Shown here one piece after another: positions 1 through 64,000 of a stretch of DNA of 64,000 nucleotides. The stretch is taken from the NCBI GenBank assembly GCA_031292555.1, contig JARLGV010000045.1:62001-126000 (forward strand), written 5' to 3'. The position numbers and the translations under genes were made by a program. The notes under the pieces are model-generated. The model saw only the letters and a list, made by a program, of their open reading frames with translations. It searched no databases and was not told where the DNA came from. Position 1 is the stretch's first letter. Each line of letters starts with the position of its first letter. Origin of the DNA: Fimbriimonas sp. (GTDB lineage: Bacteria > Armatimonadota > Fimbriimonadia > Fimbriimonadales > Fimbriimonadaceae).

Positions 1-1
1 A

Positions 2-295
2 GTGCTCTATGCATCGCGATACGGCTTCGTGAATCCGGGCACGGCGGGACAGGGATTCGAACTTACGGTGATCGCGGCGGTCGTTATCGGCGGAACGAAC
101 GTTCTCGGAGGATCGGGAACGGTCTTCGGCGTTCTGCTAGGATGCTTGCTTCTGGGAACGATCAACGTGGCGCTGGCCGTGCTCGGGATCGATGCGGCGT
201 GGCAGACTTTAGTTTATGGGATCGTCATTCTGATCGCCCTTACGATCGACTCGTACCTCCAGAGATTGCTTAGGCGGCTGGCGGTGGGCGCATGA
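2..295 (+). CDS. Sugar ABC transporter permease (RbsC-type), C-terminal fragment
   Basis: This is the last 97 residues of an inner-membrane permease whose start lies outside the window. The fragment has the ending typical of the ribose/rhamnose/autoinducer-2 permease family: a VIGGTNVLGGSGTVFG loop, which in this family lies at the ATPase contact region, followed by two hydrophobic helices and a basic tail. The stop codon overlaps the ATG of the next permease gene (ATGA), so the two are translationally coupled and probably form a heteromeric channel. The ATPase, binding protein and any enzymes must lie upstream, so the sugar cannot be named. Confidence 0.85.
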   Translation: MLYASRYGFVNPGTAGQGFELTVIAAVVIGGTNVLGGSGTVFGVLLGCLLLGTINVALAVLGIDAAWQTLVYGIVILIALTIDSYLQRLLRRLAVGA

Positions 296-1233
296 AGAAA
301 CTCGTTGCCCGAAGCGAAACGATACCGGCGATCCTTCTCGTTCTTGCCTTCGTGGCGGGGGCGATGCAATCGAAGTTCTTCCTCGATGTCCGCTACTTGC
401 TCGATTCGTCGACCCTATACGTGGAAACGGGTCTGCTTGCGATCGGAATGACGTTCGTGATCGTGAGCGGGAACATCGATCTCTCGGTCGCATCGATGAT
501 CGCCCTTGTGGCGTGCGTCACCGCCCGACTCATGGGCGCGGGGTGGTCGATTCCGGCCGGATGCGCCGGAGGGTTGATCCTTGGATTGCTGCTCGGCGGC
601 TTCAACGGTCTTCTGGTCGCGAAGGTCAAGCTGCCGTCGTTCGTCGTCACCTTGGCTACGATGGCCGTCTATCGCGGTATCGCTCAGGTTCTGCAGGGCG
701 CCGAGTCTGCCAAGTTGCCCTCCGGGTTCGTCGGGATCGACATGCAGCACTTGCCTGGACACGTGCCAATCCCGCTCGTCATCCTGCTGTTGATAGCGGT
801 CGTGCTGGGGTTGGTGCTTCAGCGCACTTTGTTCGGAAGGTGGGTCTATTCCATTGGCACGAACGAGGAAGCGTCGTTCTATGCCGGCCTGCCTACTTCG
901 ACCGTCAAGATCGCCGTCTTTGCGCTCTCTGGTTTCCTGGCGGCAGTCGCGGCCTTGCTCCTGAATTCCCGGCTCGGAGTGGCCCGGTTTGACGACGCAC
1001 GCGGCTTGGAATTGGATGCCATCACCGCGGTCGTGCTGGGTGGCGCGAGCATCTTTGGGGGCAAGGGCACGATGCTCGGGACGATGCTGGCCTTGTTCTT
1101 GGTTGCGGTGCTTCGCATCGGCATGGGGGTCGCGAACGTGAAAGCCGAGTATCAGCTTGCCGTCATCGGTACTCTCCTCATCGTCGCCGTCTTGGCCGGA
1201 AACGTGGCCACCAAGCTATCTGCGAAGCGGTAA
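292..1233 (+). CDS. Sugar ABC transporter permease (RbsC/RhaP type)
   Basis: A 313-residue inner-membrane permease of the BPD_transp_2 family, the second permease of a carbohydrate importer. It has about 8-10 hydrophobic segments and two family signatures: the SGNIDLSV stretch near residue 62 and the VLGGASIFGGKGT loop near residue 250, which is the family's ATPase contact site. The length is normal for the family. It overlaps the preceding permease by 4 bp. Paired, non-identical permeases are typical of rhamnose (RhaP/RhaQ) and Lsr systems, but the substrate is not determined here. It is the last gene of its operon; what follows is a toxin-antitoxin remnant. Confidence 0.88.
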   Translation: MKKLVARSETIPAILLVLAFVAGAMQSKFFLDVRYLLDSSTLYVETGLLAIGMTFVIVSGNIDLSVASMIALVACVTARLMGAGWSIPAGCAGGLILGLLLGGFNGLLVAKVKLPSFVVTLATMAVYRGIAQVLQGAESAKLPSGFVGIDMQHLPGHVPIPLVILLLIAVVLGLVLQRTLFGRWVYSIGTNEEASFYAGLPTSTVKIAVFALSGFLAAVAALLLNSRLGVARFDDARGLELDAITAVVLGGASIFGGKGTMLGTMLALFLVAVLRIGMGVANVKAEYQLAVIGTLLIVAVLAGNVATKLSAKR

Positions 1234-1340
1234 AGGTTTCGGCGCCCATAAAGATGGGAGTGCAGCACGTGGCTGCTGTCGGGAGAGCCTGAAGTGACCT
1301 CGTTGGTTTTCGGATTCAAAACATGGTCTAGGATAGGACT

Positions 1341-1559
1341 ATGCTCGAAGCTGATGTCGCCGAAGTCAAGGCAAGGCAATCCTACTATCTGCGTTTGGCT
1401 AAGGCGGGTGAGGATGTGGTGATATGCGAATGCAATCGCCCAGTAGCTCATCTCGTGGCGATCAAACCGCAGATAGATCGAGCGCTACTCGAATCTGCAA
1501 TCGGCATGTTTGAAGGCGGAATGACGGATCCGAACTTAATGAAGCCCTTCGACCGATGA
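1341..1559 (+). CDS. Phd/YefM-type antitoxin
   Basis: A 72-residue protein matching the Phd/YefM antitoxin fold: an N-terminal DNA-binding part (A-D-V-A-E-V-K-A-R-Q, then LAKAGEDVVICECNRPVAHLV, the usual 'G-E-x-V-x-I-x-x-x-x-x-P-V-A-x-L' pattern) and a short acidic C-terminal tail that would bind the toxin. Such proteins neutralise a PIN-domain RNase and repress their own operon. The TGA stop overlaps the ATG (1556) that would start the toxin, the normal coupling. The antitoxin is intact but its partner is broken. Confidence 0.8.
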   Translation: MLEADVAEVKARQSYYLRLAKAGEDVVICECNRPVAHLVAIKPQIDRALLESAIGMFEGGMTDPNLMKPFDR

Positions 1560-1980
1560 CTGATGTCGAGACAGACCCCTTTATCAAGGGGAGGTTTTTA
1601 GGCTCTTTCTTGATACGAATGTGATGATTCGGCTTGCAGGTACGAATGCGCCAATCAGAAGTGAGCCGTCGGACATCGTTGTGAATGCGGAGGAAATATT
1701 GGTCACGCCCATCGCACGTGCCGAGATTGGGATCAAATAGTCGATAGGTAAGCACCACCTGCCTGCGGCTGAGGACTTGCTATGGAGCGAAGTTTCGGCC
1801 CGGCTTCAAGCAACCGAACTTCCGTTCAGTTCAGAGCACGCCTGCCTTCTTTCAAGATTGTCCCTTCACCATCGCGACCCGTTTGACCGAATCATTGCGG
1901 CGCAGTATCTGGTTGAAGGTCTTCACCTGGCAACCACGGACAGCGTTTTTGAAAGGTACGGAGTTCAGGTCGTCCAGTAA
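1556..1980 (+). pseudogene. VapC-like PIN-domain toxin, broken by a frameshift and a nonsense codon
   Basis: Read across frames, the region encodes a PIN-domain ribonuclease. The start (ATG 1556, overlapping the antitoxin stop) opens in one frame and runs to about 1600. The PIN core then continues in another frame: LFLDTNVMIRLAG carries the first catalytic Asp, and TPIARAEIGIK carries the conserved Glu. A TAG at 1738-1740 follows. After it the same frame resumes to the conserved C-terminal end, LSLHHRDPFDRIIAAQ with the Asp pair, and stops at 1980. Two independent lesions make sequencing error an unlikely explanation. No functional toxin is expected. Confidence 0.8.
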
Positions 1981-2047
1981 CAAAGTCAGCTCATGCAGAA
2001 ACGGCGCCAAGGCGAACCACGTCGCATAAATCCGTCCGATTTCCCCA

Positions 2048-2692
2048 CTAAGCTAGGATCTTGCGCCTTCCCGCCCTAAGGTGTCGTGCAAGGGCCGAAC
2101 TGGCGAAACCGAGAAGGAAGAGGCTGAGGGAGTAGAGGGCGCTATCCTCGGCTGCGTCAAGAAGGTAACCGATCTCCATCAATGCCCATATTCGGCCCAG
2201 ATAGCTCATGACAAAGAAGCCAACACATAGCAGGCCTATGTGCAGAGGCTTGAGCCTGCTGAACCAGGCCCCCAAACCCACGCATAGACCATAGATCGCT
2301 CCGATGGCGAAAACGAGCGGCCAACCGTGAACCTTGAAATGATGCAGAGTTGCTTGTGCGAAGAGCGCGTTGCACATGATCAACGCGCCAAAGAGCGAAC
2401 TGACGAGGAGAGATATGGTAAGCGGCAATGCCCCTCGCCTGCCGCCAGAACCTTGAACCGGTTTCGAAACGTCGGACGGCGCACCGAAATCAGCCAGTGC
2501 CCTCTCCATGGCATCCGCAGCAGCGAGTCCCTGACCTTGAGCGGTGGCGGCCATCAAGTCGATATGCAGCCGCATCTCTTGCAGCGCTTCATAGGTGTCC
2601 AAGGGGCTTAGGCGGCCTTGCAGTTGTTGGGACACCTCGGCCAGATAGACCTCGCGAAGCGCCTTTGCCTGAATGTCGTGGATCTCTGTCAT
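2048..2692 (-). CDS. Membrane protein with N-terminal permease-prefix-like domain, PadR partner
   Basis: A 214-residue protein with a soluble N-terminal part (about residues 1-85, with the YLAEVSQQLQGRL pattern and helical repeats seen in the prefix domains found next to PadR regulators) followed by roughly four to five transmembrane segments (residues 95-205). The start ATG (2692) lies only 6 bp after the PadR stop, so the two are co-transcribed. Such PadR/membrane pairs usually act in envelope or drug response; here no transporter follows, so the function is unknown. Confidence is in the architecture and pairing, not in a role. Confidence 0.65.
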   Translation of the reverse strand: MTEIHDIQAKALREVYLAEVSQQLQGRLSPLDTYEALQEMRLHIDLMAATAQGQGLAAADAMERALADFGAPSDVSKPVQGSGGRRGALPLTISLLVSSLFGALIMCNALFAQATLHHFKVHGWPLVFAIGAIYGLCVGLGAWFSRLKPLHIGLLCVGFFVMSYLGRIWALMEIGYLLDAAEDSALYSLSLFLLGFASSALARHLRAGRRKILA

Positions 2693-2698
2693 TGTTCG

Positions 2699-3046
2699 CT
2701 ATGCCGATTGCATTTTCGGCAATCCTCCTAGAACTTGGTCGATCGAGCGCGAGTAGTCGCGCCATGCCTCGCGGATGCGTGCCAGTTCGGCCTTCCCGTC
2801 TGGCGTCAGCTCATAAACCTTTTTTGCCGGTCCGGTGCCGGAGGTATCCCAGCGAGCCTCGATGAACCCATCCTGCTCAAGTGCTCTCAGGGCCGGATAG
2901 AGAGTGCCTTCCCCAAACGACAGGGCGTCCGAACTGCGGATCTCGATCTCACGGGCAATCCCGTAGCCGTGCAAGGGCGCCGACTCGAGAACGGCAAGAA
3001 TGAGCCCGAACAAGTTGCCGCTGATATGAATGGATGAACGTGCCAT
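2699..3046 (-). CDS. PadR family transcriptional regulator
   Basis: A 115-residue regulator with the PadR winged helix: ILAVLESAPLHGYGIAREIE, then SFGEGTLYPALRALEQDGFIEARWD, then KKVYELTPDGKAEL. These are the family's three diagnostic segments (HGY, G-T-L-Y-P-A-L, and R-x-Y-x-L-T-x-x-G). It should bind DNA as a dimer and repress its own operon. The promoter just upstream contains a palindrome that would serve as its operator (see that entry). The membrane protein downstream is its co-transcribed partner. The ligand is unknown. Confidence 0.9.
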   Translation of the reverse strand: MARSSIHISGNLFGLILAVLESAPLHGYGIAREIEIRSSDALSFGEGTLYPALRALEQDGFIEARWDTSGTGPAKKVYELTPDGKAELARIREAWRDYSRSIDQVLGGLPKMQSA

Positions 3047-3059
3047 TACTTTGGCTAGT

Positions 3060-3089
3060 AGTATACATCGATTACCGATGTAGCGGTAA
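3060..3089 (-). promoter_or_regulatory. Promoter of the padR operon with embedded inverted repeat
   Basis: On the minus strand, TTACCG (3089-3084) and TATACT (3065-3060) are spaced by 18 bp, a reasonable -35/-10 pair, 14 bp before the padR ATG. Between them lies TACATCG-n5-CGATGTA (3064-3082), a perfect 7-bp inverted repeat. The position suggests autorepression by PadR. The half-site spacing differs from the classical ATGT-n8-ACAT PadR box, so the assignment is inferred from position. Confidence 0.55.
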
Positions 3090-3181
3090 CATAATCGTAG
3101 ATGCCTCGGTTGCTCGTGCGGCGGAATCAGTCGCGCACAGGCTCCGGCCCAGCCCCGCCCTGGGATGATATCGGGCCGCCT

Positions 3182-3345
3182 GCCCTCAGGGCTGACGCCA
3201 CTGGGCTGGCAGAGCCCAGTCCGGCTGCGCCGCGAAGCGGCGCAAGTAGCCCTGAAAGGGCGAGCCCAATACAGCCCGGGCCATAGGCCTGGGTGCCCCG
3301 CCGCGCGATCCCCGCCCTGAAGGGGCGGTATCAGCAGCCTGGGAT
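3182..3345. repeat. Cluster of GC-rich palindromes in a gene-free stretch
   Basis: Between padR and the next gene (3083-3549) there is no credible gene. The stretch holds a run of short perfect hairpins: ACTGGGCT/AGCCCAGT (3200-3220), TGCGCCGC/GCGGCGCA (3226-3244), then AGCCCT-GAA-AGGGCG and CCGCCCT-GA-AGGGGCGG type stems up to about 3330. The AGCCCTGAAAGGGCG motif recalls the palindromic intergenic repeats common in planctomycete, verrucomicrobial and armatimonad genomes. I infer a non-coding repeat element; the ORFs across it are compositional artefacts. Confidence 0.5.
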
Positions 3346-3493
3346 ATTCAGCGGAACGCCGGTCCCAATGCCGTCGAATCGGCCACTACTCCGCGAGAAC
3401 CGTGTCCCGTTGGTTCCCGGACTACCGCACGGAGGGCTGGGCTATGGCGGCGGCGGATGGGCTATTGGGTCGGACTCGGTCTGCATTTGCAGA

Positions 3494-3525
3494 AGTGGCC
3501 GCCCCGGACATCCGGGGCGGCCACT
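3494..3525 (-). terminator. Strong hairpin downstream of the small basic gene
   Basis: A perfect 15-bp inverted repeat (3494-3508 with 3511-3525) and a 2-base loop, beginning 25 bp after the stop of the 73-residue gene on the minus strand. There is no long T run, so an intrinsic terminator is likely but not certain; it could also be the last member of the neighbouring hairpin cluster. Confidence 0.45.
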
Positions 3526-3549
3526 GGGACCTATTGGCTCTGCTTGAAA

Positions 3550-3771
3550 TCAGGTGTTCATTCCATCGATCAACAACTCATCGTTAAGTTGCAATGCACG
3601 ACGGAGGTCTTGAGCTCTTCGCAGCTTCCCATTCTTAAGCTGCTTCGAGACCGGGACAGCTTTTGCTTTGGGGTCCTTGAACTGGAGAACAACCCAGTTC
3701 TTCGTTGTTTGGATCTTTCCGAGAATCAATCGGGCCTTGCGGCGTCGCCAAGCTCGGTTACGATTCTTCAT
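3550..3771 (-). CDS. Small highly basic protein of unknown function
   Basis: A 73-residue protein beginning MKNRNRAWRRRKARL. I chose the ATG at 3771 because a GGAGG lies 9 bases upstream; an upstream in-frame ATG at 3846 has no such site. The N-terminal 15 residues are almost all Arg/Lys/Asn/Trp, followed by a mixed region (KNWVVLQFKD) and a basic helix. Small proteins starting MKNRNRAWRRRK occur in other bacteria without a known role; the charge suggests RNA or ribosome binding, which is only an inference. It stands alone between a hairpin cluster and a divergent gene. Confidence 0.6.
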   Translation of the reverse strand: MKNRNRAWRRRKARLILGKIQTTKNWVVLQFKDPKAKAVPVSKQLKNGKLRRAQDLRRALQLNDELLIDGMNT

Positions 3772-3926
3772 CAACGTTAACCTCCGTGGGCTGGGTGCCC
3801 ATATGGCTTTTGGTGCCATATATGATTGTCCTACGTTTCGCTCCATTTCTTTAGGGCAAAGTTAAGAACTCTCTGAACAATTAGACCAAATGCCGGCACT
3901 CAGGTTCGAAACAAGGGCGGTTGGTT

Positions 3927-5414
3927 ATGAAGGGTCAGATAGTTCTAGCAGGTTTTGGTTGTGCAGCAACTCTTTGCGTGTCGCTTTGCGGTTGCGGTCG
4001 GGCGAGCGCCCAGCGTTCGACGGAAGTCCAGTCGGATCGCAATATCGAGTTGACGGTCTATAAAGAGGATTTCGCGATGGTTTCGGAGAGCCGTCCGGTG
4101 GATCTACCCGACGGACATCGGCGTTTGGCGATTGACGATATCAGCAAGCAGTTGGATCCCAATTCGGTCCTCTTCGACTGGCCAAAGGGCGACCAGCAAC
4201 CCGAGGTCGTCGCAACGACCTACGATCTTGGCGTCGGGAACGGCGAGAGCCTCGTTAGCCGGTTGAATGGACAGCACGTGGAGATGATGTGGCCATCCAA
4301 CGACGGCAAGCCGGGCGACACGATCTCGGGCAGGTTGGAGGCGGCCGACCAAGGTGGAAGCTTCGCATTGAGGACCGAAGACAAGCTCTACGTGAACCCG
4401 AGCGGAACGATCATCGCTACCGCGTCGGCAACGGCCTCGACGTTGCCAAGCCTATCGGTTGAGTTGGAGAGCCATCGTTCGGAGAAGACGACGATGGGGC
4501 TGTCCTACCTCACACGCGGGATGTCGTGGTCGGCCGACTACGTCGCCAAACTCGACCCGATGGCCGATCGTGCCCAAGTCGAATGCTGGGCAAACGTGAT
4601 CAACAAGACGGGCATTCCGTATCCCTCGGCCCATATCGTTTTGATGACCGGTTCGCCGAACCGGTCGGTTTTGTCGGGCACGATGCGGCGGGAACTCGCA
4701 AAGGCAGAGCCGATGGGCGGAGCCGACAGATTCGCCGATAGCGCCAAAGCGCCAATGGATAGCGATAGGGAGCATGGGGTCGTCGTTGGCGCGGTCGGCG
4801 ATATCTATGCGTACAAGACGCCGTCCACCGCTACGATCGGGCCTGACCAGATCAACCGCGTGAGCGTACTGGGAACTCGTTCGGTCCCGATCAAGCGTGA
4901 CTACGCGATCAGATTGGCTCCGCTGACGTACTGGACCTACGAGAACGAGGCGTCCACGCAACCGCACGTTCCCGCTACCCTGTCGATTTCGTTCGTCAAC
5001 GACCGCGACTCGAACCTCGGAATCCCCTTGCCGGCCGGAGACATGAAGTTTTACGATCAGGATCCAGACAGCCACCAGCGCTTGGTTGGGGCTGCGGCGA
5101 TGGGTGATACGGCCAAGGACGAGCATGTCCACCTGACGCTAAGCAACGCCTTCGACGTGTACGCCGAGTACAAGATCGTGAAGTCGACTCGGATCGACAA
5201 GCACACCGTTCAGGTGACGGTTCAAACGTTGCTGCACAACGAGAAGCAGTTGCCGATCGAGTTGAGGGTCGTGCAGAGCCTTGAAGGAGGGTGGAAGGCG
5301 ACGTCCGACCCCGACCAAGGCAAGCGCTTGGACTCCGGGACGATCCAGTGGATCGTCCCCATGCAGCCCGAGAGCGCGCACAAGATGATCTTTACGATCG
5401 AATTCAAGAACTAG
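3927..5414 (+). CDS. DUF4139-domain exported protein
   Basis: A 495-residue exported protein. The first 25 residues are a signal sequence ending in a Cys-rich stretch (SLCGCG) that may be a lipobox. The body follows the DUF4139 plan: an N-terminal beta domain (ELTVYKEDFAMVSESRPVDL near residue 40), the hallmark SYLTRGMSWSADYVAKLD near residue 195, then a long beta-rich C-terminal domain ending in a PMQPESAHKMIFTIEF strand. Family members are secreted or envelope proteins, some annotated as mucoidy-inhibitor-like; the biochemical role is unknown. I prefer ATG 3927 over the TTG 6 bases upstream. Its stop overlaps the stop of the convergent GH94 gene by 4 bases. Confidence 0.75.
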   Translation: MKGQIVLAGFGCAATLCVSLCGCGRASAQRSTEVQSDRNIELTVYKEDFAMVSESRPVDLPDGHRRLAIDDISKQLDPNSVLFDWPKGDQQPEVVATTYDLGVGNGESLVSRLNGQHVEMMWPSNDGKPGDTISGRLEAADQGGSFALRTEDKLYVNPSGTIIATASATASTLPSLSVELESHRSEKTTMGLSYLTRGMSWSADYVAKLDPMADRAQVECWANVINKTGIPYPSAHIVLMTGSPNRSVLSGTMRRELAKAEPMGGADRFADSAKAPMDSDREHGVVVGAVGDIYAYKTPSTATIGPDQINRVSVLGTRSVPIKRDYAIRLAPLTYWTYENEASTQPHVPATLSISFVNDRDSNLGIPLPAGDMKFYDQDPDSHQRLVGAAAMGDTAKDEHVHLTLSNAFDVYAEYKIVKSTRIDKHTVQVTVQTLLHNEKQLPIELRVVQSLEGGWKATSDPDQGKRLDSGTIQWIVPMQPESAHKMIFTIEFKN

Positions 5415-7627
5415 CCAACCGCTGACTCGGTCTCCATCAGCCGTCTCGCCGCCCGAACCATCCAAGCCGCCGAGCCGGTGTACCACGTCCATCCGGCTCG
5501 GCCTTCGTAGGGCGAGTCGGGTCCGTCTACGTTACCGGGCATGACGTACGGCTCGGCCGCATAAAGCTCGACGTTATCCACTGCGCGCAAAACAGGCAGC
5601 ATGCCACGGTAGATCGACATGGCGGTCTCCCGATCGCCCATCTTGGCGAAGGCGAGCACTGCCCAAGTAGAAGCGTGGCTGTAGACTCCGCCGTTTTCGC
5701 GGAGACCCGGCGCATAGCGGGTGATGTATCCGATGTAAGGGTCGACGTTGCTGTACGCGGGGTGGAGCAGGAGTGCTCCGAACGGCCGGACGAGGTGTTC
5801 GCGAACGGATTGCATCGCCCTTTCGGCTCGCTCGGGTGGAGCGATTCCGGAGATGACCGACCATGTCTGCGGGTTGAGGAAGATCTTGCCTTCCTCACAC
5901 GACTTGCTGCCGAACGGACGTCCGTCGTCTCGAGTGCCGCCGATGTACCATTCGCCATCCCATGCGTGCTCGTTCACCGCCGACTTAAGCCCCGCGGCGG
6001 CTGCACGGAAGCGCGCTGCCTCCTCATCCTGGCCCAGTCGAGCCAGAACCGGTTCCCATCGAGTCAGGATGTCGAAAAGGAACATCGCTAGCCAGACCGA
6101 CTCGCCGACCCCATCGATGCCGGCATGGCTGAGGCCGTCGTTCCAGTCCCCCGCGCCGAGGAGCGGTAGACCGCGAGGCGATATTCGGGACAAAGCTCGG
6201 TCGATTCCGCGAAGACAGTGAGCCCAGAGCGAACCGATCTCGCCTGCCTTTTCGGTTTGGCGACTCAGGAACGAGTACTCGTTTTGGAGGGCCGCCGTAT
6301 TTCCGGTGGCCTCGATATAAGCCAGGACGCCATAAGCCAGCCATAGGCAGGTGTCGCTGTGGTAGCTTCGGGCGAAGATGTCCGTGTTCGGATGCCACCA
6401 GTGGCGAACTCCGCCGTCCTCGTACATCGCTTCGGCATGCCGTCCGAGTTGAAGCAAGGTGCGAGCGGGATCCCAGTCGAGGAGCATCAGGCTGTCTTGA
6501 AGTTGATCGCGATAGCCGTACGCGCCTCCTTGCTGGTAGTAGGCGCACTTCGCATAGAGGCGGCCAGCGATCGCCTGATAAGGTAGCCAGGTGTTGCATA
6601 GAAGATCGACCGCGTCGTCACCGACGTGTATGCCGGCTCCCTTGCACTTGGTTTGCCAGAAGGCGAGGGTCTCCGCAAGTTCGGTTCGCGCAGCTGCCGC
6701 GTCGTATTTGCCGGAGAGCGCGAGCGCTCCTGCCTCGTCCGGCGCCGTGCCAAGAGTGATGACGAAGCACTTCGTCTCGCCCGGAGCCAGTTCGATCTCG
6801 GCGAGACCTCCCGCAATCGGATCGTCCCATCGCGGCGTCTGCGACTCGCTGACTGCCTCGAAGAACGCCTTGGGCATACTAGGCGAGCCGGATCTGCCGA
6901 GCCATTCCTGTTTGTCGGTGATCCAGGTGATCTCACCCGCCCCGTTCCAACTCACGAATGCCCGCTCAGGCACTTCGAGTTCCTTTCGAACGTGCTCGGT
7001 CAAGCCGGGGTGCTTCCACGCCACCAACGTGTTGCCATGTTTGCGGCTCTCCATAAACAGCCGATGGAACTCCCTATGCCATTCGCCGATGCCCCCTAGG
7101 TGCCACTCCAGATAGCATCCGAGCCGGAGGCTCCGCGGTCGATCCGACTGGTTCTCGATCTCAACCAACCAGACTTCGGCGCAATCTTCCCGAGGGACGA
7201 AAACTGTCTGCCGGGTCTCCAAACCACCGAACCGACGCGTGAAGGTGGTCGCTCCCAATTCGTGTCGGACTTGGTCGTAGTCGGCTTTGCGGCGAGTGGG
7301 TTGGTATGTCGTCGACCAGAGCTCTTCCGGTTTCTCTACATCCTGGACGTATAGGAATCTGCCATAGGCGTCCTGTACGAGGTCCTGTTCCCACCGGGTC
7401 AGCCGGTATAGCTGGCAATTGTCGGACCAAGAGAATCCTCCGCCTGCCTGGCTTAGCACGATGCCATATCGGTCGTTGGACAGTACATTAATCCATGGCC
7501 GGGGAGTCAGGACATCGTCGATGATGAATGCCCCGGATTCGGCGTCGAACGCCCCGTAGGCATTCGCGAAAACTTGGGACTTTGCGGCGGCGTCTTTGGC
7601 AGCCGTAGTAGGAGCACCTTCAATCAT
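5411..7627 (-). CDS. GH94-family glycoside phosphorylase (cellobiose phosphorylase-like)
   Basis: A 738-residue enzyme of glycoside hydrolase family 94, which splits beta-glucosides with phosphate to give a sugar 1-phosphate. Order: N-terminal beta-sandwich (residues 25-300, with YGIVLSQAGGGFSWSDN near 54), linker helices, then the (alpha/alpha)6 catalytic barrel (330-735). The barrel carries GYRDQLQDS (371-379, sugar-binding Arg-Asp) and GDWNDGLS (493-500), which contains the catalytic acid Asp of the family. No signal peptide is present, so it acts in the cytoplasm. The substrate (cellobiose, cellodextrin, laminaribiose, chitobiose or other) cannot be decided from the motifs. It stands alone; no transporter adjoins. 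Confidence 0.85.
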   Translation of the reverse strand: MIEGAPTTAAKDAAAKSQVFANAYGAFDAESGAFIIDDVLTPRPWINVLSNDRYGIVLSQAGGGFSWSDNCQLYRLTRWEQDLVQDAYGRFLYVQDVEKPEELWSTTYQPTRRKADYDQVRHELGATTFTRRFGGLETRQTVFVPREDCAEVWLVEIENQSDRPRSLRLGCYLEWHLGGIGEWHREFHRLFMESRKHGNTLVAWKHPGLTEHVRKELEVPERAFVSWNGAGEITWITDKQEWLGRSGSPSMPKAFFEAVSESQTPRWDDPIAGGLAEIELAPGETKCFVITLGTAPDEAGALALSGKYDAAAARTELAETLAFWQTKCKGAGIHVGDDAVDLLCNTWLPYQAIAGRLYAKCAYYQQGGAYGYRDQLQDSLMLLDWDPARTLLQLGRHAEAMYEDGGVRHWWHPNTDIFARSYHSDTCLWLAYGVLAYIEATGNTAALQNEYSFLSRQTEKAGEIGSLWAHCLRGIDRALSRISPRGLPLLGAGDWNDGLSHAGIDGVGESVWLAMFLFDILTRWEPVLARLGQDEEAARFRAAAAGLKSAVNEHAWDGEWYIGGTRDDGRPFGSKSCEEGKIFLNPQTWSVISGIAPPERAERAMQSVREHLVRPFGALLLHPAYSNVDPYIGYITRYAPGLRENGGVYSHASTWAVLAFAKMGDRETAMSIYRGMLPVLRAVDNVELYAAEPYVMPGNVDGPDSPYEGRAGWTWYTGSAAWMVRAARRLMETESAVG

Positions 7628-7734
7628 GTCCCACTAGTGTACAGGCAGATACGGCCTTGCTGATAGGTTTCAGCAGGCTTATTGCCCCCTTGAAGAAAAA
7701 TGAGAATGCAAATAATCAGACCGCTGCGAGTCGA

Positions 7735-9999
7735 CTAAGATTGCGAATGGGGACCAACGATGCTGAGCATCGCTTGTACGATCTTTATCGCCCCTTGCTT
7801 ATTGAGGGTCTCGTTTCCCGCCTCGCACCGGGCGCTCAATAGGCACGCTGGGCATCCGTCGGTGCAAGGGCACGTTACGAGCAGTTGATGCGCCGCATGG
7901 ACCCAACCCGTCAGCGAATCGAATAGTTTCTCGCAGAGCCCGACGCCGCCGGGCGTGCGGTCAAAGACGAAGACGGCCGGACGCAGCGTGTCGTGGAACA
8001 TGGAGTACCAGGCGCTTCCAAGGTCTCCGCGATCGCAACCGGCGAGAATTGGAGCGACCGCCAGGAGGGCATGCTCCAGCGCATGCACCGCCCCAATGTC
8101 CTCTTCCCACTGATCGTCGTCCCCCGGAGCCGGAAGATCGAGCCGGATGCAGATCGTATCGTAGGAGATTGGTGGCAGTTCGAGCGTGTCGTACCCAAGG
8201 ACGGTGTCCCCATCGAGCGATTTGGTCTTGTAGCCGATCACGATGTCGGTCACGTTGACCCCGGACAAACTCGCCTCCACGTTTGGCAATTTCACGGTCC
8301 GAAAGGCGGCGTGAGGATCGAGGACCGATTGGCAAATGCTCTGGGTGTAAAAGTCGGTGGAACGCTGTTCCATGTTTGCGCAGGCCGCGTCCAGGCTCAA
8401 CTCGGTGACGAAGAAGGTCGTGCCTCGGTGCAGATAGACGGCGCCGGTGTGGGCGGAGGTCATTGCACGCCAACGCTCCATCACTCCGATCTCAGTGCCG
8501 GCCACCAGCAATCGGATCTCATCGCCTCCGGAACCTCGGATACTGATCTTGAGAGCAGGCGGCTCCATCGAGGGATAGAAGAACAGGCCGGCCCGAAACT
8601 CGAGTTCTCCGCTCCGGTCAAGTCCCTCGGCAACATCCAGCGCACCGTCGCCGAATCGCGGTAGCTCGCTTGGCGAGATCGGCCGCTCGTGGGCGGCGCA
8701 AAGGAGGTGACGGCCCAGAATCTGGGGGTTGCCCGGGTTGACGGCGACGTTTTCGATCCGGCTGTCCAGAAGCATCCCCGGCTCTCGCACCAGGAATTGT
8801 TCGAGCGGATCGTCGTGGGCGACGAACACGGCGAGACCGTCGCGTGTGCCCCGCCCTGCCCGGCCCGCTTGTTGCCAGAAACTGCTGGTTGTGCCCGGAT
8901 ATCCGTTGAGGATCACTGCGTCCAAGGCGCCAACGTCCACTCCAAGCTCCATCGCATTCGTGGCGGAAAGCCCGAGAAGATCGCCTTTGAACAGCGCCTT
9001 TTCTATCTCCCGCCGCTCCTTGGGCGTATATCCCGCCCGGTAGCTTTCTATTCGCTTTGGAGAGACGAGTCCGCCGCTTTCAGCCCGTTTGCGGGCGTAG
9101 CGCAGGACCAATTCGGCCGACACGCGAGCCCGGCTGAATGCGAGACAGCGCGATCCGGACTCGGCAAGCGAGGCGAGGATCTCCGAGGTCGCCACATTCG
9201 CGCTCAGGCGCTGGCCGTTCCCCAGTTCGGGAGGGTTCCAGAACACGAAGGTCCTCTTACCGCTTGGGGAGCCGTCGTCGTCGATCAGATTGGGCGTTCG
9301 GCCGGTGAGCCGTTCGAAGAGCTCGACGGGATTGCCGATGGTGGCGCTGCATCCGATGATCTGGGGGCGCGCTTTGTGCCATTCGCAGAGTCTGAGCAGC
9401 CTTCGTACGATGTTGCCGACGTTCGAGCCGAATACGCCGCGATAGACATGCATCTCGTCGATGACGATCAGGCGAAGCGACTTGAGGAATTTCGTCCAAT
9501 TCTCGTGGCCGGGCAGAATGCCGACATGGAGCATGTCGGGGTTGGTCAACACGATGTGACTGAGCCTCCGCAACGCGCTTCTCTGACCCTTGGGGGTGTC
9601 CCCGTCATAGGTGCCGACCCGTATCTCCGGGCTCGGAGCCAGGGCCTCCAGGCGGCTAAGCTGGTCTTGGGCAAGCGCCTTGGTAGGGAAGAGGTAAAGG
9701 CATTTTGCGGCTGGCTCCGAAAGGCAGAGCTGAACCGCCGGCAGGTTGTAGCAGAACGTTTTGCCGGAGTTGGTGCCAGTGACCACCACCAAGTCCTTAC
9801 CCGCCATCGCGGCATCGTAGGCTTGGGCTTGGTGGGTGAACAGCTTCGTTACTTCGAGCTTCTCCAGCCTTTCCTGCAAGCGCCGGTGGAACTTCGAACG
9901 AGGCGAAGCATAGCGCGCCGTCCGAGGAGGAATCTCCTTCATGAAGGCGATCTGGTCTGAAATGCGCGAATCGCTGAAGAGTGGAGTTTCGCTATTCAA
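7735..9999 (-). CDS. DEAD/DEAH-box DNA helicase with DUF1998 domain (MrfA/YprA-like)
   Basis: A 754-residue superfamily 2 helicase. N-terminal RecA domain: Walker A VTGTNSGKT (73-81) and DEMH motif II (181-184). Second RecA domain (about 265-420) with AFSRARVSAELV, GLSATNAMELGVDVG and QQAGRAGRG (motif VI). The C-terminal DUF1998 domain holds CPCTDGCPACLLSARC (710-725), a four-Cys metal site. This is the layout of MrfA, a helicase for repair of mitomycin-type DNA damage in Bacillus, and of fungal Hrq1. Function here is inferred from that architecture. Its start overlaps the end of tatC by 8 bp, so it is the second gene of a tatC transcript. Confidence 0.88.
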   Translation of the reverse strand: MNSETPLFSDSRISDQIAFMKEIPPRTARYASPRSKFHRRLQERLEKLEVTKLFTHQAQAYDAAMAGKDLVVVTGTNSGKTFCYNLPAVQLCLSEPAAKCLYLFPTKALAQDQLSRLEALAPSPEIRVGTYDGDTPKGQRSALRRLSHIVLTNPDMLHVGILPGHENWTKFLKSLRLIVIDEMHVYRGVFGSNVGNIVRRLLRLCEWHKARPQIIGCSATIGNPVELFERLTGRTPNLIDDDGSPSGKRTFVFWNPPELGNGQRLSANVATSEILASLAESGSRCLAFSRARVSAELVLRYARKRAESGGLVSPKRIESYRAGYTPKERREIEKALFKGDLLGLSATNAMELGVDVGALDAVILNGYPGTTSSFWQQAGRAGRGTRDGLAVFVAHDDPLEQFLVREPGMLLDSRIENVAVNPGNPQILGRHLLCAAHERPISPSELPRFGDGALDVAEGLDRSGELEFRAGLFFYPSMEPPALKISIRGSGGDEIRLLVAGTEIGVMERWRAMTSAHTGAVYLHRGTTFFVTELSLDAACANMEQRSTDFYTQSICQSVLDPHAAFRTVKLPNVEASLSGVNVTDIVIGYKTKSLDGDTVLGYDTLELPPISYDTICIRLDLPAPGDDDQWEEDIGAVHALEHALLAVAPILAGCDRGDLGSAWYSMFHDTLRPAVFVFDRTPGGVGLCEKLFDSLTGWVHAAHQLLVTCPCTDGCPACLLSARCEAGNETLNKQGAIKIVQAMLSIVGPHSQS

Positions 10000-10846
10000 G
10001 CGGATAGGTGCCCGATTCGTCCGGATTGAGAAGCTTGGCTCGCTTTCGCTTCCGGTTCTGGCTGAATCTTACAACGTATACGCTCATCATGAACAAGATC
10101 ACGAGCGGGATCGCCATCATGAGCATCGTCATAGGATCCTGACTCGGAGTGACGATCATGGCGACCACAAAAATCGCGGTTGCGGATTGACGCCAGTACT
10201 TGATCAGAGTGTCTGCACTGAGCAACTCCAACTCGCCAAGTATATAAACCACAAGAGGAAGTTGAAACGCGACGCCGAATGCGGCGAGCATTTTGAGTAC
10301 GAAGAAGACGAGCGAACCGGCTTCTTGATACAGGCTGGTCCCGGGGAACTCCTCAATGTAGCTGGCGAACCAACCCACTGCGCTCGGGAGGATCTCCCAG
10401 GCGAAAAATACGCCCAGTGCGAAAAGGATTGCGCTCGTCGGCGCCAGTTTCCTGAGCGGGGCGGACTCCTTCGGCTTGAGGGCAGGGACGATGAATCCCC
10501 ATAGCTGGAGCACGAGGAAGGGGAAGGCGACGATCAAGCCGATCATGAACGACAGCTTGAGCTTGAGCATGAACGCGTCTGGCGCGTGTGTGAAGATCTC
10601 GTGAAATTCAGAACCCTTGGGAAGGCGGGCAACCACCGCTTTCGTCATCATCACGTCTACATAGCCGTACAGGTGCGGCTCGACGAACCAACCGCCAGTC
10701 CACGTGACACAGATGATGCCGATCGATCGCATGATGCGATCTCGGAGTTCTTCGAGGTGTTCAACAAGGCTAAGGCGGTAATCCTCCGGGTCACCGGAGA
10801 ATTGCCGCCTTGGTCCTTTCTTAGATCCCCTAAGGAGGGTGGGCAT
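9992..10846 (-). CDS. tatC: Sec-independent (Tat) protein translocase subunit TatC
   Basis: A 284-residue inner-membrane protein, the signal-peptide receptor of the twin-arginine pathway. Six hydrophobic segments follow the conserved N-terminal SLVEHLEELRDRIMRS (about residues 26-41), which includes the family's key L-x-E-L-R region, and the second-periplasmic-loop pattern around F-x-x-Y-I-E-E-F. The C-terminal tail is strongly basic. No tatA/tatB is adjacent. A Tat client exists in this window: ActB has a twin-arginine-type N-terminus. The helicase gene follows with an 8-bp overlap. Confidence 0.93.
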   Translation of the reverse strand: MPTLLRGSKKGPRRQFSGDPEDYRLSLVEHLEELRDRIMRSIGIICVTWTGGWFVEPHLYGYVDVMMTKAVVARLPKGSEFHEIFTHAPDAFMLKLKLSFMIGLIVAFPFLVLQLWGFIVPALKPKESAPLRKLAPTSAILFALGVFFAWEILPSAVGWFASYIEEFPGTSLYQEAGSLVFFVLKMLAAFGVAFQLPLVVYILGELELLSADTLIKYWRQSATAIFVVAMIVTPSQDPMTMLMMAIPLVILFMMSVYVVRFSQNRKRKRAKLLNPDESGTYPLE

Positions 10847-10864
10847 TAAAGGTTTATACGCCTT

Positions 10865-12376
10865 TTACTGCTCGAGAGTAAACGTTCGCAGTGAGCGAAT
10901 TCGTATGAACGTCGAAGTCGGAGTCGTATTCGGTGCTCCGTTGCGATTGCCCATGCCGAAGTTGCCCATTCCCATACCAGGTCCGCCTGGGCCCATCATG
11001 CCGGCTCCGCCGAATCGCTGACCAGCGCCCGCGCCCCTCATGCCGGCGCCAGCCATGCCGGTGCCGGGCATGCGTCCCTTTTGCATGTTGCCGACCGGAC
11101 CAATGAAGTCAGCGCTGCTCATGGACCCGCTTCCGGCTCCCGGAGCGCCCGGCATACCTGAACCAGGCATACCTGGCATGCCGCCCCCCATACCTGGGAA
11201 GCCGCCGCCCATCTGGGAGGACTGTACTTTGCGATCGATGGTCTCGTCTCGGACGACCTTTAGCACCTTATGAGAGTCGAGGGCGAACCAGATCGTCTCC
11301 TGAAGCGAGATCTTATCGTCGGAGAACTGGGCGCCGGCGTCTTGCAGTTTCTTGCCGCTAGTCGTCTTGGTGCCCGCCTCGATAATGTGTCGAATTTTAG
11401 CGCACGGATGACCGCTCTCCCACTCGGTGTCGACGAACTCGCCGCGTGCCGGGAAGCTCTCAACCAGAGTGTTCACCTCGTACGGCTGGGCCATGTCGAT
11501 CGCGCCTTCCTGGAACTGGGACTGCCAATCGTCGCCGACGCGGACCGCCTTTGTAGGCAGGGTCGGGAGCGGGAAGGTCCCAAACAGATCCGTCTGCACG
11601 GACTGTCCGCCGGAAGTGCCTTCAAGCGGCGTGTAAAGCGGGAGCGAGCCGAATACTTCTTGGCCCGTGTTCTTGATCCGCATATAGATCGGGGCCATGT
11701 CATATTCCATGTACTTCTTCTGCTGCTGATCGCCTTCTGCGGTAAGCAGGGCGTAGTCCTTGCCCTTCTCGGGAAGCGGCTGGATGCGAAGCAGACCGTC
11801 GCCGTCGCCGTACGCGTTCATGACTTCATAGGCGAGGCGGATCGTTTCCCCGTCTTGAGTGAATTCGGCTGGCCGGGCGCCCAAACTGTTCTGCTCGCTT
11901 GAGACTTCGGAGAACGAGACCTGCTGGTCCATTCGGTACACCATTTTGGTGCCGGGAATGAACGTGTATCGCAGTTTCAGGCCTTCGTTCGGGATCGGGA
12001 TATTGGCTTGATTTCCGATGTTGACGTCGACGGAAGTCCGACCGACGATGCGCGAACTCTTGTCATAGTCAACGTACAAAACGAGTTCCAACTTCAGCGG
12101 CTTGCCGGGCTCGGTGTCGGGTAGTCCGAGGGCCTTGGTGTTGAGAGCGTAATCGTAGTACTTGCCCTTGAGAGGGGGAACTACCGCTTCCAAGAACTTG
12201 CCGCCAAGGAAAACGCCAACATACCCGCCATCGGGAATGCTGCCCTTCGGAATGAGGACGTGAACGGTTTCACGAACCTTTGCACCGTCGGGTGGCCGAA
12301 CGATTGTAAAGGGCGCCTGAGCCAAAACTACGCTTGTCAATCCCGCAAGTATCAAACTGCCGATCCATTTCTTCAT
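10865..12376 (-). CDS. Secreted protein with Gly/Met/Pro-rich C-terminal repeats
   Basis: A 503-residue exported protein of unknown function. The start ATG (12376) is chosen because GGGAG lies about 9 bases upstream and the next residues form a clean signal peptide (MKKWIGSLILAGLTSVVLAQA). The first mature domain resembles a beta-sandwich (PFTIVRPPDGAKVRETVHV). A central 250-residue domain contains repeated aromatic and acidic patches. Residues about 390-475 are low complexity: GMGGGMPGMPGSGMPGAPG-type units, rich in Gly, Met, Pro and Ala. A short non-repetitive tail (IRIRSLRTFTLEQ) follows. Methionine-rich repeats can bind copper or be structural; neither is shown here. The stop lies 18 bases upstream of the tatC start. 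Confidence 0.65.
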   Translation of the reverse strand: MKKWIGSLILAGLTSVVLAQAPFTIVRPPDGAKVRETVHVLIPKGSIPDGGYVGVFLGGKFLEAVVPPLKGKYYDYALNTKALGLPDTEPGKPLKLELVLYVDYDKSSRIVGRTSVDVNIGNQANIPIPNEGLKLRYTFIPGTKMVYRMDQQVSFSEVSSEQNSLGARPAEFTQDGETIRLAYEVMNAYGDGDGLLRIQPLPEKGKDYALLTAEGDQQQKKYMEYDMAPIYMRIKNTGQEVFGSLPLYTPLEGTSGGQSVQTDLFGTFPLPTLPTKAVRVGDDWQSQFQEGAIDMAQPYEVNTLVESFPARGEFVDTEWESGHPCAKIRHIIEAGTKTTSGKKLQDAGAQFSDDKISLQETIWFALDSHKVLKVVRDETIDRKVQSSQMGGGFPGMGGGMPGMPGSGMPGAPGAGSGSMSSADFIGPVGNMQKGRMPGTGMAGAGMRGAGAGQRFGGAGMMGPGGPGMGMGNFGMGNRNGAPNTTPTSTFIRIRSLRTFTLEQ

Positions 12377-12659
12377 TCGGATTTGCTCCCGACCGCCACG
12401 CAGACGTACACAGCCTGCGAAAAGCTTCATCAGTATTCTAGTGATTATGACGTGGAATTGGTAGGCCGAGGTCACAGTTTAGGAAGGAACGAGTGGAAAA
12501 CGGGGTAACTCCGGACCCTTCAGGCGCCCAGTCCACCGCAAACCTGCGATCTACGGCCCTTGGCCTTGGTAATCCACATCGTCTATCCGAACGGCAGCCT
12601 GAAAGCCGGCAACGAGCGTTGCCACGATTCGCATTTCCTCTCCTTCATACTATTTGGAT

Positions 12660-14864
12660 ATGCCCACCTCGCTCGATATCGAAAGCCTGAACCCCGAGCA
12701 GAGGGAGGCGGTTGAAGCGCCTGGTGGACCGTTGCTGGTCTTTGCTGGTGCAGGCTCGGGTAAGACGCGCGTCATTACCTACCGGATCGCGAGGCTTTTG
12801 GAGCTCGGAGTGCCGGCTTCGCGCATCCTGGCGGTTACCTTTACCAATAAGGCCGCCCGCGAGATGAAGGAGCGGATTCAGAGTTTGGCCGGCGAGAGCG
12901 CGGGCGCGATGTGGATGGGGACGTTCCATGCCTTGTGCGCGCGAATGCTGCGCATCGACGGCAAAGCGATCGGGATCGATCCCAACTTCGTCATCTACGA
13001 CGACACCGACCAACTGTCCTTGATCAAGGAGGTATTCAAGGCCAAGGACATCGACGAGAAGTCGATCCAGCCGCGGGGCGTGCTGAACGAGATCTCTTCC
13101 GCCAAGGAAAAACTGCTCGCGCCTGAAAAATACGCGGACAAGGCCACCGGCTTCTTTGAGCGCATTTGTTCCGATGTGTATAAGTCCTATAACGCTTTGC
13201 TGCATAAAGCTAATGCACTCGACTTCGACGACATCCTTTACTATGCGAACCGGCTGCTTGAGCAAAGAGCGGACGTGCTCGAAAAATACCAGTCGCGCTT
13301 CCTACACGTTCTTGTCGACGAGTACCAGGACGTCAACTTCGCCCAATACAATATCGTTCACCTCCTGGCCGGCAAGAACCGCAACATCATGGTGGTCGGC
13401 GATGACGATCAGTCGATCTATGCTTGGCGCGGCGCCGACGTTTCGCTCATCCTTCGCTTCGGCAGCGACTATCCGGACGCTCGGATCATCAAACTCGAGC
13501 GAAACTACCGCAGCACGAAGACGATTCTCTCCGCCGCAAACGAGGTGATTCGGCAGAACCGGTCGCGTGCCAGCAAGCAGCTTTGGACTGAAAACGAGGA
13601 GGGCGTCCCGATCTCGCTGACCCAAACGGGGACCGAGCAGGACGAGGGCATGCACGTCGCGGAGCGCATCCTGCAAGACGTTCGAACCGGACGACGCAAA
13701 TATAGCGATTTCGCGGTCCTCTATCGGACGAACGCTCAGTCCCGTGTGATGGAAGAGGCGTTCCTGACCAACCGCATTCCGCACATCCTCGTCGGGGGCC
13801 AGCGGTTCTATGAGCGGAAGGAAATCAAGGACATGATCGCCTACCTGCGTGTTGCATGGAACTCGCGAGACGATGTGTCGTTGCGGCGCGCTATCAACGT
13901 GCCGACTCGAGGCATCGGCGCGACCTCGATGGCGACGCTGAACGCATGGGCCGACGAGCGGGGGGAGCCGCTATGGAGCGCCCTTGTGGACCAGGAGGTG
14001 CAGCACGGGCTCTCCAAGAAGGCGGCGTCCGGCGTTCGGGCGTTTATCAGCACGATCACGGACGCTCAGGAGTTGGCAGAGGGTGGGCAGGTAACTCCCG
14101 TAATGCGCTTGTTGCTCGACTCGTCTGGCTACGTCGACATGCTCAAGACGGAGCACTCACAAGAGGCGCTTGGACGTCTCGACAACCTTCAGGAACTGCT
14201 GAACGTCACATCAGAGTACGACTCCACCGCAGACGAACCCTCCTTGGGTTCGTTCCTGGAAAGCGTCTCGCTCGTTGCCGATGTGGATTCGCTTGGCGAG
14301 GATGGGGAAGCGGTCACGCTGATGACTCTGCACTCAGCCAAGGGACTCGAGTTTCCGACCGTCTTTATGACCGGAATGGAAGAAGGAGTCTTTCCCCATT
14401 CGCGTTCACTCGGCACCGACTCCGAGATCGAAGAGGAGCGCCGCCTGTGCTACGTGGGGATGACACGCGCTCGGCAGGAGCTTCACCTGCTCCATGCTCA
14501 CCGTCGCTCTCTCTACGGAGTGCCGAACTTCAACCGCCGGTCGAGGTTTCTGGACGACATTCCCCTAAACCTCCTCGACACTTACCAGACCGGCGGCTAT
14601 CAACCACCTATGCAGCGCTCGGTTTACCAGGAAAGATCGGGCACCTACAGCGTCATCGAGACGAAGCGGCCTGACCCTCCCAAGTCACCCAGTTGGAAAC
14701 CGCCATTCGAAATCGGACAACGTGTTCGGCATGCGAAATTCGGCATCGGAGTTGTCGTATCATGCAATCCAATTAAGGATGATGTTGAGGTGACGGTGGC
14801 GTTTCCCGGCGTGGTAGGGGTGAAGAAACTCGTACAGAAGCTGGCGAAACTCGAACCGACCTAG
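12660..14864 (+). CDS. pcrA: ATP-dependent DNA helicase PcrA/UvrD
   Basis: A 734-residue superfamily 1A helicase that unwinds DNA 3'-5' in excision repair and recombination control. Motifs in order: LNPEQREAV (Q motif), AGAGSGKTR (Walker A, about 29-37), DEYQDVNFAQY (motif II), GDDDQSIYAWRGAD (motif III), ERNYRST (motif IV), LMTLHSAKGLEFPTVF (motif V) and RRLCYVGMTRAR (motif VI). The C-terminal 60 residues (FEIGQRVRHAKFGIGVV) form the Tudor-like RNA-polymerase-binding domain typical of PcrA. A TTG two codons upstream of this ATG is an alternative start. The gene-free 280 bp upstream shows nothing recognisable. Confidence 0.95.
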   Translation: MPTSLDIESLNPEQREAVEAPGGPLLVFAGAGSGKTRVITYRIARLLELGVPASRILAVTFTNKAAREMKERIQSLAGESAGAMWMGTFHALCARMLRIDGKAIGIDPNFVIYDDTDQLSLIKEVFKAKDIDEKSIQPRGVLNEISSAKEKLLAPEKYADKATGFFERICSDVYKSYNALLHKANALDFDDILYYANRLLEQRADVLEKYQSRFLHVLVDEYQDVNFAQYNIVHLLAGKNRNIMVVGDDDQSIYAWRGADVSLILRFGSDYPDARIIKLERNYRSTKTILSAANEVIRQNRSRASKQLWTENEEGVPISLTQTGTEQDEGMHVAERILQDVRTGRRKYSDFAVLYRTNAQSRVMEEAFLTNRIPHILVGGQRFYERKEIKDMIAYLRVAWNSRDDVSLRRAINVPTRGIGATSMATLNAWADERGEPLWSALVDQEVQHGLSKKAASGVRAFISTITDAQELAEGGQVTPVMRLLLDSSGYVDMLKTEHSQEALGRLDNLQELLNVTSEYDSTADEPSLGSFLESVSLVADVDSLGEDGEAVTLMTLHSAKGLEFPTVFMTGMEEGVFPHSRSLGTDSEIEEERRLCYVGMTRARQELHLLHAHRRSLYGVPNFNRRSRFLDDIPLNLLDTYQTGGYQPPMQRSVYQERSGTYSVIETKRPDPPKSPSWKPPFEIGQRVRHAKFGIGVVVSCNPIKDDVEVTVAFPGVVGVKKLVQKLAKLEPT

Positions 14865-14874
14865 AGGTTTAGGG

Positions 14875-15504
14875 ATGAACAAGAACCGAATGGGTCGTTA
14901 CGCATTGGCGTTAGCGACGACGGCTTTCCTAGTGGATGGCTGCAGTCCTGGCATCGACGAGTGGATGCCGATGAAAGTGAACCGGACTTGGACCTACCGG
15001 ATTCATGCCGGATTTGAACGGCACACCGTTCCCGTACGCGTATCGCGGCAGATCAATGTAGCGGCTACGGATGGCTTTGAGCTTGCGAGCACCTTCGGTG
15101 TCTCTCGATTGGCATGGAAGTCGAACTGTCTCGTTGCCGAAAGCACCGCCAACTGCCGGTTTTCTCCGCCGGTTCCGATGCTGTACCCGAGGGTGACGTT
15201 CGTTAAGGGCAGGCCCAAAGCGATGCCGAACTGGCACGGGAGAATTCAGGTCATGGGAATCGAAAGACCGGCAAGCGCCACCCTCATCGAATCGCCGGCC
15301 GCCCTCGAATTGGGACTTAGGAAGGTCCAGACAGTTCATTCGCTGTTGACAATCACCCTGCCGGAGGTCAACGATCCTGGCTACCTTCGGCCCGCCAAGA
15401 TGGAATTGGACTCCTGGTACCAGTCGGGAGTCGGCCTGGTCCAGCAGGAACAGCGGACGAACGACAACTTGGTCGTTCAACTGACGATCGTCAAACATTC
15501 ATGA
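14875..15504 (+). CDS. Putative lipoprotein of unknown function
   Basis: A 209-residue protein with a lipoprotein-type signal (MNKNRMGRYALALATTAFLVDGC, Cys at 23). The first mature segment SPGIDEWMPMKVNRTWTYRI resembles secreted proteins described only as 'DUF' domains with a W-x-Y-R-V strand near the N-terminus. The rest is predicted beta-rich without motifs I recognise. It starts 10 bp after pcrA with an AGGTTTAGGG upstream, so it may share that transcript. No function assigned. Confidence 0.6.
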   Translation: MNKNRMGRYALALATTAFLVDGCSPGIDEWMPMKVNRTWTYRIHAGFERHTVPVRVSRQINVAATDGFELASTFGVSRLAWKSNCLVAESTANCRFSPPVPMLYPRVTFVKGRPKAMPNWHGRIQVMGIERPASATLIESPAALELGLRKVQTVHSLLTITLPEVNDPGYLRPAKMELDSWYQSGVGLVQQEQRTNDNLVVQLTIVKHS

Positions 15505-15574
15505 GGCAACGCAGGGTCCGGTTTGGCGTAGTAGTGGCAAAATGCGCCCGGCAATCGCATAAGCTATCAAGGAA

Positions 15575-16264
15575 ATGGAACCCGTCACGATCGTCGGACC
15601 CAAACTCGTCACTCTCAAAGAAGTTCGGTCGAACCCCAAGATCCGCAAGTTGATCGAGGGCGCCAACGACGTAATGAAGGCGATGGGATATACCGAACAC
15701 GGCCTGCGCCACGTCGGGGTCGTCGCGTCGATCACGCGCTACATCCTCGACCACCTGAACCTATCGGCGCGCGAGATCGAACTAGCCCAGATCGCCGCGC
15801 ATATGCACGACATCGGGAATGCGATCAGCCGAGCGAACCACCCGATGCATGGGGCGGCGATGGCGTTCACGATTCTGAACGAAATGGGAATGGACGCAGC
15901 AGAGATCGCGCCGATCCTGGGAGCGATCGGCAACCACGAGGAGCTGACCGGCGTGCCGGTGTCGATGATGTCAGCCGCGCTGATCATTGCCGACAAAAGC
16001 GACGTACATCGGAGCCGTGTCCAGAACACGATCATCGAGACATTCGACATTCACGATCGCGTGAACTATGCGGTTCAGAAGAGCCGTGTGGAGATGAAAC
16101 CGGAGCAGCAGACCATCGAACTGACCCTTGAGATCGATACGTCCCATGCAACGGTGATGGAATATTTTGAGATATTCCTAAGCCGCATGGTGATGTGCCG
16201 CAAGTCGGCCGAGTTGCTGGGATACCGGTTCACCCTCAACGTGAATGGCGTCTACTTGGAATAG
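15575..16264 (+). CDS. HD-domain metal-dependent phosphohydrolase
   Basis: A 229-residue protein with a full HD motif set: H (GLRHVGVVAS), HD (AAHMHDIGNAI), H (IGNHEEL) and D (ADKSDVHR). The fold binds two metals and cleaves phosphate esters, often of nucleotides or cyclic nucleotides. After the HD domain (about 40-165) lies a C-terminal beta domain (170-229). No GGDEF, response-regulator or GYP motif is present, so cyclic-di-GMP hydrolysis is not indicated. It follows the lipoprotein gene by 70 bp. Substrate unknown. Confidence 0.8.
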   Translation: MEPVTIVGPKLVTLKEVRSNPKIRKLIEGANDVMKAMGYTEHGLRHVGVVASITRYILDHLNLSAREIELAQIAAHMHDIGNAISRANHPMHGAAMAFTILNEMGMDAAEIAPILGAIGNHEELTGVPVSMMSAALIIADKSDVHRSRVQNTIIETFDIHDRVNYAVQKSRVEMKPEQQTIELTLEIDTSHATVMEYFEIFLSRMVMCRKSAELLGYRFTLNVNGVYLE

Positions 16265-16297
16265 GCAAAGCAAGCGGTCTCGCCGGGAGGTTGCCCG

Positions 16298-16924
16298 TTG
16301 GATTCGTCTGAACCGCACTTTACGAAGCGTCCATTACCGTTTACGGCCACGTTTTTTGTGCTAACCGTTGTCTGTTTTGGGTTTGCCGGGCTCCTTCGTC
16401 TTTGGAATGGCGCACATCCGATGGTAATTGAATGGTCGTGTCTGTCCAATGTCAAGCAACTGGCGCTCGGCGCGATCATGTACGCCAACGACTACGACAA
16501 CAAGTGGCCGACCCCTGAGAAGTGGATGGACTTGACGCAGCCGTATGTAAAAACTGAGTCGGTCTACCACGATATAGTGGGAGTCCAACCGGGCGAATAC
16601 GGCTATGCCTTTCGTGAGAGCGCGTGGGTCAGCGAAGCGAAGTCGTTCGATGGACTGGAGCGTTTCGCGCTACTCTTCGACAGCGACCTAAAGGGCAGAA
16701 ACGCACACAGCGAGTTATGGTCGCTGCCTTCGCGCGGAAGGCATGGCGTCGAAGCCAACATGGGCTCGGACAACGTGGCGTTCGCTGACGGTCACGCCAA
16801 GAGCTTCTTGGCTACGCCAAATGCGGCCGACGGAAGATCAAACCTACATAACCTACTAATGGATAACGACAGACTGACGAAGCAGGAGGCGCCGACTCCA
16901 AAGGGCAAGCCGAAGGTCCGGTGA
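16298..16924 (+). CDS. Pilin-like DGHAK-motif protein lacking the prepilin signal (copy 1)
   Basis: A 208-residue membrane-anchored protein. I take the TTG at 16298 because GGGAGG precedes it by 7 bases. A single hydrophobic helix (about 16-36) is followed by SNVKQLALGAIMYANDYDNKWP, the segment found after the pilin helix in the DUF1559/H-X9-DG proteins of this window, and the C-terminal NVAFADGHAKSF signature. The FTLIELLVV cleavage site is missing, so it should stay as a membrane protein instead of being processed by a prepilin peptidase. Overlaps its paralogue downstream by 4 bp. Confidence 0.7.
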   Translation: MDSSEPHFTKRPLPFTATFFVLTVVCFGFAGLLRLWNGAHPMVIEWSCLSNVKQLALGAIMYANDYDNKWPTPEKWMDLTQPYVKTESVYHDIVGVQPGEYGYAFRESAWVSEAKSFDGLERFALLFDSDLKGRNAHSELWSLPSRGRHGVEANMGSDNVAFADGHAKSFLATPNAADGRSNLHNLLMDNDRLTKQEAPTPKGKPKVR

Positions 16925-17499
16925 CCCTCCAGATGAAGAGACCGACTCGGTTCGAGTGGATCTTCTTGGCGGTGCTCATCGGTGTGACCTACAGCGTGCT
17001 CTATCCGATCTGGAAGTCTGCCCGGCCCGCCGCTCCTCGAACCGTTTGCCTGTCCAATCTGAAGCAACTCGCATTGGCCGCACTCATGTACTCAAACGAC
17101 GCGGACGATCGGTTTCCGCCGGCCGATCGGTGGATGGATGTCGTTGAGTCATACAGGACCCACGAAGACGTTTCACATGATGTGGAGGGTGTCCCCCTTC
17201 GAGGCTTCGGCTACGCATTTCGGGAACGCCTATGGAGCGTCGACGCGTCGGAGCTTCAGAATTCGAATCGTTTGGCGCTTATCTTTGACAGCGACCTGAC
17301 CGACCGAAATGCGCATAGCGAATTGTGGTCGATCCCTCAAGTCGGTCGTCACGCCTCAAGTGATGGGAGAGTCGACAACATTGCCTTCGCGGACGGACAT
17401 GCCCGAGGATTCCTGACGCAATCATCTGGCCGGCCAGCCCGGTCTCCGCTGCAAGAGATGATGGAGGACAATGACCGACTCATACGGAGGGAGCGATAG
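16921..17499 (+). CDS. Pilin-like DGHAR-motif protein lacking the prepilin signal (copy 2)
   Basis: A 192-residue paralogue of the preceding protein: one hydrophobic helix (about 13-30), the same SNLKQLALAALMYSNDADDRFPP block, YGYAF/FGYAFRE, an LIFDSDLTDRNAHSELWS block almost identical in both, and NIAFADGHARGF at the end. The GTG start overlaps the previous stop (GTGA), with an in-frame ATG 12 bases later as alternative. The tandem pair arose by duplication. Role unknown; probably envelope-located. It is followed by the rpsF-ssb operon. Confidence 0.68.
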   Translation: MTLQMKRPTRFEWIFLAVLIGVTYSVLYPIWKSARPAAPRTVCLSNLKQLALAALMYSNDADDRFPPADRWMDVVESYRTHEDVSHDVEGVPLRGFGYAFRERLWSVDASELQNSNRLALIFDSDLTDRNAHSELWSIPQVGRHASSDGRVDNIAFADGHARGFLTQSSGRPARSPLQEMMEDNDRLIRRER

Positions 17500-17642
17500 C
17501 TTCTCCAAGTGAGCGTGCGCGGACTCCAAACCGTCCTGCGCACTCAAATGTGGGGTATCATCCCTTCTTGCCGAAAGGCTCTCTGCATCCTCGTGTGTGC
17601 TGGTCACAGGCTGAGGACGCCAATTGCCCATAGGGAGCGAAT

Positions 17643-17936
17643 ATGCCCAACAGAAAATACGAAGCGTTTTATATCGTCAAAGCGGACCTCACCGATGCGG
17701 ATGTCCAGAAGATCGCCGACAAGTTCAAGTCGATCGTCGAAGACCAAGGCGGAACGGTCGAAAAGGCCGGTAAGTGGGACAAGCGAAAGCTGGCCTACGA
17801 AATCAATGGCCACAAAGAGGGAAATTACATCCTGATGAACTTCGAGGCAGGAGCCAAGGTTCCGGCAGAATTGAACCGTCTGATGCGGATCAGCGACGAC
17901 GTTATTCGACATCGAATCTTCAAGCTTGAGGACTGA
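17643..17936 (+). CDS. rpsF: 30S ribosomal protein S6
   Basis: A 97-residue ribosomal protein of the small-subunit platform. It begins MPNRKYEAFYIVKADLTDADV and has the family core (VEKAGKWDKRKLAYEINGHKEGNYILMNFEA), a normal length and a basic centre. AGGGAG lies 5 bases before the ATG. It is followed 25 bp later by ssb, the usual partner; the other common members of this operon (rpsR, rplI) are not next to it. Confidence 0.95.
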   Translation: MPNRKYEAFYIVKADLTDADVQKIADKFKSIVEDQGGTVEKAGKWDKRKLAYEINGHKEGNYILMNFEAGAKVPAELNRLMRISDDVIRHRIFKLED

Positions 17937-17961
17937 TCGGGAAGGGGTGTAAGATAGGCCC

Positions 17962-18387
17962 GTGGTAAACCGCGTAATACTCATCGGTCGCTTGACTCGT
18001 GACCCCGAGCTTCGAACGACGAACACTGGTCGGAGCGTTGTATCGTTTTCCATCGCCGTTCAGAAGAGGTCCAAACCTCAGGACCCGAGCCAGCCGGATG
18101 CCGACTTTTTCCGGGTGACCGCTTGGGAGAAGACGGCGGAATACGTGTCCAACTATTTGACAAAAGGCCGCCTGGTCGCGGTCGAAGGGCGAATCGAAAA
18201 TCGAAAGTTCGTCGACAGCACCGGAGCCAACCGGGAAGTCACGGAGATAATCGCCGACAACGTGCAGGGCTTGGATAGGCCACGAGACGATGCTCCGAGC
18301 GATTCGCCGGCGGCGTCCGGGTCCGCCAAGCATACGCCGAGCGTAGCTCCAAGCGCAGACGAATACGATCCGTTTGCGGACGAATAG
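17962..18387 (+). CDS. ssb: Single-stranded DNA-binding protein
   Basis: A 141-residue SSB. The OB fold occupies residues 1-107 (VNRVILIGRLTRDPELRTTNTG, FRVTAWEKTAEYV, GRLVAVEGRIENRKF). A short low-complexity linker leads to the acidic tip DEYDPFADE, which recruits repair and replication proteins. The start is GTG with no good AUG alternative. It is co-transcribed with rpsF and closed by an intrinsic terminator at 18408. Confidence 0.95.
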   Translation: MVNRVILIGRLTRDPELRTTNTGRSVVSFSIAVQKRSKPQDPSQPDADFFRVTAWEKTAEYVSNYLTKGRLVAVEGRIENRKFVDSTGANREVTEIIADNVQGLDRPRDDAPSDSPAASGSAKHTPSVAPSADEYDPFADE

Positions 18388-18407
18388 AGCGGAGTTTCCG
18401 CACTGGG

Positions 18408-18440
18408 GCGTGAGACGGGTGATCTCGTCTCACGCTTTTT
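18408..18440 (+). terminator. Intrinsic terminator of rpsF-ssb
   Basis: GCGTGAGACG and CGTCTCACGC form a perfect 10-bp stem with an 8-base loop, followed directly by TTTTTG. It lies 20 bp after the ssb stop. Confidence 0.9.
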
Positions 18441-18487
18441 GTTGGGTCTGTATTACAAAAAGACGTTTTTAACCCGATTAGAATGTG

Positions 18488-19549
18488 ATGATGGCAGTCG
18501 ATCTTGACGATAGGTCCGTAGTTTCCGCGCTGGACCCGGACGGAATGCTCGCCCTCGTCGAAGATCTTCCGACCCAATGCCTGAATGCTCTTGAAGTTGC
18601 CGAACAACTATCGCTTAGGCCGCTCGACCGGCGGCCAAACCTCGTCGTGATCGGGGGGATGGGTGCCGCCGCGACCTGCGGAGATATCGTCCGTGCGCTG
18701 TTCGAGGAGCACGCCGCTGTTCCGATCCACATCAATCGGGACTACCGACTTCCCGCATTTGTTGGAGTAGGGGATCTCGTCTTTTGCGTCAGCTATAGCG
18801 GGGATACCGAAGAGACGCTCTCCATGTACGCCGAGGCCAAACGGTTTGGGGCAAAGATCATCGCGATCACCAGCGGTGGAAAGCTCAAAGAACTCGCCGA
18901 GGCCGATGGCAATTCGGTCTACTTGGTTCCCGGCGGTCAGCCACCGCGGACCGCGTTAGGGTACATGCTGATCCCCATGCTTGTCGCCCTGCAGCAGCTC
19001 AAGCTGCTTCACCGGTTGGACATCCGTGGGGCCATCGGTCTGCTAGAGGGAATCAGACGTGACTTGGGAGTCGATTCCGCAGGCAACGCCGCCAAGAAGC
19101 TCGCCCAGAGAATGAAGGGAAGCGTTCCGATTCTGTATGGCCTTGGCACGTGGCAAACCCTCATCGCGCATCGTTGGCGGACGCAGATCAACACGAACGC
19201 CAAGATGCTCGCCTTTGTGAACGGCTACCCGGACTTGGATCATAACGAGATCGTAGGTTGGCACGATGCTTCTCGCCAGGGGGTCCAGCGCTTTGTCGGC
19301 GTCGTACTTGAAGGCGGAGCGGAAACCGATCGTTTGAAACTTGCTTCCTCCGTCACCGAGAGGCTCGTTGGGCGGATCTGCGTATTTGAGCATGTAACCG
19401 CCCAAGGCGAGACCCTTCTGGAAAAAATTCTCTCGCTGGCTTACTTCGGGGACTTTCTGTCGATCTATCTTGCGCGTCTGAACGATGTGGATCCCGAGAC
19501 GATCGAGCCGATTAACAAGCTGAAAGACGCCCTCTCCATCGCTGGATAA
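18488..19549 (+). CDS. Bifunctional phosphoglucose/phosphomannose isomerase
   Basis: A 353-residue cytoplasmic SIS-domain enzyme that interconverts glucose 6-phosphate or mannose 6-phosphate with fructose 6-phosphate. Two SIS domains: residues 40-185 (NLVVIGGMGAAATCGDIV, then CVSYSGDTEETLSMYAEA) and 195-340 (YGLGTWQTLIAHRWRTQINTNAK, DLDHNEIVGW with the catalytic His/Glu region). The motifs match the archaeal/bacterial bifunctional type and not the long Pgi family. Three consecutive in-frame starts (GTG 18485, ATG 18488, ATG 18491) exist; I list the first ATG. Single gene, followed by 318 bp of AT-richer sequence. Confidence 0.85.
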   Translation: MMAVDLDDRSVVSALDPDGMLALVEDLPTQCLNALEVAEQLSLRPLDRRPNLVVIGGMGAAATCGDIVRALFEEHAAVPIHINRDYRLPAFVGVGDLVFCVSYSGDTEETLSMYAEAKRFGAKIIAITSGGKLKELAEADGNSVYLVPGGQPPRTALGYMLIPMLVALQQLKLLHRLDIRGAIGLLEGIRRDLGVDSAGNAAKKLAQRMKGSVPILYGLGTWQTLIAHRWRTQINTNAKMLAFVNGYPDLDHNEIVGWHDASRQGVQRFVGVVLEGGAETDRLKLASSVTERLVGRICVFEHVTAQGETLLEKILSLAYFGDFLSIYLARLNDVDPETIEPINKLKDALSIAG

Positions 19550-19867
19550 ACTCCAGACGGCCATCTGGCAATGTGGCCCGTAATCGTACGGGCACCCGCC
19601 AAAACATTCCCAGCAATAATATTAGAAGTTGCCTGGAAACAAAGGCATATAGCCTTCGTCTAATTAAATTTGCTCATTTTCTAGGTTCTAAAACGGTTCC
19701 TTCGTCCAAACCATGAGGTTAAATAAACCACGGTCGATGAAGGGGGATACGCGAACTTTCAATAATTTCAGAAACCAGAGTGAACTCTTGTTGGTCTCCT
19801 CGGTTCCTGCGAATGTTCATGTATCGGCCACTATCGCCACTGACGGAACTCGCCCGGGGGGCTTGAG
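19550..19867. other. Intergenic leader of the respiratory operon
   Basis: This 318-bp stretch has no credible gene. It is clearly richer in A and T than its surroundings (for example around 19620-19730) and must contain the promoter of the large oxidase operon, but I see no convincing -35/-10 pair. The Shine-Dalgarno for the first gene (GGGGGGCTTGAG) is at its end. Confidence 0.5.
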
Positions 19868-21865
19868 ATGACGTCGCGCAGCTTTTCCAAATTCGTCTGG
19901 GGCGTCCTCGCCTATAACCTCCTCGCCATCGCATGGGGAGTCTACGTCCGAGCCTCCAAATCCGGCGACGGGTGTGGCACCAATTGGCCCTTGTGCGACG
20001 GAGCCTCCATTCCGACGAGCGGTCCATTCGCCAAATTCGTCGAGGGTTCGCACCGAGCGTCGACCGCCCTGGTCGGCGTCCTCGCGATATATATGCTCGT
20101 GTGGGCGTTTCGCGCGTTTGCCAAAGGGCACTTGGCGCGCAAGGCTTCGGTTGCTGTAATGGCTACGACAGTTGCCGAAGGGTTGTTCGGGGCGATGCTG
20201 GTCAAATACCACCTCGTCGTCTACAACAACAGCAGTCTTCGCCTCTTGGTCATGGGGCTTCACGTGATCAGCACGTTCGCGCTCCTCGGGAGCATCGCGG
20301 TTGCGGCGCTGGCGGGGGCAGGAATTCGTCCCATCCGGCTCAAGGGGCAGTCGGGTATCGGCTGGATTCTCGGCATGGCAGCTTTCGGCATTGTGATGCT
20401 CGGATTCAGTGGCGCACTGTCCGCCCTTGGACACACGCTCGATCCCGTTACAAACGTGATCGCCGCCGCCAGGGATCCCAAGACCTTCTGGATGGTGCGG
20501 TTGCAGCCGCTACACCCGCTCATCGCGGTCAGCGTCGGGCTTTATCTTCTGCTGGCGGCTGGGCTGATCCAGCACCTCCGCCCAGACGACAAGGTCAAGC
20601 GCGCGGTGAAGTGGATGGTCGGGATGTACATCGTCCAGATCGCGTTTGGAGCACTCAATATCTATGTGCGCGCTCCGATCCCAATGCAGATGGGGCACCT
20701 CGTCCTCGCCGACTTGAACTGGGTGAGCCTGGTCGTCGTGATGGTTCTTTCGCTTGGCGAAGGGATTGAACGCGTCGAGTCGAGACCCGCGCCTGAAGAG
20801 GCGCCGGTTGCTGCGCCGCTTGGCGGCAAGCCGCTATTTAAAGCGTACATCGCCCTAACCAAGCCCCGGGTGATCAGTTTGCTGCTGTTCACGACTCTGA
20901 CCTCAATGATAGCGGCGAAGGGCAATTGGCCCGGCACTTGGCTCTTCCTGGCGGTCGCGGTCGGTGGCTATATGTCGGCCGGCGCTGCCAACGCGATCAA
21001 CATGGTCATCGATCGGGACATCGACCTTACGATGAAACGCACTGCGACTCGACCGACCGTTACCCAGTCGATTCCCTCGCTCAATGCGTTGATGTTCGCG
21101 TTCACCCTTGCGCTCTTGTCGTTCATTCTGCTTTGGGTATCGGCGAACTTGCTCTCGGCGGTGCTGGCGTTCAGTGGTTTGGTCTTCTATGTCGTGGTCT
21201 ACACGATGATGCTCAAGCGCCGCACATGGCAGAACATCGTGATCGGTGGCGCGGCCGGCGCGTTTCCTCCGCTGGTTGGCTGGGCCTCGGTAACGAACGA
21301 TCTGCCACCGCTGGCACTGTATCTTTTTGCGATTATCTTTGTTTGGACTCCGGTTCACTTCTGGGCCCTCGCGCTCCTTTTGAAGGAGGAGTATGCCGCC
21401 GCCGGAGTTCCGATGCTTCCCGTGGTCAAGGGGGATCGAAATACTGTGATCCAGATCGGCATCTATGCGGCGATCACATTCGTCGTGACGCTAGTGCCGT
21501 TCCTGCTTCCTCAGGTCGGCTGGATCTACACTGGAACCGCGATCGTCCTGAATGTCATTTTATTATATTATTGCGCACAGCTCTATCGGCACACTAGCCG
21601 GCCGATGGCTAGCAAGCTATTCCATTTCTCGATGGTCTACTTGGCGATTCTGTTTTTGATGCTGGCGGTCGACCGCACAATTGTCGTTCATGGGCCAGAA
21701 ACTGCTGCAAATCGCGGTGCGATGTCGGTAAGATTAGTCCCATTCCCTGATGGTGGTCGTCAATTTAGACAAACCATCGTCAAAGTTGCGCTATGCAACT
21801 ACGTCTTCGCGGTGCAGGGCCGCGATCTCGTTGGAAACACCTCCCTCGCTTCGGAGTCCCGTTAA
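19868..21865 (+). CDS. ctaAB: Fused heme A synthase (CtaA) and heme O synthase (CtaB)
   Basis: A 665-residue polytopic membrane enzyme that joins two consecutive steps of heme A synthesis. Residues 1-300 are CtaA-like: VYVRASKSGDGCGTNWPLCDG, EGSHRASTAL, MGLHVISTF, LHPLIAVSVG and GHLVLADLNW supply the expected His ligands. A linker (301-322) leads to CtaB (323-615): LTKPRVISLLLF, NAINMVIDRDIDLTMKRTATRP (the Asp-rich prenyl-diphosphate site) and VYTMMLKRRTWQN. The last 50 residues are an unrelated tail running up to the actA start. CtaB makes heme O and CtaA oxidises it to heme A for the oxidase encoded downstream. Confidence 0.9.
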   Translation: MTSRSFSKFVWGVLAYNLLAIAWGVYVRASKSGDGCGTNWPLCDGASIPTSGPFAKFVEGSHRASTALVGVLAIYMLVWAFRAFAKGHLARKASVAVMATTVAEGLFGAMLVKYHLVVYNNSSLRLLVMGLHVISTFALLGSIAVAALAGAGIRPIRLKGQSGIGWILGMAAFGIVMLGFSGALSALGHTLDPVTNVIAAARDPKTFWMVRLQPLHPLIAVSVGLYLLLAAGLIQHLRPDDKVKRAVKWMVGMYIVQIAFGALNIYVRAPIPMQMGHLVLADLNWVSLVVVMVLSLGEGIERVESRPAPEEAPVAAPLGGKPLFKAYIALTKPRVISLLLFTTLTSMIAAKGNWPGTWLFLAVAVGGYMSAGAANAINMVIDRDIDLTMKRTATRPTVTQSIPSLNALMFAFTLALLSFILLWVSANLLSAVLAFSGLVFYVVVYTMMLKRRTWQNIVIGGAAGAFPPLVGWASVTNDLPPLALYLFAIIFVWTPVHFWALALLLKEEYAAAGVPMLPVVKGDRNTVIQIGIYAAITFVVTLVPFLLPQVGWIYTGTAIVLNVILLYYCAQLYRHTSRPMASKLFHFSMVYLAILFLMLAVDRTIVVHGPETAANRGAMSVRLVPFPDGGRQFRQTIVKVALCNYVFAVQGRDLVGNTSLASESR

Positions 21866-22623
21866 TGTCCCAAATCTTTAGACCGAGTGCAAACTCGGTG
21901 GCAAAGCTGACCCTAATCGGCATTGTCATCGGAGTACCCACTGTTTGGCTTGCGATCGCAGGACTGTCTCGTTCGCCAGCCAACACGAAACAAGACGTGC
22001 CGCTAAACCAGCCCGTCCCGTTCAGCCACCAGCATCACACCTGGGAGCTAGGGATCGACTGTCGGTACTGTCACACGTCTGTTGAAAAATCCAGCTATGC
22101 CGGATTGCCTTCCACCGAGACGTGCATGTCGTGCCACTCCCAGATTTGGACTAACAGCCCGATGCTGGAGCCGGTGCGGCAGAGCTACGAAACGAACACC
22201 CCCATTCAATGGAACCTTGTAAATAAGGTTCCTCAGTTCGTTTACTTCAATCACAGCATCCATATCGCCCGGGGCCTGAACTGCAATATTTGCCATGGCC
22301 CGGTCAATGAAATGCAGATTACGTGGAAAGGCAATTCCTTCCAGATGGCGTGGTGTCTTCAGTGCCACCGCGCCCCCGAGCGATATCTGACCGAGACGAA
22401 CAAGACTCGACCAGGACAATCGCCCCGGGAACAGGTTTTCAGCCTGTACTGGCAGCTTCAAGAGAAGGGCGTGAGAGGGCTGAGCATCAAGCAGAGAGAC
22501 GAGGAGCGGGGCGAATTCACGGGTTCAGACGACGCCGAAGATTTGGCGAAGGGTCGCGAACTCGTTAAGAAGTACGGAATTCGCACTCAGCAACTGGCCG
22601 ATTGCGCCGTGTGCCACCACTAG
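21865..22623 (+). CDS. actA: Alternative complex III subunit ActA, pentaheme cytochrome c
   Basis: A 252-residue membrane-anchored cytochrome. I place the start at 21865, where TAATG overlaps the ctaAB stop, because MSQIFRPSANSVAKL leads directly into the anchor helix (13-33). Five CXXCH heme sites: C66 (CRYCH), C87 (CMSCH), C140 (CNICH), C164 (CLQCH) and C247 (CAVCH). ActA wires the menaquinol-oxidising part of alternative complex III to the monoheme ActE and the oxidase. Five hemes match the family. First of six consecutive act genes. Confidence 0.93.
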   Translation: MSQIFRPSANSVAKLTLIGIVIGVPTVWLAIAGLSRSPANTKQDVPLNQPVPFSHQHHTWELGIDCRYCHTSVEKSSYAGLPSTETCMSCHSQIWTNSPMLEPVRQSYETNTPIQWNLVNKVPQFVYFNHSIHIARGLNCNICHGPVNEMQITWKGNSFQMAWCLQCHRAPERYLTETNKTRPGQSPREQVFSLYWQLQEKGVRGLSIKQRDEERGEFTGSDDAEDLAKGRELVKKYGIRTQQLADCAVCHH

Positions 22624-22651
22624 TTGGGTTTCGGAATCAACAGACCTAAGC

Positions 22652-25600
22652 ATGGAATTAAACGACAAGAATCAGTTGCCGGTTGATGGCGTGGTGGACT
22701 CGGTCCGCGGCAAATTGACCGGAAAGAATGGAAAGAGCTATTGGCGCAGCCTCGATGAGCTTGCCGATACGCCCCAGTTCAACGAGTGGCTCGAGGATGA
22801 ATTTCCGAATCGCAGCACGCTCAAGCAGATCAATCGCCGCGATTTGCTGAAGTTCATGGGGGCTTCCATGGCGCTCGCCGGTCTCAGCGGCTGCCGTGGC
22901 GTGTTCCTCCCTCAGGACAAAGTAGTCCCGTATGTCAAGGCGCCTGAAGAACTGGTTCCTGGCAAGCCGTTGTTTTATGCGACCGCCGTAACTTTGGGCG
23001 GATATGCCACCGGTGTGCTTGTCGAACAGCGAGAGGGTCGTCCCATCTTCATCCAGGGCAATCCGGACCATCCGGCGTCTCTCGGCTCGCTGGACTCGAT
23101 CTCGCAGGCCGAGATTCTGAACTTCTACGACCCGGACCGGACGAGCAACGTGGTCCAGCAGTCGAACCCCGGCCAATACATGCCGGGCGACATCAGCACG
23201 TGGGAGCTATTCCTTGAGGCCGCAGAGAAGGCGCTCACCGCAGAAGCGGCCACCGGCGGGGCTGGCGTCCGCCTGCTAACAGGATCGATCACCTCACCGA
23301 CTTTGGTGAACTCGATCAAGTCGTTCCTCAAGAAGTATCCGAACGCGGTATGGCACTCTTACGAGCCGGCGGGCAGAGGCAACGCCTATGCCGGTGCGAA
23401 GCTGGCATTCGGTCGGCCCCTCGAGACGCTTTACGACTTCAGCAAGGCGACGGTCATCGTTTCTCTCGACGGGGACTTTCTCAGCCCGACTTCCAATCCG
23501 GGCAGCGTCCGCTATGCGCGCGATTTTGCGAACGGCCGCCGGGTGACCGGCCTGAAGGGTTCGATGAACCGGCTGTACGCATTCGAAAGCACACCAGCCC
23601 TGGTCGGCTCGGTCGCCGACCACCGATGGGCAGTCAAGCCATCCGATGTATACGGAATCGCCATGACGCTCGCGGCCGCTGTCGGAGTTGCCGGAGCGGT
23701 GCCGGTGGGTAAGGCCGATCCAAAGGCGATCGATGCGATCGCGAAGGACTTATTGTCCGCTCAGGGCGGGGCTGTAGTAGTGACCGGCGACCAATACGGA
23801 CCCGAAGTTCACGCAATCGTCCATGCGATCAACGAGAAGCTGGGAGCGTACGGCAAGACCGTCTTCCACACCGAGCCCATCGACGCTACGGTTGCCGCTT
23901 CGACGGCAGATCTCAAGTCCCTGGTCGACGACCTCAATACTGGCAAGGCCAAGACGCTCTTCATTGTCGGCGGCAATCCGGTTTACGATGCCCCCGCCGA
24001 TCTAAAGTTCGCGGATGCGCTTGCGAAGGCGCCGTTCAGGGCTCGCCTCGGACTGTACGACGATGAGACTGCTCAGGCATGCGATTGGCTCGTGCCGATC
24101 ACCCATAGCCTTGAAGAGTGGGGAGATGCCCGTGCATTCGACGGCACCCTCTCGGTGATGCAGCCCCTAATCGCCCCCCTCTATCAAGGGAAGTCGGTGA
24201 TCGAGGTTTTGGGTCTGCTTTCTGGCAAACCATCATCGGGGTACGACTTGGTGAAGGGATATTGGAAGCAAGCCGGGTTCCTCAAAGGCGATTTCGAGAA
24301 GGAGTGGCGGCAGGCCGTCCACGATGGCTTGGTCAAGGGCTCGACGGCAACGCCGGTAACGCCGGCCCTCGCGCTTCAAATCGGTAGTTTGACCGCTCCG
24401 CGGCCGGTATCCGGTCTCGAGGTCATCATGGTCGTCGACCCATGCATCTACGACGGTCGATACGCGAATAATGGTTGGCTCCAGGAACTGCCCAAGCCGC
24501 TGTCCAAGCTCACCTGGGAAAACGTCGCGATGCTTAGCCCGAAGACGGCGGCGGCTCTCGGTGTCGAGGATTCGTCGGTGGTCGACCTGACCTGCAACGG
24601 AGTAACGGTTCGAACCGCGGCCTATGTGCAGCCAGGGCATCCGGCCGATGCGGTTACTGTCTATCTCGGCTTTGGCCGCACTCGCGGCGGTCTTGTCTGC
24701 TCTGTCCCGAACGGCGAAGGCAAGCCGAGTGACGAAGACACACGCCATCCGGGCGGCTTCTTCAACCCGATCTCCAATTTTGACGGCGGCGGATTCAACG
24801 CCTATCTGTTCCGCACGTCGGCGGCGCCTCACTTCACCTCGGGAGAGTTGAAGGCCGTAGGCGGCGTGGCGACGGTTGCCTCCACCCAAGGTCACGCACC
24901 GATTGATGGCGACCACGTCAAGCAGTTCGTCGGCGACGACCGCGAGGTGATCGTCGAGTACGATCTCAACGATTTCAACCTGCATGCCGCCAAGTACGTC
25001 GAGGAGAGAAAAGCTCGCTCAAAGGATATCGCCGAGCAAAACCTGTATCCCGACCAGATCTTCGTGTATGACGGACCGCAGTGGGCGATGACGATCGACC
25101 TCAACACCTGCATCGGCTGCAACGCGTGTGTCACCGCATGTCAGGCGGAGAACAACATTCCGGTCGTTGGTAAGGTGCAAGTCGCCCGGCACCGCGAAAT
25201 GCACTGGATTCGAATTGACCGGTACTACAGCGGCGACGGCGAGAATCCGCAGGTCGCCTGGCAGCCAGTGGCGTGCGTTCAGTGTGAGAAAGCGCCGTGC
25301 GAGCCGGTATGCCCGGTCGCCGCGACGGTTCACAGCCACGAGGGCATCAACCAAATGGTCTACAACCGCTGCGTTGGGACCCGGTATTGCTCGAATAACT
25401 GCCCGTACAAGGTTCGCCGGTTCAACTATCTGAACTACACGGACAACCAACGGCAGTTCGACGTGCGTGTCGACGACAAGCCGCGCATCCCGCTGCTTCG
25501 CATGTTGAACAACCCGGACGTGACCGTACGCGGTCGCGGAATCATGGAGAAGTGCACGTACTGCATTCAGCGCATCAACGAGGCGCGCATCGAATCCAAG

Positions 25601-25846
25601 AAGGCAGCGCGGGACATTCAGGACGGAGACATCGTCACGGCTTGCCAGCAAGCGTGCCCGACGCAGACCATCGTTTTCGGCAACAAGGAAGACAAGGATA
25701 GCCAAGTCGCCAAAATGCGCGAAGACCCGCGTGCTTACCTCCTCATGGAGAGTCTGCAGACGCGGCCGCGCACGTCCCACCTCGCCAAGCTGCGGAATCC
25801 CAACAAGCAGCTTGCGCCCACAACCGCCACGGAGACCAATAGCTAG
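22652..25846 (+). CDS. actB: Alternative complex III subunit ActB (molybdopterin-like plus iron-sulfur)
   Basis: A 1064-residue periplasmic subunit. The N-terminus has a twin-arginine-type signal (INRRDLLKFMGASMALAGLSGC, about 53-74) preceded by the ACIII-specific W-R-S-L-D-E-L-A and F-x-E-W-L-x-D-E-F-P motifs. A molybdopterin-oxidoreductase-like domain spans about 80-700; in characterised ACIII it holds no molybdenum. The C-terminal third is a ferredoxin-like domain: CIGCNACVTAC (from Cys820), CVQCEKAPCEPVC, CVGTRYCSNNCPYKVRRFN and CTYC, enough for four clusters. In some relatives these two halves are separate genes. Exported by Tat (tatC is at 9992). Confidence 0.93.
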   Translation: MELNDKNQLPVDGVVDSVRGKLTGKNGKSYWRSLDELADTPQFNEWLEDEFPNRSTLKQINRRDLLKFMGASMALAGLSGCRGVFLPQDKVVPYVKAPEELVPGKPLFYATAVTLGGYATGVLVEQREGRPIFIQGNPDHPASLGSLDSISQAEILNFYDPDRTSNVVQQSNPGQYMPGDISTWELFLEAAEKALTAEAATGGAGVRLLTGSITSPTLVNSIKSFLKKYPNAVWHSYEPAGRGNAYAGAKLAFGRPLETLYDFSKATVIVSLDGDFLSPTSNPGSVRYARDFANGRRVTGLKGSMNRLYAFESTPALVGSVADHRWAVKPSDVYGIAMTLAAAVGVAGAVPVGKADPKAIDAIAKDLLSAQGGAVVVTGDQYGPEVHAIVHAINEKLGAYGKTVFHTEPIDATVAASTADLKSLVDDLNTGKAKTLFIVGGNPVYDAPADLKFADALAKAPFRARLGLYDDETAQACDWLVPITHSLEEWGDARAFDGTLSVMQPLIAPLYQGKSVIEVLGLLSGKPSSGYDLVKGYWKQAGFLKGDFEKEWRQAVHDGLVKGSTATPVTPALALQIGSLTAPRPVSGLEVIMVVDPCIYDGRYANNGWLQELPKPLSKLTWENVAMLSPKTAAALGVEDSSVVDLTCNGVTVRTAAYVQPGHPADAVTVYLGFGRTRGGLVCSVPNGEGKPSDEDTRHPGGFFNPISNFDGGGFNAYLFRTSAAPHFTSGELKAVGGVATVASTQGHAPIDGDHVKQFVGDDREVIVEYDLNDFNLHAAKYVEERKARSKDIAEQNLYPDQIFVYDGPQWAMTIDLNTCIGCNACVTACQAENNIPVVGKVQVARHREMHWIRIDRYYSGDGENPQVAWQPVACVQCEKAPCEPVCPVAATVHSHEGINQMVYNRCVGTRYCSNNCPYKVRRFNYLNYTDNQRQFDVRVDDKPRIPLLRMLNNPDVTVRGRGIMEKCTYCIQRINEARIESKKAARDIQDGDIVTACQQACPTQTIVFGNKEDKDSQVAKMREDPRAYLLMESLQTRPRTSHLAKLRNPNKQLAPTTATETNS

Positions 25847-25848
25847 AT

Positions 25849-27273
25849 ATGCCGTTACCTCCTCTCAACGACCGGATGATCACGGGCGAGCAGAACTACG
25901 CTTCGCTCGATCAAAGCATCAGCTCGATGATCATCGACCAGAAGCGGCACACCCGCCCCTGGTGGATCATGTTCGCCATCGGAGTGATGGGAACCGGCCT
26001 GCTCGCTGTCGCGATCACGTGGCTGGTCTATCAGGGTGTAGGCATCTGGGGCAACAACATTCCTACCGCCTGGGCCTTCGATATCGTCAACTTCGTTTGG
26101 TGGATCGGTATCGGCCACGCCGGAACGCTCATCTCCGCGATCCTGCTGCTACTCCAGCAGCCGTGGCGCAACTCGATCAACCGCTTCTCGGAAGCGATGA
26201 CGATCTTTGCCGTTATGTGCGCGGGCATGTTCCCGCTGTTGCATACCGGCCGTCCATGGGTTGCGATCTATTGGCTGTTCCCGTACCCGAACATCATGGC
26301 GCTGTGGCCGCAGTTCCGCTCCCCTTTGATGTGGGACGTGTTCGCGGTTTCGACCTACTTCACGGTTTCGTTGTTGTTCTGGTTCATGGGCCTGGTGCCG
26401 GACTTCGCGACCCTGCGCGATCAGTCCAAGAACCGATTCGCCAAAGTGCTCCTCGCCCTCGTTTCGCTGGGATGGCGCGGAAGCCACAAGCACTGGCACC
26501 GGTACGAGCAGGCCTATCTGATTCTCGCCGGTCTATCGACGCCCCTCGTCCTCTCGGTTCACTCGATCGTTAGCTTCGACTTCGCAAGTTCGATCGTCCC
26601 GGGCTGGAACGTGACGGTTTTCCCGCCCTACTTCGTCGCGGGCGCCGTTTTTGCCGGATTCGCGATGGTGTTAACCTTCGGTATTCCGGTTCGCAAGATT
26701 TACAAGCTAGAACACCTGATCACCGATCGCCATATCGACTGGATGGCGAAGATCACGCTCACGACCGGCCTGATCGTCTCCTATGGCTATATGCTGGAGA
26801 TGTTCTACGCCTGGTATTCGGGAAATCCGCATGAGTGGGATTTCACTTACTTCCGCCGGATAACCGGCCCCTATGCCTGGGCATACTGGTCGCTCATTTT
26901 CTGTAACGTCGTCTCGCCTCAGGCGTTCTGGATTCCCTGGTGCCGAAGGAATCTGTTCGTCGTCATGGTCATCTGCCAGTTCGTGAGCATCGGCATGTGG
27001 CTGGAGCGGTTCGTCATCATCCCGATGTCGTTGACCGCGAATTACCTTCCAAGCGCCAATCGCATGTACTACCCAACGATTTGGGACTTTGCGATGTTCG
27101 GCGGCACCATCGGCTTCTTCATCATGCTGATGTTCCTCTTCATCCGGTTCATGCCGGTCATCAACATCTTCGAGGTCAAAGACTTGCTTTACAAGATGCT
27201 GGGTCACAAAGACGCTAAGATCGCCCAATCGCCGATCGAATTGCCAGAGCCTTTGCTTGGGAGGAGCCTCTAA
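25849..27273 (+). CDS. actC: Alternative complex III subunit ActC (NrfD-like quinol-binding membrane protein)
   Basis: A 474-residue NrfD/PsrC-family protein with about ten transmembrane helices. The WWIGIGHAGTLISAILLL stretch near residue 84 and the TGRPW motif near 130 match the quinol-binding and proton-path regions of the family. ActC is thought to oxidise menaquinol on the periplasmic side together with ActB. It begins 2 bp after the actB stop; its own stop overlaps the actD start (TAATG). Confidence 0.92.
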   Translation: MPLPPLNDRMITGEQNYASLDQSISSMIIDQKRHTRPWWIMFAIGVMGTGLLAVAITWLVYQGVGIWGNNIPTAWAFDIVNFVWWIGIGHAGTLISAILLLLQQPWRNSINRFSEAMTIFAVMCAGMFPLLHTGRPWVAIYWLFPYPNIMALWPQFRSPLMWDVFAVSTYFTVSLLFWFMGLVPDFATLRDQSKNRFAKVLLALVSLGWRGSHKHWHRYEQAYLILAGLSTPLVLSVHSIVSFDFASSIVPGWNVTVFPPYFVAGAVFAGFAMVLTFGIPVRKIYKLEHLITDRHIDWMAKITLTTGLIVSYGYMLEMFYAWYSGNPHEWDFTYFRRITGPYAWAYWSLIFCNVVSPQAFWIPWCRRNLFVVMVICQFVSIGMWLERFVIIPMSLTANYLPSANRMYYPTIWDFAMFGGTIGFFIMLMFLFIRFMPVINIFEVKDLLYKMLGHKDAKIAQSPIELPEPLLGRSL

Positions 27274-27824
27274 TGAGCTACGACGCTCCTTCGAGTGGCG
27301 CCACCTACGCGATGGTCGCCGAATTCGGAAGCGCCGAGGCTTTGCTGGATGCGGCTGAGAAGACGAGCCAGGAAGGCTATCGGCGGACCGAGGCCTACAC
27401 GCCGTTCCCGGTACACGGGCTCTCGGATGCGCTGCGATTTCACGACGTGCGTGTTCCGTGGCTGATCCTCGTCGGCGGGCTCTGCGGTGGTTTCTTTGGC
27501 TACACGCTCCAGTGGTACACGGCAACGATCGACTATCCGTTGAACGTCGGCGGTAAGCCGTTCAACTCGCTGCCCTCGTTCTTCCCGGTCACCTACGAAT
27601 GCACGATCCTCTGGTCGGCCCTCACCGCTTTCTTCAGTGTCTGGGCGCTTAACGGCTTGCCCCGACCTTATCACTCGATCTTCAATACGCCTGGCTTCGA
27701 TCGGGCTTCGAAGGACCGGTTCTTCCTGGCGATCGAGAGCAACGACCCGAAGTTCGACTCCGAAGGGACCCGCGAGTTCATGCTCGGCCTGAATCCGGTG
27801 GCGGTTTCGGAGGTGGAAGAGTAA
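27273..27824 (+). CDS. actD: Alternative complex III subunit ActD (DUF3341)
   Basis: A 183-residue protein with a cytoplasmic N-terminal domain (AMVAEFGSAEALLDAAEKTSQEG, then TPFPVHGL) and two transmembrane helices near 62-85 and 108-128 (VPWLILVGGLCGGFFGYTLQW; ECTILWSALTAFFSVWAL). The PFPVHG and LPRPYHS motifs are diagnostic of DUF3341, the ActD family. It is a structural subunit without cofactors. The start overlaps the actC stop and the stop overlaps the actE start. Confidence 0.92.
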   Translation: MSYDAPSSGATYAMVAEFGSAEALLDAAEKTSQEGYRRTEAYTPFPVHGLSDALRFHDVRVPWLILVGGLCGGFFGYTLQWYTATIDYPLNVGGKPFNSLPSFFPVTYECTILWSALTAFFSVWALNGLPRPYHSIFNTPGFDRASKDRFFLAIESNDPKFDSEGTREFMLGLNPVAVSEVEE

Positions 27825-28444
27825 TGGATAGAAATCTCCGATCGATGATCCTCGGGTTGGGCGTACTGGCACTCGCCGGCTGCAATACGGACATGTGGCG
27901 CCAGCCGAAGCAGGATCCGCTCGATTCCAGCGAATTCTATGCCGATGGCGCGGCTAACCGACCTCTGGTGCCCGGCACGATCCCGCGGGGATACTTGCGG
28001 CAGGACGATGCCTACTACGTCGGAGCCGAGAACAAGAAGTGGCTCGACGGCCTTCCTGCCGGAATCAAGGTCAACATGGCACTTCTTGAGCACGGGCGGG
28101 AGCGGTACAACATCTACTGCACGCCTTGCCACGGACAACTCGGCGACGGTCAGGGCATGATCGCCCACCGAGGCTTCACCCTCAAGCGCCCGGTGGGCAA
28201 TTACCATACCGACCGCTTGATGAAGATGCCGGCCGGCCACTTCTACGATGTGATCACCAACGGCTACGGTGCGATGTTCTCCTACGCCTCTCGTATCGAG
28301 CCCCAGGACCGCTGGGCCATTGTCGCCTACATCCGTGCTTTGCAGCTTAGCCAAAGCGCGAAGCCAAGCGACTTGAAGCCCGACGAACTGCAAGCTCTAT
28401 CCGCCCAGAAAGACGACAACCACGGCAGGCTCGCTTCGAAATGA
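27824..28444 (+). CDS. actE: Alternative complex III subunit ActE, monoheme cytochrome c lipoprotein
   Basis: A 206-residue lipoprotein cytochrome: signal sequence with lipobox LALAGC (Cys at about 20), ACIII-type DMWRQPKQDPLDSSEFYADG, and one heme site CTPCH at 99-103 followed by GDGQGM. Methionine ligands occur in LMKMPAGHFYDV. It receives electrons from ActA and passes them to the cytochrome c domain of oxidase subunit II. Overlaps actF by 4 bp. Confidence 0.92.
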   Translation: MDRNLRSMILGLGVLALAGCNTDMWRQPKQDPLDSSEFYADGAANRPLVPGTIPRGYLRQDDAYYVGAENKKWLDGLPAGIKVNMALLEHGRERYNIYCTPCHGQLGDGQGMIAHRGFTLKRPVGNYHTDRLMKMPAGHFYDVITNGYGAMFSYASRIEPQDRWAIVAYIRALQLSQSAKPSDLKPDELQALSAQKDDNHGRLASK

Positions 28445-29709
28445 CAACCACCACACACGACTCCACTGAACTGCGTCCGGAGAGTCCCAATCTTGGGCGT
28501 CTCGCCCCGGCAATGTCGGTCATTGGCGCGATCGGGCTCATCGTCATGCTCGTGATGATGTTCACCGGCGACGAGGCTTCGAGACGTCAGGCTATCGGCT
28601 CTTACCTATTTGGATTCGTCTTTTGGATTGGAATCACGCTCGGGTTTTTCGGCCTCACACTGTTACATCACACCGTTCGAGGCCGCTGGTCGGTTTCCAT
28701 CTTGCGAATTCTTGAAGCGGGCGGCGGTTGGGTCTCGATCGTCACGATGTTTGCCTTATTCATTCCTGTGCTGGCCAACCTAAAGGTCATATATGAGTGG
28801 GCAGATCCCGACAAGGTTGCCGCGTCCGAAATTCTCCAACACAAGGCGCCCTATCTGAATGTTCCGTTCTTTGCCGTTCGGTTTGTGATCTACCTCCTGC
28901 TTTGGGCTGGGCTCGCCTACTTCATGCGGAGGTCGACGATGCGACAGGAGCAGAGTCAGGACTTCAAGTTGGAAGCGGGGCGTAGCAGTTGGGGCGCTGC
29001 CGGTATGGTGATGTTCTTTGTCACCTGCACGTTCGCGTTCACCGACTGGGTGATGTCGCTCCAGGCCAGTTGGTACTCCACGATGTACGGCGCCTGGCAG
29101 ATCGTCGCCGCCGTCCTTGGCGCGCTTGCTCTTTCCATGTACATCTTCTGCATCAATGCCCACAAGCCTCCGTACAACACGGTTTGGCGGCCGGACCTTG
29201 GGCGTGACCTTGGCAACATGCTGTTCACCCTGACGATGCTCTGGGGCTACACCTCGCTGTCCCAGTTCCTGATTATCTGGAACGGGAACCTTCCCGAAAC
29301 CGGAAGCTACTACATTGCCCGCAGTAGCAACGTGCCCCTACACAGCATCGAGCCGATGACGACGAACATCACATGGGGTTTTGTCGGCCTCATCGGCATC
29401 CTCGGCCAGTTCTTCATTCCGTTCTTTGCTCTTATCGCCCCGAGAACGAAGAAGACTCCGAAGAACCTCGCGAAGATCTGCCTTTGGATTTTCCTGGTGC
29501 ACATTACGGACGCCTATCTGCTGGTGATCCCGTCGCTGCCAGGACGCGGCGGCCCCGGCCCGATCTCACCTGCAATTGGTGGCGACATCCTCGCCTTCGT
29601 TGCTATCGGCGCAATCTGGTTCTTCGTTTTCGGTTCTCAGGTGAAGAAGGCTCCCCTTCTTCCGAGCTACGATACGCGCTTGCAGGAGGCTTTGCAGAAT
29701 GCACACTGA
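28441..29709 (+). CDS. actF: Alternative complex III subunit ActF (NrfD-like)
   Basis: A 422-residue polytopic membrane protein with about ten helices, paralogous to ActC but adapted to the ActF position: short N-terminus, GFVFWIGITLGFFGLTLLHHTVRGRW near 58-83, FAFTDWVMSLQASWYSTMYG near 198, and LSQFLIIWNGNLPETGSYY near 275. It completes the membrane part of the complex. The gene overlaps actE by 4 bp and the following small gene by 11 bp. Confidence 0.92.
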   Translation: MTTTTHDSTELRPESPNLGRLAPAMSVIGAIGLIVMLVMMFTGDEASRRQAIGSYLFGFVFWIGITLGFFGLTLLHHTVRGRWSVSILRILEAGGGWVSIVTMFALFIPVLANLKVIYEWADPDKVAASEILQHKAPYLNVPFFAVRFVIYLLLWAGLAYFMRRSTMRQEQSQDFKLEAGRSSWGAAGMVMFFVTCTFAFTDWVMSLQASWYSTMYGAWQIVAAVLGALALSMYIFCINAHKPPYNTVWRPDLGRDLGNMLFTLTMLWGYTSLSQFLIIWNGNLPETGSYYIARSSNVPLHSIEPMTTNITWGFVGLIGILGQFFIPFFALIAPRTKKTPKNLAKICLWIFLVHITDAYLLVIPSLPGRGGPGPISPAIGGDILAFVAIGAIWFFVFGSQVKKAPLLPSYDTRLQEALQNAH

Positions 29710-30226
29710 GAAAAGAGAGGATCCACTGGTTGAACTCGGCTATGAGATTCGCGACGTCAACAAGAAGGCGTTGGTCAACGGTACCATCGGGTTCTTCGTT
29801 TTCGCGATCGCGTCGTCGGTTATTGGCTTTGTGATCTTTCGACTGATGTATCCGGCTGGATTCGACGCACAACACGAGCCCAAGAGCCTGATGCCGCAGT
29901 CTCCCAACCCGCTGGTGCAGAGCAACATCACCGCAAAGACGGACATTATGGACCTCCGCCAGCAAGAGGACAAGGTCCTGAATGCGCCGGCTCACTGGGT
30001 AGACGCGTCGCACACAAAGATCGCGATTCCGATCGATCGGGCGATGGAAATCATCGCCGATCGAGGAATGCCCAAGACGACGCCGGACGTACCGGCCGTC
30101 ACCAAGGGACATACGCCTGATCCTGTCATCGGCGAGAAGGTCCCGGCTCCTAGGTCCGTCATCGGGGCCGTTCATTCGAGCACCGTCGACTCCACGCCGG
30201 CTAAAAAGCCCGCCGTCAAGCATTAG
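29699..30226 (+). CDS. Single-span membrane protein between actF and sco, possible extra complex subunit
   Basis: A 175-residue protein with a 28-residue cytoplasmic start, one transmembrane helix (about 29-51, NGTIGFFVFAIASSVIGFVIFRLMY) and a Pro-rich periplasmic domain. The domain contains LRQQEDKVLNAPAHWVDASHTKIAIPIDRAMEIIADRGMP; similar 'WVD..., IPIDRAMELLAxRGLP' segments are encoded near oxidase operons in other phyla. It overlaps actF by 11 bp, so it is translated with the complex. I cannot tell whether it is an ACIII accessory subunit (like ActG/ActH) or an assembly factor. Confidence 0.7.
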   Translation: MHTEKREDPLVELGYEIRDVNKKALVNGTIGFFVFAIASSVIGFVIFRLMYPAGFDAQHEPKSLMPQSPNPLVQSNITAKTDIMDLRQQEDKVLNAPAHWVDASHTKIAIPIDRAMEIIADRGMPKTTPDVPAVTKGHTPDPVIGEKVPAPRSVIGAVHSSTVDSTPAKKPAVKH

Positions 30227-30247
30227 TTAGAAGGAAGAAAAATCGCC

Positions 30248-31177
30248 ATGTCCAAGGTTTCATCGAACGGGAAGAAGGAAAAGCCGATGTGGGTCGCTAT
30301 GTGGCCCCTTCTCGGGCTCCTGTTCTTGTTCATGCCTCGGGGAACGCAGTCCTCGGCACTTACCCGGTCGATGGGGATCACCCAGAAGCTCGGCCAGACC
30401 GTTCCCAAGGACTTGCCGTTCACGGATGAGCAGGGCAACGCCGTGAAACTGGGCGACATGTTCCGCGGCAAACCGGTCGTCGTCGTGCCGATCTTCTACA
30501 GTTGCCGAACCGGCTGCGCGATCCTTACCGACAACATCATCAAAACTCTATCCAAGGCGACTCGCGGAGACATTCTCAAGCCGGGCCGGGATATGGACGT
30601 CCTGATGTACAGCATCGACCCCAAGGAAGATGCCAATCTGGCTCACTCAAAGAAGGCCCTGATCTTCAATGCTCTCACCCCGCACTTGTCGACTCCGGCA
30701 CAGACCGCCGCTTGGCGAGGGGAAGCGGAGAAGGGCTGGCACTTGCTCACGGGCAACCTGAAGTCGGTGCAAGCCCTATCGCAAGCTATCGGGTTCACCT
30801 ATTCTTACCGACAGGTTCCCGATCTGGATAGACGGAAGACGGTCTGGCTGATCAATCACCCGACTTGCACGGTGCTGCTCACGCCCGAAGGCAAGATCTC
30901 CAGCTATACCATCGGCAACGAGTTTCAGACGAAAGAGGTCGAAGAGGATCTCAAAGTTGCCCAGCGCGGAGAAGTCGGTCACTCGGCCGATCAGTCCATG
31001 ATGTTTGGCTGCATCATGGTCGATCCCGCCACCGGTCGCAATCGCGTGGTGATTGAAAACGTCTGGAAGGTCGCCGGTGTTTTCACGATCTTGGCGCTCG
31101 CCGTATCCATCGTCACTTTAAGCCTCAAATCAAAGCGAGAGAACTCAAACAGCGTAGGAGGTCTGGGCCTCCAGTAG
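30248..31177 (+). CDS. sco: SCO1/SenC-family copper chaperone
   Basis: A 309-residue membrane-tethered thioredoxin-fold protein that delivers copper to the CuA site of the oxidase. An N-terminal anchor (about 15-33) precedes the domain; the copper ligands are C86 and C90 (SCRTGC, the CxxxC motif) and the distal His in WLINHPTCTVLL. Unlike most SCO proteins it has an extra C-terminal transmembrane helix (about 272-292, VAGVFTILALAVSIVTLSL), a variant I associate with ACIII-linked SCOs. It lies directly before the subunit II gene, its client. Confidence 0.9.
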   Translation: MSKVSSNGKKEKPMWVAMWPLLGLLFLFMPRGTQSSALTRSMGITQKLGQTVPKDLPFTDEQGNAVKLGDMFRGKPVVVVPIFYSCRTGCAILTDNIIKTLSKATRGDILKPGRDMDVLMYSIDPKEDANLAHSKKALIFNALTPHLSTPAQTAAWRGEAEKGWHLLTGNLKSVQALSQAIGFTYSYRQVPDLDRRKTVWLINHPTCTVLLTPEGKISSYTIGNEFQTKEVEEDLKVAQRGEVGHSADQSMMFGCIMVDPATGRNRVVIENVWKVAGVFTILALAVSIVTLSLKSKRENSNSVGGLGLQ

Positions 31178-31192
31178 CTCGGCAAACGATCC

Positions 31193-32319
31193 ATGTCATT
31201 CTTTAATTTCCCACTGGCACCGCCCCAAGCGTCGAACATCGCCCAAGCGTACGATCCGGTCTTCTACGCGCTCGTGGCGCTGTCCGTCTTCTTTACGGTC
31301 ATCGTCTGCGCCGGGGTCATTCTGTTCGCGATCCGGTACAAAGCCGGTACCAAGGCAGACCGTTCGCGGCCGATGTACGAGAACCTCCCGCTCGAGTTGA
31401 CGTGGACGATCATTCCTTTGCTGCTCGGCTTGGTCATGTTCTATTTCGGAACGGCCCTGTTCGTGAAGATCAAGACGCCTCCAAAGAACTGCGAGCAGAT
31501 CTTTGTGATTGGCAAGCAGTGGATGTGGCATATCCAGCATAGCAACGGCGTTCGCGAGAACAACACGTTGCATGTCCCGGTTGGCAAGCCAGTCAAGCTG
31601 ACGATGATTTCGCAGGATGTGCTCCATGCGTTCTACATCCCCGCGTTCCGCGTCCAGATGGGCGTCGTTCCGGGCCGCTACACCGAACTTTGGTTCACGG
31701 CGACCCAGGCCGGGGAGTATCACCTCTTCTGCAACATGTATTGCGGCACCCAGCACTCAGAAATGGGAGGCAAGGTGGTGGCGATGGATCCGAAGGACTA
31801 CGCCGAGTGGCTCTCGAACGGAGGCCAGTCCGTGGCTCCAATGTCGATGGAGCAGGCAGGCGCCAAGATCTACGCGAAGGTCCACTGTGACAACTGCCAC
31901 GGCGCCGAGGACACTCTACATGCGCCGTCCCTGTACGGAATCTATAATAAGCGCCGCATTTTCGCCGACGGGACCTCCTTGCTCGCCGACGACGAATACC
32001 TTCGCGACTCGATCATCCGACCCTATGACCATATCACTGCCGGGTATGGGGAGACGATGCCGGTGTATCAAGGACAGCTCACCGAAGAGGACGTTCTCAA
32101 TCTGGTCGCGTACATCAAGGTTCTGGGAACGCCGATCGCGACCACTCCGACTAGCATTGTGAACCGGCACTCGGCGCCAACCGCAGTGTCGCCAACGAAC
32201 GAATCGTCCGCTCTCGCCGCCAACGCCGTCCAAGCGAACACGCCGGATCCGGATGCCACGCCGACTCGTCGAGTCGGTTCCCCCGCGGTTGGGGCTGTAG
32301 CCGCAGAAGGAAGAAACCG

Positions 32320-32323
<4 letters not shown>
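31193..32323 (+). CDS. coxB: Cytochrome c oxidase subunit II with fused cytochrome c (caa3 type)
   Basis: A 376-residue subunit II: two transmembrane helices (about 23-46 and 70-92), the cupredoxin CuA domain with [12 protein letters not shown] (C180, C184, His188, Met191), then a cytochrome c domain with CDNCH (C232-H236) and Met ligand region [11 protein letters not shown]. The last 50 residues are a Pro/Ala/Thr-rich tail. The fused cytochrome makes this a caa3-type oxidase that accepts electrons directly from ActE. Overlaps coxA by 4 bp. Confidence 0.95.
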
Positions 32324-34038
<1,715 letters not shown>

Positions 34039-34040
34039 GC

Positions 34041-34760
34041 ATGTCGGCAATCACCAACACATCCGATCACGGGCACGACAGTGCTCTCCACCATCAGTTC
34101 GAGGATATCGGTCAGCAGAACGACTCGTATATCGTCGGCATGTGGGTGTTCCTGTCCACTGAAGTCATGTTCTTCGGGGCGCTGTTCTTCATCTACACGC
34201 TGTATCGATGGAACTACCAGCTTGACTTCTACATCGCCCACGAGCATCTCGATGTTAAGCTCGGCGCCATCAATACGTCGGTGCTGCTCTTTAGTTCCTT
34301 CACGATGGTGATGGCGGTTCAGTCGGCCCAGCTCAAACGACGTCTTCACGTCATCGGTTACCTGCTGACCACGATCGTGTGTGCCTGCACCTTCTTAGTG
34401 ATCAAGTACTTCGAATACAGTTCCAAGATCGCCGACCACCTTTATCCGGGGGCCGGATTTGCGACCGACGCGCACGCCGCGTTCGGCGCGCACGCGTTCG
34501 AAGCTGGAAAACTGGCGGTCAACATGAACCACGCCCAGTTGTTCTATGCACTCTACTTCGGAATGACCGGTCTGCACGCGGTGCACATCATCGCCGGTAT
34601 CCTCGTCATCCTCGCTCTGATCCGTCTCTGGGTGATCCGGGCGAAGTCGGTGACTTTGGACTATATCCCGACCGAAATGGTTGGCCTCTACTGGCACTTC
34701 GTCGACCTGGTGTGGATCTTCCTGTTCCCGCTGTTCTATCTGATGCCCAAACCCCACTAA
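34041..34760 (+). CDS. coxC: Cytochrome c oxidase subunit III
   Basis: A 239-residue membrane protein with about six to seven helices. Family patterns: [24 protein letters not shown] (about 34-57), [14 protein letters not shown] (about 173-186) and [20 protein letters not shown] at the end. Subunit III stabilises the oxidase and proton uptake. It starts 2 bp after coxA and is followed by subunit IV after 3 bp. Confidence 0.95.
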
Positions 34761-34763
34761 GCC

Positions 34764-35204
34764 ATGGCAAGTCAAACCTCCCATTCTCACGAGCACCACA
34801 TCGTTCCGACGAGCACCTATCTGCTAACGCTGATCCTTTTGGTCCTGCTCATGCTTGCCACTGTCTGGGCGGCCAGCTTTAACTTGCCCGCCATCGGACC
34901 GTTCTCCGGCACGGTCGTCAACCAAATGGTCGCCCTGATTATCGCAACTGCGAAGGCGCTCTTGGTCATCATGGTCTTCATGGGCGTAAGATGGAGCAGC
35001 ACGCTCGCCAAGCTCTGGGTCGCCTCCGGGTTCGTGACGCTCATTCTGCTCTTCGGCATCCTCGGTGACTACACGACGAGGCACTACGAGCATCAGCATG
35101 GCTGGGAAGCCCGCCCCGACGGATCTCTTCCGAGATCGACGCCGGACGAGGAAGTTGTCCCGCCGATCAACGCCAACGACCTCAACGTAAAGATCAGACA
35201 ATAG
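34764..35204 (+). CDS. coxD: Cytochrome c oxidase subunit IV (COX4_pro-like)
   Basis: A 146-residue protein with three hydrophobic helices (about 18-38, 52-74 and 84-105) and a His-rich N-terminus (SHSHEHHIVPTSTYL). This is the layout of bacterial oxidase subunit IV, including the VALIIATAKALLVIMVFMGVRWSS motif. It ends the 13-gene operon; a strong terminator hairpin follows at 35298. Confidence 0.88.
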   Translation: MASQTSHSHEHHIVPTSTYLLTLILLVLLMLATVWAASFNLPAIGPFSGTVVNQMVALIIATAKALLVIMVFMGVRWSSTLAKLWVASGFVTLILLFGILGDYTTRHYEHQHGWEARPDGSLPRSTPDEEVVPPINANDLNVKIRQ

Positions 35205-35297
35205 CAGCGCTACGCACTAAGCGAAGAGGCTAACGGGTCGATCGAATCGAGCCACAATCGGAAGGGGAACGACCCTGCCAGGTTTGAATCGGACCGC

Positions 35298-35343
35298 AAA
35301 ACACCGATCCCGGGGTCATCGACTGCCGGGATCGGGTGTTTTG
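35298..35343. terminator. Terminator at the end of the respiratory operon
   Basis: AAACACCGATCCCGG pairs with CCGGGATCGGGTGTTT (16-base arms with one G-rich bulge or wobble) around a 12-base loop. The arm ends in AAAA on one side and TTTT on the other, so it can act in both directions. It lies about 95 bp after coxD; the rest of 35205-35480 shows nothing else. Confidence 0.8.
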
Positions 35344-35480
35344 ATCCCTCCGGTGGGCTCCATCTTGGGACAATTCGGTGGTCCGCTTTAGAAAACGCGG
35401 GAGTTGCCCAAAGCAGGTATTGGGTCACCTTCGGCGGCGCTTCTGTTCGCGTTACGGGGTGTGGACCTTGTCGTTGGCCG

Positions 35481-36095
35481 CTATTCGGATAGGGCCTTCA
35501 ACTGGGCGGTAGCCCATGCAAGGATCTCCTCGGCGGTGGACTCTTTGGTGAAGGTCCTCGGCTCGCCCCACTCGACTTCCATCTTCCTGAACCCTGGGCG
35601 AGGGATGACCTGGCCGTACGGAATCGGGCACTGGGTGTTTTTCAGACCGCAGCAGATCACCGGGTTGCCGGCGGCCATACGGACGATCAACGCGATGCCC
35701 GCCTTCAAATCCAGCAGATCGCCGTACTCACTGATTTCGCCCTCCGGGAATATCGAGACGACCTCGCCATCATTGACTAACTGGGCGGCAAGTCTCAGAG
35801 CGGCACGGTCGGGCTCTCCGCGCTTGACCGGAAAGCTACCTAACCCGCGGATCCACTTACCAAGGATCGGCATATCGAAGAGCTCGCTCTTGGCCATGAA
35901 GTGGACCGGACGAGGACATGCCACTTGAACCACGATCGGATCGAGATCGGATCGGTGGTTCGAAAGGATCAGCAAGCCTCCCCCAAGCGGAACTCGATAC
36001 TTGCCGCGCACGCGCAACGTTCCGAGCACAAACAAAAGCAACGCGGCGAACACCTTGACGATCGGCCGCCAAAAGGCGACGTGCGCCCGGGTCAT
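35481..36095 (-). CDS. plsC: 1-acyl-sn-glycerol-3-phosphate acyltransferase (PlsC family)
   Basis: About 204 residues. A membrane-associated acyltransferase for phospholipid synthesis: N-terminal hydrophobic segment (KVFAALLLFVLGTLRV), the H-x4-D catalytic motif NHRSDLDP, the glycerophosphate site around FPEGEISEYG (the usual FPEGTRS is altered), and a VPVI-equivalent at PVICCGLKNTQCP. I list the ATG at 36095; a TTG at 36122 inside the end of purN is an alternative start. It follows purN directly. Confidence 0.85.
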   Translation of the reverse strand: MTRAHVAFWRPIVKVFAALLLFVLGTLRVRGKYRVPLGGGLLILSNHRSDLDPIVVQVACPRPVHFMAKSELFDMPILGKWIRGLGSFPVKRGEPDRAALRLAAQLVNDGEVVSIFPEGEISEYGDLLDLKAGIALIVRMAAGNPVICCGLKNTQCPIPYGQVIPRPGFRKMEVEWGEPRTFTKESTAEEILAWATAQLKALSE

Positions 36096-36105
36096 GCGGG
36101 CGCAT

Positions 36106-36684
36106 TCAGCGAGGTCGATCAACGATCACCTTCGCCAACGCTTCGGGATACGCCAAATGCTCCAGCATGAGAACTCGCTCTGCGAGCGTTTCCGGCGTGT
36201 CGTCCGGCAGAACCGGGCACGATTTCTGCATGACGATCGGCCCCTCATCGTAAACCGGAGTGACCAAATGGACGGAGCAACCCGACTCCTTCTCGCCTGC
36301 CGCAATGACGGCCTCGTGTACCCGACGACCATACATGCCCTTTCCCCCGTACTTCGGCAATAGACCTGGGTGTATGTTCAAGACCCGCATCGGAAAGTTA
36401 TCCAAAACCTCATTTGGCAGCAACCGAAGGTAGCCGGCCAGGCACACATATTCGCAGCCGACTAGAGCTTCCATGAGGCGCGGTCCGTATCCGTCGCCGG
36501 GCAGAACGACTTGAACCCGAATCCCCATATCGCGGGCCAATTCCTCCGCCCCGCTGCCGTTCCCGGACGGGATCACGACCTCGACGACCGCCGGTACCGT
36601 CCCCGCCCGGCAAGCCCGCACGATCGCCGCCATATTGCTCCCCCGCCCATGCGGCCCCACCATAATCGCCACCTTCGCCAACAC
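36106..36684 (-). CDS. purN: Phosphoribosylglycinamide formyltransferase
   Basis: A 192-residue enzyme transferring a formyl group from 10-formyltetrahydrofolate to GAR in purine synthesis. It has the substrate loop GPHGRGSNMAAIV (about 8-20), the catalytic Asn-His in VLNIHPGLLPKYGGKGMYG, and the final Asp in YDEGPIVMQ. Length is normal. Co-oriented with plsC downstream. No other pur gene is in the window. Confidence 0.93.
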   Translation of the reverse strand: MLAKVAIMVGPHGRGSNMAAIVRACRAGTVPAVVEVVIPSGNGSGAEELARDMGIRVQVVLPGDGYGPRLMEALVGCEYVCLAGYLRLLPNEVLDNFPMRVLNIHPGLLPKYGGKGMYGRRVHEAVIAAGEKESGCSVHLVTPVYDEGPIVMQKSCPVLPDDTPETLAERVLMLEHLAYPEALAKVIVDRPR

Positions 36685-36694
36685 GTAATAGTTA

Positions 36695-36737
36695 TAGCCC
36701 GAAGGGCGAAAACTAAGGCGAATCGCCCTTCGGGCTA
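36695..36737 (-). terminator. Perfect 15-bp hairpin upstream of purN
   Basis: TAGCCCGAAGGGCGA and TCGCCCTTCGGGCTA flank a 13-base spacer. Lies just before the purN start and about 120 bp after the stop of the upstream minus-strand gene. It could terminate that gene or form a leader hairpin for purN; there is no long T run. The CCCGAAGGG core also occurs in the 3.2-kb hairpin cluster style of repeat. Confidence 0.45.
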
Positions 36738-36855
36738 GGCGAGGAAGTGAGAAGCAGAGATTCGGGAGGCGAGGTAGCGGGATGCCAAGTAAGGTGTCGA
36801 TTGGGCAACTAGCCTAGCACGTAGGAAATAGTTCCAGGTATGACCCTCTCCCCGC

Positions 36856-37407
36856 TCACGCCCTGAATCCGTCGACCCAGCCTTGTCGGGCGAAACCTTC
36901 GAAGCTGGCCCTCACTAGATTGAGGCCGTAGCGGTAGGTGTCGAATTCGTCGCTAAGTTTCTTGAAGATCCGGGCTTCGTGAGCGTAGGCGCCGTGCTCA
37001 AAGGTGCTGACGACGTAGTAGCTGAACTTGCCCTGGCGGATCGGGTCGAGGAGCACGTCTCGACTGCCGGGGGCCTTCATTTGTTTCAGGAACTCGGGGA
37101 ACAAGCCGGACCAGAAGAGGAGGAAATCGCCGACATGCCGATGTACTTCGCGTTCGCGGTCGAAACTGTCGGCTGCTTCCCGGATGTCCGCTTCCACAAG
37201 CATGTCAACCACCGCATCCACCTTCTGACCATAGGCGTCATGGATGTCGAAGATGTTGTCTACATCGATAAAGTCCACAAGCATGTCGCCGATATACTGC
37301 TCGACCTCCGGGTCATCGACCTGTCCGAACTCTCGGTCCAAGGTGTCGTGCAACGCCTCGACAAAATAGTGTCGAAGGGGATGTCCGTCGCATATATCGC
37401 GTTTCAT
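36856..37407 (-). CDS. Hypothetical helical protein
   Basis: A 183-residue soluble protein of unknown function, predicted largely alpha-helical and acidic in its first half (LVDFIDVDNIFDIHDAYGQKVDAVVDMLVEAD). ATG 37407 is chosen because GGAGG lies 9 bases upstream; a TTG 9 bases earlier would abut that site. A block at residues 90-115 (HRHVGDFLLFWSGLFPEFL) is hydrophobic but too polar for a membrane span. I do not recognise the family. Standalone, divergent from the zinc-ribbon gene. Confidence 0.6.
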   Translation of the reverse strand: MKRDICDGHPLRHYFVEALHDTLDREFGQVDDPEVEQYIGDMLVDFIDVDNIFDIHDAYGQKVDAVVDMLVEADIREAADSFDREREVHRHVGDFLLFWSGLFPEFLKQMKAPGSRDVLLDPIRQGKFSYYVVSTFEHGAYAHEARIFKKLSDEFDTYRYGLNLVRASFEGFARQGWVDGFRA

Positions 37408-37548
37408 GTCAGTCAACCTCCGGATCGGGACTCCTTTGCCTCCCTAGACGCACTTTCTCTTGTTGTCCGTGCGACTCCTTAGCAAAAACATCGGAGAAAT
37501 GTCCGCAATCCTTAAGCGTTCCTGACGCGATCCTCGACTAGAATGTTC

Positions 37549-37577
37549 TTGACACCCCGCCCTAATTGCTGAATATT
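37549..37577 (+). promoter_or_regulatory. Sigma-70-type promoter of the zinc-ribbon gene
   Basis: TTGACA (37549-37554), 17-bp spacer, AATATT (37572-37577). The -35 is perfect, the -10 matches 4 of 6. The expected start site is near 37584, about 40 bases before the ATG at 37627. Confidence 0.6.
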
Positions 37578-37626
37578 CATGAAGGAACGGGTGATGGGTC
37601 GTGGCTGAAAACGCGTCTAACAGATT

Positions 37627-38625
37627 ATGAAATGTCCGAAGTGTGGCAAGCAGGTACCGCAGGGAGCGGCATTTTGTATGTTCTGCGGGACGGCCGTTTC
37701 GGCGCCGATGAACGTCGCGCCAACGGCGGCGACCCAGATGCCGCGACCGTCGCCCTATCCTACCGGCGTAATGCCCGCCGTAACGGCAGCCGGCATCCCC
37801 GGCCCCTCGCTAACCGGCGATTTCCAGCAGCAGAAGCGCCGCACGACGCTGATTGCGATCTTGGTCGGGCTCGTCTGCGTTCTCTTCGCGGGCGGCTTAA
37901 CGCTCAAGTCGATGGGCTTCTTCGGACAGAACGGCCGCGGACCGGGTGGCTCCAGTTTGACTGCAAAGGGTTCGCTTCCCGGCGACGGAACGCTCTATGC
38001 AACGGGCAGCCGGCCTGACGGCACTCTGATGGCGGTCGGGCAGGGACCGGGCTCGACGCTGACGACGCCTGCGAAATCCGATCTTGAGATGCCCGACGAT
38101 ATCTACAAGTGGCTGGAACACCTTCGAAAGACGGAAGAGAAACGCGTAGACATCACGATGGGCCAACTCACCACGGCCTACACCGAGAAGGAAAAATCGC
38201 AATTGGCGGGAGGCGTGGATGCGATCAAGGACCTGCTGAACGGTATCGACGACCCGAACTCCGAAATGCATCCGCCGACGGAAAAACTCGCCCAGGTGCT
38301 CAAGAAGATGCACGACGATACGCTCGATCTGCTCAAGTTCTTCGACTCGTACCCTCCGCCCAAGGAGTGCGTCCCGATCCGCGACGCCTACGACCAGGCG
38401 CTGAACGAGACGGCAGGCCAACTCGGCGACATCGCCGACCACTTGGCGGCTGGAGACGTCGACAAGCTGATGAAGATGGAGCATACAAGCGCCAAGGACA
38501 TCGACTCCGCCGGCGAGAAGACGGATCGCATGGTGGGCGAGATCTGCGACAAGTATCACAAGCGCCGCTGGTTCTCGATCGCTTCCGACATCAAGTCCAG
38601 CCCTATATTCGGATCGGGATTCTAG
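37627..38625 (+). CDS. Zinc-ribbon membrane protein
   Basis: A 332-residue protein with an N-terminal zinc ribbon (CPKCGKQVPQGAAFCMFCG, Cys at 3, 6, 17, 20), a Pro/Ala-rich linker, one transmembrane helix (about 78-98, TTLIAILVGLVCVLFAGGLTL) and an extracytoplasmic helical domain with DxxxLLKFFDSYPPPKEC and repeated heptad-like segments. Such zinc-ribbon/TM proteins are common but mostly uncharacterised; the ribbon faces the cytoplasm. The SprT-like gene follows 3 bp later. The FHA and VWA genes lie a little downstream, but a link is not shown. Confidence 0.65.
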   Translation: MKCPKCGKQVPQGAAFCMFCGTAVSAPMNVAPTAATQMPRPSPYPTGVMPAVTAAGIPGPSLTGDFQQQKRRTTLIAILVGLVCVLFAGGLTLKSMGFFGQNGRGPGGSSLTAKGSLPGDGTLYATGSRPDGTLMAVGQGPGSTLTTPAKSDLEMPDDIYKWLEHLRKTEEKRVDITMGQLTTAYTEKEKSQLAGGVDAIKDLLNGIDDPNSEMHPPTEKLAQVLKKMHDDTLDLLKFFDSYPPPKECVPIRDAYDQALNETAGQLGDIADHLAAGDVDKLMKMEHTSAKDIDSAGEKTDRMVGEICDKYHKRRWFSIASDIKSSPIFGSGF

Positions 38626-38628
38626 AAA

Positions 38629-39132
38629 GTGCCGCCGGATTCGCCCCAATCCCTGCGCGAGGCAGCCAATGCCTGCCTCGCCGATCTTTGCGCCAGATTC
38701 CCTTTGGGCTACGGGCCGGTGCTTGTCTGGCGGGCTTACCGAGTCTCGGCGGGGCTCGCCTACTACAAGAAGGGGGTCATCGGCTTGTCGACGCGAGTAT
38801 TGACCGACGAATCGCACGTGATCGACACTCTCATCCACGAGTATGCCCACCTATTGGCGGTCGCTCGGCATGGGATCCGGGCCGCTGGTCACGGCGAGCC
38901 GTGGCAGCAGGCGATGCGCGATCTCGGGCAAGAAGCGAAGGTTCGGCACAACTATCCGGTCGAACGGAATGTGTCGCGGCAACAAGTCACCTACGTTTGC
39001 GTCAAGTGCGGCAAGTCGTTCATCCGAACGCGTCGGCTGCCCAGGAAGCGTCGCTACGTGCACGCCCGATGCGGCGGCGACCTTCGATTGACCAAGGTCG
39101 AGCAGATAACGCAGGAGGCGCGGTCTTCGTAG
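38629..39132 (+). CDS. SprT-like zinc metallopeptidase
   Basis: A 167-residue protein with the SprT-like zincin motif LIHEYAHLL (HExxH, His-Glu-Tyr-Ala-His) and a third ligand in AAGHGEPWQQAMRD. A C-terminal zinc ribbon follows (YVCVKCGKSF ... YVHARCGGDLR), the usual SprT/SprTN arrangement. Related eukaryotic proteins cut DNA-protein crosslinks; the bacterial role is unknown. GTG start, 3 bp after the zinc-ribbon gene. I am confident in the fold, not the function. Confidence 0.75.
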   Translation: MPPDSPQSLREAANACLADLCARFPLGYGPVLVWRAYRVSAGLAYYKKGVIGLSTRVLTDESHVIDTLIHEYAHLLAVARHGIRAAGHGEPWQQAMRDLGQEAKVRHNYPVERNVSRQQVTYVCVKCGKSFIRTRRLPRKRRYVHARCGGDLRLTKVEQITQEARSS

Positions 39133-39255
39133 ACCAAGGCAGCGTGACAGGCAGCGTTTAAGCGTTGAAACGGACCGGCCCGGAAAGCCAGGCTCGTTGA
39201 TGAGCCAAGTGGCATTTGAATTCCGACTGGCGTTTGTTTGCGCTCTGGAAGAAAT

Positions 39256-40797
39256 ATGTGGATTGCAACGACGGAACACTGCAAACAGATCGATCGGCGG
39301 GCCAGCGAGGAATTTGGCGTGACCGCGAAAGTGCTGATGGAGCGCGCCGGTTTGGCGGTGTTCGACGTCGTGAAGGAACTCCTGCCCCATGGAGGACGAA
39401 TTACCGTCTTCTGCGGCAAAGGCAATAACGGCGGCGACGGATTCGTCGTCGCCCGACTGGCCCTCGACCACCACTATATGGTCGACTGCCTGGTGGCGGC
39501 AGAAGAGGCTTCTCTCACGCCCGAAGCCCACGAGCAGATGCGTATCGCTCGGGCCCAGGGGGTCCAGCCGATCTTTTTCACGGACGCCCGATGGCATCGC
39601 AAGACGGAAGCGCTCGGATGCCGAGATCTGATCGTCGATGCCCTACTAGGGACGGGCGCGAGGTGTGAGGTCAAGGGCTGTATCAAGGACTCGATCCAAC
39701 TAATGAACCGCAGCGGCGTGCCGGTCGTCTCGGTCGACGTGCCGAGCGGCATCTGCTGCGACACCGGCGAAGAGCTGGGAGAGAGCGTTTGGGCGTTTCG
39801 CACCGTCACCTTCGGGCTTCCGAAGAAGTTCCTGTTCGAGGGAATCGGCTTGGAGCATTCCGGATACTGGACGGTCTCCGAGATCGGTATCCCAGCTGCG
39901 CTGCTCAACGAGCCGACATCGGCACGCCTCGTCGATTGCGACTGGGTTTCGAACCTTTTGCCGGAGCGGCTCAAAGCCAGCCACAAGGGTGAGAATGGAA
40001 GCATCCTGATCGTGGCCGGAAGTCGAAATATGCGCGGCGCGGCTTCTCTTTCCGCGAAGGCGGCGGTGCGAAGCGGCGCCGGTCTCGTGACGGTCGCCGG
40101 TATCCCGGACGTTCTGAACGCGGTGGCGGCCAACGTCCCGGAGGCGATCCTGCTTCCTTTGGACGAAGTCGACGGCGTGATCAGTCCCGATGCGGCGGCG
40201 ACCGTGCTCAAGAACCAAAGCAAATATCACGCCGCGTTGTTTGGGCCGGGACTCACTCACGATCGACCCGTGTTGGACTTTCTGGCCCGAGTTTGGAGCG
40301 AATGGGATCGCCCATGCGTGGTGGATGCGGATGCGCTCAACGCGGTAGGACAGGGAGTGAAACTGCCGCGCGTCGAGTGTGTTCTGACGCCCCATCCCGG
40401 CGAAATGAGCCGTCTCCTCCACTGCAGCGTTGCCGAAATACAGTCCGACCGTTTCCGAACCGTAACCCAAGCGGTCGAGGAGTTGGGGCGGTGCGTGCTT
40501 TTGAAGGGACCCTATACGATCGTGGGCGAGCCGGGGCAGCCAATGATCGTGAACTGCACTGGAAATCCCGGCCTTGCGTCGGCCGGCATGGGCGACGTCC
40601 TGGGTGGCATGATCGCGACCTTGCTCGGGCAGGATATGCCGGGCTACTACGCGGCAAGCTGCGGAATGTACTGGCACGGCATGGCAGGCGACATCTGCGC
40701 CACCGAAATCGGGCCGATCGGCTATAGCGCAAGCGATGTTGCCGACGCACTTGCCAAAGCTCGCTGTAGAATTGTTTCAGCGTGTCACCGAAAGTAG
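39256..40797 (+). CDS. nnrDE: Bifunctional NAD(P)HX epimerase/dehydratase (NnrE-NnrD)
   Basis: A 513-residue metabolite-repair enzyme. The N-terminal YjeF_N domain (about 1-210) is the epimerase, with GRITVFCGKGNNGGDGFVVAR (phosphate loop), the VDALLGTGARCEVKG segment and SVDVPSGICCDTGE. The C-terminal domain (about 225-505) is the ADP-dependent dehydratase, a ribokinase-like fold with NPGLASAGMGDVLGGMIATLL (GMGDVL in place of the usual GTGDVL) and HPGEMSRLL. Together they restore hydrated NADH/NADPH. I prefer this ATG to a TTG 18 bases upstream. Its end overlaps the FHA gene by 16 bp. Confidence 0.9.
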   Translation: MWIATTEHCKQIDRRASEEFGVTAKVLMERAGLAVFDVVKELLPHGGRITVFCGKGNNGGDGFVVARLALDHHYMVDCLVAAEEASLTPEAHEQMRIARAQGVQPIFFTDARWHRKTEALGCRDLIVDALLGTGARCEVKGCIKDSIQLMNRSGVPVVSVDVPSGICCDTGEELGESVWAFRTVTFGLPKKFLFEGIGLEHSGYWTVSEIGIPAALLNEPTSARLVDCDWVSNLLPERLKASHKGENGSILIVAGSRNMRGAASLSAKAAVRSGAGLVTVAGIPDVLNAVAANVPEAILLPLDEVDGVISPDAAATVLKNQSKYHAALFGPGLTHDRPVLDFLARVWSEWDRPCVVDADALNAVGQGVKLPRVECVLTPHPGEMSRLLHCSVAEIQSDRFRTVTQAVEELGRCVLLKGPYTIVGEPGQPMIVNCTGNPGLASAGMGDVLGGMIATLLGQDMPGYYAASCGMYWHGMAGDICATEIGPIGYSASDVADALAKARCRIVSACHRK

Positions 40798-42077
40798 TTT
40801 TCTTCGCCCTGTTTTGCGCGGCTTCATGCCTTGTATCCGCGCAAAGCGTCAACCTCAGTTTCCCCGAGGACGGGGATCGCCAGATCTGGGCGGCCGGAAC
40901 GGCGCCCACCCAACCGCCAGACGATTCAACCGGCGTTCGCACCGAGAAGTCCGAGGCGAACCTGCCCGTCTCTGGAGCCAAGGACAGCGATACGGTCTAT
41001 GTATGGGATCGTAAGAGCGGCAACTTGGCGTCGAAGTCGGTCAAGGATGCCAAGTCCGGCATATGGACTCTAAAGGCAGAGGATTTCAAAGAGATCGCTC
41101 AGGTCTCTGTCCACTTGGATCACGACGGAAAGCCGGTCGCCGCCGCGACGGTCGATCTGGACGATGGAAAGCACAAGTACTCTCAACTCGTCGATCCGTC
41201 GACCTTCGGAACCGTCAACTTCTTCGAAGTCAAACCGGGCTCGCTTACGGTGACGGTGCACTACAAAGTGAAGGGGAAGGACGCCACCCCGCTGAAGCAG
41301 ATCGTCGACATGAGCCTCGAACGCCCGGTCGCTCTGCCCGCCGTCACGATCTCGCTTCCGGACGAAGTCGAGACGGTCGGCGCTCACAATGCGAAGGGGC
41401 CCCCGGCAGGCGTGGTACCTCCAGACACCCAAAATGCTTCATCGGCCGGTCCTACTGCTTCATCGGCGCCGGAAGGCGAAAAGAAGTCCTCTTCTAGCGG
41501 CGGTGGAGCGGGCAGTATTTTCGGATCGCTAATCGTCTACCTGATCGCGTTGGGCGCAATGATCGGCGGCATCTACTACGCCATGATGTACGTCAAACGG
41601 AATCCCGATTCGGTCGGTTCGAAGCTGGAGCAGTTGGGCGTCCAGATTCCGAAGCCGGGCGACGATCCTTTGACGAACCCCTCTCAAATTCCCGCCCCGG
41701 TGAAGTCGACTCCCGCTCCGGTGCAGAAGATTATCCTCGACGATGCGGCTCCCGCCCCGTTGGCGGCCGCCCCGGCGCCATCGGTCGGATTCGTCTCAAA
41801 CCCGCGCCTCGTGTCCCAGACCGGCGACTCGATGCCGATTCCGGAGGGCGAATTCTCGGTTGGACGGGAGTTGGGATTGGGCTTGAGCCTGGTTGGCGAG
41901 ACTACGGTCTCCCGAAAGCACGCCAATTTGGTGCGTGCCGGAGGCCAAGTTACCGTAATCGACCTGGGCAGCACGAACGGTACGTTCGTAAATGGAGTCC
42001 AACTACAAGGCGAGAAGCAATTGCAGAGTGGTGACACGGTCCAATTTGGCTCCGTCCGATTCCGCTTCGAGGGGTAG
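40782..42077 (+). CDS. Membrane protein with C-terminal FHA domain
   Basis: A 431-residue protein. Signal peptide (about 1-20, VVFFALFCAASCLVSA), an extracytoplasmic beta-rich region (21-230), a Ser/Gly-rich linker, one transmembrane helix (about 243-266, GSLIVYLIALGAMIGGIYYAMMYV), a Pro/Ala-rich linker, and a cytoplasmic FHA domain (about 345-431) with all conserved points: GRELGLGLSL, TVSRKHANLV, LGSTNGTFVNG. FHA domains bind phosphothreonine, so this would relay a kinase signal to the envelope. GTG start, overlapping nnrDE by 16 bp. First of three genes in the module. Confidence 0.8.
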   Translation: MSPKVVFFALFCAASCLVSAQSVNLSFPEDGDRQIWAAGTAPTQPPDDSTGVRTEKSEANLPVSGAKDSDTVYVWDRKSGNLASKSVKDAKSGIWTLKAEDFKEIAQVSVHLDHDGKPVAAATVDLDDGKHKYSQLVDPSTFGTVNFFEVKPGSLTVTVHYKVKGKDATPLKQIVDMSLERPVALPAVTISLPDEVETVGAHNAKGPPAGVVPPDTQNASSAGPTASSAPEGEKKSSSSGGGAGSIFGSLIVYLIALGAMIGGIYYAMMYVKRNPDSVGSKLEQLGVQIPKPGDDPLTNPSQIPAPVKSTPAPVQKIILDDAAPAPLAAAPAPSVGFVSNPRLVSQTGDSMPIPEGEFSVGRELGLGLSLVGETTVSRKHANLVRAGGQVTVIDLGSTNGTFVNGVQLQGEKQLQSGDTVQFGSVRFRFEG

Positions 42078-42082
42078 GTGTT

Positions 42083-43537
42083 ATGGGCACAGTGATGCTG
42101 AAGTTTTTGGCCGGCGGAGTCGCCGGCTTGCTGGCGTGGATGATCATGGAACCATCCGCGCCGCGGAACCTCGCATCGCACGAATGGGCCTCGTGGCAGG
42201 CCACGCTGGTGTTGCTCTTGGGTGCGTTCGTCGGAGTTGCCGTCGGCGGGCTGGACGGGTTCACGCGCGGCGGCAAAGTCCACACCACGCGCGGGCTCGT
42301 GATGGGCTTGGTTTTCGGAGCGGTAGGCGCATCGTTCGGATCGTCTATCGGCGCGATCATCGTGGGAATGACGTTCGGTTCGAGCGTGTTCTTCGATGGC
42401 AATATCATGGCGCGGATCCCCGCCCGGGTCGTTGCCCTCGTGCCGGTCGGGATGTTCCTTGGGCTCGCGATCGGCGCGAGTTCCCTCACCTTCAAGCGCG
42501 CGCTTCAAGGGTTGATCGGGGGCGGTCTCGGCGGCGCGATCGCCGGCGCCTCGTTCGACGTCATCGGCTCCGTCTTTGGTCAATCGATTCTGGCCGCCAA
42601 AGGGATCCACGGCGGTGAGTCCGGCGAGGTCGGCACCCTGTCGCGCGCATTGTCGATGGTGGTTATGGGGGCCGCGATCGGTCTCTTCATCGGCCTGGTG
42701 GAGCGTTACTCTCGAAGCGCCTGGCTTCGACTCTCGCTTGGGCGAAACGAAGGGAAGGAGTGGTCGATCGACGGCCCGCGGACCTTTATCGGCCGAAGCG
42801 AGTCGGCGAATGTGCCTCTTTTCGGCGATACAAACGTCGCGCCGATCCACGCGTCCATCGACCGTCACGGCAACCAGTACGTGCTCAACGATGGAGGTTC
42901 TCCGCTGGGAACGTATGTCAACGGGCAGAGAGTCCAGCAGGCAGTTCTGCAGCAGGGTTCGCAGATCCAAATTGGCGGTTTCGTGCTCCAATTCCTGCTC
43001 AAGGGATCGCCGGCTCCGTATCGCGGCCCCGAGGCATATGCGGGGCAATCGTATCCGATGGGTGGCGCCATGCCCCAACCGGGGTACCAGCCGATGCCAG
43101 GCGGGCAGCCGATGGCGCCGGCTCAACCGCAACCGGCACAGCCGAGAGTAACGCCGTTCGCTCAGCCCACTGGCAACCCGACTCAGGTGCTTACACCGGC
43201 CGCGTCGATGCCGACGATGGCCTACGGCGCGCCGATGGGACAAGCCCCCGCCGGGTTCGTCCTTGTCGCGTTGGACGGTCCTCTGTTGGGACAGCGCTTC
43301 CCGGTGACGGGGGCGATGGATGTCGGGCGCGAGTGCCCGTCGATCCCGATGTCATTCGACAATGCCGCCTCCCGCAAGCACGCGACCCTCAGTCCTTCGT
43401 TCAACGGGATCGCGGTCAACGATGCCGGCAGCACCAACGGAACCTTTTTGAACGGTCAACGCGTCTCCCAAGCGACGGCGGCGCCCGGAGATATGTTGAA
43501 GATAGGCTCGACGACTTTTCGCGTCGAAGCCGCCTAG
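42083..43537 (+). CDS. Polytopic membrane protein with two FHA domains
   Basis: A 484-residue protein. The first ~215 residues hold about six Gly/Ala-rich helices (GLLLGAFVGVAVGGLDG, LVFGAVGASFGSSIGAIIVGMTFG). FHA1 spans about 225-310 and FHA2 about 390-484, joined by a Met/Pro/Gln-rich linker. FHA2 is canonical (GRECPSIPM, AASRKHATL, AGSTNGTFLNG). FHA1 lacks the key residues: SRxH is APIH and S-T-N-G-T is GSPLGTYVNG, so it may not bind phosphothreonine. It lies 5 bp after the single-FHA gene and 27 bp before the VWA gene. Ligand unknown. Confidence 0.8.
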   Translation: MGTVMLKFLAGGVAGLLAWMIMEPSAPRNLASHEWASWQATLVLLLGAFVGVAVGGLDGFTRGGKVHTTRGLVMGLVFGAVGASFGSSIGAIIVGMTFGSSVFFDGNIMARIPARVVALVPVGMFLGLAIGASSLTFKRALQGLIGGGLGGAIAGASFDVIGSVFGQSILAAKGIHGGESGEVGTLSRALSMVVMGAAIGLFIGLVERYSRSAWLRLSLGRNEGKEWSIDGPRTFIGRSESANVPLFGDTNVAPIHASIDRHGNQYVLNDGGSPLGTYVNGQRVQQAVLQQGSQIQIGGFVLQFLLKGSPAPYRGPEAYAGQSYPMGGAMPQPGYQPMPGGQPMAPAQPQPAQPRVTPFAQPTGNPTQVLTPAASMPTMAYGAPMGQAPAGFVLVALDGPLLGQRFPVTGAMDVGRECPSIPMSFDNAASRKHATLSPSFNGIAVNDAGSTNGTFLNGQRVSQATAAPGDMLKIGSTTFRVEAA

Positions 43538-43564
43538 TGTGGAATACGGAGCTTAATACCGAGA

Positions 43565-44944
43565 ATGGACCAAACCCAACGAATCGACCCGAATCGAACG
43601 ATGCTGAGCGGCGCGCCGGTGTTGAACGATCCTCTAAAGACCCAGGCGATGGGTGCGTTCGACCCGCTCAAGACCAGCGCGATGGCCCCGATGTTCGACA
43701 ACGGAAAGGGTCTGATGGCCGAGGTGATCTCAAGTCGAGAGGCTACGATGGCGAACGGTCCGGCGCGGGAGCAATTCCTCGTCGAATTCACGGGAGCCGG
43801 AGTTCCTGCCAGTGTCGGGATGGGCGGCAGCGCGCGAACGCCTCTGAATCTCTGTCTTGTCATCGACCGCTCGGGGTCGATGGAGGGCGCGCCGCTCGAG
43901 TACGTAAAGCAGGCGTGCAGCTTCGTAGTGGACATGCTCGGCCCGAACGACGTGCTGAGCATCGTCACGTTCGAGGAGACGGTCGACGTTTTGATGCCTC
44001 CACAGCGGGTGACCAACAAGCAGCCGATCAAAGACGGGATACAGCGGCTGATGCCGGGCAACACGACTAACCTTTACGACGGCCTCGCTCTTGCGGCTCA
44101 GCAGGTCGGCGGCATCACCGATCCGGGCCGAGCGACTCGGCTCGTCGTGCTCACCGACGGCGATCCGACGGCAGGGATCAAGGATTTCTCGGCGCTGGTC
44201 GCCCACGCAGGCGAGATCAAGCAGCGAGGAATTACGTGCACCTTCTTGGGGTTCGGTCCGGACTACAACGAAGAGCTTCTGGCCGCGATGGCCAAACGAG
44301 CGGGAGGAAACTACTACTACATCCCGCGACCCGAACTCATTCCAGAGGTGTTCCGCACTGAGTTGGACAAACTGATGACCAGCGTGGCACGCAATCTCAA
44401 GATGGAATTGAAGATCGCCCGTTGGGTCAGCCTACGGTCGCCACAAGCCTCACCAAGTGGCGAAGTTGCCTTGCCGCTGGCCGATTTGGAGCGGGGCGCG
44501 TCCATTCAGCAGGTGTTCGATTTTGATTTCACCAACCACCCTCTGGGGCATTATCGGGTGGCCAACGGCCGATTGACGTACGACGACCTGGTCACCGGCA
44601 AGGCGGAGGTGATCGACCTCGACTTCATCATGGAGTTCACCGCCGATTCCGCACGGTACTCGGCTCCTCCGAATCCTCGCGTCCAAGGCGCGGCCCAGGT
44701 CGCGCTCGCCTCGAAGGCGGTCGAGAAGACGATTTTGGGAATGAAGACCGGCGTCCTTACCCAGATGGGCGCGATCCAAGAGCTTCAGAAGACGCAGATG
44801 CTCCTCGTCCAAGAGGGCAGAACCGTCGAGGCTCAGGAAGTGACGATGGCGTTGCGCGCCATCCAAAGCGGCGACAAGGGACAGGCCGAAAAGACCTTGA
44901 TGGGAACCATGCTGCACCTTGACCAGGGCAAGAAACAGCAATAG
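43565..44944 (+). CDS. von Willebrand factor A-domain protein with DPxxT N-terminal motifs
   Basis: A 459-residue cytoplasmic-type protein. VWA domain (about 92-275) with a complete MIDAS: DRSGS (101-105), the T of NTTNLYDG, and LTDGDPT. After it come a beta domain (290-370) and a helical C-terminus (380-459) with KTQMLLVQEGRTVEAQEVTMAL. No signal peptide. The N-terminus carries three related motifs: DPNRT (8-12), DPLKT (22-26) and DPLKT (33-37). These threonines are candidate phosphosites for the adjacent FHA proteins. No kinase or phosphatase gene is in the window. Confidence 0.75.
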   Translation: MDQTQRIDPNRTMLSGAPVLNDPLKTQAMGAFDPLKTSAMAPMFDNGKGLMAEVISSREATMANGPAREQFLVEFTGAGVPASVGMGGSARTPLNLCLVIDRSGSMEGAPLEYVKQACSFVVDMLGPNDVLSIVTFEETVDVLMPPQRVTNKQPIKDGIQRLMPGNTTNLYDGLALAAQQVGGITDPGRATRLVVLTDGDPTAGIKDFSALVAHAGEIKQRGITCTFLGFGPDYNEELLAAMAKRAGGNYYYIPRPELIPEVFRTELDKLMTSVARNLKMELKIARWVSLRSPQASPSGEVALPLADLERGASIQQVFDFDFTNHPLGHYRVANGRLTYDDLVTGKAEVIDLDFIMEFTADSARYSAPPNPRVQGAAQVALASKAVEKTILGMKTGVLTQMGAIQELQKTQMLLVQEGRTVEAQEVTMALRAIQSGDKGQAEKTLMGTMLHLDQGKKQQ

Positions 44945-44998
44945 TACAGGATTTCTGATTCTTTTAGGGAATAGGCGCTTCTGCGTTCGCAAGTTGCT

Positions 44999-45038
44999 TT
45001 GATTTATCCGTATATCGTCGTTGATATACCGGTAGGTC
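44999..45038 (+). promoter_or_regulatory. Double operator and promoter of cassette copy 1
   Basis: TTGATT (44999-45004) can be a -35. Two 16-bp near-palindromes follow: GATTTATCCGTATATC (45001-45016) and GATATACCGGTAGGTC (45023-45038), centres 22 bp apart. They match a consensus GATATACCGGTATATC with 3 and 2 mismatches. The same pair stands before copies 2 and 3. Still present although the regulator gene behind it is dead, so it can be a target of the repressors from copies 2 and 3. Confidence 0.6.
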
Positions 45039-45081
45039 ATGTAGTCATGGCGTATATCAATCGGTCGATATGCGGTGCTTT

Positions 45082-45561
45082 ATGGCTACAACCATTCGCG
45101 ATGGCCGCCAACGTTCGGGTGGGTGCGGAGACGGCGGAAACCATCCGTCGCGTGGCCAAAGAACTTCGCTACCAGCCTAATCGCCTGGCCCGGAGCTTTC
45201 GGCTGCAACGGACTTATACGATAGGGCTCCTGTTCTCGCATTTTGGCCGGATTGGCGAGCTCGACGGTTACTTCGCGGCCCTACTTAACGGCGTCATGAG
45301 CGCCACCTTCCAATCCGAATACGGCTTGACGGTCTGTCCCAAGTTGGCGCGCTCGTCGAGCAGTGTCGTCATGAACGACGGCCGGTTTGATGGACTCCTA
45401 TCGTGCAAGCCAGATTACACGGCGAAGAACGCCGAGGCCATCAAGCAGTCCGAGATACCGATCGTCATGTAGCACACGCCCTGCGGACAGGGACCGGGCG
45501 TTCCGAAATTCTGCTGTGACAACGAGCAGGGTCTTCAGATAGCGGCAAGCACCTTGCCGAC
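45082..45561 (+). pseudogene. LacI-type repressor remnant (cassette copy 1)
   Basis: Starts like the intact LacI genes (ATG 45082, MATTIRD) but then loses about 70 bp covering the helix-turn-helix and hinge and shifts frame. The open part resumes with AANVRVGAETAETIRRVAKELRYQPNRLARSFR and FGRIGELDGYFAALLNGVMSATFQSEYGL, clearly the same protein as copies 2 and 3. A TAG at 45470 truncates it (PIVM-stop where copies 2 and 3 read PIVMMHAP). Beyond it, still recognisable FCCDNEQGLQ continues. Without a DNA-binding domain it cannot act as a repressor. Confidence 0.85.
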
Positions 45562-45851
45562 ATGGGGCATCGGCGCATCGCCTACATCATGGATTCGTCG
45601 AACGATTCGACCGCCGAAGGGCGTACGCGAATCGCCGGCTACCAAACCGCCATGGCAACCGCGCACAAGACGGCCGGAAACGGTGACATGCACAAGTACG
45701 AATCCGGCGTGAACGGCGCGGTCAGCACCAATTTCTCGGGCCAGTCCGTGTTCGCATTCGTGGACGGACATGCTAAGTCGCAGATCCCGTCGGTAACTAA
45801 CCCGGGCCCGGTCAACTAGCCCCAGAACAACCAGTGGGCTGGATTGCGCTA
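45562..45851 (+). pseudogene. Chimeric remnant: LacI middle joined to pseudopilin C-terminus
   Basis: An open frame starting at HRRIAYIMDSSNDSTAEGRTRIAGY, which is a LacI segment, passes without a stop into GVNGAVSTNFSGQSVFAFVDGHAKS, the C-terminal end of the cassette's pseudopilin. Compared with copies 2 and 3 a deletion removed the LacI C-terminus and nearly all of the pilin gene. Remnant pilin codons (after a stop at 45817-45819) continue to the TAA at 45849-45851 where the homologue ends (WDGLR-like WAGLR). It is decay debris, not a gene. Confidence 0.8.
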
Positions 45852-45903
45852 AGTCCATGAGCGGTAGAAGCGTCTGTCTAGGGCGCTTCGACCAGGACAC
45901 AAA

Positions 45904-46113
45904 GATGGTCAGACACGTTCTCTTTGTAGCCATCGTCGGAATCGGCGCCGCTGCACCTTTGGGGTTGCGCTGGCGAAGATGGGCAAGAGCCGACGCCGGG
46001 GGAATTGAGGGCCCTCAAGGGTTGCCCGATGCCTCCCGACGTAAGGAAGAAATTCGAAGAAAGCCAACGGGAGAACTCCCAGAAAATGGCCGCGGATCGG
46101 GCTAAAAGGCTAC
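45904..46113 (+). pseudogene. Small lipoprotein remnant (cassette copy 1)
   Basis: A start (ATG 45904, MVRHVLFVAIVGIGAAAPLG) resembles the lipoprotein signal sequence, but the Cys region and frame are lost. In another frame the family hallmark is preserved: ALKGCPMPPDVRKKFEESQRENSQKMAA (about 46005-46095). Therefore all three genes of the first cassette are degenerate. Confidence 0.7.
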
Positions 46114-46187
46114 GCGCCCCAACCCCCGGGCCGTAACCCGATCACCGGCTCAATACCAACCCACGGGCTCGCCACGGCCTGGCGATT

Positions 46188-46293
46188 CGCTCCCTCTCCC
46201 TCCTTCCGAGCATGTGAAGGGCGGGGTGGGGGAGGACTTTCGGAAACGCGCCCCTGGCTCCTTACTTAGTCAATCGCCAAGTGAGGATGCTCG
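46188..46293 (+). repeat. Spacer repeat after cassette copy 1
   Basis: GCTCCCTCTCC followed by a G-rich stretch, then GCGCCCCTGGCTCCTT and a GCTCGG/TGCTCG end. The same order of motifs occurs after copy 2 (48769-48860). It is non-coding and suggests that the duplicated unit includes its 3' spacer. Region 46107-46387 contains nothing else. Confidence 0.5.
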
Positions 46294-46385
46294 GAAAACG
46301 AGCGGCGCTTCGATTTCCCCGCCCAAGGCAGGGAAATCCCCGACAAAGTCCGGAAATAGTGGATATTCCTCGGTGTATTAAGCGG

Positions 46386-46428
46386 TATGATTTATCCGTA
46401 TATCGAATTCAAGATTTACCAGTATATC
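46386..46428 (+). promoter_or_regulatory. Double operator of cassette copy 2
   Basis: GATTTATCCGTATATC (46389-46404) and GATTTACCAGTATATC (46413-46428), centres 24 bp apart. The first is identical over 16 bases to the first operator of copy 1. ATGATT (46387-46392) is the aligned -35, and an AAGATT at 46411-46416 a weak -10, so both sites would overlie the promoter. The LacI gene begins 46 bp further on. Confidence 0.6.
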
Positions 46429-46474
46429 GGTCTCCCGTTAGGCGCGTGGATCTTGCGAGGATATATGGGAAGTC

Positions 46475-47497
46475 ATGGCAATCACCATTCGCGATGTAGC
46501 GAAGGCAGCTGGGGTTTCGGCGATGGCTGTGTCGAAGGTTCTCCACGGTAAAGGGGCAAATGTTCGAGTTGGTCCGGATACTGCTGAGACGATTCGCCGG
46601 GTAGCCAAGGAGCTGCGATACCAGCCCAATCGACTGGCGCGGAGTTTTCGGCAGCAGAAAACAAACACGATTGGACTCGTGTTCTCTCGTTTTGGCCGCA
46701 TCGGGGACCTCGACGGGTACTTTGCTGCATTCCTAAATGGTGTAATGAGCGCTACTTTCCAGTCCGAGTATGGGCTCACCATTTGTCCGAAGCTATCCCG
46801 ATCCTCTTCGACTGGAGTGGTGAACGACGGAAGATTCGACGGCATTCTCTGGTGCAAGCCTGACTACACAGTTCAGACCGCAGAGTCCATCCAGCGTTGT
46901 GACCTTCCGATCGTGATGATGCACGCCCCCGGAGGTCAGGGGCCCGATGTTCCGAAGTTCTGTTGTGATAATGAACTAGGATTGAAGCTGGCGGTGGATC
47001 ATCTGGTGGAGCTTGGCCATCGGCGCATCGCATTCGTGATGGATGCCCCAAACCGATCGACTGCTGAAGGACGGGCTAGGATCGCCGGCTATTACGCGGC
47101 AATGGAAAGCCATGGATTGGCAACACCCGATTGCAACGTTCTGTTTTGGAGCATCGAACAGCCAGAACTTGCCCGCTTTAGGGAATGCGACGCATGCCCA
47201 ACCGCACTGATCGTGTTCAGCGAACGACAATCAGTAGCAATATTGAAGGAGGCAGAGTCGATCGGCATTTCGGTGCCCGGAGATCTATCGGTGGTTGGGT
47301 TTGACTCGACTGCTTTCTGCGATACAACTCGTCCACGCTTAACCGCGATCAGGCAACCGATTGAACAGATGGCGTTTGACGCCACCAACGTCCTGATTTC
47401 TAGTATCGAGGGGCAAAACTGTCCTTCCAACTCCTACTTGTATCCATGTGGGTTCGACATTCGCGAATCCACTGCCATTCCGGCATCTCGGTGTTGA
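46475..47497 (+). CDS. LacI-family repressor (cassette copy 2)
   Basis: A 340-residue transcriptional repressor. The N-terminal helix-turn-helix (TIRDVAKAAGVSAMAVSKVLHGK, 4-26) and hinge helix (RYQPNRLARSFRQQ) bind the operator; the rest is a periplasmic-binding-protein-like sensor (about 62-330) with PIVMMHAPGG, DHLVELGHRRIAF and VPGDLSVVGFDS. It ends in -PASRC as copy 3 does. It is about three quarters identical to copy 3 by eye, but its codons are AT-richer. No sugar gene is linked: the downstream gene is a pseudopilin starting 12 bp later. Probable self-regulation through the two operators upstream. Effector unknown. Confidence 0.9.
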   Translation: MAITIRDVAKAAGVSAMAVSKVLHGKGANVRVGPDTAETIRRVAKELRYQPNRLARSFRQQKTNTIGLVFSRFGRIGDLDGYFAAFLNGVMSATFQSEYGLTICPKLSRSSSTGVVNDGRFDGILWCKPDYTVQTAESIQRCDLPIVMMHAPGGQGPDVPKFCCDNELGLKLAVDHLVELGHRRIAFVMDAPNRSTAEGRARIAGYYAAMESHGLATPDCNVLFWSIEQPELARFRECDACPTALIVFSERQSVAILKEAESIGISVPGDLSVVGFDSTAFCDTTRPRLTAIRQPIEQMAFDATNVLISSIEGQNCPSNSYLYPCGFDIRESTAIPASRC

Positions 47498-47509
47498 GGT
47501 GAATCTATC

Positions 47510-48379
47510 ATGCAACGAAAAGCATTTACATTAATAGAACTCTTAGTCGTCATCGCGATTATCGCGATCCTCGCCGCTATCCTGTTCCCGGTCTTCGCAC
47601 AAGCCAAGCTTGCGGCCAAGAAGACATCGGCCCTAAGTGGTGTCAAGCAACTCGGCCTCGGCGTCATGATGTACATTCAAGATTCGGATGACCTGTTCCC
47701 GGTCGCATTCGGCGCCACGGGCTGGCTCGGCAATGACCTGCTGCCCATCCGCTTGATGCCCTATGTCAAGAGCATTGGCGTCTTCGGCGTTTCGGTAGAC
47801 TCGCAAGCCGGCCAGGCAATCGACGGCACATGGGCAGGCGTAGGCGTTTCATTCGGCGTCAATAGCTACTATTCGCCGAACTGGTGCTGCTCGCCAACTT
47901 GGAATACGGGTTTCCCCCTACGAGGACCCATGGGTGTTCCCAACAATTCGACCTGGCTAGCCGGGTCCGCGTTGAACGACACATCCATCACTCAGCCATC
48001 GGGGACGATTATGTTGGCCCAGAAGAACGGAGCGGATGTTGCGGCTTGGAACTCGAAGTTCGAGAACAATTCGTATAACTTCCAGGGTGGCAACTTGTCG
48101 GCATTCGCACCGGGCGCACTTCTCTCCGGAATGGTTACCGACACGAGCGGCTGGGGCCCGACTCAGATCCCTAACGGACAGAGCACGAACTACGTCGGTA
48201 AGGGCGACGGAAACCCTCTGCAATTCGAGTACGGCAAGAACGGTGCGGTGAGCGCATCCTATTCCGGTCAATCGGTCTTCGCCTTTGTGGACGGACACGC
48301 GAAGGCGATGATCCCGTTCACGACCAACCCAGATCCAGTCAACCTGCCACAGAGCAATATGTGGGACGGCTTGCGTTAG
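47510..48379 (+). CDS. Pseudopilin-like DUF1559/DGHAK secreted protein (cassette copy 2)
   Basis: A 289-residue protein. The N-terminus is a type IV prepilin/pseudopilin signal: MQRK, then AFTLIELLVVIAIIAILAAILFP, with Ala instead of Gly before the cleavage point. SGVKQLGLGVMMYIQDSDDLFP follows, as in DUF1559 proteins. A globular region rich in Asn, Ser, Gly, Trp and CC pairs (WCCSPTW) ends with SGQSVFAFVDGHAK. The His of the usual H-X9-DG motif is missing. A GAGGTG lies before the ATG, 12 bp after the LacI stop. Likely surface or envelope filament subunit; no secretion machinery is linked. Confidence 0.85.
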   Translation: MQRKAFTLIELLVVIAIIAILAAILFPVFAQAKLAAKKTSALSGVKQLGLGVMMYIQDSDDLFPVAFGATGWLGNDLLPIRLMPYVKSIGVFGVSVDSQAGQAIDGTWAGVGVSFGVNSYYSPNWCCSPTWNTGFPLRGPMGVPNNSTWLAGSALNDTSITQPSGTIMLAQKNGADVAAWNSKFENNSYNFQGGNLSAFAPGALLSGMVTDTSGWGPTQIPNGQSTNYVGKGDGNPLQFEYGKNGAVSASYSGQSVFAFVDGHAKAMIPFTTNPDPVNLPQSNMWDGLR

Positions 48380-48391
48380 GATCAGTTAACA

Positions 48392-48421
48392 AGGAAATGC
48401 CGCTTCCAAGCGGCATTTCCT
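48392..48421 (+). terminator. Intercistronic hairpin between pseudopilin and lipoprotein, copy 2
   Basis: AGGAAATGCCGC and GCGGCATTTCCT form a perfect 12-bp stem with the loop TTCCAA, 12 bp after the pseudopilin stop and 12 bp before the lipoprotein start. It has no T run, so it may be a partial terminator or an mRNA-stability element reducing lipoprotein output. Confidence 0.55.
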
Positions 48422-48433
48422 GAGGAATTTAGC

Positions 48434-48676
48434 ATGCAGAAGAAGATTCTATTCAGCGTCTTGGCGAGTATTGGCGTGACAATGCTCTTTGGCTGCAATT
48501 CGGATACGGCAAAGCCGACAACCGCGGCCGAGAAAAAGGCCTTTATGGGTGGTCCGATGCCACCAGACGTTCGCAAGAAGTTCGAGGAAAGTCAGAAGGA
48601 AAACGCTCAGAGAATGGCCGACATGGCGAACAAGGGAAGAGCTTCCGTCGGCGCCGGCGCCGGTACCGGGAAATAG
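48434..48676 (+). CDS. Small lipoprotein, GGxMPPxxRKKFEES family (cassette copy 2)
   Basis: An 80-residue lipoprotein: signal MQKKILFSVLASIGVTMLFGC (Cys at 21), then a Thr/Lys-rich linker and the family block AFMGGPMPPDVRKKFEESQKEN, followed by an alpha-helical RMADMANKGRAS and a Gly-rich tail. It matches three other small proteins in the window (51169, 51492 and the remnant at 45904). The block could be an outer-membrane-anchored partner of the pseudopilin. Function unknown. Confidence 0.75.
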   Translation: MQKKILFSVLASIGVTMLFGCNSDTAKPTTAAEKKAFMGGPMPPDVRKKFEESQKENAQRMADMANKGRASVGAGAGTGK

Positions 48677-48768
48677 CCGCAAGCCTGATTGGTTGCTTGC
48701 CCGGTGATCTCCGGAGCGCCTCTTAGCGTCCACAGTCTGGCCCGTAGGTTCTCCACCGCCCAGTAATG

Positions 48769-48860
48769 CGCTCCCTCTCCATCCGTCCGCGGAGGGGGAG
48801 GCAATGGGACCGCGCCCTTGGCTCCTTGGTTCCTCTCAAACGCTCGAGTCAGAGTGCTCG
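48769..48860 (+). repeat. Spacer repeat after cassette copy 2
   Basis: GCGCTCCCTCTCC, a G-rich stretch, CGCGCCCTTGGCTCCTTGG, then GTGCTCG. It aligns with 46188-46293 after copy 1. The rest of 48677-49081 shows a further GC-rich CTCACCCCACCCTCCCC motif near 48940 (the opposite strand of the G-rich part) but no gene. Confidence 0.5.
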
Positions 48861-49081
48861 TTGACGAGTTCTTGAATAATCCTGGGCCGAATTCGAACAA
48901 GGACTTCCGACTTCGTCGGCGATTTACGGATAATCCCTCACCCCACCCTCCCCCTTCTAAACGCTTCGCTAAAAGGGGAGGGAGCGCGTCTTCGAGTCCA
49001 CCGACGGCACTTGGAACCCCCTCTTGCACCTATCGAGATATCGGAATAATTGCGCTTCGAACAGAAATTCTGGATAGGTAC

Positions 49082-49122
49082 TTGATTTTCCGGTAAATGT
49101 AGTTATGATATACGGGTATATC
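49082..49122 (+). promoter_or_regulatory. Double operator and promoter of cassette copy 3
   Basis: TTGATT (49082-49087), 16-bp spacer, TATGAT (49104-49109): a good promoter. Operator GATTTTCCGGTAAATG (49084-49099) overlaps the -35, and GATATACGGGTATATC (49107-49122) overlaps the -10 and start point; the second is a near-perfect palindrome. Centres are 23 bp apart. The LacI ATG is 24 bp downstream, so the leader is very short. Confidence 0.65.
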
Positions 49123-49145
49123 GACGAGCTGATATATTGGATATC

Positions 49146-50168
49146 ATGGCTACCACTATTCGCGATGTTGCGGAAGCCGCCGGAGTCTCGGCAATGGCGG
49201 TGTCGAAGGTCTTGCACGGCAAGGGCGCCAATGTGCGTGTCGGTGCGGAAACCGCCGAAACGATCCGCCGCGTCGCGCGTGAACTCCGCTACCAGCCAAA
49301 TCGCCTGGCACGCAGCTTTCGCGAGCAGAAGACCCACACCATCGGGCTTGTATTCTCTCACTTCGGGCGCATCGGAGACTTGGACGGTTACTTCTCCGCC
49401 TTCCTGAACGGCGTGATGAGCGCCACTTTTCAGTCCGAATACGGCCTCACGATCTGCCCCAATTTGGTGAAGCTCTCGAACAAGGGCGTGCTGAACGACG
49501 GGCGATTCGACGGGTTGCTTTGGTGCAAACCGGACTACACCGTCCAAAGCGCCGAAGCGATCGGGAAGTCCGAGATCCCGGTCGTGATGATGCATGCTCC
49601 CGCTGGCGAAGGGCCGGACGTGCCTCGATTCTGCTGCGACAACGATCTGGGCCTACGCCTCGCCGTCGACCATCTCGCCGACCTGGGGCATCGTCGAATC
49701 GGCTTCGTGATCGATGCCTTCAACGAATCGACCGCCGAGGGCAGGGCCAGGATAGAGGGCTACCGATCTGCCATACAGGCTCGCGGTCTCGACCTAGACT
49801 CCGGGCAGATCCTTTCGTGGCAGATCGACCGGCCCGAACTGGCCTCGATGATGCGAAGCGAGCATCGCCCAACCGCTCTTATCACTTTCAGCGAGCGTCA
49901 GGCGGTGACCATTTTGTCCGAAGCGAAGAACCTCGGGGTCTCCGTTCCCGACGATCTGTCCGTGATCGGGTTCGACTCGACTACATTCTGCGACACGGTA
50001 CGGCCGCGGCTGACCGCGATCAGCCAACCGATCGAGCAGATGGCCCACGACGCCACCAACGTCCTGATTTCAATCATCGAGGCGGAACAATCCGCTTCTC
50101 GTTCATTCATCTATCCGTGCGGTCTCGATATTCGGGAATCCACGGCCCGTCCTGCATCTCGCTGTTGA
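49146..50168 (+). CDS. LacI-family repressor (cassette copy 3)
   Basis: A 340-residue repressor, the closest relative of copy 2. HTH TIRDVAEAAGVSAMAVSKVLHGK (4-26), hinge RYQPNRLARSFREQ, sensor domain with FCCDNDLGLRLAVDHL, VPDDLSVIGFDS and TAISQPIEQMA. I place the start at ATG 49146 (MATTIRD, as in the remnant of copy 1); the ORF also allows a TTG 9 bases earlier. GC-richer than copy 2, so the two diverged under normal mutation or came from different sources. It is followed 12 bp later by the pseudopilin. The ligand pocket is not readable from sequence. Confidence 0.9.
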   Translation: MATTIRDVAEAAGVSAMAVSKVLHGKGANVRVGAETAETIRRVARELRYQPNRLARSFREQKTHTIGLVFSHFGRIGDLDGYFSAFLNGVMSATFQSEYGLTICPNLVKLSNKGVLNDGRFDGLLWCKPDYTVQSAEAIGKSEIPVVMMHAPAGEGPDVPRFCCDNDLGLRLAVDHLADLGHRRIGFVIDAFNESTAEGRARIEGYRSAIQARGLDLDSGQILSWQIDRPELASMMRSEHRPTALITFSERQAVTILSEAKNLGVSVPDDLSVIGFDSTTFCDTVRPRLTAISQPIEQMAHDATNVLISIIEAEQSASRSFIYPCGLDIRESTARPASRC

Positions 50169-50180
50169 GGTGATTCCATC

Positions 50181-51116
50181 GTGCATCGTAAAGCATTTAC
50201 ATTAATCGAACTTTTAGTCGTCATCGCAATCATCGCCATCCTGGCTGCTATCCTGTTCCCAGTCTTCGCGCAAGCGAAGCTGGCGGCAAAGAAGACTGCC
50301 GCGTTGAGCGGAGTCAAGCAACTCGACCTGGCCATCATCATGTACACCGGTGACACCGACGGCCAGTTCCCGCTCGGATTCGAGGGTTCTTCACAGGATT
50401 CTGGCCATACGTGGGTTGGCACTGATCTGTGGGCGCAGCGTGTCCAACCTTACACCAAGAGCATCGGCGTGTTCGAGGCGTCCGCCGACTCGTTTGCTGG
50501 CCAGGCGCCTCTCGTTGGTACTTGGGCCGGCGTCGGCATCTCGTTCGGCGTGAACAGCTACTACGGCAACTGGTGCTGCTCGCCGAACTGGAACAGCGGT
50601 TTCCAACTTCGCGGACCGATGGGCGTCGGTAACAACTCCTATCCGGACGGACACAACGACGAAGGAAATGGCTGGCTGATGAACTCGTCGCTCAATGAGT
50701 CCGCATTAACTCAGCCGGCTGCCACGATTCTTGCTGCTCAGAAGAACGGAGCCGACATCGCTCAATGGAACACGGCCTATGGTTCCAAGTGGGGCTGTTC
50801 GTTCAACTGCCAGGGCAACTGGTCGAACTTTGCTATGGGCGGAACGATTGGAGGACCCAACATCGATGTCACAAATAACGTCGGCGGTTGGGGACCTCAG
50901 GCAATCCCGAATGCCAAGAGCACCTTCTACAGCAGTATGGGGAACGGGAACCCGCTCCAATATGAGTTCGGCGTCAACGGCGCCGTCAGCGCGAGCTACT
51001 CGGGGCAGTCGGTGTTTGCCTACGTCGATGGTCACGCCAAGTCGTTGATCCCCTCGACGACGAACCCAGATCCGGTCAACCAACCGCAGAACAACCAGTG
51101 GGACGGTCTGCGCTAG
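50181..51116 (+). CDS. Pseudopilin-like DUF1559/DGHAK secreted protein (cassette copy 3)
   Basis: A 311-residue homologue of the copy 2 protein, starting with GTG (RBS GAGGTG 7 bases before). N-terminus MHRK plus AFTLIELLVVIAIIAILAAILFP, then SGVKQLDLAIIMYTGDTDGQFP. It has the same NSYYGNWCCSPNWNSGFQLRGPMGV block, repeated Asn/Gly segments and the C-terminal SGQSVFAYVDGHAKS and DPVNQPQNNQWDGLR. Also lacks the H of H-X9-DG. It is 22 residues longer than copy 2, chiefly from an insertion in the middle (around DGHNDEGNGWLM). Confidence 0.85.
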   Translation: MHRKAFTLIELLVVIAIIAILAAILFPVFAQAKLAAKKTAALSGVKQLDLAIIMYTGDTDGQFPLGFEGSSQDSGHTWVGTDLWAQRVQPYTKSIGVFEASADSFAGQAPLVGTWAGVGISFGVNSYYGNWCCSPNWNSGFQLRGPMGVGNNSYPDGHNDEGNGWLMNSSLNESALTQPAATILAAQKNGADIAQWNTAYGSKWGCSFNCQGNWSNFAMGGTIGGPNIDVTNNVGGWGPQAIPNAKSTFYSSMGNGNPLQYEFGVNGAVSASYSGQSVFAYVDGHAKSLIPSTTNPDPVNQPQNNQWDGLR

Positions 51117-51125
51117 AACAACGTG

Positions 51126-51157
51126 CCGGGGGCTCTGCCAGTCGGCAGCGCCCCCGG
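51126..51157 (+). terminator. Intercistronic hairpin between pseudopilin and lipoprotein, copy 3
   Basis: CCGGGGGC and GCCCCCGG enclose CTGCC/GGCAG, a long interrupted stem starting 9 bp after the pseudopilin stop. It matches the position, not the sequence, of the hairpin in copy 2, so the element is conserved in function. No T run. Confidence 0.55.
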
Positions 51158-51168
51158 TGAGAGACACC

Positions 51169-51402
51169 ATGCAAAAGACATATCTTTTCCTCCTAATTGC
51201 CGCCATCGGGGGCGCCGCGCTCTGTGGATGCGGCTCAGGTCCGGACCAGGCTACCACCACTCCCCAGGACAAGAAGTCGTTCCAGGGCGGAGAGATGCCA
51301 CCGGACGTCCGGAAGAAGTTCGAAGAGAGCATGGCTCAGAACGGGAAACGTACTCAGGAAATCGCTGACAAAGCCCGGGCCAACGCGGTCGCCGGCCACT
51401 GA
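51169..51402 (+). CDS. Small lipoprotein, GGxMPPxxRKKFEES family (cassette copy 3)
   Basis: A 77-residue lipoprotein with signal MQKTYLFLLIAAIGGAALCGC (Cys at 21), then SFQGGEMPPDVRKKFEESMAQN and an alpha-helical RTQEIADKARA. ATG 51169 is preferred to the GTG 12 bases upstream because it matches the start of the homologue and has GGTGAG 7 bases before it. Confidence 0.72.
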   Translation: MQKTYLFLLIAAIGGAALCGCGSGPDQATTTPQDKKSFQGGEMPPDVRKKFEESMAQNGKRTQEIADKARANAVAGH

Positions 51403-51405
51403 CGC

Positions 51406-51451
51406 GTCTCGGAATCGGGGCCGATGGGTTTCATCGGCCTTTTCCCGAGAC
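51406..51451 (+). terminator. Terminator after cassette copy 3 lipoprotein
   Basis: GGCCGATG (51419-51426) and CATCGGCC (51432-51439) with a 5-base loop are followed by TTTT. GTCTCGG and CCGAGAC extend the pairing outside. Classic intrinsic terminator that ends the copy 3 transcript. Confidence 0.75.
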
Positions 51452-51491
51452 TTTGCTGTCGCCAACATCGCGGCGTGCCCCGACTCACCAT

Positions 51492-51740
51492 ATGAGAATG
51501 CAAAAACAGGTCATATCGATTCTCGTCGTCGGCATATCTGCCGGTCTCTTGGGCGGTTGCGGATCGGATGCCGATCACAGAACCACGCCCCAAGAGTTGA
51601 AGGCATTCAAGGGCGGCCCAATGCCGCCAGAAGCCCGCAAGAAGTTCGAGGAAAGCATGCGGGTGAACGCCAAGAGGACCGCCGAAGCCATGGCCAAACG
51701 GATGGGCGGCGGCAACGCGCCATCTTCCGGGTCACAGTAG
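51492..51740 (+). CDS. Additional small lipoprotein of the same family
   Basis: An 82-residue lipoprotein. Signal MRMQKQVISILVVGISAGLLGGC (Cys at about 23), then AFKGGPMPPEARKKFEESMRVN and KRTAEAMAKRMGGG. It is a fourth paralogue, not preceded by its own pilin gene. The start is the ATG at 51492, matching homologues; no strong Shine-Dalgarno is seen. It lies after the copy 3 terminator, so it needs its own promoter or readthrough. Confidence 0.68.
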   Translation: MRMQKQVISILVVGISAGLLGGCGSDADHRTTPQELKAFKGGPMPPEARKKFEESMRVNAKRTAEAMAKRMGGGNAPSSGSQ

Positions 51741-51765
51741 CCTCGACCACATTCACGTCTCAATC

Positions 51766-51798
51766 GGGCCGGTGACCTCTTTTGGGGGTCGCTGGCCC
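51766..51798 (+). terminator. Probable hairpin terminator after the extra lipoprotein
   Basis: GGGCCGGTGACC and GGTCGCTGGCCC pair over 12 positions (two G-U wobbles) with a 9-base loop rich in T. It lies 25 bp after the lipoprotein stop. The 230 bp after it shows nothing except the hairpin at 52033. Confidence 0.5.
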
Positions 51799-52032
51799 GC
51801 CTTGTGTCAGGCCGCTGGTCCGTTTCGCTCATTCATGACGTCTTTAGTCCTGTTCATTCGGTCCACGTGAGACTGTGGTGGCCCCCCGCTTGTTCTCCAT
51901 AGGGGTATGAGGCCACAAGAAGTTTCAGAAATTCTGGGTTGATTTGTCTATCTGGGCGGGATGTCGGGGCTGCTTCGAGCGGAGACCCGTCCAAGTACTA
52001 CGAAAAGCGTAAGCATAAGGTACAGTAACCTC

Positions 52033-52059
52033 AGGACCTACACCTAAAAAGTAGGTCCT
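52033..52059 (+). promoter_or_regulatory. Leader hairpin of the secreted repeat gene
   Basis: AGGACCTAC and GTAGGTCCT pair perfectly around a 9-base A-rich loop. It ends 23 bp before the ATG at 52083, just upstream of the GGGG Shine-Dalgarno region. Could be a terminator for upstream readthrough or a translation-control element. Confidence 0.4.
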
Positions 52060-52082
52060 TAGCGTAACAAAGGGGTTAGGTA

Positions 52083-53225
52083 ATGAAGCATATCCTTCTT
52101 CGTTCATCCGCTCTGGCGGCTGTTTTCGTCTGCTTGGGCTCCGCTCAGGCTACTACATACTATAACTATGTCGACCTCGGGGCCAATTTCTACCCACTTG
52201 GGATCAGCCCGACAGCCGGCTACATCGTTGGAGATAGCGGCGCGGTCAACGGCACCCAAATGGTGTACATGAAGATCAACACCGCGAACGGCGTTACGGT
52301 GATGCCGATAACTCCTGTCCCAACGTCGAACGGAGTGATTAGCAACATTGGCTTCGCTAATTCAATAAACGACGGTGGCACACTTCTCGGTCAGGACCAG
52401 ATGCATATCATCGGGTATTCCTACACGATCAACTCGTCGGGCCCCACGCGCCTATTACCGGACCCACATCCCCAAGGTACATACCCACCAAACGGGATCT
52501 TTCCGGCGGCGATCACGAACGGAGGGAACACGTGTGGCTTTGATAATGACCAAATCCCACTCGGATGTAATTGCTGGTTCAAAAATTGGAATTACGGGTT
52601 TCCCCCTACTCCAGCAGGGACGTTTGCGGGCTTCGGAGCGGTGAACGACAGCGGGTTGTGCTCGGCATTCTACGGCTCATATACGTGGAACGCGGGCACG
52701 AACACGTGGACTCAGGTAGCGGCTTCGAGTCCGGCTCCTTCCTCTTCGGGGGTGGGCACTCTGTACCTGACAAGCAGCTTGCTCGGCTGCCCCTACTGTG
52801 GGATGAACTCCTACGGTGTCAACATGGGTACGACAGTAAATGGGTCGGGCACTCCGATTCCGTTCCGGAACACATCGGCGAGCCAACTTGCGAATCCCTA
52901 CAACTCAGGTGGCACCGTGTATGGAGCGGTGGCGTACGGGATCAACAATGCCGGATTCATCGTCGGGACCCTTACACCGGGCACGTCAGGCATGCCGCAT
53001 GCGTTTATCGCATGGAACAATACCGGTACCGATCTTAACGGTCTTGTCAACTCATTGCCCGCCAACACGACCCTCGAGTACGCGACTGCGATCGACAACA
53101 CGACGGTGGCTGGGCAAGTCACTGGGTGCATCATTGGCGTTTCCGCGGTTGTAACTGGAACCGGCAGGCTCAAGACAACGACCTATCACGGTTTTGTATT
53201 GATCCCCACCGCTGTTCTGCCGTGA
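52083..53225 (+). CDS. Secreted protein with HAF-like repeats
   Basis: A 380-residue secreted protein. Signal peptide MKHILLRSSALAAVFVCLGSAQA, then about four or five 40-60 residue repeats with the pattern (I/V)N-(D/N)-x-G-x-x-x-G: SINDGGTLLG, ITNGGNTCG, VNDSGLCSA, GINNAGFIVG, and ending AIDNTTVAGQV. These match HAF-type repeats, a putative beta-propeller or beta-helix surface protein. Cys residues are unusually frequent in the middle (CNCWFKNW, LLGCPYCG). No C-terminal sorting signal is seen. It sits between the cassettes and the minus-strand version, separated by the 53245 palindrome. Confidence 0.7.
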   Translation: MKHILLRSSALAAVFVCLGSAQATTYYNYVDLGANFYPLGISPTAGYIVGDSGAVNGTQMVYMKINTANGVTVMPITPVPTSNGVISNIGFANSINDGGTLLGQDQMHIIGYSYTINSSGPTRLLPDPHPQGTYPPNGIFPAAITNGGNTCGFDNDQIPLGCNCWFKNWNYGFPPTPAGTFAGFGAVNDSGLCSAFYGSYTWNAGTNTWTQVAASSPAPSSSGVGTLYLTSSLLGCPYCGMNSYGVNMGTTVNGSGTPIPFRNTSASQLANPYNSGGTVYGAVAYGINNAGFIVGTLTPGTSGMPHAFIAWNNTGTDLNGLVNSLPANTTLEYATAIDNTTVAGQVTGCIIGVSAVVTGTGRLKTTTYHGFVLIPTAVLP

Positions 53226-53244
53226 CAACTAGCATAGACAGCCT

Positions 53245-53300
53245 ACGGTAAACAGGATTTCCCGGCCTGAATACTCAGGCCGGGAAATCCTGTTTACCGT
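53245..53300. terminator. Perfect 26-bp palindrome between convergent genes
   Basis: The two arms, 53245-53270 and 53275-53300, are exactly complementary over 26 bp with a 4-base loop (ATAC). It lies between the stop of the plus-strand secreted gene (53225) and the stop of the minus-strand lipoprotein gene (53308). It probably terminates both transcripts, though there is no T run, and its length and perfection are unusual. Confidence 0.7.
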
Positions 53301-53307
53301 GGCTAGG

Positions 53308-53526
53308 TTACTGTCCGCCGGCTTTAGGCCCCATGGACCCAGCAGGCGGCGGCGGCGGAGCACCACCGGGAGCACCAGGTTGCCCTGGACCTCGCCATTC
53401 AGGAGGGGGAGGCCTCTTCTTGAAAGCCTCCTTTGAGGGTGTTTGTTGGGTGGAATCGGCTCCGCACCCAGCGATTACGAATCCTCCAACAATCGACAAA
53501 GCGATGGCTATTCGTAGGATGTTCAT
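53308..53526 (-). CDS. Small lipoprotein with Pro/Gly-rich tail (minus-strand cassette)
   Basis: A 72-residue lipoprotein: signal MNILRIAIALSIVGGFVIAGC (Cys at 21), then STQQTPSKEAFKKRPPPPEW and a Gly/Pro-rich end (GQPGAPGGAPPPPP). It begins 4 bp after the stop of the pseudopilin gene, the same order as the plus-strand cassettes. The FKKRPPPPEWR stretch may correspond to the FKGGPMPPEARKKF block of the other family members, but the second half is different. Confidence 0.65.
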   Translation of the reverse strand: MNILRIAIALSIVGGFVIAGCGADSTQQTPSKEAFKKRPPPPEWRGPGQPGAPGGAPPPPPAGSMGPKAGGQ

Positions 53527-53530
53527 CGTG

Positions 53531-54388
53531 CTACTTGGTCCTGGTGGCGTCCCACATATAAAGGTAACCAGAGTCCTCGCATCCGCCCGCCTGATTCCAT
53601 GAGACGCCGGCTTGGAAGTTGACTGTCTGGATCGGCTTCATCGACTTGGCGTGGCCGTCAGTAAAGGCGAACGGAGATTGACCGGCATAGTTGTCGGCGA
53701 TCGAACCCGGATAGGTTGCTACGGGAGGTCCAAAGGGGCCGTTGAATTGCCCAGGCAAAGCCGCTGGCTGGCTCCCGTTGGAATCGATCCCGTCCGAGTT
53801 CAACAGGGTTGCTGCCCACACGCTGAAGAGGCCGTCGATACCGCCCTGCATCCAAGAAGCTGCCGCCATCTTGAATCGGGTCGCGAAGAGAATGGTCTCC
53901 GAAGGGAACTGGATTGAAGTCGCGCTAACCGGCGTGTTATAGTTGTTCGTCCAGCCTCGGTTCGACTGAATGACGCCAACCATGTTCCAGCCACCCCACG
54001 ACGGTGAGCACTTACCGCCGAAGATGCCGTTACCGGGATAGCTGAACATAGGACCTGTGTCCCACGATGCGCTTCCCTTGTGGTTATCGCTAGGATCGAG
54101 GAAGATGCCGTAATTCTTTATGTACGGCAGGGTTTCCATCTGCCACGTCATCTGCCAACCCCAACCGTTGGCGGAATTGGCATATCCTTCAGCGCAGAAG
54201 TTGTCGTCGTAGTCGTTGCCATACATCAGCGATGCGAGAGACAGCTGCTTGATATTGCTCAGCGATGCGGTCTTCTTGGCGGCGGCCTTCGCTTGAGCGA
54301 AGACCGGGAAGAGGATGGAGGCGAGAATCGCGATGATTGCGATAACGACTAGTAGCTCAATGAGCGTAAAGGCTCGATTCGATTTCAT
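53531..54388 (-). CDS. Pseudopilin-like DUF1559/DGHAK secreted protein (minus-strand cassette)
   Basis: A 285-residue protein. MKSNR, AFTLIELLVVIAIIAILASILFP, then AKAAAKKTASLSNIKQLSLASLMYGNDYDD and the C-terminal YAGQSPFAFTDGHAKS. I place the start at ATG 54388, with AGGAG five bases before it; the much longer frame upstream is non-coding. It diverges from copies 2 and 3 in the middle, with fewer Cys. Preceded on the same strand by a GntR/LacI regulator gene (94 bp apart). Role as above: probable surface filament or secretion-related subunit. Confidence 0.83.
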   Translation of the reverse strand: MKSNRAFTLIELLVVIAIIAILASILFPVFAQAKAAAKKTASLSNIKQLSLASLMYGNDYDDNFCAEGYANSANGWGWQMTWQMETLPYIKNYGIFLDPSDNHKGSASWDTGPMFSYPGNGIFGGKCSPSWGGWNMVGVIQSNRGWTNNYNTPVSATSIQFPSETILFATRFKMAAASWMQGGIDGLFSVWAATLLNSDGIDSNGSQPAALPGQFNGPFGPPVATYPGSIADNYAGQSPFAFTDGHAKSMKPIQTVNFQAGVSWNQAGGCEDSGYLYMWDATRTK

Positions 54389-54482
54389 TTCTACTCCTGT
54401 GTAGTGTCCGGCGGACGCCATCAACGACGTCCTCTTTCGACGATATATGGATTGCTTGGTAATTAAATCATAGATGACGAGA

Positions 54483-55667
54483 TTAGCCACTGCGCAATTT
54501 GAGCGACGTCGGGATCGGAGGTTTCGCCTTCGTCCCAAATTCGCTGCGCCAAACGTTTGGCGGCATCCTTCGCGTAATGGTTGCGGAACTGACTTGATAC
54601 TCATCGTTCTGCCACTTGTCTTCGGGTGCTCCGCACGAACCCCGAACGATAAGCCTTGACGGCAAAACGATCCTTTCGACCTTGGTGCTGTGCCGGTCCA
54701 TGCGCTGACAGACCCTGGTCATCAGGGCCTTTGCGATGCCTCTCCAGTCCATGGCGATCGTTGTGAGTCCCACGTTGCCCAGAGTGAAAGGCAGGTCGTT
54801 TCCGAACCCGACGATCGCTACGTCCTCTGGAATTCGCAGACCCAAATTGAGAATTGCCGCCGCGATGGCGGGGGCCGACATGTCATGCAAGACGAACACC
54901 GCATCGGGCCGGTCGTCGTCCATGAGTCGCTTGACGAAGAGAATGGGATCGTCGAACGCCTGATCGCCGATACTGGAGCTAAACACGAAGTTATGCGCCT
55001 TGACCGAATGACTGGCGAATACGTGAGCGGCGGCGTATCCCAGCATGCGTTGCTGCGTGTCTTCGAGCATCGTTAAGAAACCGCTGATCGCAATTTCACG
55101 TCTGCCCAATTGAAGCAGGTGCCTGACTGCGAGAACGCCTCCCCCGTAGTGATCCCCCCCTACTACGTCCGTCGTGATGCCGTTCGGGCAATGATCGACC
55201 GCAACTACCGGAAGCCGCGACTGAATCGCGTGGAACCGGTTTTGATCCAGGAACATCTCTTTGCCCCAGAACACAGCGGCGCCGAATCCGGAATCGATGG
55301 CCGATTCCAGAGCGGCGAGGGTGCCTCGATTCGTCGAGTCGACATGCACCAAGTGGAGCCCCTTTTCGCTGAGATATTGGCCCAGCAAGAAGAACAGCGA
55401 CTTGTGCAGCGTGTCGGCATGGTCCACGAAGGCGACCATCGTGGACTTCGGTCCGACTCGGCCACGGCAAGCCACAACCCCTCGGTTTGGCATGCGCGTT
55501 GCCCATCCGGACGCGATCAACTCGTCGAGCGCACGCCGAATGGACGAACGGCTGACGTCGAACCTTTCCTGAAGCTGCTTCTCGGTTGGGAGGTACGAGC
55601 CTTCAGCGATCTCTTCAGATTGGATTTCCTGCCGTAGGACCTCTGCAATCCGGTTGATACGTTTCAT
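54483..55667 (-). CDS. GntR/LacI hybrid transcriptional regulator
   Basis: A 394-residue regulator. The N-terminal GntR winged helix (about 5-70: INRIAEVLRQEIQSEEI, LPTEKQLQERFDVSRSSIRRALDEL) is joined to a LacI-like sugar-binding sensor (75-345: VDHADTLHKSLFFLLG, GGGVLAVRHLLQLG, FGAAVFWGKEMF, PEDVAIVGFGNDL). This is the AraR-type architecture. The start at ATG 55667 has GGGGAAG about 10 bases upstream. It is not related to the LacI genes in its DNA-binding part, yet occupies the same place in its cassette. A 21-bp palindrome in its promoter is the likely operator. Confidence 0.85.
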   Translation of the reverse strand: MKRINRIAEVLRQEIQSEEIAEGSYLPTEKQLQERFDVSRSSIRRALDELIASGWATRMPNRGVVACRGRVGPKSTMVAFVDHADTLHKSLFFLLGQYLSEKGLHLVHVDSTNRGTLAALESAIDSGFGAAVFWGKEMFLDQNRFHAIQSRLPVVAVDHCPNGITTDVVGGDHYGGGVLAVRHLLQLGRREIAISGFLTMLEDTQQRMLGYAAAHVFASHSVKAHNFVFSSSIGDQAFDDPILFVKRLMDDDRPDAVFVLHDMSAPAIAAAILNLGLRIPEDVAIVGFGNDLPFTLGNVGLTTIAMDWRGIAKALMTRVCQRMDRHSTKVERIVLPSRLIVRGSCGAPEDKWQNDEYQVSSATITRRMPPNVWRSEFGTKAKPPIPTSLKLRSG

Positions 55668-55718
55668 AGGGTTGACTTCCCCTACTTTATCACGGATTGC
55701 ACCAAAAAGATGAACAAA

Positions 55719-55739
55719 TTGTATCGGATTTCGAAACAA
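55719..55739 (-). promoter_or_regulatory. Candidate operator of the GntR/LacI regulator
   Basis: On the plus strand TTGTATCGGATTTCGAAACAA, that is TTGT-x-TCG/CGA-x-ACAA half-sites with one mismatch. It lies about 50 bp before the regulator start. No similar sequence is seen near the pseudopilin gene. The rest of 55740-55985 appears empty. Confidence 0.45.
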
Positions 55740-55985
55740 TATGGTTCGTCTGTTTGATGCAATTACAATCCGAGCGGAGAGCAGATCCGCGTAGCGCGAG
55801 GTTCCGTGCCTCGCACATCGGGGCCAATCGTCAGCATGCCACGCAATTGACAATCATCTGCAGTCCGCTAGTTCGCCACGACCGTTCCGCGCGCTCCCTT
55901 TCCTTTCTTCCGTGGGCGTCATGTTGTTAGGCGGCAAGCGAAGCTATCCTGATCCCTATCCTCGCCAAGCGCGAAGTGCCCGAGT

Positions 55986-57875
55986 ATGCTGAGGCGCGAT
56001 GGTGTTCAGGTGGGGAGTGACGGGTTGAGCGGCGTCGATCTGGCGTTGCAGGCGGCTCGATCGGCGTTGATCGCGGGCCGGCTTGACGAAGCCGAGGCCG
56101 CCTGCCAAGGAGTGCTGGCGGCCGACCCAGTTTGCGCCGAGGCGCATCTCCTGTCGGCTGTCGTCTGGTCCCGTCGTGGACGGCCCGATCGGGCGGAGCA
56201 ACACTATCGGTCCGTTCTGAGCGCCGATCCGACCTCCTTTGAGGCCACGATTGGAATGGCCGGCGTGTTGATGAACCGAAGGGAGGAAATCGAAGCGGTC
56301 GATTTTGCCAAGCGGGCGATCGAGCTTCGGCCGGACGACGGAACCGGGTACTCGATTCTGGGCCGGATTCTGCTTGGCCAGCAGAAGTTTGCGGAGGCAG
56401 CCGAGTATCTTGGACGCGCGGTGGCCCTGGAACCGGACCAAGCGATCCCCCATCACCTGCTGGGGCAAGCGCTGGAAGGGCTCGAGCGGAACGACGAGGC
56501 ACAGGCGGAGTTCGTTGCCGCCACGCAGATCGCCCCGAACGTGCCCGAATTTCTGATCGCACTGGGGCAGTTCCGGTGGAAGTTCATGGACATGCGCGAG
56601 GCGAGCGCGTGGTTTCGCCGCGCATACAAACTCGAACCGTTGACGGCAAGAGGGCAAATCCAACTCGCGAAGGCATTGATCCAAGAAGGCGACCTGGAAA
56701 AGGCGGAGCGTGCGCTGCGTAAGTCGATCGCGTTCGACTCGAAGGGAGCCATCGCTCACGCTCTGCTCGGCCAGGTGCTTCGACAACTCGGGCGATTCGA
56801 GGACGCGTCGCTCGAACTCCAAACCGCCATCGACCTGGATCCCAATCATACTCGGCCGTATTTGAACCTGGTTCAGTGCCGTAAGGCAACCGAGGCGACT
56901 CGTCCCTTGCTTGACCAGATCGAATCGCAACTTGCTCGCCCGAACCTCAAGGACGATGATTTGCGATACCTTCACTACGCCTTGGGTAAGGCGTACGACG
57001 ACCTTGGCGAGTACGGCCGCGCGATCGAGCATTTCGATGCGGCAAACGACTCGATGCGGAGGCTCATCCGGATGAAGCAAGACCCGCGGGCCAATTCGGA
57101 CCTGCTGGACAGCCAGATCGCCCAGATGACGCCGGAGCAATTTCAACTCGGACGTTCGACGGCCAACCTTTCGGATCGGCCGATCTTCATCGTGGGAATG
57201 ATTCGTTCCGGTACGACGTTGGTGGAGCAGATCGTATCAAGCCATCCCGAAGTCGGATCCGGCGGCGAGATGCCATATTGGCTGGATCGCATGTCCGATG
57301 CTCTCTACACGCGTGGTGCAGGCGTGGAAGTTTCAAGGCTCCGTGCGGTTGCCGACGCGTATCTTTCGGTTACCGTGGAGCGGTTCCCCATGGCGTCAAG
57401 AGTGACGGACAAGATGCCCCTGAACTTCTCGATCCTTGGGACGATTCACCTCGCCTTGCCGAATGCGCGACTGATCCATGTCAGACGGAGTCCGATCGAC
57501 AATTGCCTCTCGATCTATCTGACGCCTTTCCCACATCCCGTCAACTTCGGGCACAGCCGGGAATCGATCGTTGCTTACTACGAGGAGTATCTGCGCGTCA
57601 TGGAGCACTGGCGCTCGACGATTCCCTCGAACCGGCTTCTCGAGGTCGACTACGAGGATCTGGTCGCCGACCGCGAACGGGTCACCCGCCGGATGATCGA
57701 TTTCGTCGGACTGGACTGGGACGATGCGTGCCTTCGTCCCGAGGCGAACGAGCGAGCGGTCACAACGCCCAGCCAATGGCAGGTCCGCCAGCCGGTCTAC
57801 CGATCTTCCGTCGACCGCTGGCGCAACTACGAGCCCTGGCTTGGCTCGCTCGCAAGGTTGCGGCCAGGCGGGTAA
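55986..57875 (+). CDS. TPR-repeat protein with C-terminal sulfotransferase domain
   Basis: A 629-residue protein. The first ~360 residues contain about nine TPR-like repeats (for example LDEAEAACQGVLAADPVCAEAHLL, PDRAEQHYRSVLSADPTSFEA), a protein-binding scaffold. A sulfotransferase-fold domain follows (about 395-629): PIFIVGMIRSGTTLVEQIVSSHP, the 5'-PSB loop for the PAPS phosphosulfate; RVTDKMPLNFSILGTIHLALPNARLIHVRRSPIDNCLSIY, the 3'-phosphate region; and LEVDYEDLVADRERV. Similar TPR-sulfotransferases occur widely in bacteria with unknown acceptors. Monocistronic; convergent to pepF. Confidence 0.85.
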   Translation: MLRRDGVQVGSDGLSGVDLALQAARSALIAGRLDEAEAACQGVLAADPVCAEAHLLSAVVWSRRGRPDRAEQHYRSVLSADPTSFEATIGMAGVLMNRREEIEAVDFAKRAIELRPDDGTGYSILGRILLGQQKFAEAAEYLGRAVALEPDQAIPHHLLGQALEGLERNDEAQAEFVAATQIAPNVPEFLIALGQFRWKFMDMREASAWFRRAYKLEPLTARGQIQLAKALIQEGDLEKAERALRKSIAFDSKGAIAHALLGQVLRQLGRFEDASLELQTAIDLDPNHTRPYLNLVQCRKATEATRPLLDQIESQLARPNLKDDDLRYLHYALGKAYDDLGEYGRAIEHFDAANDSMRRLIRMKQDPRANSDLLDSQIAQMTPEQFQLGRSTANLSDRPIFIVGMIRSGTTLVEQIVSSHPEVGSGGEMPYWLDRMSDALYTRGAGVEVSRLRAVADAYLSVTVERFPMASRVTDKMPLNFSILGTIHLALPNARLIHVRRSPIDNCLSIYLTPFPHPVNFGHSRESIVAYYEEYLRVMEHWRSTIPSNRLLEVDYEDLVADRERVTRRMIDFVGLDWDDACLRPEANERAVTTPSQWQVRQPVYRSSVDRWRNYEPWLGSLARLRPGG

Positions 57876-57892
57876 CGCGGTTTTCCAGGCGG

Positions 57893-59710
57893 CTAAGCCG
57901 GCTGGTACTCGCTCCAGAGGCGCTCGAACTCGGTGACCATTTTCTCCATCGCTTGGAATCCGGCTTCCCAGAACGCTTCGGAGCGGAGGTCGACGCCGAC
58001 CGTCTGCATCAGATCGTGCGGGGAGAGCGAACCGCCCAGCTTGAGCAACTCGACGTATTTGTCAGCGAAGCTCGGGCCCTCGGCTTTCGCCATCTGGTAG
58101 AGCGAGAGCACCAACAGCTCGCCGAACGAATAGGCGTACACATAGAACGGCGCGAAGATGAAGTGGCCCACGTAGGTCCACCACATCCGATGCTGGTCGC
58201 CGAACTTCACGGACGAGCCGAACATCGCCTGCATCTCCTCTTGCCAGAAGTCGCCGAATTGCTCCGCGGTCAACTCTCCCTGGGCTCGCCGCGAGGTGTG
58301 GCAACGGCGCTCGAAGGCGAACATGGATGCCTGCCGGAACACGGTTGCGAAGGTCCCTTCGATCTTGTCCGCGTAAAGAGCGAGGCTGTCCTTTAGGCTG
58401 GCCCCCGATACGAGCTTCTCGAAGACCAGCATCTCGCCGAAAGTCGAGGCAAGTTCGGCCAGCGGGAGCGTGCCATGGAAGTTCAGATAGCTCTGAGCTC
58501 GGCTAAGAGACGCATGGACGCCGTGTCCCAACTCGTGGGCGAGGGTAGTGACGTCATCGATGCGGTTGAGATAGCTTTGGAAGACGACGGGGTGGGTGTC
58601 TGGCGTGTTGTAGGCGCAGAATGCCCCGCCCTGCTTGCCCTTTCGTGGCTCGGCATCGATCCAATTCTGATCGAAGAATTCTCGTGCGCGTGCCTCGATG
58701 ACCGGACTGAACGAGGCGAACGAATGGAGGACGATCTCTTTGGCGCGGTCCCATCCAACCAACTCTTCGGTGTCGAAAAGGGGTGCGTAACGGTCGATGT
58801 GCGTCAACTCGGGAAGGCCGAGGATCTCGCGTTTGACATTGTAGAACCGCTCGACGAGGCCATAGTGTTTCTTGCACATCTCGACGACGAGGTCGACCGT
58901 CTCCCGGTCGAGTTCGTTGGCAAGGTGTCGCGACTGTTCCGGATACTCAAACTTGCGTAGCCGATCTTCAACCGCCTTGTCTTGAAGGAGGTTGTTGTAG
59001 TTGAAGACAAGTACCCGCTCCAACTCTTTGAGGCTGGCGGTGAGACTGTCGGCGGCCGCTTGACGAGTGGCCCGGCTGGGGTCTCGCAGCAGGGCGAGCA
59101 CTTCTTGTTGGGTGCTGTCGACCGGACCGGCGGCGCCGGGTACGTGCAGTTTGAATACTTGGTTTGCGGTCAGTTCCTCGAAGAGGCGGACCCATGCGCG
59201 GTTGCCGGTATTCGCCGTCTCCTCGAGAATAATCTCTTCTGATTCGCTCAAGCGGAAGGGGCTATACGCTCGCGACGACTGGATGTAGTGCCGATAGCCG
59301 GCGAGAACCGGATCGTCGAGGACGCGATCGATTTCAGCCTGGGGCGCCGCCTGGAGTTCCAACTCAAAGAACATCGTCTTGACGCTTAACTCGGTGCCGC
59401 GCTCCCGCTGCCTCTGGAGGAAGGCTCCGATCGCGGCGTCTCCGCTGTCGGTGGCAAATAACAGGTGACCGAACCCCATCGGCTTGGCAACCTCGTTGAA
59501 GATCGATTCAATTTCGCGAATGGCGTCAGCCAAGGTTTGCGCTGAGAGGCCCCATGCGTTGATCTTTCCGCGATAGTTCTCGGCAAACGCATCGGCACGC
59601 TCATGAGCCTTCTGCCAGGTTTCCTCGATACGAGGATCGTCAAGACCGGAGAAGAGGGCGGATAAGTCCCATCGAACTTTCGGGGACTCGAGCGGCTGAT
59701 TGGCGTCCAT
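57893..59710 (-). CDS. pepF: Oligoendopeptidase F (M3 family)
   Basis: A 605-residue cytosolic zinc peptidase that cuts short peptides. The zinc site HELGH is at 392-396 (TLAHELGHGVHASL), the third ligand Glu in LASTFGEMLVFEKL about 25 residues later. The N-terminal half is the helical substrate-binding part (WDLSALFSGLDDPR at the start). Length and motifs match PepF/M3B. It converges with the sulfotransferase gene (17 bp between stops) and diverges from the DoxX gene. Confidence 0.93.
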   Translation of the reverse strand: MDANQPLESPKVRWDLSALFSGLDDPRIEETWQKAHERADAFAENYRGKINAWGLSAQTLADAIREIESIFNEVAKPMGFGHLLFATDSGDAAIGAFLQRQRERGTELSVKTMFFELELQAAPQAEIDRVLDDPVLAGYRHYIQSSRAYSPFRLSESEEIILEETANTGNRAWVRLFEELTANQVFKLHVPGAAGPVDSTQQEVLALLRDPSRATRQAAADSLTASLKELERVLVFNYNNLLQDKAVEDRLRKFEYPEQSRHLANELDRETVDLVVEMCKKHYGLVERFYNVKREILGLPELTHIDRYAPLFDTEELVGWDRAKEIVLHSFASFSPVIEARAREFFDQNWIDAEPRKGKQGGAFCAYNTPDTHPVVFQSYLNRIDDVTTLAHELGHGVHASLSRAQSYLNFHGTLPLAELASTFGEMLVFEKLVSGASLKDSLALYADKIEGTFATVFRQASMFAFERRCHTSRRAQGELTAEQFGDFWQEEMQAMFGSSVKFGDQHRMWWTYVGHFIFAPFYVYAYSFGELLVLSLYQMAKAEGPSFADKYVELLKLGGSLSPHDLMQTVGVDLRSEAFWEAGFQAMEKMVTEFERLWSEYQPA

Positions 59711-59810
59711 GCCTGGATTAGACCCGAAAACGGGCCTATCGTAGTTGTCGCTTCGATCGTCGGGAGCCGGCGAACCTGCAAGGCGGGCTCGCGCGTATAG
59801 TCGGATAGTG

Positions 59811-60263
59811 ATGAAAGGGAATGCGCGTCAGGATATCGGGCTTCTGATCCTGCGGATCGGGCTCGGGATGACCATGATCTACTTCGGTTCGCAGAAGATG
59901 CTTGGCGTCTTCGGGGGACGGGGCTATGTGGATACCGTCGATATGTTCCATACGAAGATGGGCGTTCCGATCGTCTTGGCCCATCTTGCCATCTACGGCG
60001 AGTTTCTCGGCGGGCTTGGCGTGCTGGCGGGCTGCCTGACGTCGATTGCCTCGATCGGCGTCGCTTGCACGATGGCGGTCGCAACCTACATGAACCTGCG
60101 CGGCCCCGGCCAATTCGCAAGTATTTTCAACGGCGCGATCGGGGCCGACCCATCCAAGCTGTTCTTTCCGGCTATTCTCTTCGCGGCCGCACTTTCGTTG
60201 CTCGTCACCGGTCCGGGCGCCTATTCGATCGACGGCAAATACTTCAGGAAAAGCAAACGTTGA
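59811..60263 (+). CDS. DoxX family membrane protein
   Basis: A 150-residue protein with four hydrophobic helices (about 9-28, 52-72, 78-97 and 118-138) and the DoxX pattern LLILRIGLGMTMIYFGSQKMLGVFGG at the N-terminus, LAHLAIYGEFLGGLGVLAGCLT in the middle. The chosen ATG 59811 removes a basic N-terminal extension (the ORF also opens at 59745). DoxX proteins are linked to redox or thiosulfate metabolism; function here unknown. Its end overlaps the start of the GNAT gene by 4 bp. Confidence 0.8.
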   Translation: MKGNARQDIGLLILRIGLGMTMIYFGSQKMLGVFGGRGYVDTVDMFHTKMGVPIVLAHLAIYGEFLGGLGVLAGCLTSIASIGVACTMAVATYMNLRGPGQFASIFNGAIGADPSKLFFPAILFAAALSLLVTGPGAYSIDGKYFRKSKR

Positions 60264-60700
60264 TCCGTCCCGCAGAAAGAAAAGATGTCCTTCGAATATG
60301 GTCACTGATCGGCGAACTGGCCGATTACGAGCGGCTAGCCGAATTTGTGACCGGCAACGCTGAGGCGTTGGAACGGCATATCTTCGACGATCGGTACTGC
60401 ACCGTCTTCGTGTGCGAAGTCGAGGGCGAGGTCGTCGGCTATACGCTCAGCTTCCCGATTTACTCCACCTTCCGAACCTTGCCCTGCGTGTGGCTCGAAG
60501 ACATCTACGTAACCCCGTCCTTTCGGGGGCGAGGCTTCGGCAAGGCACTGCTGACGAACCTGATCGAATACTGCCGCGCCCACGGATTCGGTCGCCTCGA
60601 CTGGTCCGTCCTGAGTTGGAACGAGCCGTCCATCCAGTTCTATCAATCCATGGGCGCCGAAGTCATGCCCGACTGGAGAATCTGCCGGATAGCGTTCTGA
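60260..60700 (+). CDS. GNAT family N-acetyltransferase
   Basis: A 146-residue acetyltransferase. The start is a TTG at 60260 (MIRPAERKDVLRIWSLIGEL), with AGGAAA about 9 bases before it, overlapping the DoxX stop by 4 bp. Motif A, the acetyl-CoA site, is WLEDIYVTPSFRGRGFGKALLTNLI (R-x-x-G-x-G), followed by the NEPSIQFYQSMGAEVM end. This resembles the diamine/thialysine acetyltransferase type. Substrate not determined. Confidence 0.88.
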   Translation: MIRPAERKDVLRIWSLIGELADYERLAEFVTGNAEALERHIFDDRYCTVFVCEVEGEVVGYTLSFPIYSTFRTLPCVWLEDIYVTPSFRGRGFGKALLTNLIEYCRAHGFGRLDWSVLSWNEPSIQFYQSMGAEVMPDWRICRIAF

Positions 60701-60807
60701 GTAGCGGGTCGCGGCGAGCAGGTAGGGGGTCGCACGTCCTTGCGAAATGATGACGTGAGCGACTCGCCCCAGAAGCGGTGAACCTCCGTTCCGACCCTCG
60801 CCCCGCC

Positions 60808-61902
60808 CTAGATATCCAACGGATCGCGATAGGGGTAGCTGCCTAATATCGTCGTTTCCAGGGCGTAGCTCTTGAGGGTTTCGATGGCGGAGCGCAACGA
60901 GTCGTCGGTCCGGTGGCCGGCGCAGTCGCAATAGAAAATGTACTCGAAGGTCGCTCGTTGGGCGGGGCGGCTCTCGATCATCATCAGGTTCACGCCGTGC
61001 GCCTCGAACGCGCGAAGGGCGGTGACCAGTTCGCCAGGACGGTTGCGCAGGTTGAACATCACGCTCGTCTTGTCGTTTCCGGTCTTCGCCGGCTCGTTGT
61101 AACCCAAGACGATGAAGCGGGTGCGGTTCGATGGATTGTCGTTGATGTGCTCGACGAGGATGGGGATGCCGACCGTCTCTGCGCCGAGGGTGTTGGCGAT
61201 GGCCGCACTTTTGGGATCTCCAAGCGCCGCTTCGGCCGCCTTGGACGTGGGCACGACCTCGATGATTTGGGCATTCGGGACGTTTGCCCGAAGCCACCGG
61301 CGGCACTGTTGCGCCGGTTGAGGACCGGAATAGACCCGCTCGATGTCGAGCAGTGACGTGGCGACCGAAAGCAGGTGGTGGTGGATCGGGATATAGATCT
61401 CGGCGCAGATTTTGACGTTCGTCTGCGGGAACATGTCGAGCGTCTCTGGGACGATTCCTGCCACCGAGTTCTCTACCGGCACGACGCCGTAATCGGCGTT
61501 GCCGTGCTCGACAGCGCGAAACACGTCTTGGATGCTGTCCTGAGGAGTCAGGTTGCTGCTCGTTCCGAATGTTTCGATCGCGGCGAGGTTGGTGTATGTG
61601 CCGGGAGGGCCCCAATATGCGGCGACAAGCGGCTTTTCGGCAGCGCGGGCGGCGCTGATGATCTCTCGGAAAATGGCCGAGAGTTGGCGGTGCCGAAGCG
61701 GGCCTGGATTGATCCGATCCAGCTTCTCGTAGATCTGCCGTTCCCGCTCCGGCGTGAAATACGGGGTGTTGTCTTTGCCCTTTACACGGCCGACTTCTTG
61801 GGCAAGTTCGACACGACGGCTCAAAAGTGCAACGAGTTGTTCGTCGATAGCGTCGATGTCTTGGCGTATGTCGAGAAGGTTTCGGTGAGTGCCGTCGGCC
61901 AT
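60808..61902 (-). CDS. pheA: Bifunctional chorismate mutase/prephenate dehydratase
   Basis: A 364-residue enzyme of phenylalanine synthesis. Residues 1-90 are an AroQ-type chorismate mutase (LLDIRQDIDAIDEQLVALLSRRVELAQEVGRVKG). Residues 95-275 are prephenate dehydratase (VAAYWGPPGTYTNLAAIETFG, then GVVPVENSVAGIVPETLDMF, TRFIVLG). An ACT domain (about 285-360: NRPGELVTALRAFEAHGVNLMMIESRP) gives feedback control by Phe. No other aro gene is linked. It is divergent from cdaA, with a 165-bp interval. Confidence 0.92.
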   Translation of the reverse strand: MADGTHRNLLDIRQDIDAIDEQLVALLSRRVELAQEVGRVKGKDNTPYFTPERERQIYEKLDRINPGPLRHRQLSAIFREIISAARAAEKPLVAAYWGPPGTYTNLAAIETFGTSSNLTPQDSIQDVFRAVEHGNADYGVVPVENSVAGIVPETLDMFPQTNVKICAEIYIPIHHHLLSVATSLLDIERVYSGPQPAQQCRRWLRANVPNAQIIEVVPTSKAAEAALGDPKSAAIANTLGAETVGIPILVEHINDNPSNRTRFIVLGYNEPAKTGNDKTSVMFNLRNRPGELVTALRAFEAHGVNLMMIESRPAQRATFEYIFYCDCAGHRTDDSLRSAIETLKSYALETTILGSYPYRDPLDI

Positions 61903-62067
61903 AGGATTGCCTTTGAAATCCGAGGTCCTGTCGTAGAAATAGACGGACTTGCGATTCCGGGCATCATTATGATTCGTCGCAGCGTCCCGTGAACAAGTAA
62001 TAGGTACCCAATTGCCCTATGAACCTGGCTCCGACGGCGGCTAGAATAGGCTACACGACGAATTAAA

Positions 62068-62949
62068 TTGGACGATTTTCATATTCTCCTCCAGAACGTC
62101 CGGGATTTGCCGCTGAGCGACAAGTTAATAAACGTGGTCGACATTCTTGTCGTCGCCTACGTGGTCTATCGCCTGCTCATGCTTGTTCGCGGTACCCGCG
62201 CGTGGAGGATTATCGCCGGCATCATGGCGTTCGTCGTCTTCTATTGGCTGAGCGGCAAATTGGGCCTAACGACCCTGAACTGGCTTCTTGAGAAGGGAAC
62301 GTATCTCGGGCCGGCAGCTTTGGTCATTCTGCTGCTTCCAGAGTTGCGCGCCGCAATCGAAGGGTTCGGCAAACCGTCGTCGATTTTGCAGAAGTTGGTG
62401 TTTACGAACGTGGAAGAGCGCGCCGAGGCGCACACCGTCGAGGAGATCGTCGCGGCGGTCGCCGAACTGGCGGCGGGCAGCGTCGGCGCCCTGATCGTGG
62501 TCGAGCGGATGGCGCCTCTGGACGATTTCGTGAGTAACGGCGTGCTGCTGCAGGCCCGAGTCAGCGCTCCTCTCCTGGGCTCCATCTTCTTCGAGAACAA
62601 CCCGCTGCACGACGGGGCGGTCATCATCCGGGGGGACACGATTCTTGCTGCGGCGTGCCGTCTACCGCTCAGCGAATCTCAGACTCTGGACCACAACGTT
62701 CACATGCGGCACCGGGCGGCGGTAGGCATCACCGAGTCGTTCGATTGCCTGTCGCTCGTCGTCAGTGAAGAGAGGGGCACGATCAGCGTCGCTTCGGACG
62801 GCGGATTGCGCCGCCTTTCCTCCCACGTCGAGCTTCGCAAGATACTCAACAAAGAGTTGCGCAACATCGACGATGAGCCTACTACTGAGCGAAAGACGCC
62901 CGACAAGAAGCCGTCTGAGCGCCGCAAAAAGTCAGGAGTGACGCCTTGA
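62068..62949 (+). CDS. cdaA: Diadenylate cyclase CdaA
   Basis: A 293-residue membrane-bound cyclase that makes c-di-AMP from two ATP. Three hydrophobic segments in residues 1-90 (VDILVVAYVVYRLLMLV, IIAGIMAFVVFYWLSGKLGL, LGPAALVILLLPEL) precede the DAC domain. The catalytic DGA motif is at 182-184 (HDGAVII) and the RHR motif at 214-216 (MRHRAAVGI). The C-terminal 30 residues are charged and flexible. It starts with TTG; no strong Shine-Dalgarno is visible. cdaR follows with a 4-bp overlap, the standard order. Confidence 0.94.
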   Translation: MDDFHILLQNVRDLPLSDKLINVVDILVVAYVVYRLLMLVRGTRAWRIIAGIMAFVVFYWLSGKLGLTTLNWLLEKGTYLGPAALVILLLPELRAAIEGFGKPSSILQKLVFTNVEERAEAHTVEEIVAAVAELAAGSVGALIVVERMAPLDDFVSNGVLLQARVSAPLLGSIFFENNPLHDGAVIIRGDTILAAACRLPLSESQTLDHNVHMRHRAAVGITESFDCLSLVVSEERGTISVASDGGLRRLSSHVELRKILNKELRNIDDEPTTERKTPDKKPSERRKKSGVTP

Positions 62950-63956
62950 CGAAAGTGGAGAGGGTCAACGTGCCGTTCGCCCTGGCTTCATTGGCGATCT
63001 CGCTGATGCTTTGGTATGTGGTGCTGCCGCAGCACCTGCTGACCGGACCGCGCCCGTTCACTTTGAAAGTGTTCCCAATGGGGCTGCCTCCCGGCCTTCA
63101 TGCCTCCAAGCTCCCAAATGTGATCGTGGTGCGGGCGAAGGTCTCCGACCAGGAGTACAACCTGCTCATGCAGAATGAGTCTGTTCGCGCCGAGGTGGAT
63201 CTGACGAATGCCCAGGTAGGCACCAGTCCGTACAAAGTCAGCATCTATCCGCTGCAACTCCGGCAGTTGATCAAGGACCCGGTTCCTCCCGCTTCCGTAA
63301 CGGTTGAGCCGATCGCAACGCACAAGATCGCAATCACGGTTGTAAATACCGGCGCTCTGTCCGACTCTAGCCTCTATCTGGACGACATCGAACTCGACGA
63401 CAAACAGGTTACGATCGACGGCCCCGAGTCCGAGGTGGACAAGGTCGTTCGTGCCCAGGCGACGCTCCAACTCGACAAAATCGATCCGCACAACCCACAG
63501 AAAATCGAAGTGCCGATCGACCTGCTGGACGCGCAGAACCACGTCGTAACGTCTCTCGAACCGCACCCGGTGAGTGTCGTGATCAAGCCGAAGATCTCGC
63601 CTGCTCCCGCTACCAAGCTAGTCTTTGTAAAGCCCAGTTTCATTGGCCACGCGCCCGAGGGATATGAGGTTACCGGCTACACTGTCAACCCGGATCGCAT
63701 CAACGCCACCGGACCCAGCCGAGTCCTGCGTGACCTGGCGAAGCTGTCCACCGGTCCGATCGACATCTCTCAACTGATCAACTCCCAAACCTTGACTGCA
63801 CCGGTTTTGTTGCCGCCGGGGGTTAGGGAAGTCGACACCAAGGAAGTTCAGGTAACCATCGACATTCAGCCGATCTCCGTGAAGGGTCTCAACGTGCCTG
63901 CCGGCACGAAGCCATCCGATCGTCCGCTAACGGGTGGGCCGAAAAACACCCTATGA
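62946..63956 (+). CDS. cdaR: CdaA regulator CdaR (YbbR-domain protein)
   Basis: A 336-residue membrane-anchored protein: N-terminal helix (about 9-29, FALASLAISLMLWYVVLPQHLL) and three YbbR-like beta domains (about 40-120, 125-205 and 215-300), each with the G-L-P-x-G or V-x-V-x-G pattern (for example FPMGLPPGLHASKLPNVIVV; GHAPEGYEVTGYTVNPD). YbbR proteins bind CdaA and adjust its activity. TTG start overlapping cdaA by 4 bp. The usual downstream glmM is replaced by an acetyltransferase-like start at 63953. Confidence 0.88.
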   Translation: MTKVERVNVPFALASLAISLMLWYVVLPQHLLTGPRPFTLKVFPMGLPPGLHASKLPNVIVVRAKVSDQEYNLLMQNESVRAEVDLTNAQVGTSPYKVSIYPLQLRQLIKDPVPPASVTVEPIATHKIAITVVNTGALSDSSLYLDDIELDDKQVTIDGPESEVDKVVRAQATLQLDKIDPHNPQKIEVPIDLLDAQNHVVTSLEPHPVSVVIKPKISPAPATKLVFVKPSFIGHAPEGYEVTGYTVNPDRINATGPSRVLRDLAKLSTGPIDISQLINSQTLTAPVLLPPGVREVDTKEVQVTIDIQPISVKGLNVPAGTKPSDRPLTGGPKNTL

Positions 63957-64000
63957 CGGAGATTCGCCCGATTCATGAGAGCGAAGCCGAAGGCTTTTTG
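63953..64000 (+). CDS. N-terminal fragment, probably GNAT acetyltransferase
   Basis: Sixteen residues (MTEIRPIHESEAEGFL) before the window ends. The ATG overlaps the cdaR stop (ATGA). The I-R-P-(x)-E-S-E-A-E-x-F start is typical of GNAT proteins, but so little sequence supports only a tentative call. Confidence 0.4.
   Translation, partial: MTEIRPIHESEAEGFL

Follow-up and report, generated by a model that had tools for sequence, protein, structure and literature searches.

A candidate ArnAB-like phosphothreonine–FHA switch with N-terminal threonine tags in Armatimonadota

A 64,000-nucleotide stretch of Fimbriimonas sp. DNA, referred to here as the window, carries adjacent genes for two membrane FHA proteins (FHA1 and FHA2) and a VWA protein that are probably part of a bacterial ArnAB-like phosphothreonine (pThr)–FHA switch of the Armatimonadota, distinguished by arrays of tags at the N-terminus and by FHA anchors in the membrane. 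Many bacterial FHA proteins have no identified ligand, and in this case the sequence by itself puts forward a kinase, a phosphatase, readers and the exact threonines. The module also ties to the archaeal ArnAB switch and to the Sec23/24 core fold, and with a few peptides and recombinant domains the origin and working of ArnAB-type switches becomes testable.

Gene row and threonine motifs of the VWA protein

Table 1. Features of the FHA/VWA module, in window positions
Feature	Position	Strand	Description and basis
YjeF/carbohydrate-kinase-type NAD(P)HX repair gene	39238..40797	+	conserved neighbour
FHA1 gene	40782..42077	+	signal peptide, extracytoplasmic beta-rich region, one TM segment, cytosolic FHA domain; ORF, Pfam, hydropathy
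FHA domain of FHA1	41817..42074	+	Arg362, Ser377, Arg378, His380, Asn399 in 30/30 orthologues
FHA2 gene	42083..43537	+	about five TM segments, then two FHA domains; ORF, Pfam, hydropathy
FHA2a, degenerate	42734..43006	+	Pro replaces the pThr-binding Ser in 27/30
FHA2b	43250..43534	+	pThr-binding residues intact in 30/30
VWA protein	43565..44944	+	ArnB-like three-domain fold plus N-terminal tail; Pfam, AlphaFold model, fold match
Predicted disordered tail, residues 1-47, with motif array	43565..43705	+	AlphaFold, alignment
DPNRT motif, T12	43586..43600	+	Thr in 49/52 aligned
DPLKT motif, T26	43628..43642	+	Thr in 48/52 aligned
DPLKT motif, T37	43661..43675	+	Thr in 50/52 aligned
Loop REATMANGPAR	43736..43768	+	putative counterpart of ArnB loop H12-K21, by residue range offset only
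VWA domain, intact MIDAS	43844..44380	+	D101, S103, S105, T167, T168, D198 invariant in 52; Pfam
C-terminal four-helix bundle	44648..44926	+	T389, T410 invariant; T427, T444, T448 at least 94% of 52

The succession of FHA, double-FHA and VWA genes described in a first-pass annotation of this DNA was confirmed by open reading frames and by Pfam, which finds one FHA domain in FHA1, two in FHA2 and a VWA domain in the third product. Its description of both FHA proteins as membrane proteins also holds, since hydropathy predicts a signal peptide plus one transmembrane segment in FHA1 and about five segments in FHA2; none is predicted in the VWA protein, which appears to be soluble. The YjeF gene, which overlaps FHA1 by 16 bases, is probably outside the switch, and FHA1 and FHA2 are separated by 5 bases. 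Upstream, a gene for a zinc-ribbon single-TM protein (37627-38625) and an SprT-like gene (38629-39132) lead into YjeF in an order kept in close relatives. Just 3′ of the VWA gene, at 44999-45819, lie fragments that by eye resemble a LacI-type gene at 46475-47497, and an ORF at 45562-45819 seems to fuse LacI-like sequence to the end of a pilin-like gene (47510-48379), a pattern such as duplication followed by internal deletion leaves behind.

The N-terminus of the VWA protein contains the three motifs DPNRT, DPLKT and DPLKT reported earlier, and the stretch that had been called disordered-looking is indeed predicted to be disordered, with AlphaFold pLDDT below 50 at residues 1-8 and 10-45. We gathered 69 VWA loci, among which the named relatives belong to Fimbriimonadales and other Armatimonadota and one (L091, Paenibacillus) is no close relative. 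The alignment holds 52 of 69 possible sequences, window included, and tails were counted in 66 sequences after setting aside the Paenibacillus locus, a fragment (L084), a misplaced start (L088) and one row without the SGSM anchor. Conservation in homologues, one of the tests on which the first-pass annotation had staked its reading, proved strong for all three threonines (49, 48 and 50 of 52), the other cases being gaps, one Ser and one Ala. The mean majority share is 0.72 in motif columns and 0.40 in the remaining tail, where the spacers drift and vary in length. Zero, one, two, three and four DP.[KR]T motifs occur in 4, 12, 23, 22 and 5 of the 66 tails, respectively, window included; every tail holds at least two [KR]T, and the four free of DP.[KR]T still keep [KR]T.

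The tails use threonine almost exclusively. The ratio of [KR]T to [KR]S is 269:3 in the tails, compared with 425:180 in the VWA body (Fisher p 4e-29, for related sequences that are not independent), and DP.[KR]T occurs 201 times and DP.[KR]S 0 times in the 66 VWA tails and 25 zinc-ribbon-FHA (ZnR-FHA) tails. Comparing codons among four sequences, the window's and those of three close relatives, gives 50 synonymous and 3 nonsynonymous differences in 90 codon pairs within the motifs and 91 and 33 in 210 pairs elsewhere in the tail, counts that indicate purifying selection on the motif residues. Codon agreement between repeat copies (166/366, or 0.45) is near the 0.42 expected, and the repeats are therefore not recent DNA duplications. 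The drifting, length-variable spacers are what a functionless low-complexity tail would have, but selection on the motif residues, independent codons and restriction of the arrays to two gene families make that explanation scarcely credible. It is also highly improbable that the motif Asp ligates the MIDAS metal of the VWA domain and drives head-to-tail VWA assembly without phosphorylation: no residue of the MIDAS varies, and Asp is frequent in the motif, but it is kept in 47, 39 and 43 of 52 sequences, less well than Thr, and such a role does not predict the exclusion of Ser. A contig labelled as archaeal (Methanoregulaceae, L047) has the same VWA N-terminus as a Fimbriimonadaceae contig (L050) and is probably mis-binned.

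Distribution of the tag arrays and of the signalling genes

We scanned 201 genomes of the phylum for a tandem DNA pattern, a pair of DPx[KR]T-like motifs separated by 12-45 bases, using the reversed pattern as a control. The window's own genome gave 4 matches and the control 0, with three of the four in the VWA gene and one zinc-ribbon-FHA-FHA gene. Across the 35 genomes of the same order there were 79 matches versus 2 in the control. Of these, 76 are in frame, spread over 32 genomes, and by position and fetched loci 75 fall into two gene families, encoding either the VWA protein or a protein built as tags, zinc ribbon, FHA, FHA, the latter assignment resting on 25 fetched loci and contig C24 of the window's genome; the remaining match, G078:C1:738058, falls outside any ORF of 60 residues. 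Three genomes of the order lack in-frame arrays, namely G161, which has the genes with sparser motifs, and G181 and G185, in which the system is absent. Outside the order, 166 genomes gave 32 matches, close to the 35 of the reversed control; 14 are in frame, at least six of them in VWA (G101 twice, G108, G134, G135) or ZnR-FHA (G175) genes. Chance repeats were rejected on account of the near-empty control in the own genome and order, the independent codons and the two-family restriction.

A single-tag (type A) pattern gave 66 matches over the 35 genomes. Among 15 type A loci apparently outside known genes that were examined, 8 are the ZnR-FHA gene; by eye, others lie inside ordinary-looking enzymes (L168, L169, L178, L181), in short ORFs (L170, L179) or in nothing discernible (L180). 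Five positions (G111:C15:81591, G215:C417:3578, G026:C7:23433, G092:C1:111666 and G092:C1:1321978) were left out.

The absence of a Ser/Thr kinase from the window, noted before, is confirmed: all four PF00069 matches in the genome are on other contigs, C38, C124, C135 and C23. The signalling kit is divided here among three contigs, the window's (FHA1, FHA2, VWA), C24 (ZnR-FHA-FHA, then PP2C) and C124 (kinase), and the kinase would therefore act in trans. In distant relatives the parts come together: FHA1-FHA2-VWA-ZnR-FHA-FHA-PP2C-STPK lie in one operon, YjeF first, at L182, L184 and L080, with one extra gene interposed in the latter two, and L182 and L184 belong to other families of the phylum. 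The row is complete except for the kinase at L183 and runs from FHA1 through ZnR-FHA at L186, while L088 and L087, judged by eye, have VWA-ZnR-FHA-PP2C with and without the kinase, respectively. VWA adjoins the ZnR-FHA gene in L182, L183, L186, L087 and L184, and the two are on separate contigs in the window's genome. Pfam confirmed the kinase, PP2C and FHA assignments on ten proteins of L182, L184 and L080, and found TPR repeats on the kinases of L182 and L080 as well.

Operon linkage in these distant relatives makes C124 the likely kinase. Its gene (C124:56003-57764) encodes the start REIARSNDIVYEA, common to the operon kinases, and orthologues occur in 13 of 15 genomes tried, a count that takes in the window's own. 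The reduced genomes G181 and G185 have no C124-type kinase, FHA domain, VWA or ZnR-FHA protein, and since both belong to one genus they represent a single loss event. Against the assignment, the kinase of G191 and G108 is located elsewhere. FHA2 lies directly 5′ of VWA in 32 of 68 loci; in 12, FHA2 or other FHA genes occupy another place on the fetched stretch, no FHA2 was seen upstream despite more than 4.5 kb in 14, and the contig is too short in 10. VWA tags persist where FHA2 is unlinked. The window's genome also has a second cassette on C38 (L013 8326-11536), in which a membrane FHA gene is followed by a PP2C-like gene and a Hanks kinase with the N-terminus DETKTSYGYDPFKNE.

FHA readers and tag flavours

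FHA domains bind pThr through established Arg, Ser, His and Asn residues. None of these varies in FHA1, in FHA2b or in either FHA domain of the ZnR protein (30, 30, 29 and 29 sequences). A fold search for the FHA1 ectodomain was filled by FHA-domain matches. In FHA2a, the serine position holds Pro in 27 of 30 sequences, Arg in 2 and Gln in 1, and the Asn position has no Asn majority. Lacking Ser and Asn, FHA2a is improbable as a site of pThr reading and is probably not a pThr reader. PMC6509490 restates part of the pThr-binding role of these residues and describes FHA domains as choosing pThr and mostly not recognising pSer. The near absence of Ser from the tails therefore suggests that an FHA reader, and not just a kinase, is involved. 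In the FHA1 linker 5′ of the FHA domain, a conserved QKIILDDAAP stands out in a low-confidence region and is possibly another binding motif.

The tags come in two flavours. The ZnR-FHA tails of the window's family have T-x-[MLIV]-small 60 times and T-x-A-[MLIVF] once, while VWA tails have them 49 and 82 times. In family f42 the VWA tails have only T-x-A-[MLIVF] (28 versus 0), and the ZnR-FHA tails of f42 and f43 shift towards the same flavour (16 versus 12 T-x-[MLIV]-small, in 14 tails), with TTVAM/ATQAM-like words that have neither DP nor a basic residue in the f42 zinc-ribbon tails. This joint drift hints, weakly, at a reader shared by the VWA and ZnR-FHA tails, because kinship among the f42 tails is close and many Thr in them have no DP and no basic residue. 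Just before the zinc ribbon, ZnR-FHA tails close with a conserved N-x-T-x-TIKPVQC, as at L014 (7823-8791), which contains two more conserved Thr.

Comparison with ArnAB and the proposed switch

The AlphaFold model of the VWA protein (mean pLDDT 83.6, tail below 50) has its VWA domain inserted into a beta-sandwich, with a four-helix bundle after it, as in ArnB, and matches ArnB over its full folded length (8s05_A, Z 33.6, 371 residues, rmsd 3.8, 17% identity) and the ArnB paralogue 5a8j (Z 30.2); sequence-profile E values are 5.8e-19 and 2.5e-14, respectively. A bacterial Catenulispora protein, 4fx5, scores equally high (Z 33.2), and the occurrence of the ArnB-type fold in proteins with no known phosphorylation control counts against a switch. 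On the partner's side, phmmer matches of ZnR-FHA to ArnA (5a8i, 2.4e-5; 8s05_C, 2.8e-5) both fall in the second FHA domain, and the zinc ribbon has the CX2CX10CX2C spacing of ArnA C21, C24, C35 and C38. The Sulfolobus acidocaldarius ArnA-ArnB system thus shares with the module the VWA/beta-sandwich/bundle architecture, a zinc ribbon plus FHA partner, a Hanks kinase (ArnC/ArnD) and a phosphatase. It differs in that its phosphatase is PP2A, rather than PP2C. The partner here has two FHA domains, an array of tags lies at the N-terminus of each partner, and the module includes two membrane FHA proteins besides. In the alignment, VWA residue 48 is the counterpart of ArnB residue 2, and ArnB therefore has no such tail.

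ArnAB is under phosphorylation control according to PMC6509490 and PMC12852372. In the latter, the zinc finger keeps unphosphorylated ArnAB loosely together, and ArnC phosphorylation of the bundle leads to tight FHA binding; bacterial structural relatives listed there include 4fx5 and YfbK, and the passages covered name no bacterial ZnR-FHA partner. In the 8s05 complex, the ArnB loop H12-K21 holds the ArnA zinc finger. Conservation of the REATMANGPAR loop (0.72, versus 0.46 and 0.63 in the flanking strands) is suggestive of a conserved zinc-ribbon docking site.

The ArnB phosphosites lie in the C-terminal bundle, rather than in an N-terminal tail, and conserved Thr in the VWA bundle mean that the tail is perhaps not the main site. 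It is conceivable, if unlikely, that these bundle Thr, two of them invariant, are the regulatory phosphosites and that the N-terminal arrays serve only as kinase docking or secondary substrates. Yet conserved Thr in a folded bundle may be structural, whereas the tail Thr are kept amid drift and reappear in another protein of different architecture.

In the ArnAB-like switch that we favour, the C124 Hanks kinase would phosphorylate the DPx[KR]T threonines within the disordered N-terminal tails that the VWA and ZnR-FHA-FHA (C24) proteins carry, and the PP2C on C24 would take the phosphate off. Phosphorylated tags would be bound by the FHA domains of the ZnR partner, FHA1 and FHA2b, so that phosphorylation would tighten the VWA/ZnR-FHA complex and the complex would be drawn to membrane FHA1 and FHA2; several tags per protein could make binding multivalent and graded. 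A pThr reader-ligand system of this kind, its kinase acting in trans, fits the exclusive use of Thr, the predicted disorder, the FHA residues that remain intact and the linkage in relatives to kinase, phosphatase and FHA genes. The four VWA tails free of DP.[KR]T and the divergent words of the f42 zinc-ribbon tails weigh against it. The first-pass annotation had proposed a self-contained reader-ligand pair, a view that was right in direction and too narrow: conservation, Thr-only use and intact FHA residues agree with it, but self-containment does not stand, because the array is also on ZnR-FHA-FHA, the likely kinase is on C124 and FHA2a is degenerate. A more elaborate version, which we advance tentatively, is that an ArnAB counterpart in several families of one phylum moved the switch from the helix bundle to N-terminal arrays on both partners, with T-x-[ML]-small and T-x-A-M flavours read by different FHA domains and multivalent assembly at membrane FHA scaffolds. 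Gene contents, tag conservation, confinement of the motifs, intact FHA residues and the predicted VWA fold are observations; phosphorylation, the choice of kinase, FHA binding, membrane recruitment and output are inferred. For that output, control of surface or nutrient functions, as in Sulfolobus, would be only an analogy.

GarA/OdhI and DgcB are single proteins that are not known to have a VWA partner or an array. By PDB titles, GarA/OdhI and Bdellovibrio DgcB share with the module an N-terminal phosphorylated Thr bound by an FHA domain, and 6hc1, 2kfu and 2kb3 are FHA domains with their own phosphorylated tail. As the array directly precedes the FHA domains in the zinc-ribbon protein, its tags might form an intramolecular latch on their own FHA domains with which the VWA tags compete, with no membrane recruitment. 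We regard this as unlikely, given that the VWA protein has no FHA domain, so its binding must be intermolecular, and that FHA2 is encoded directly before VWA in 32/68 loci. Matches to the OdhI-type family NF041660 score 42.6, 78.4 and 52.6, below the cut-off of 200.

The threonine phosphorylation pathway PpkA-PppA-Fha is tied to type VI secretion genes, none of which was noticed beside the FHA/VWA module. Co-encoding of kinase, PP2C and FHA is common to both. A secretion role was rejected, as the TagH/Fha family TIGR03354 scores 26.1 for FHA1, 38.6 for FHA2 and 77.8 for ZnR-FHA, below the cut-off of 120.25. PADLOC returned no match for FHA1, FHA2, VWA or ZnR-FHA, and the kinase and PP2C matched kinase- or phosphatase-bearing models; no match specific to a defence system emerged. 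A TerY-P triad was weighed as a further candidate. A literature search of mostly open-access papers, including passages of PMC7159879 and PMC10470591, found no paper describing the module. Finally, the VWA/beta-sandwich/helical core of the VWA protein is a distant match to the Sec23/Sec24 COPII core, a likeness of fold only that implies no vesicle coat.
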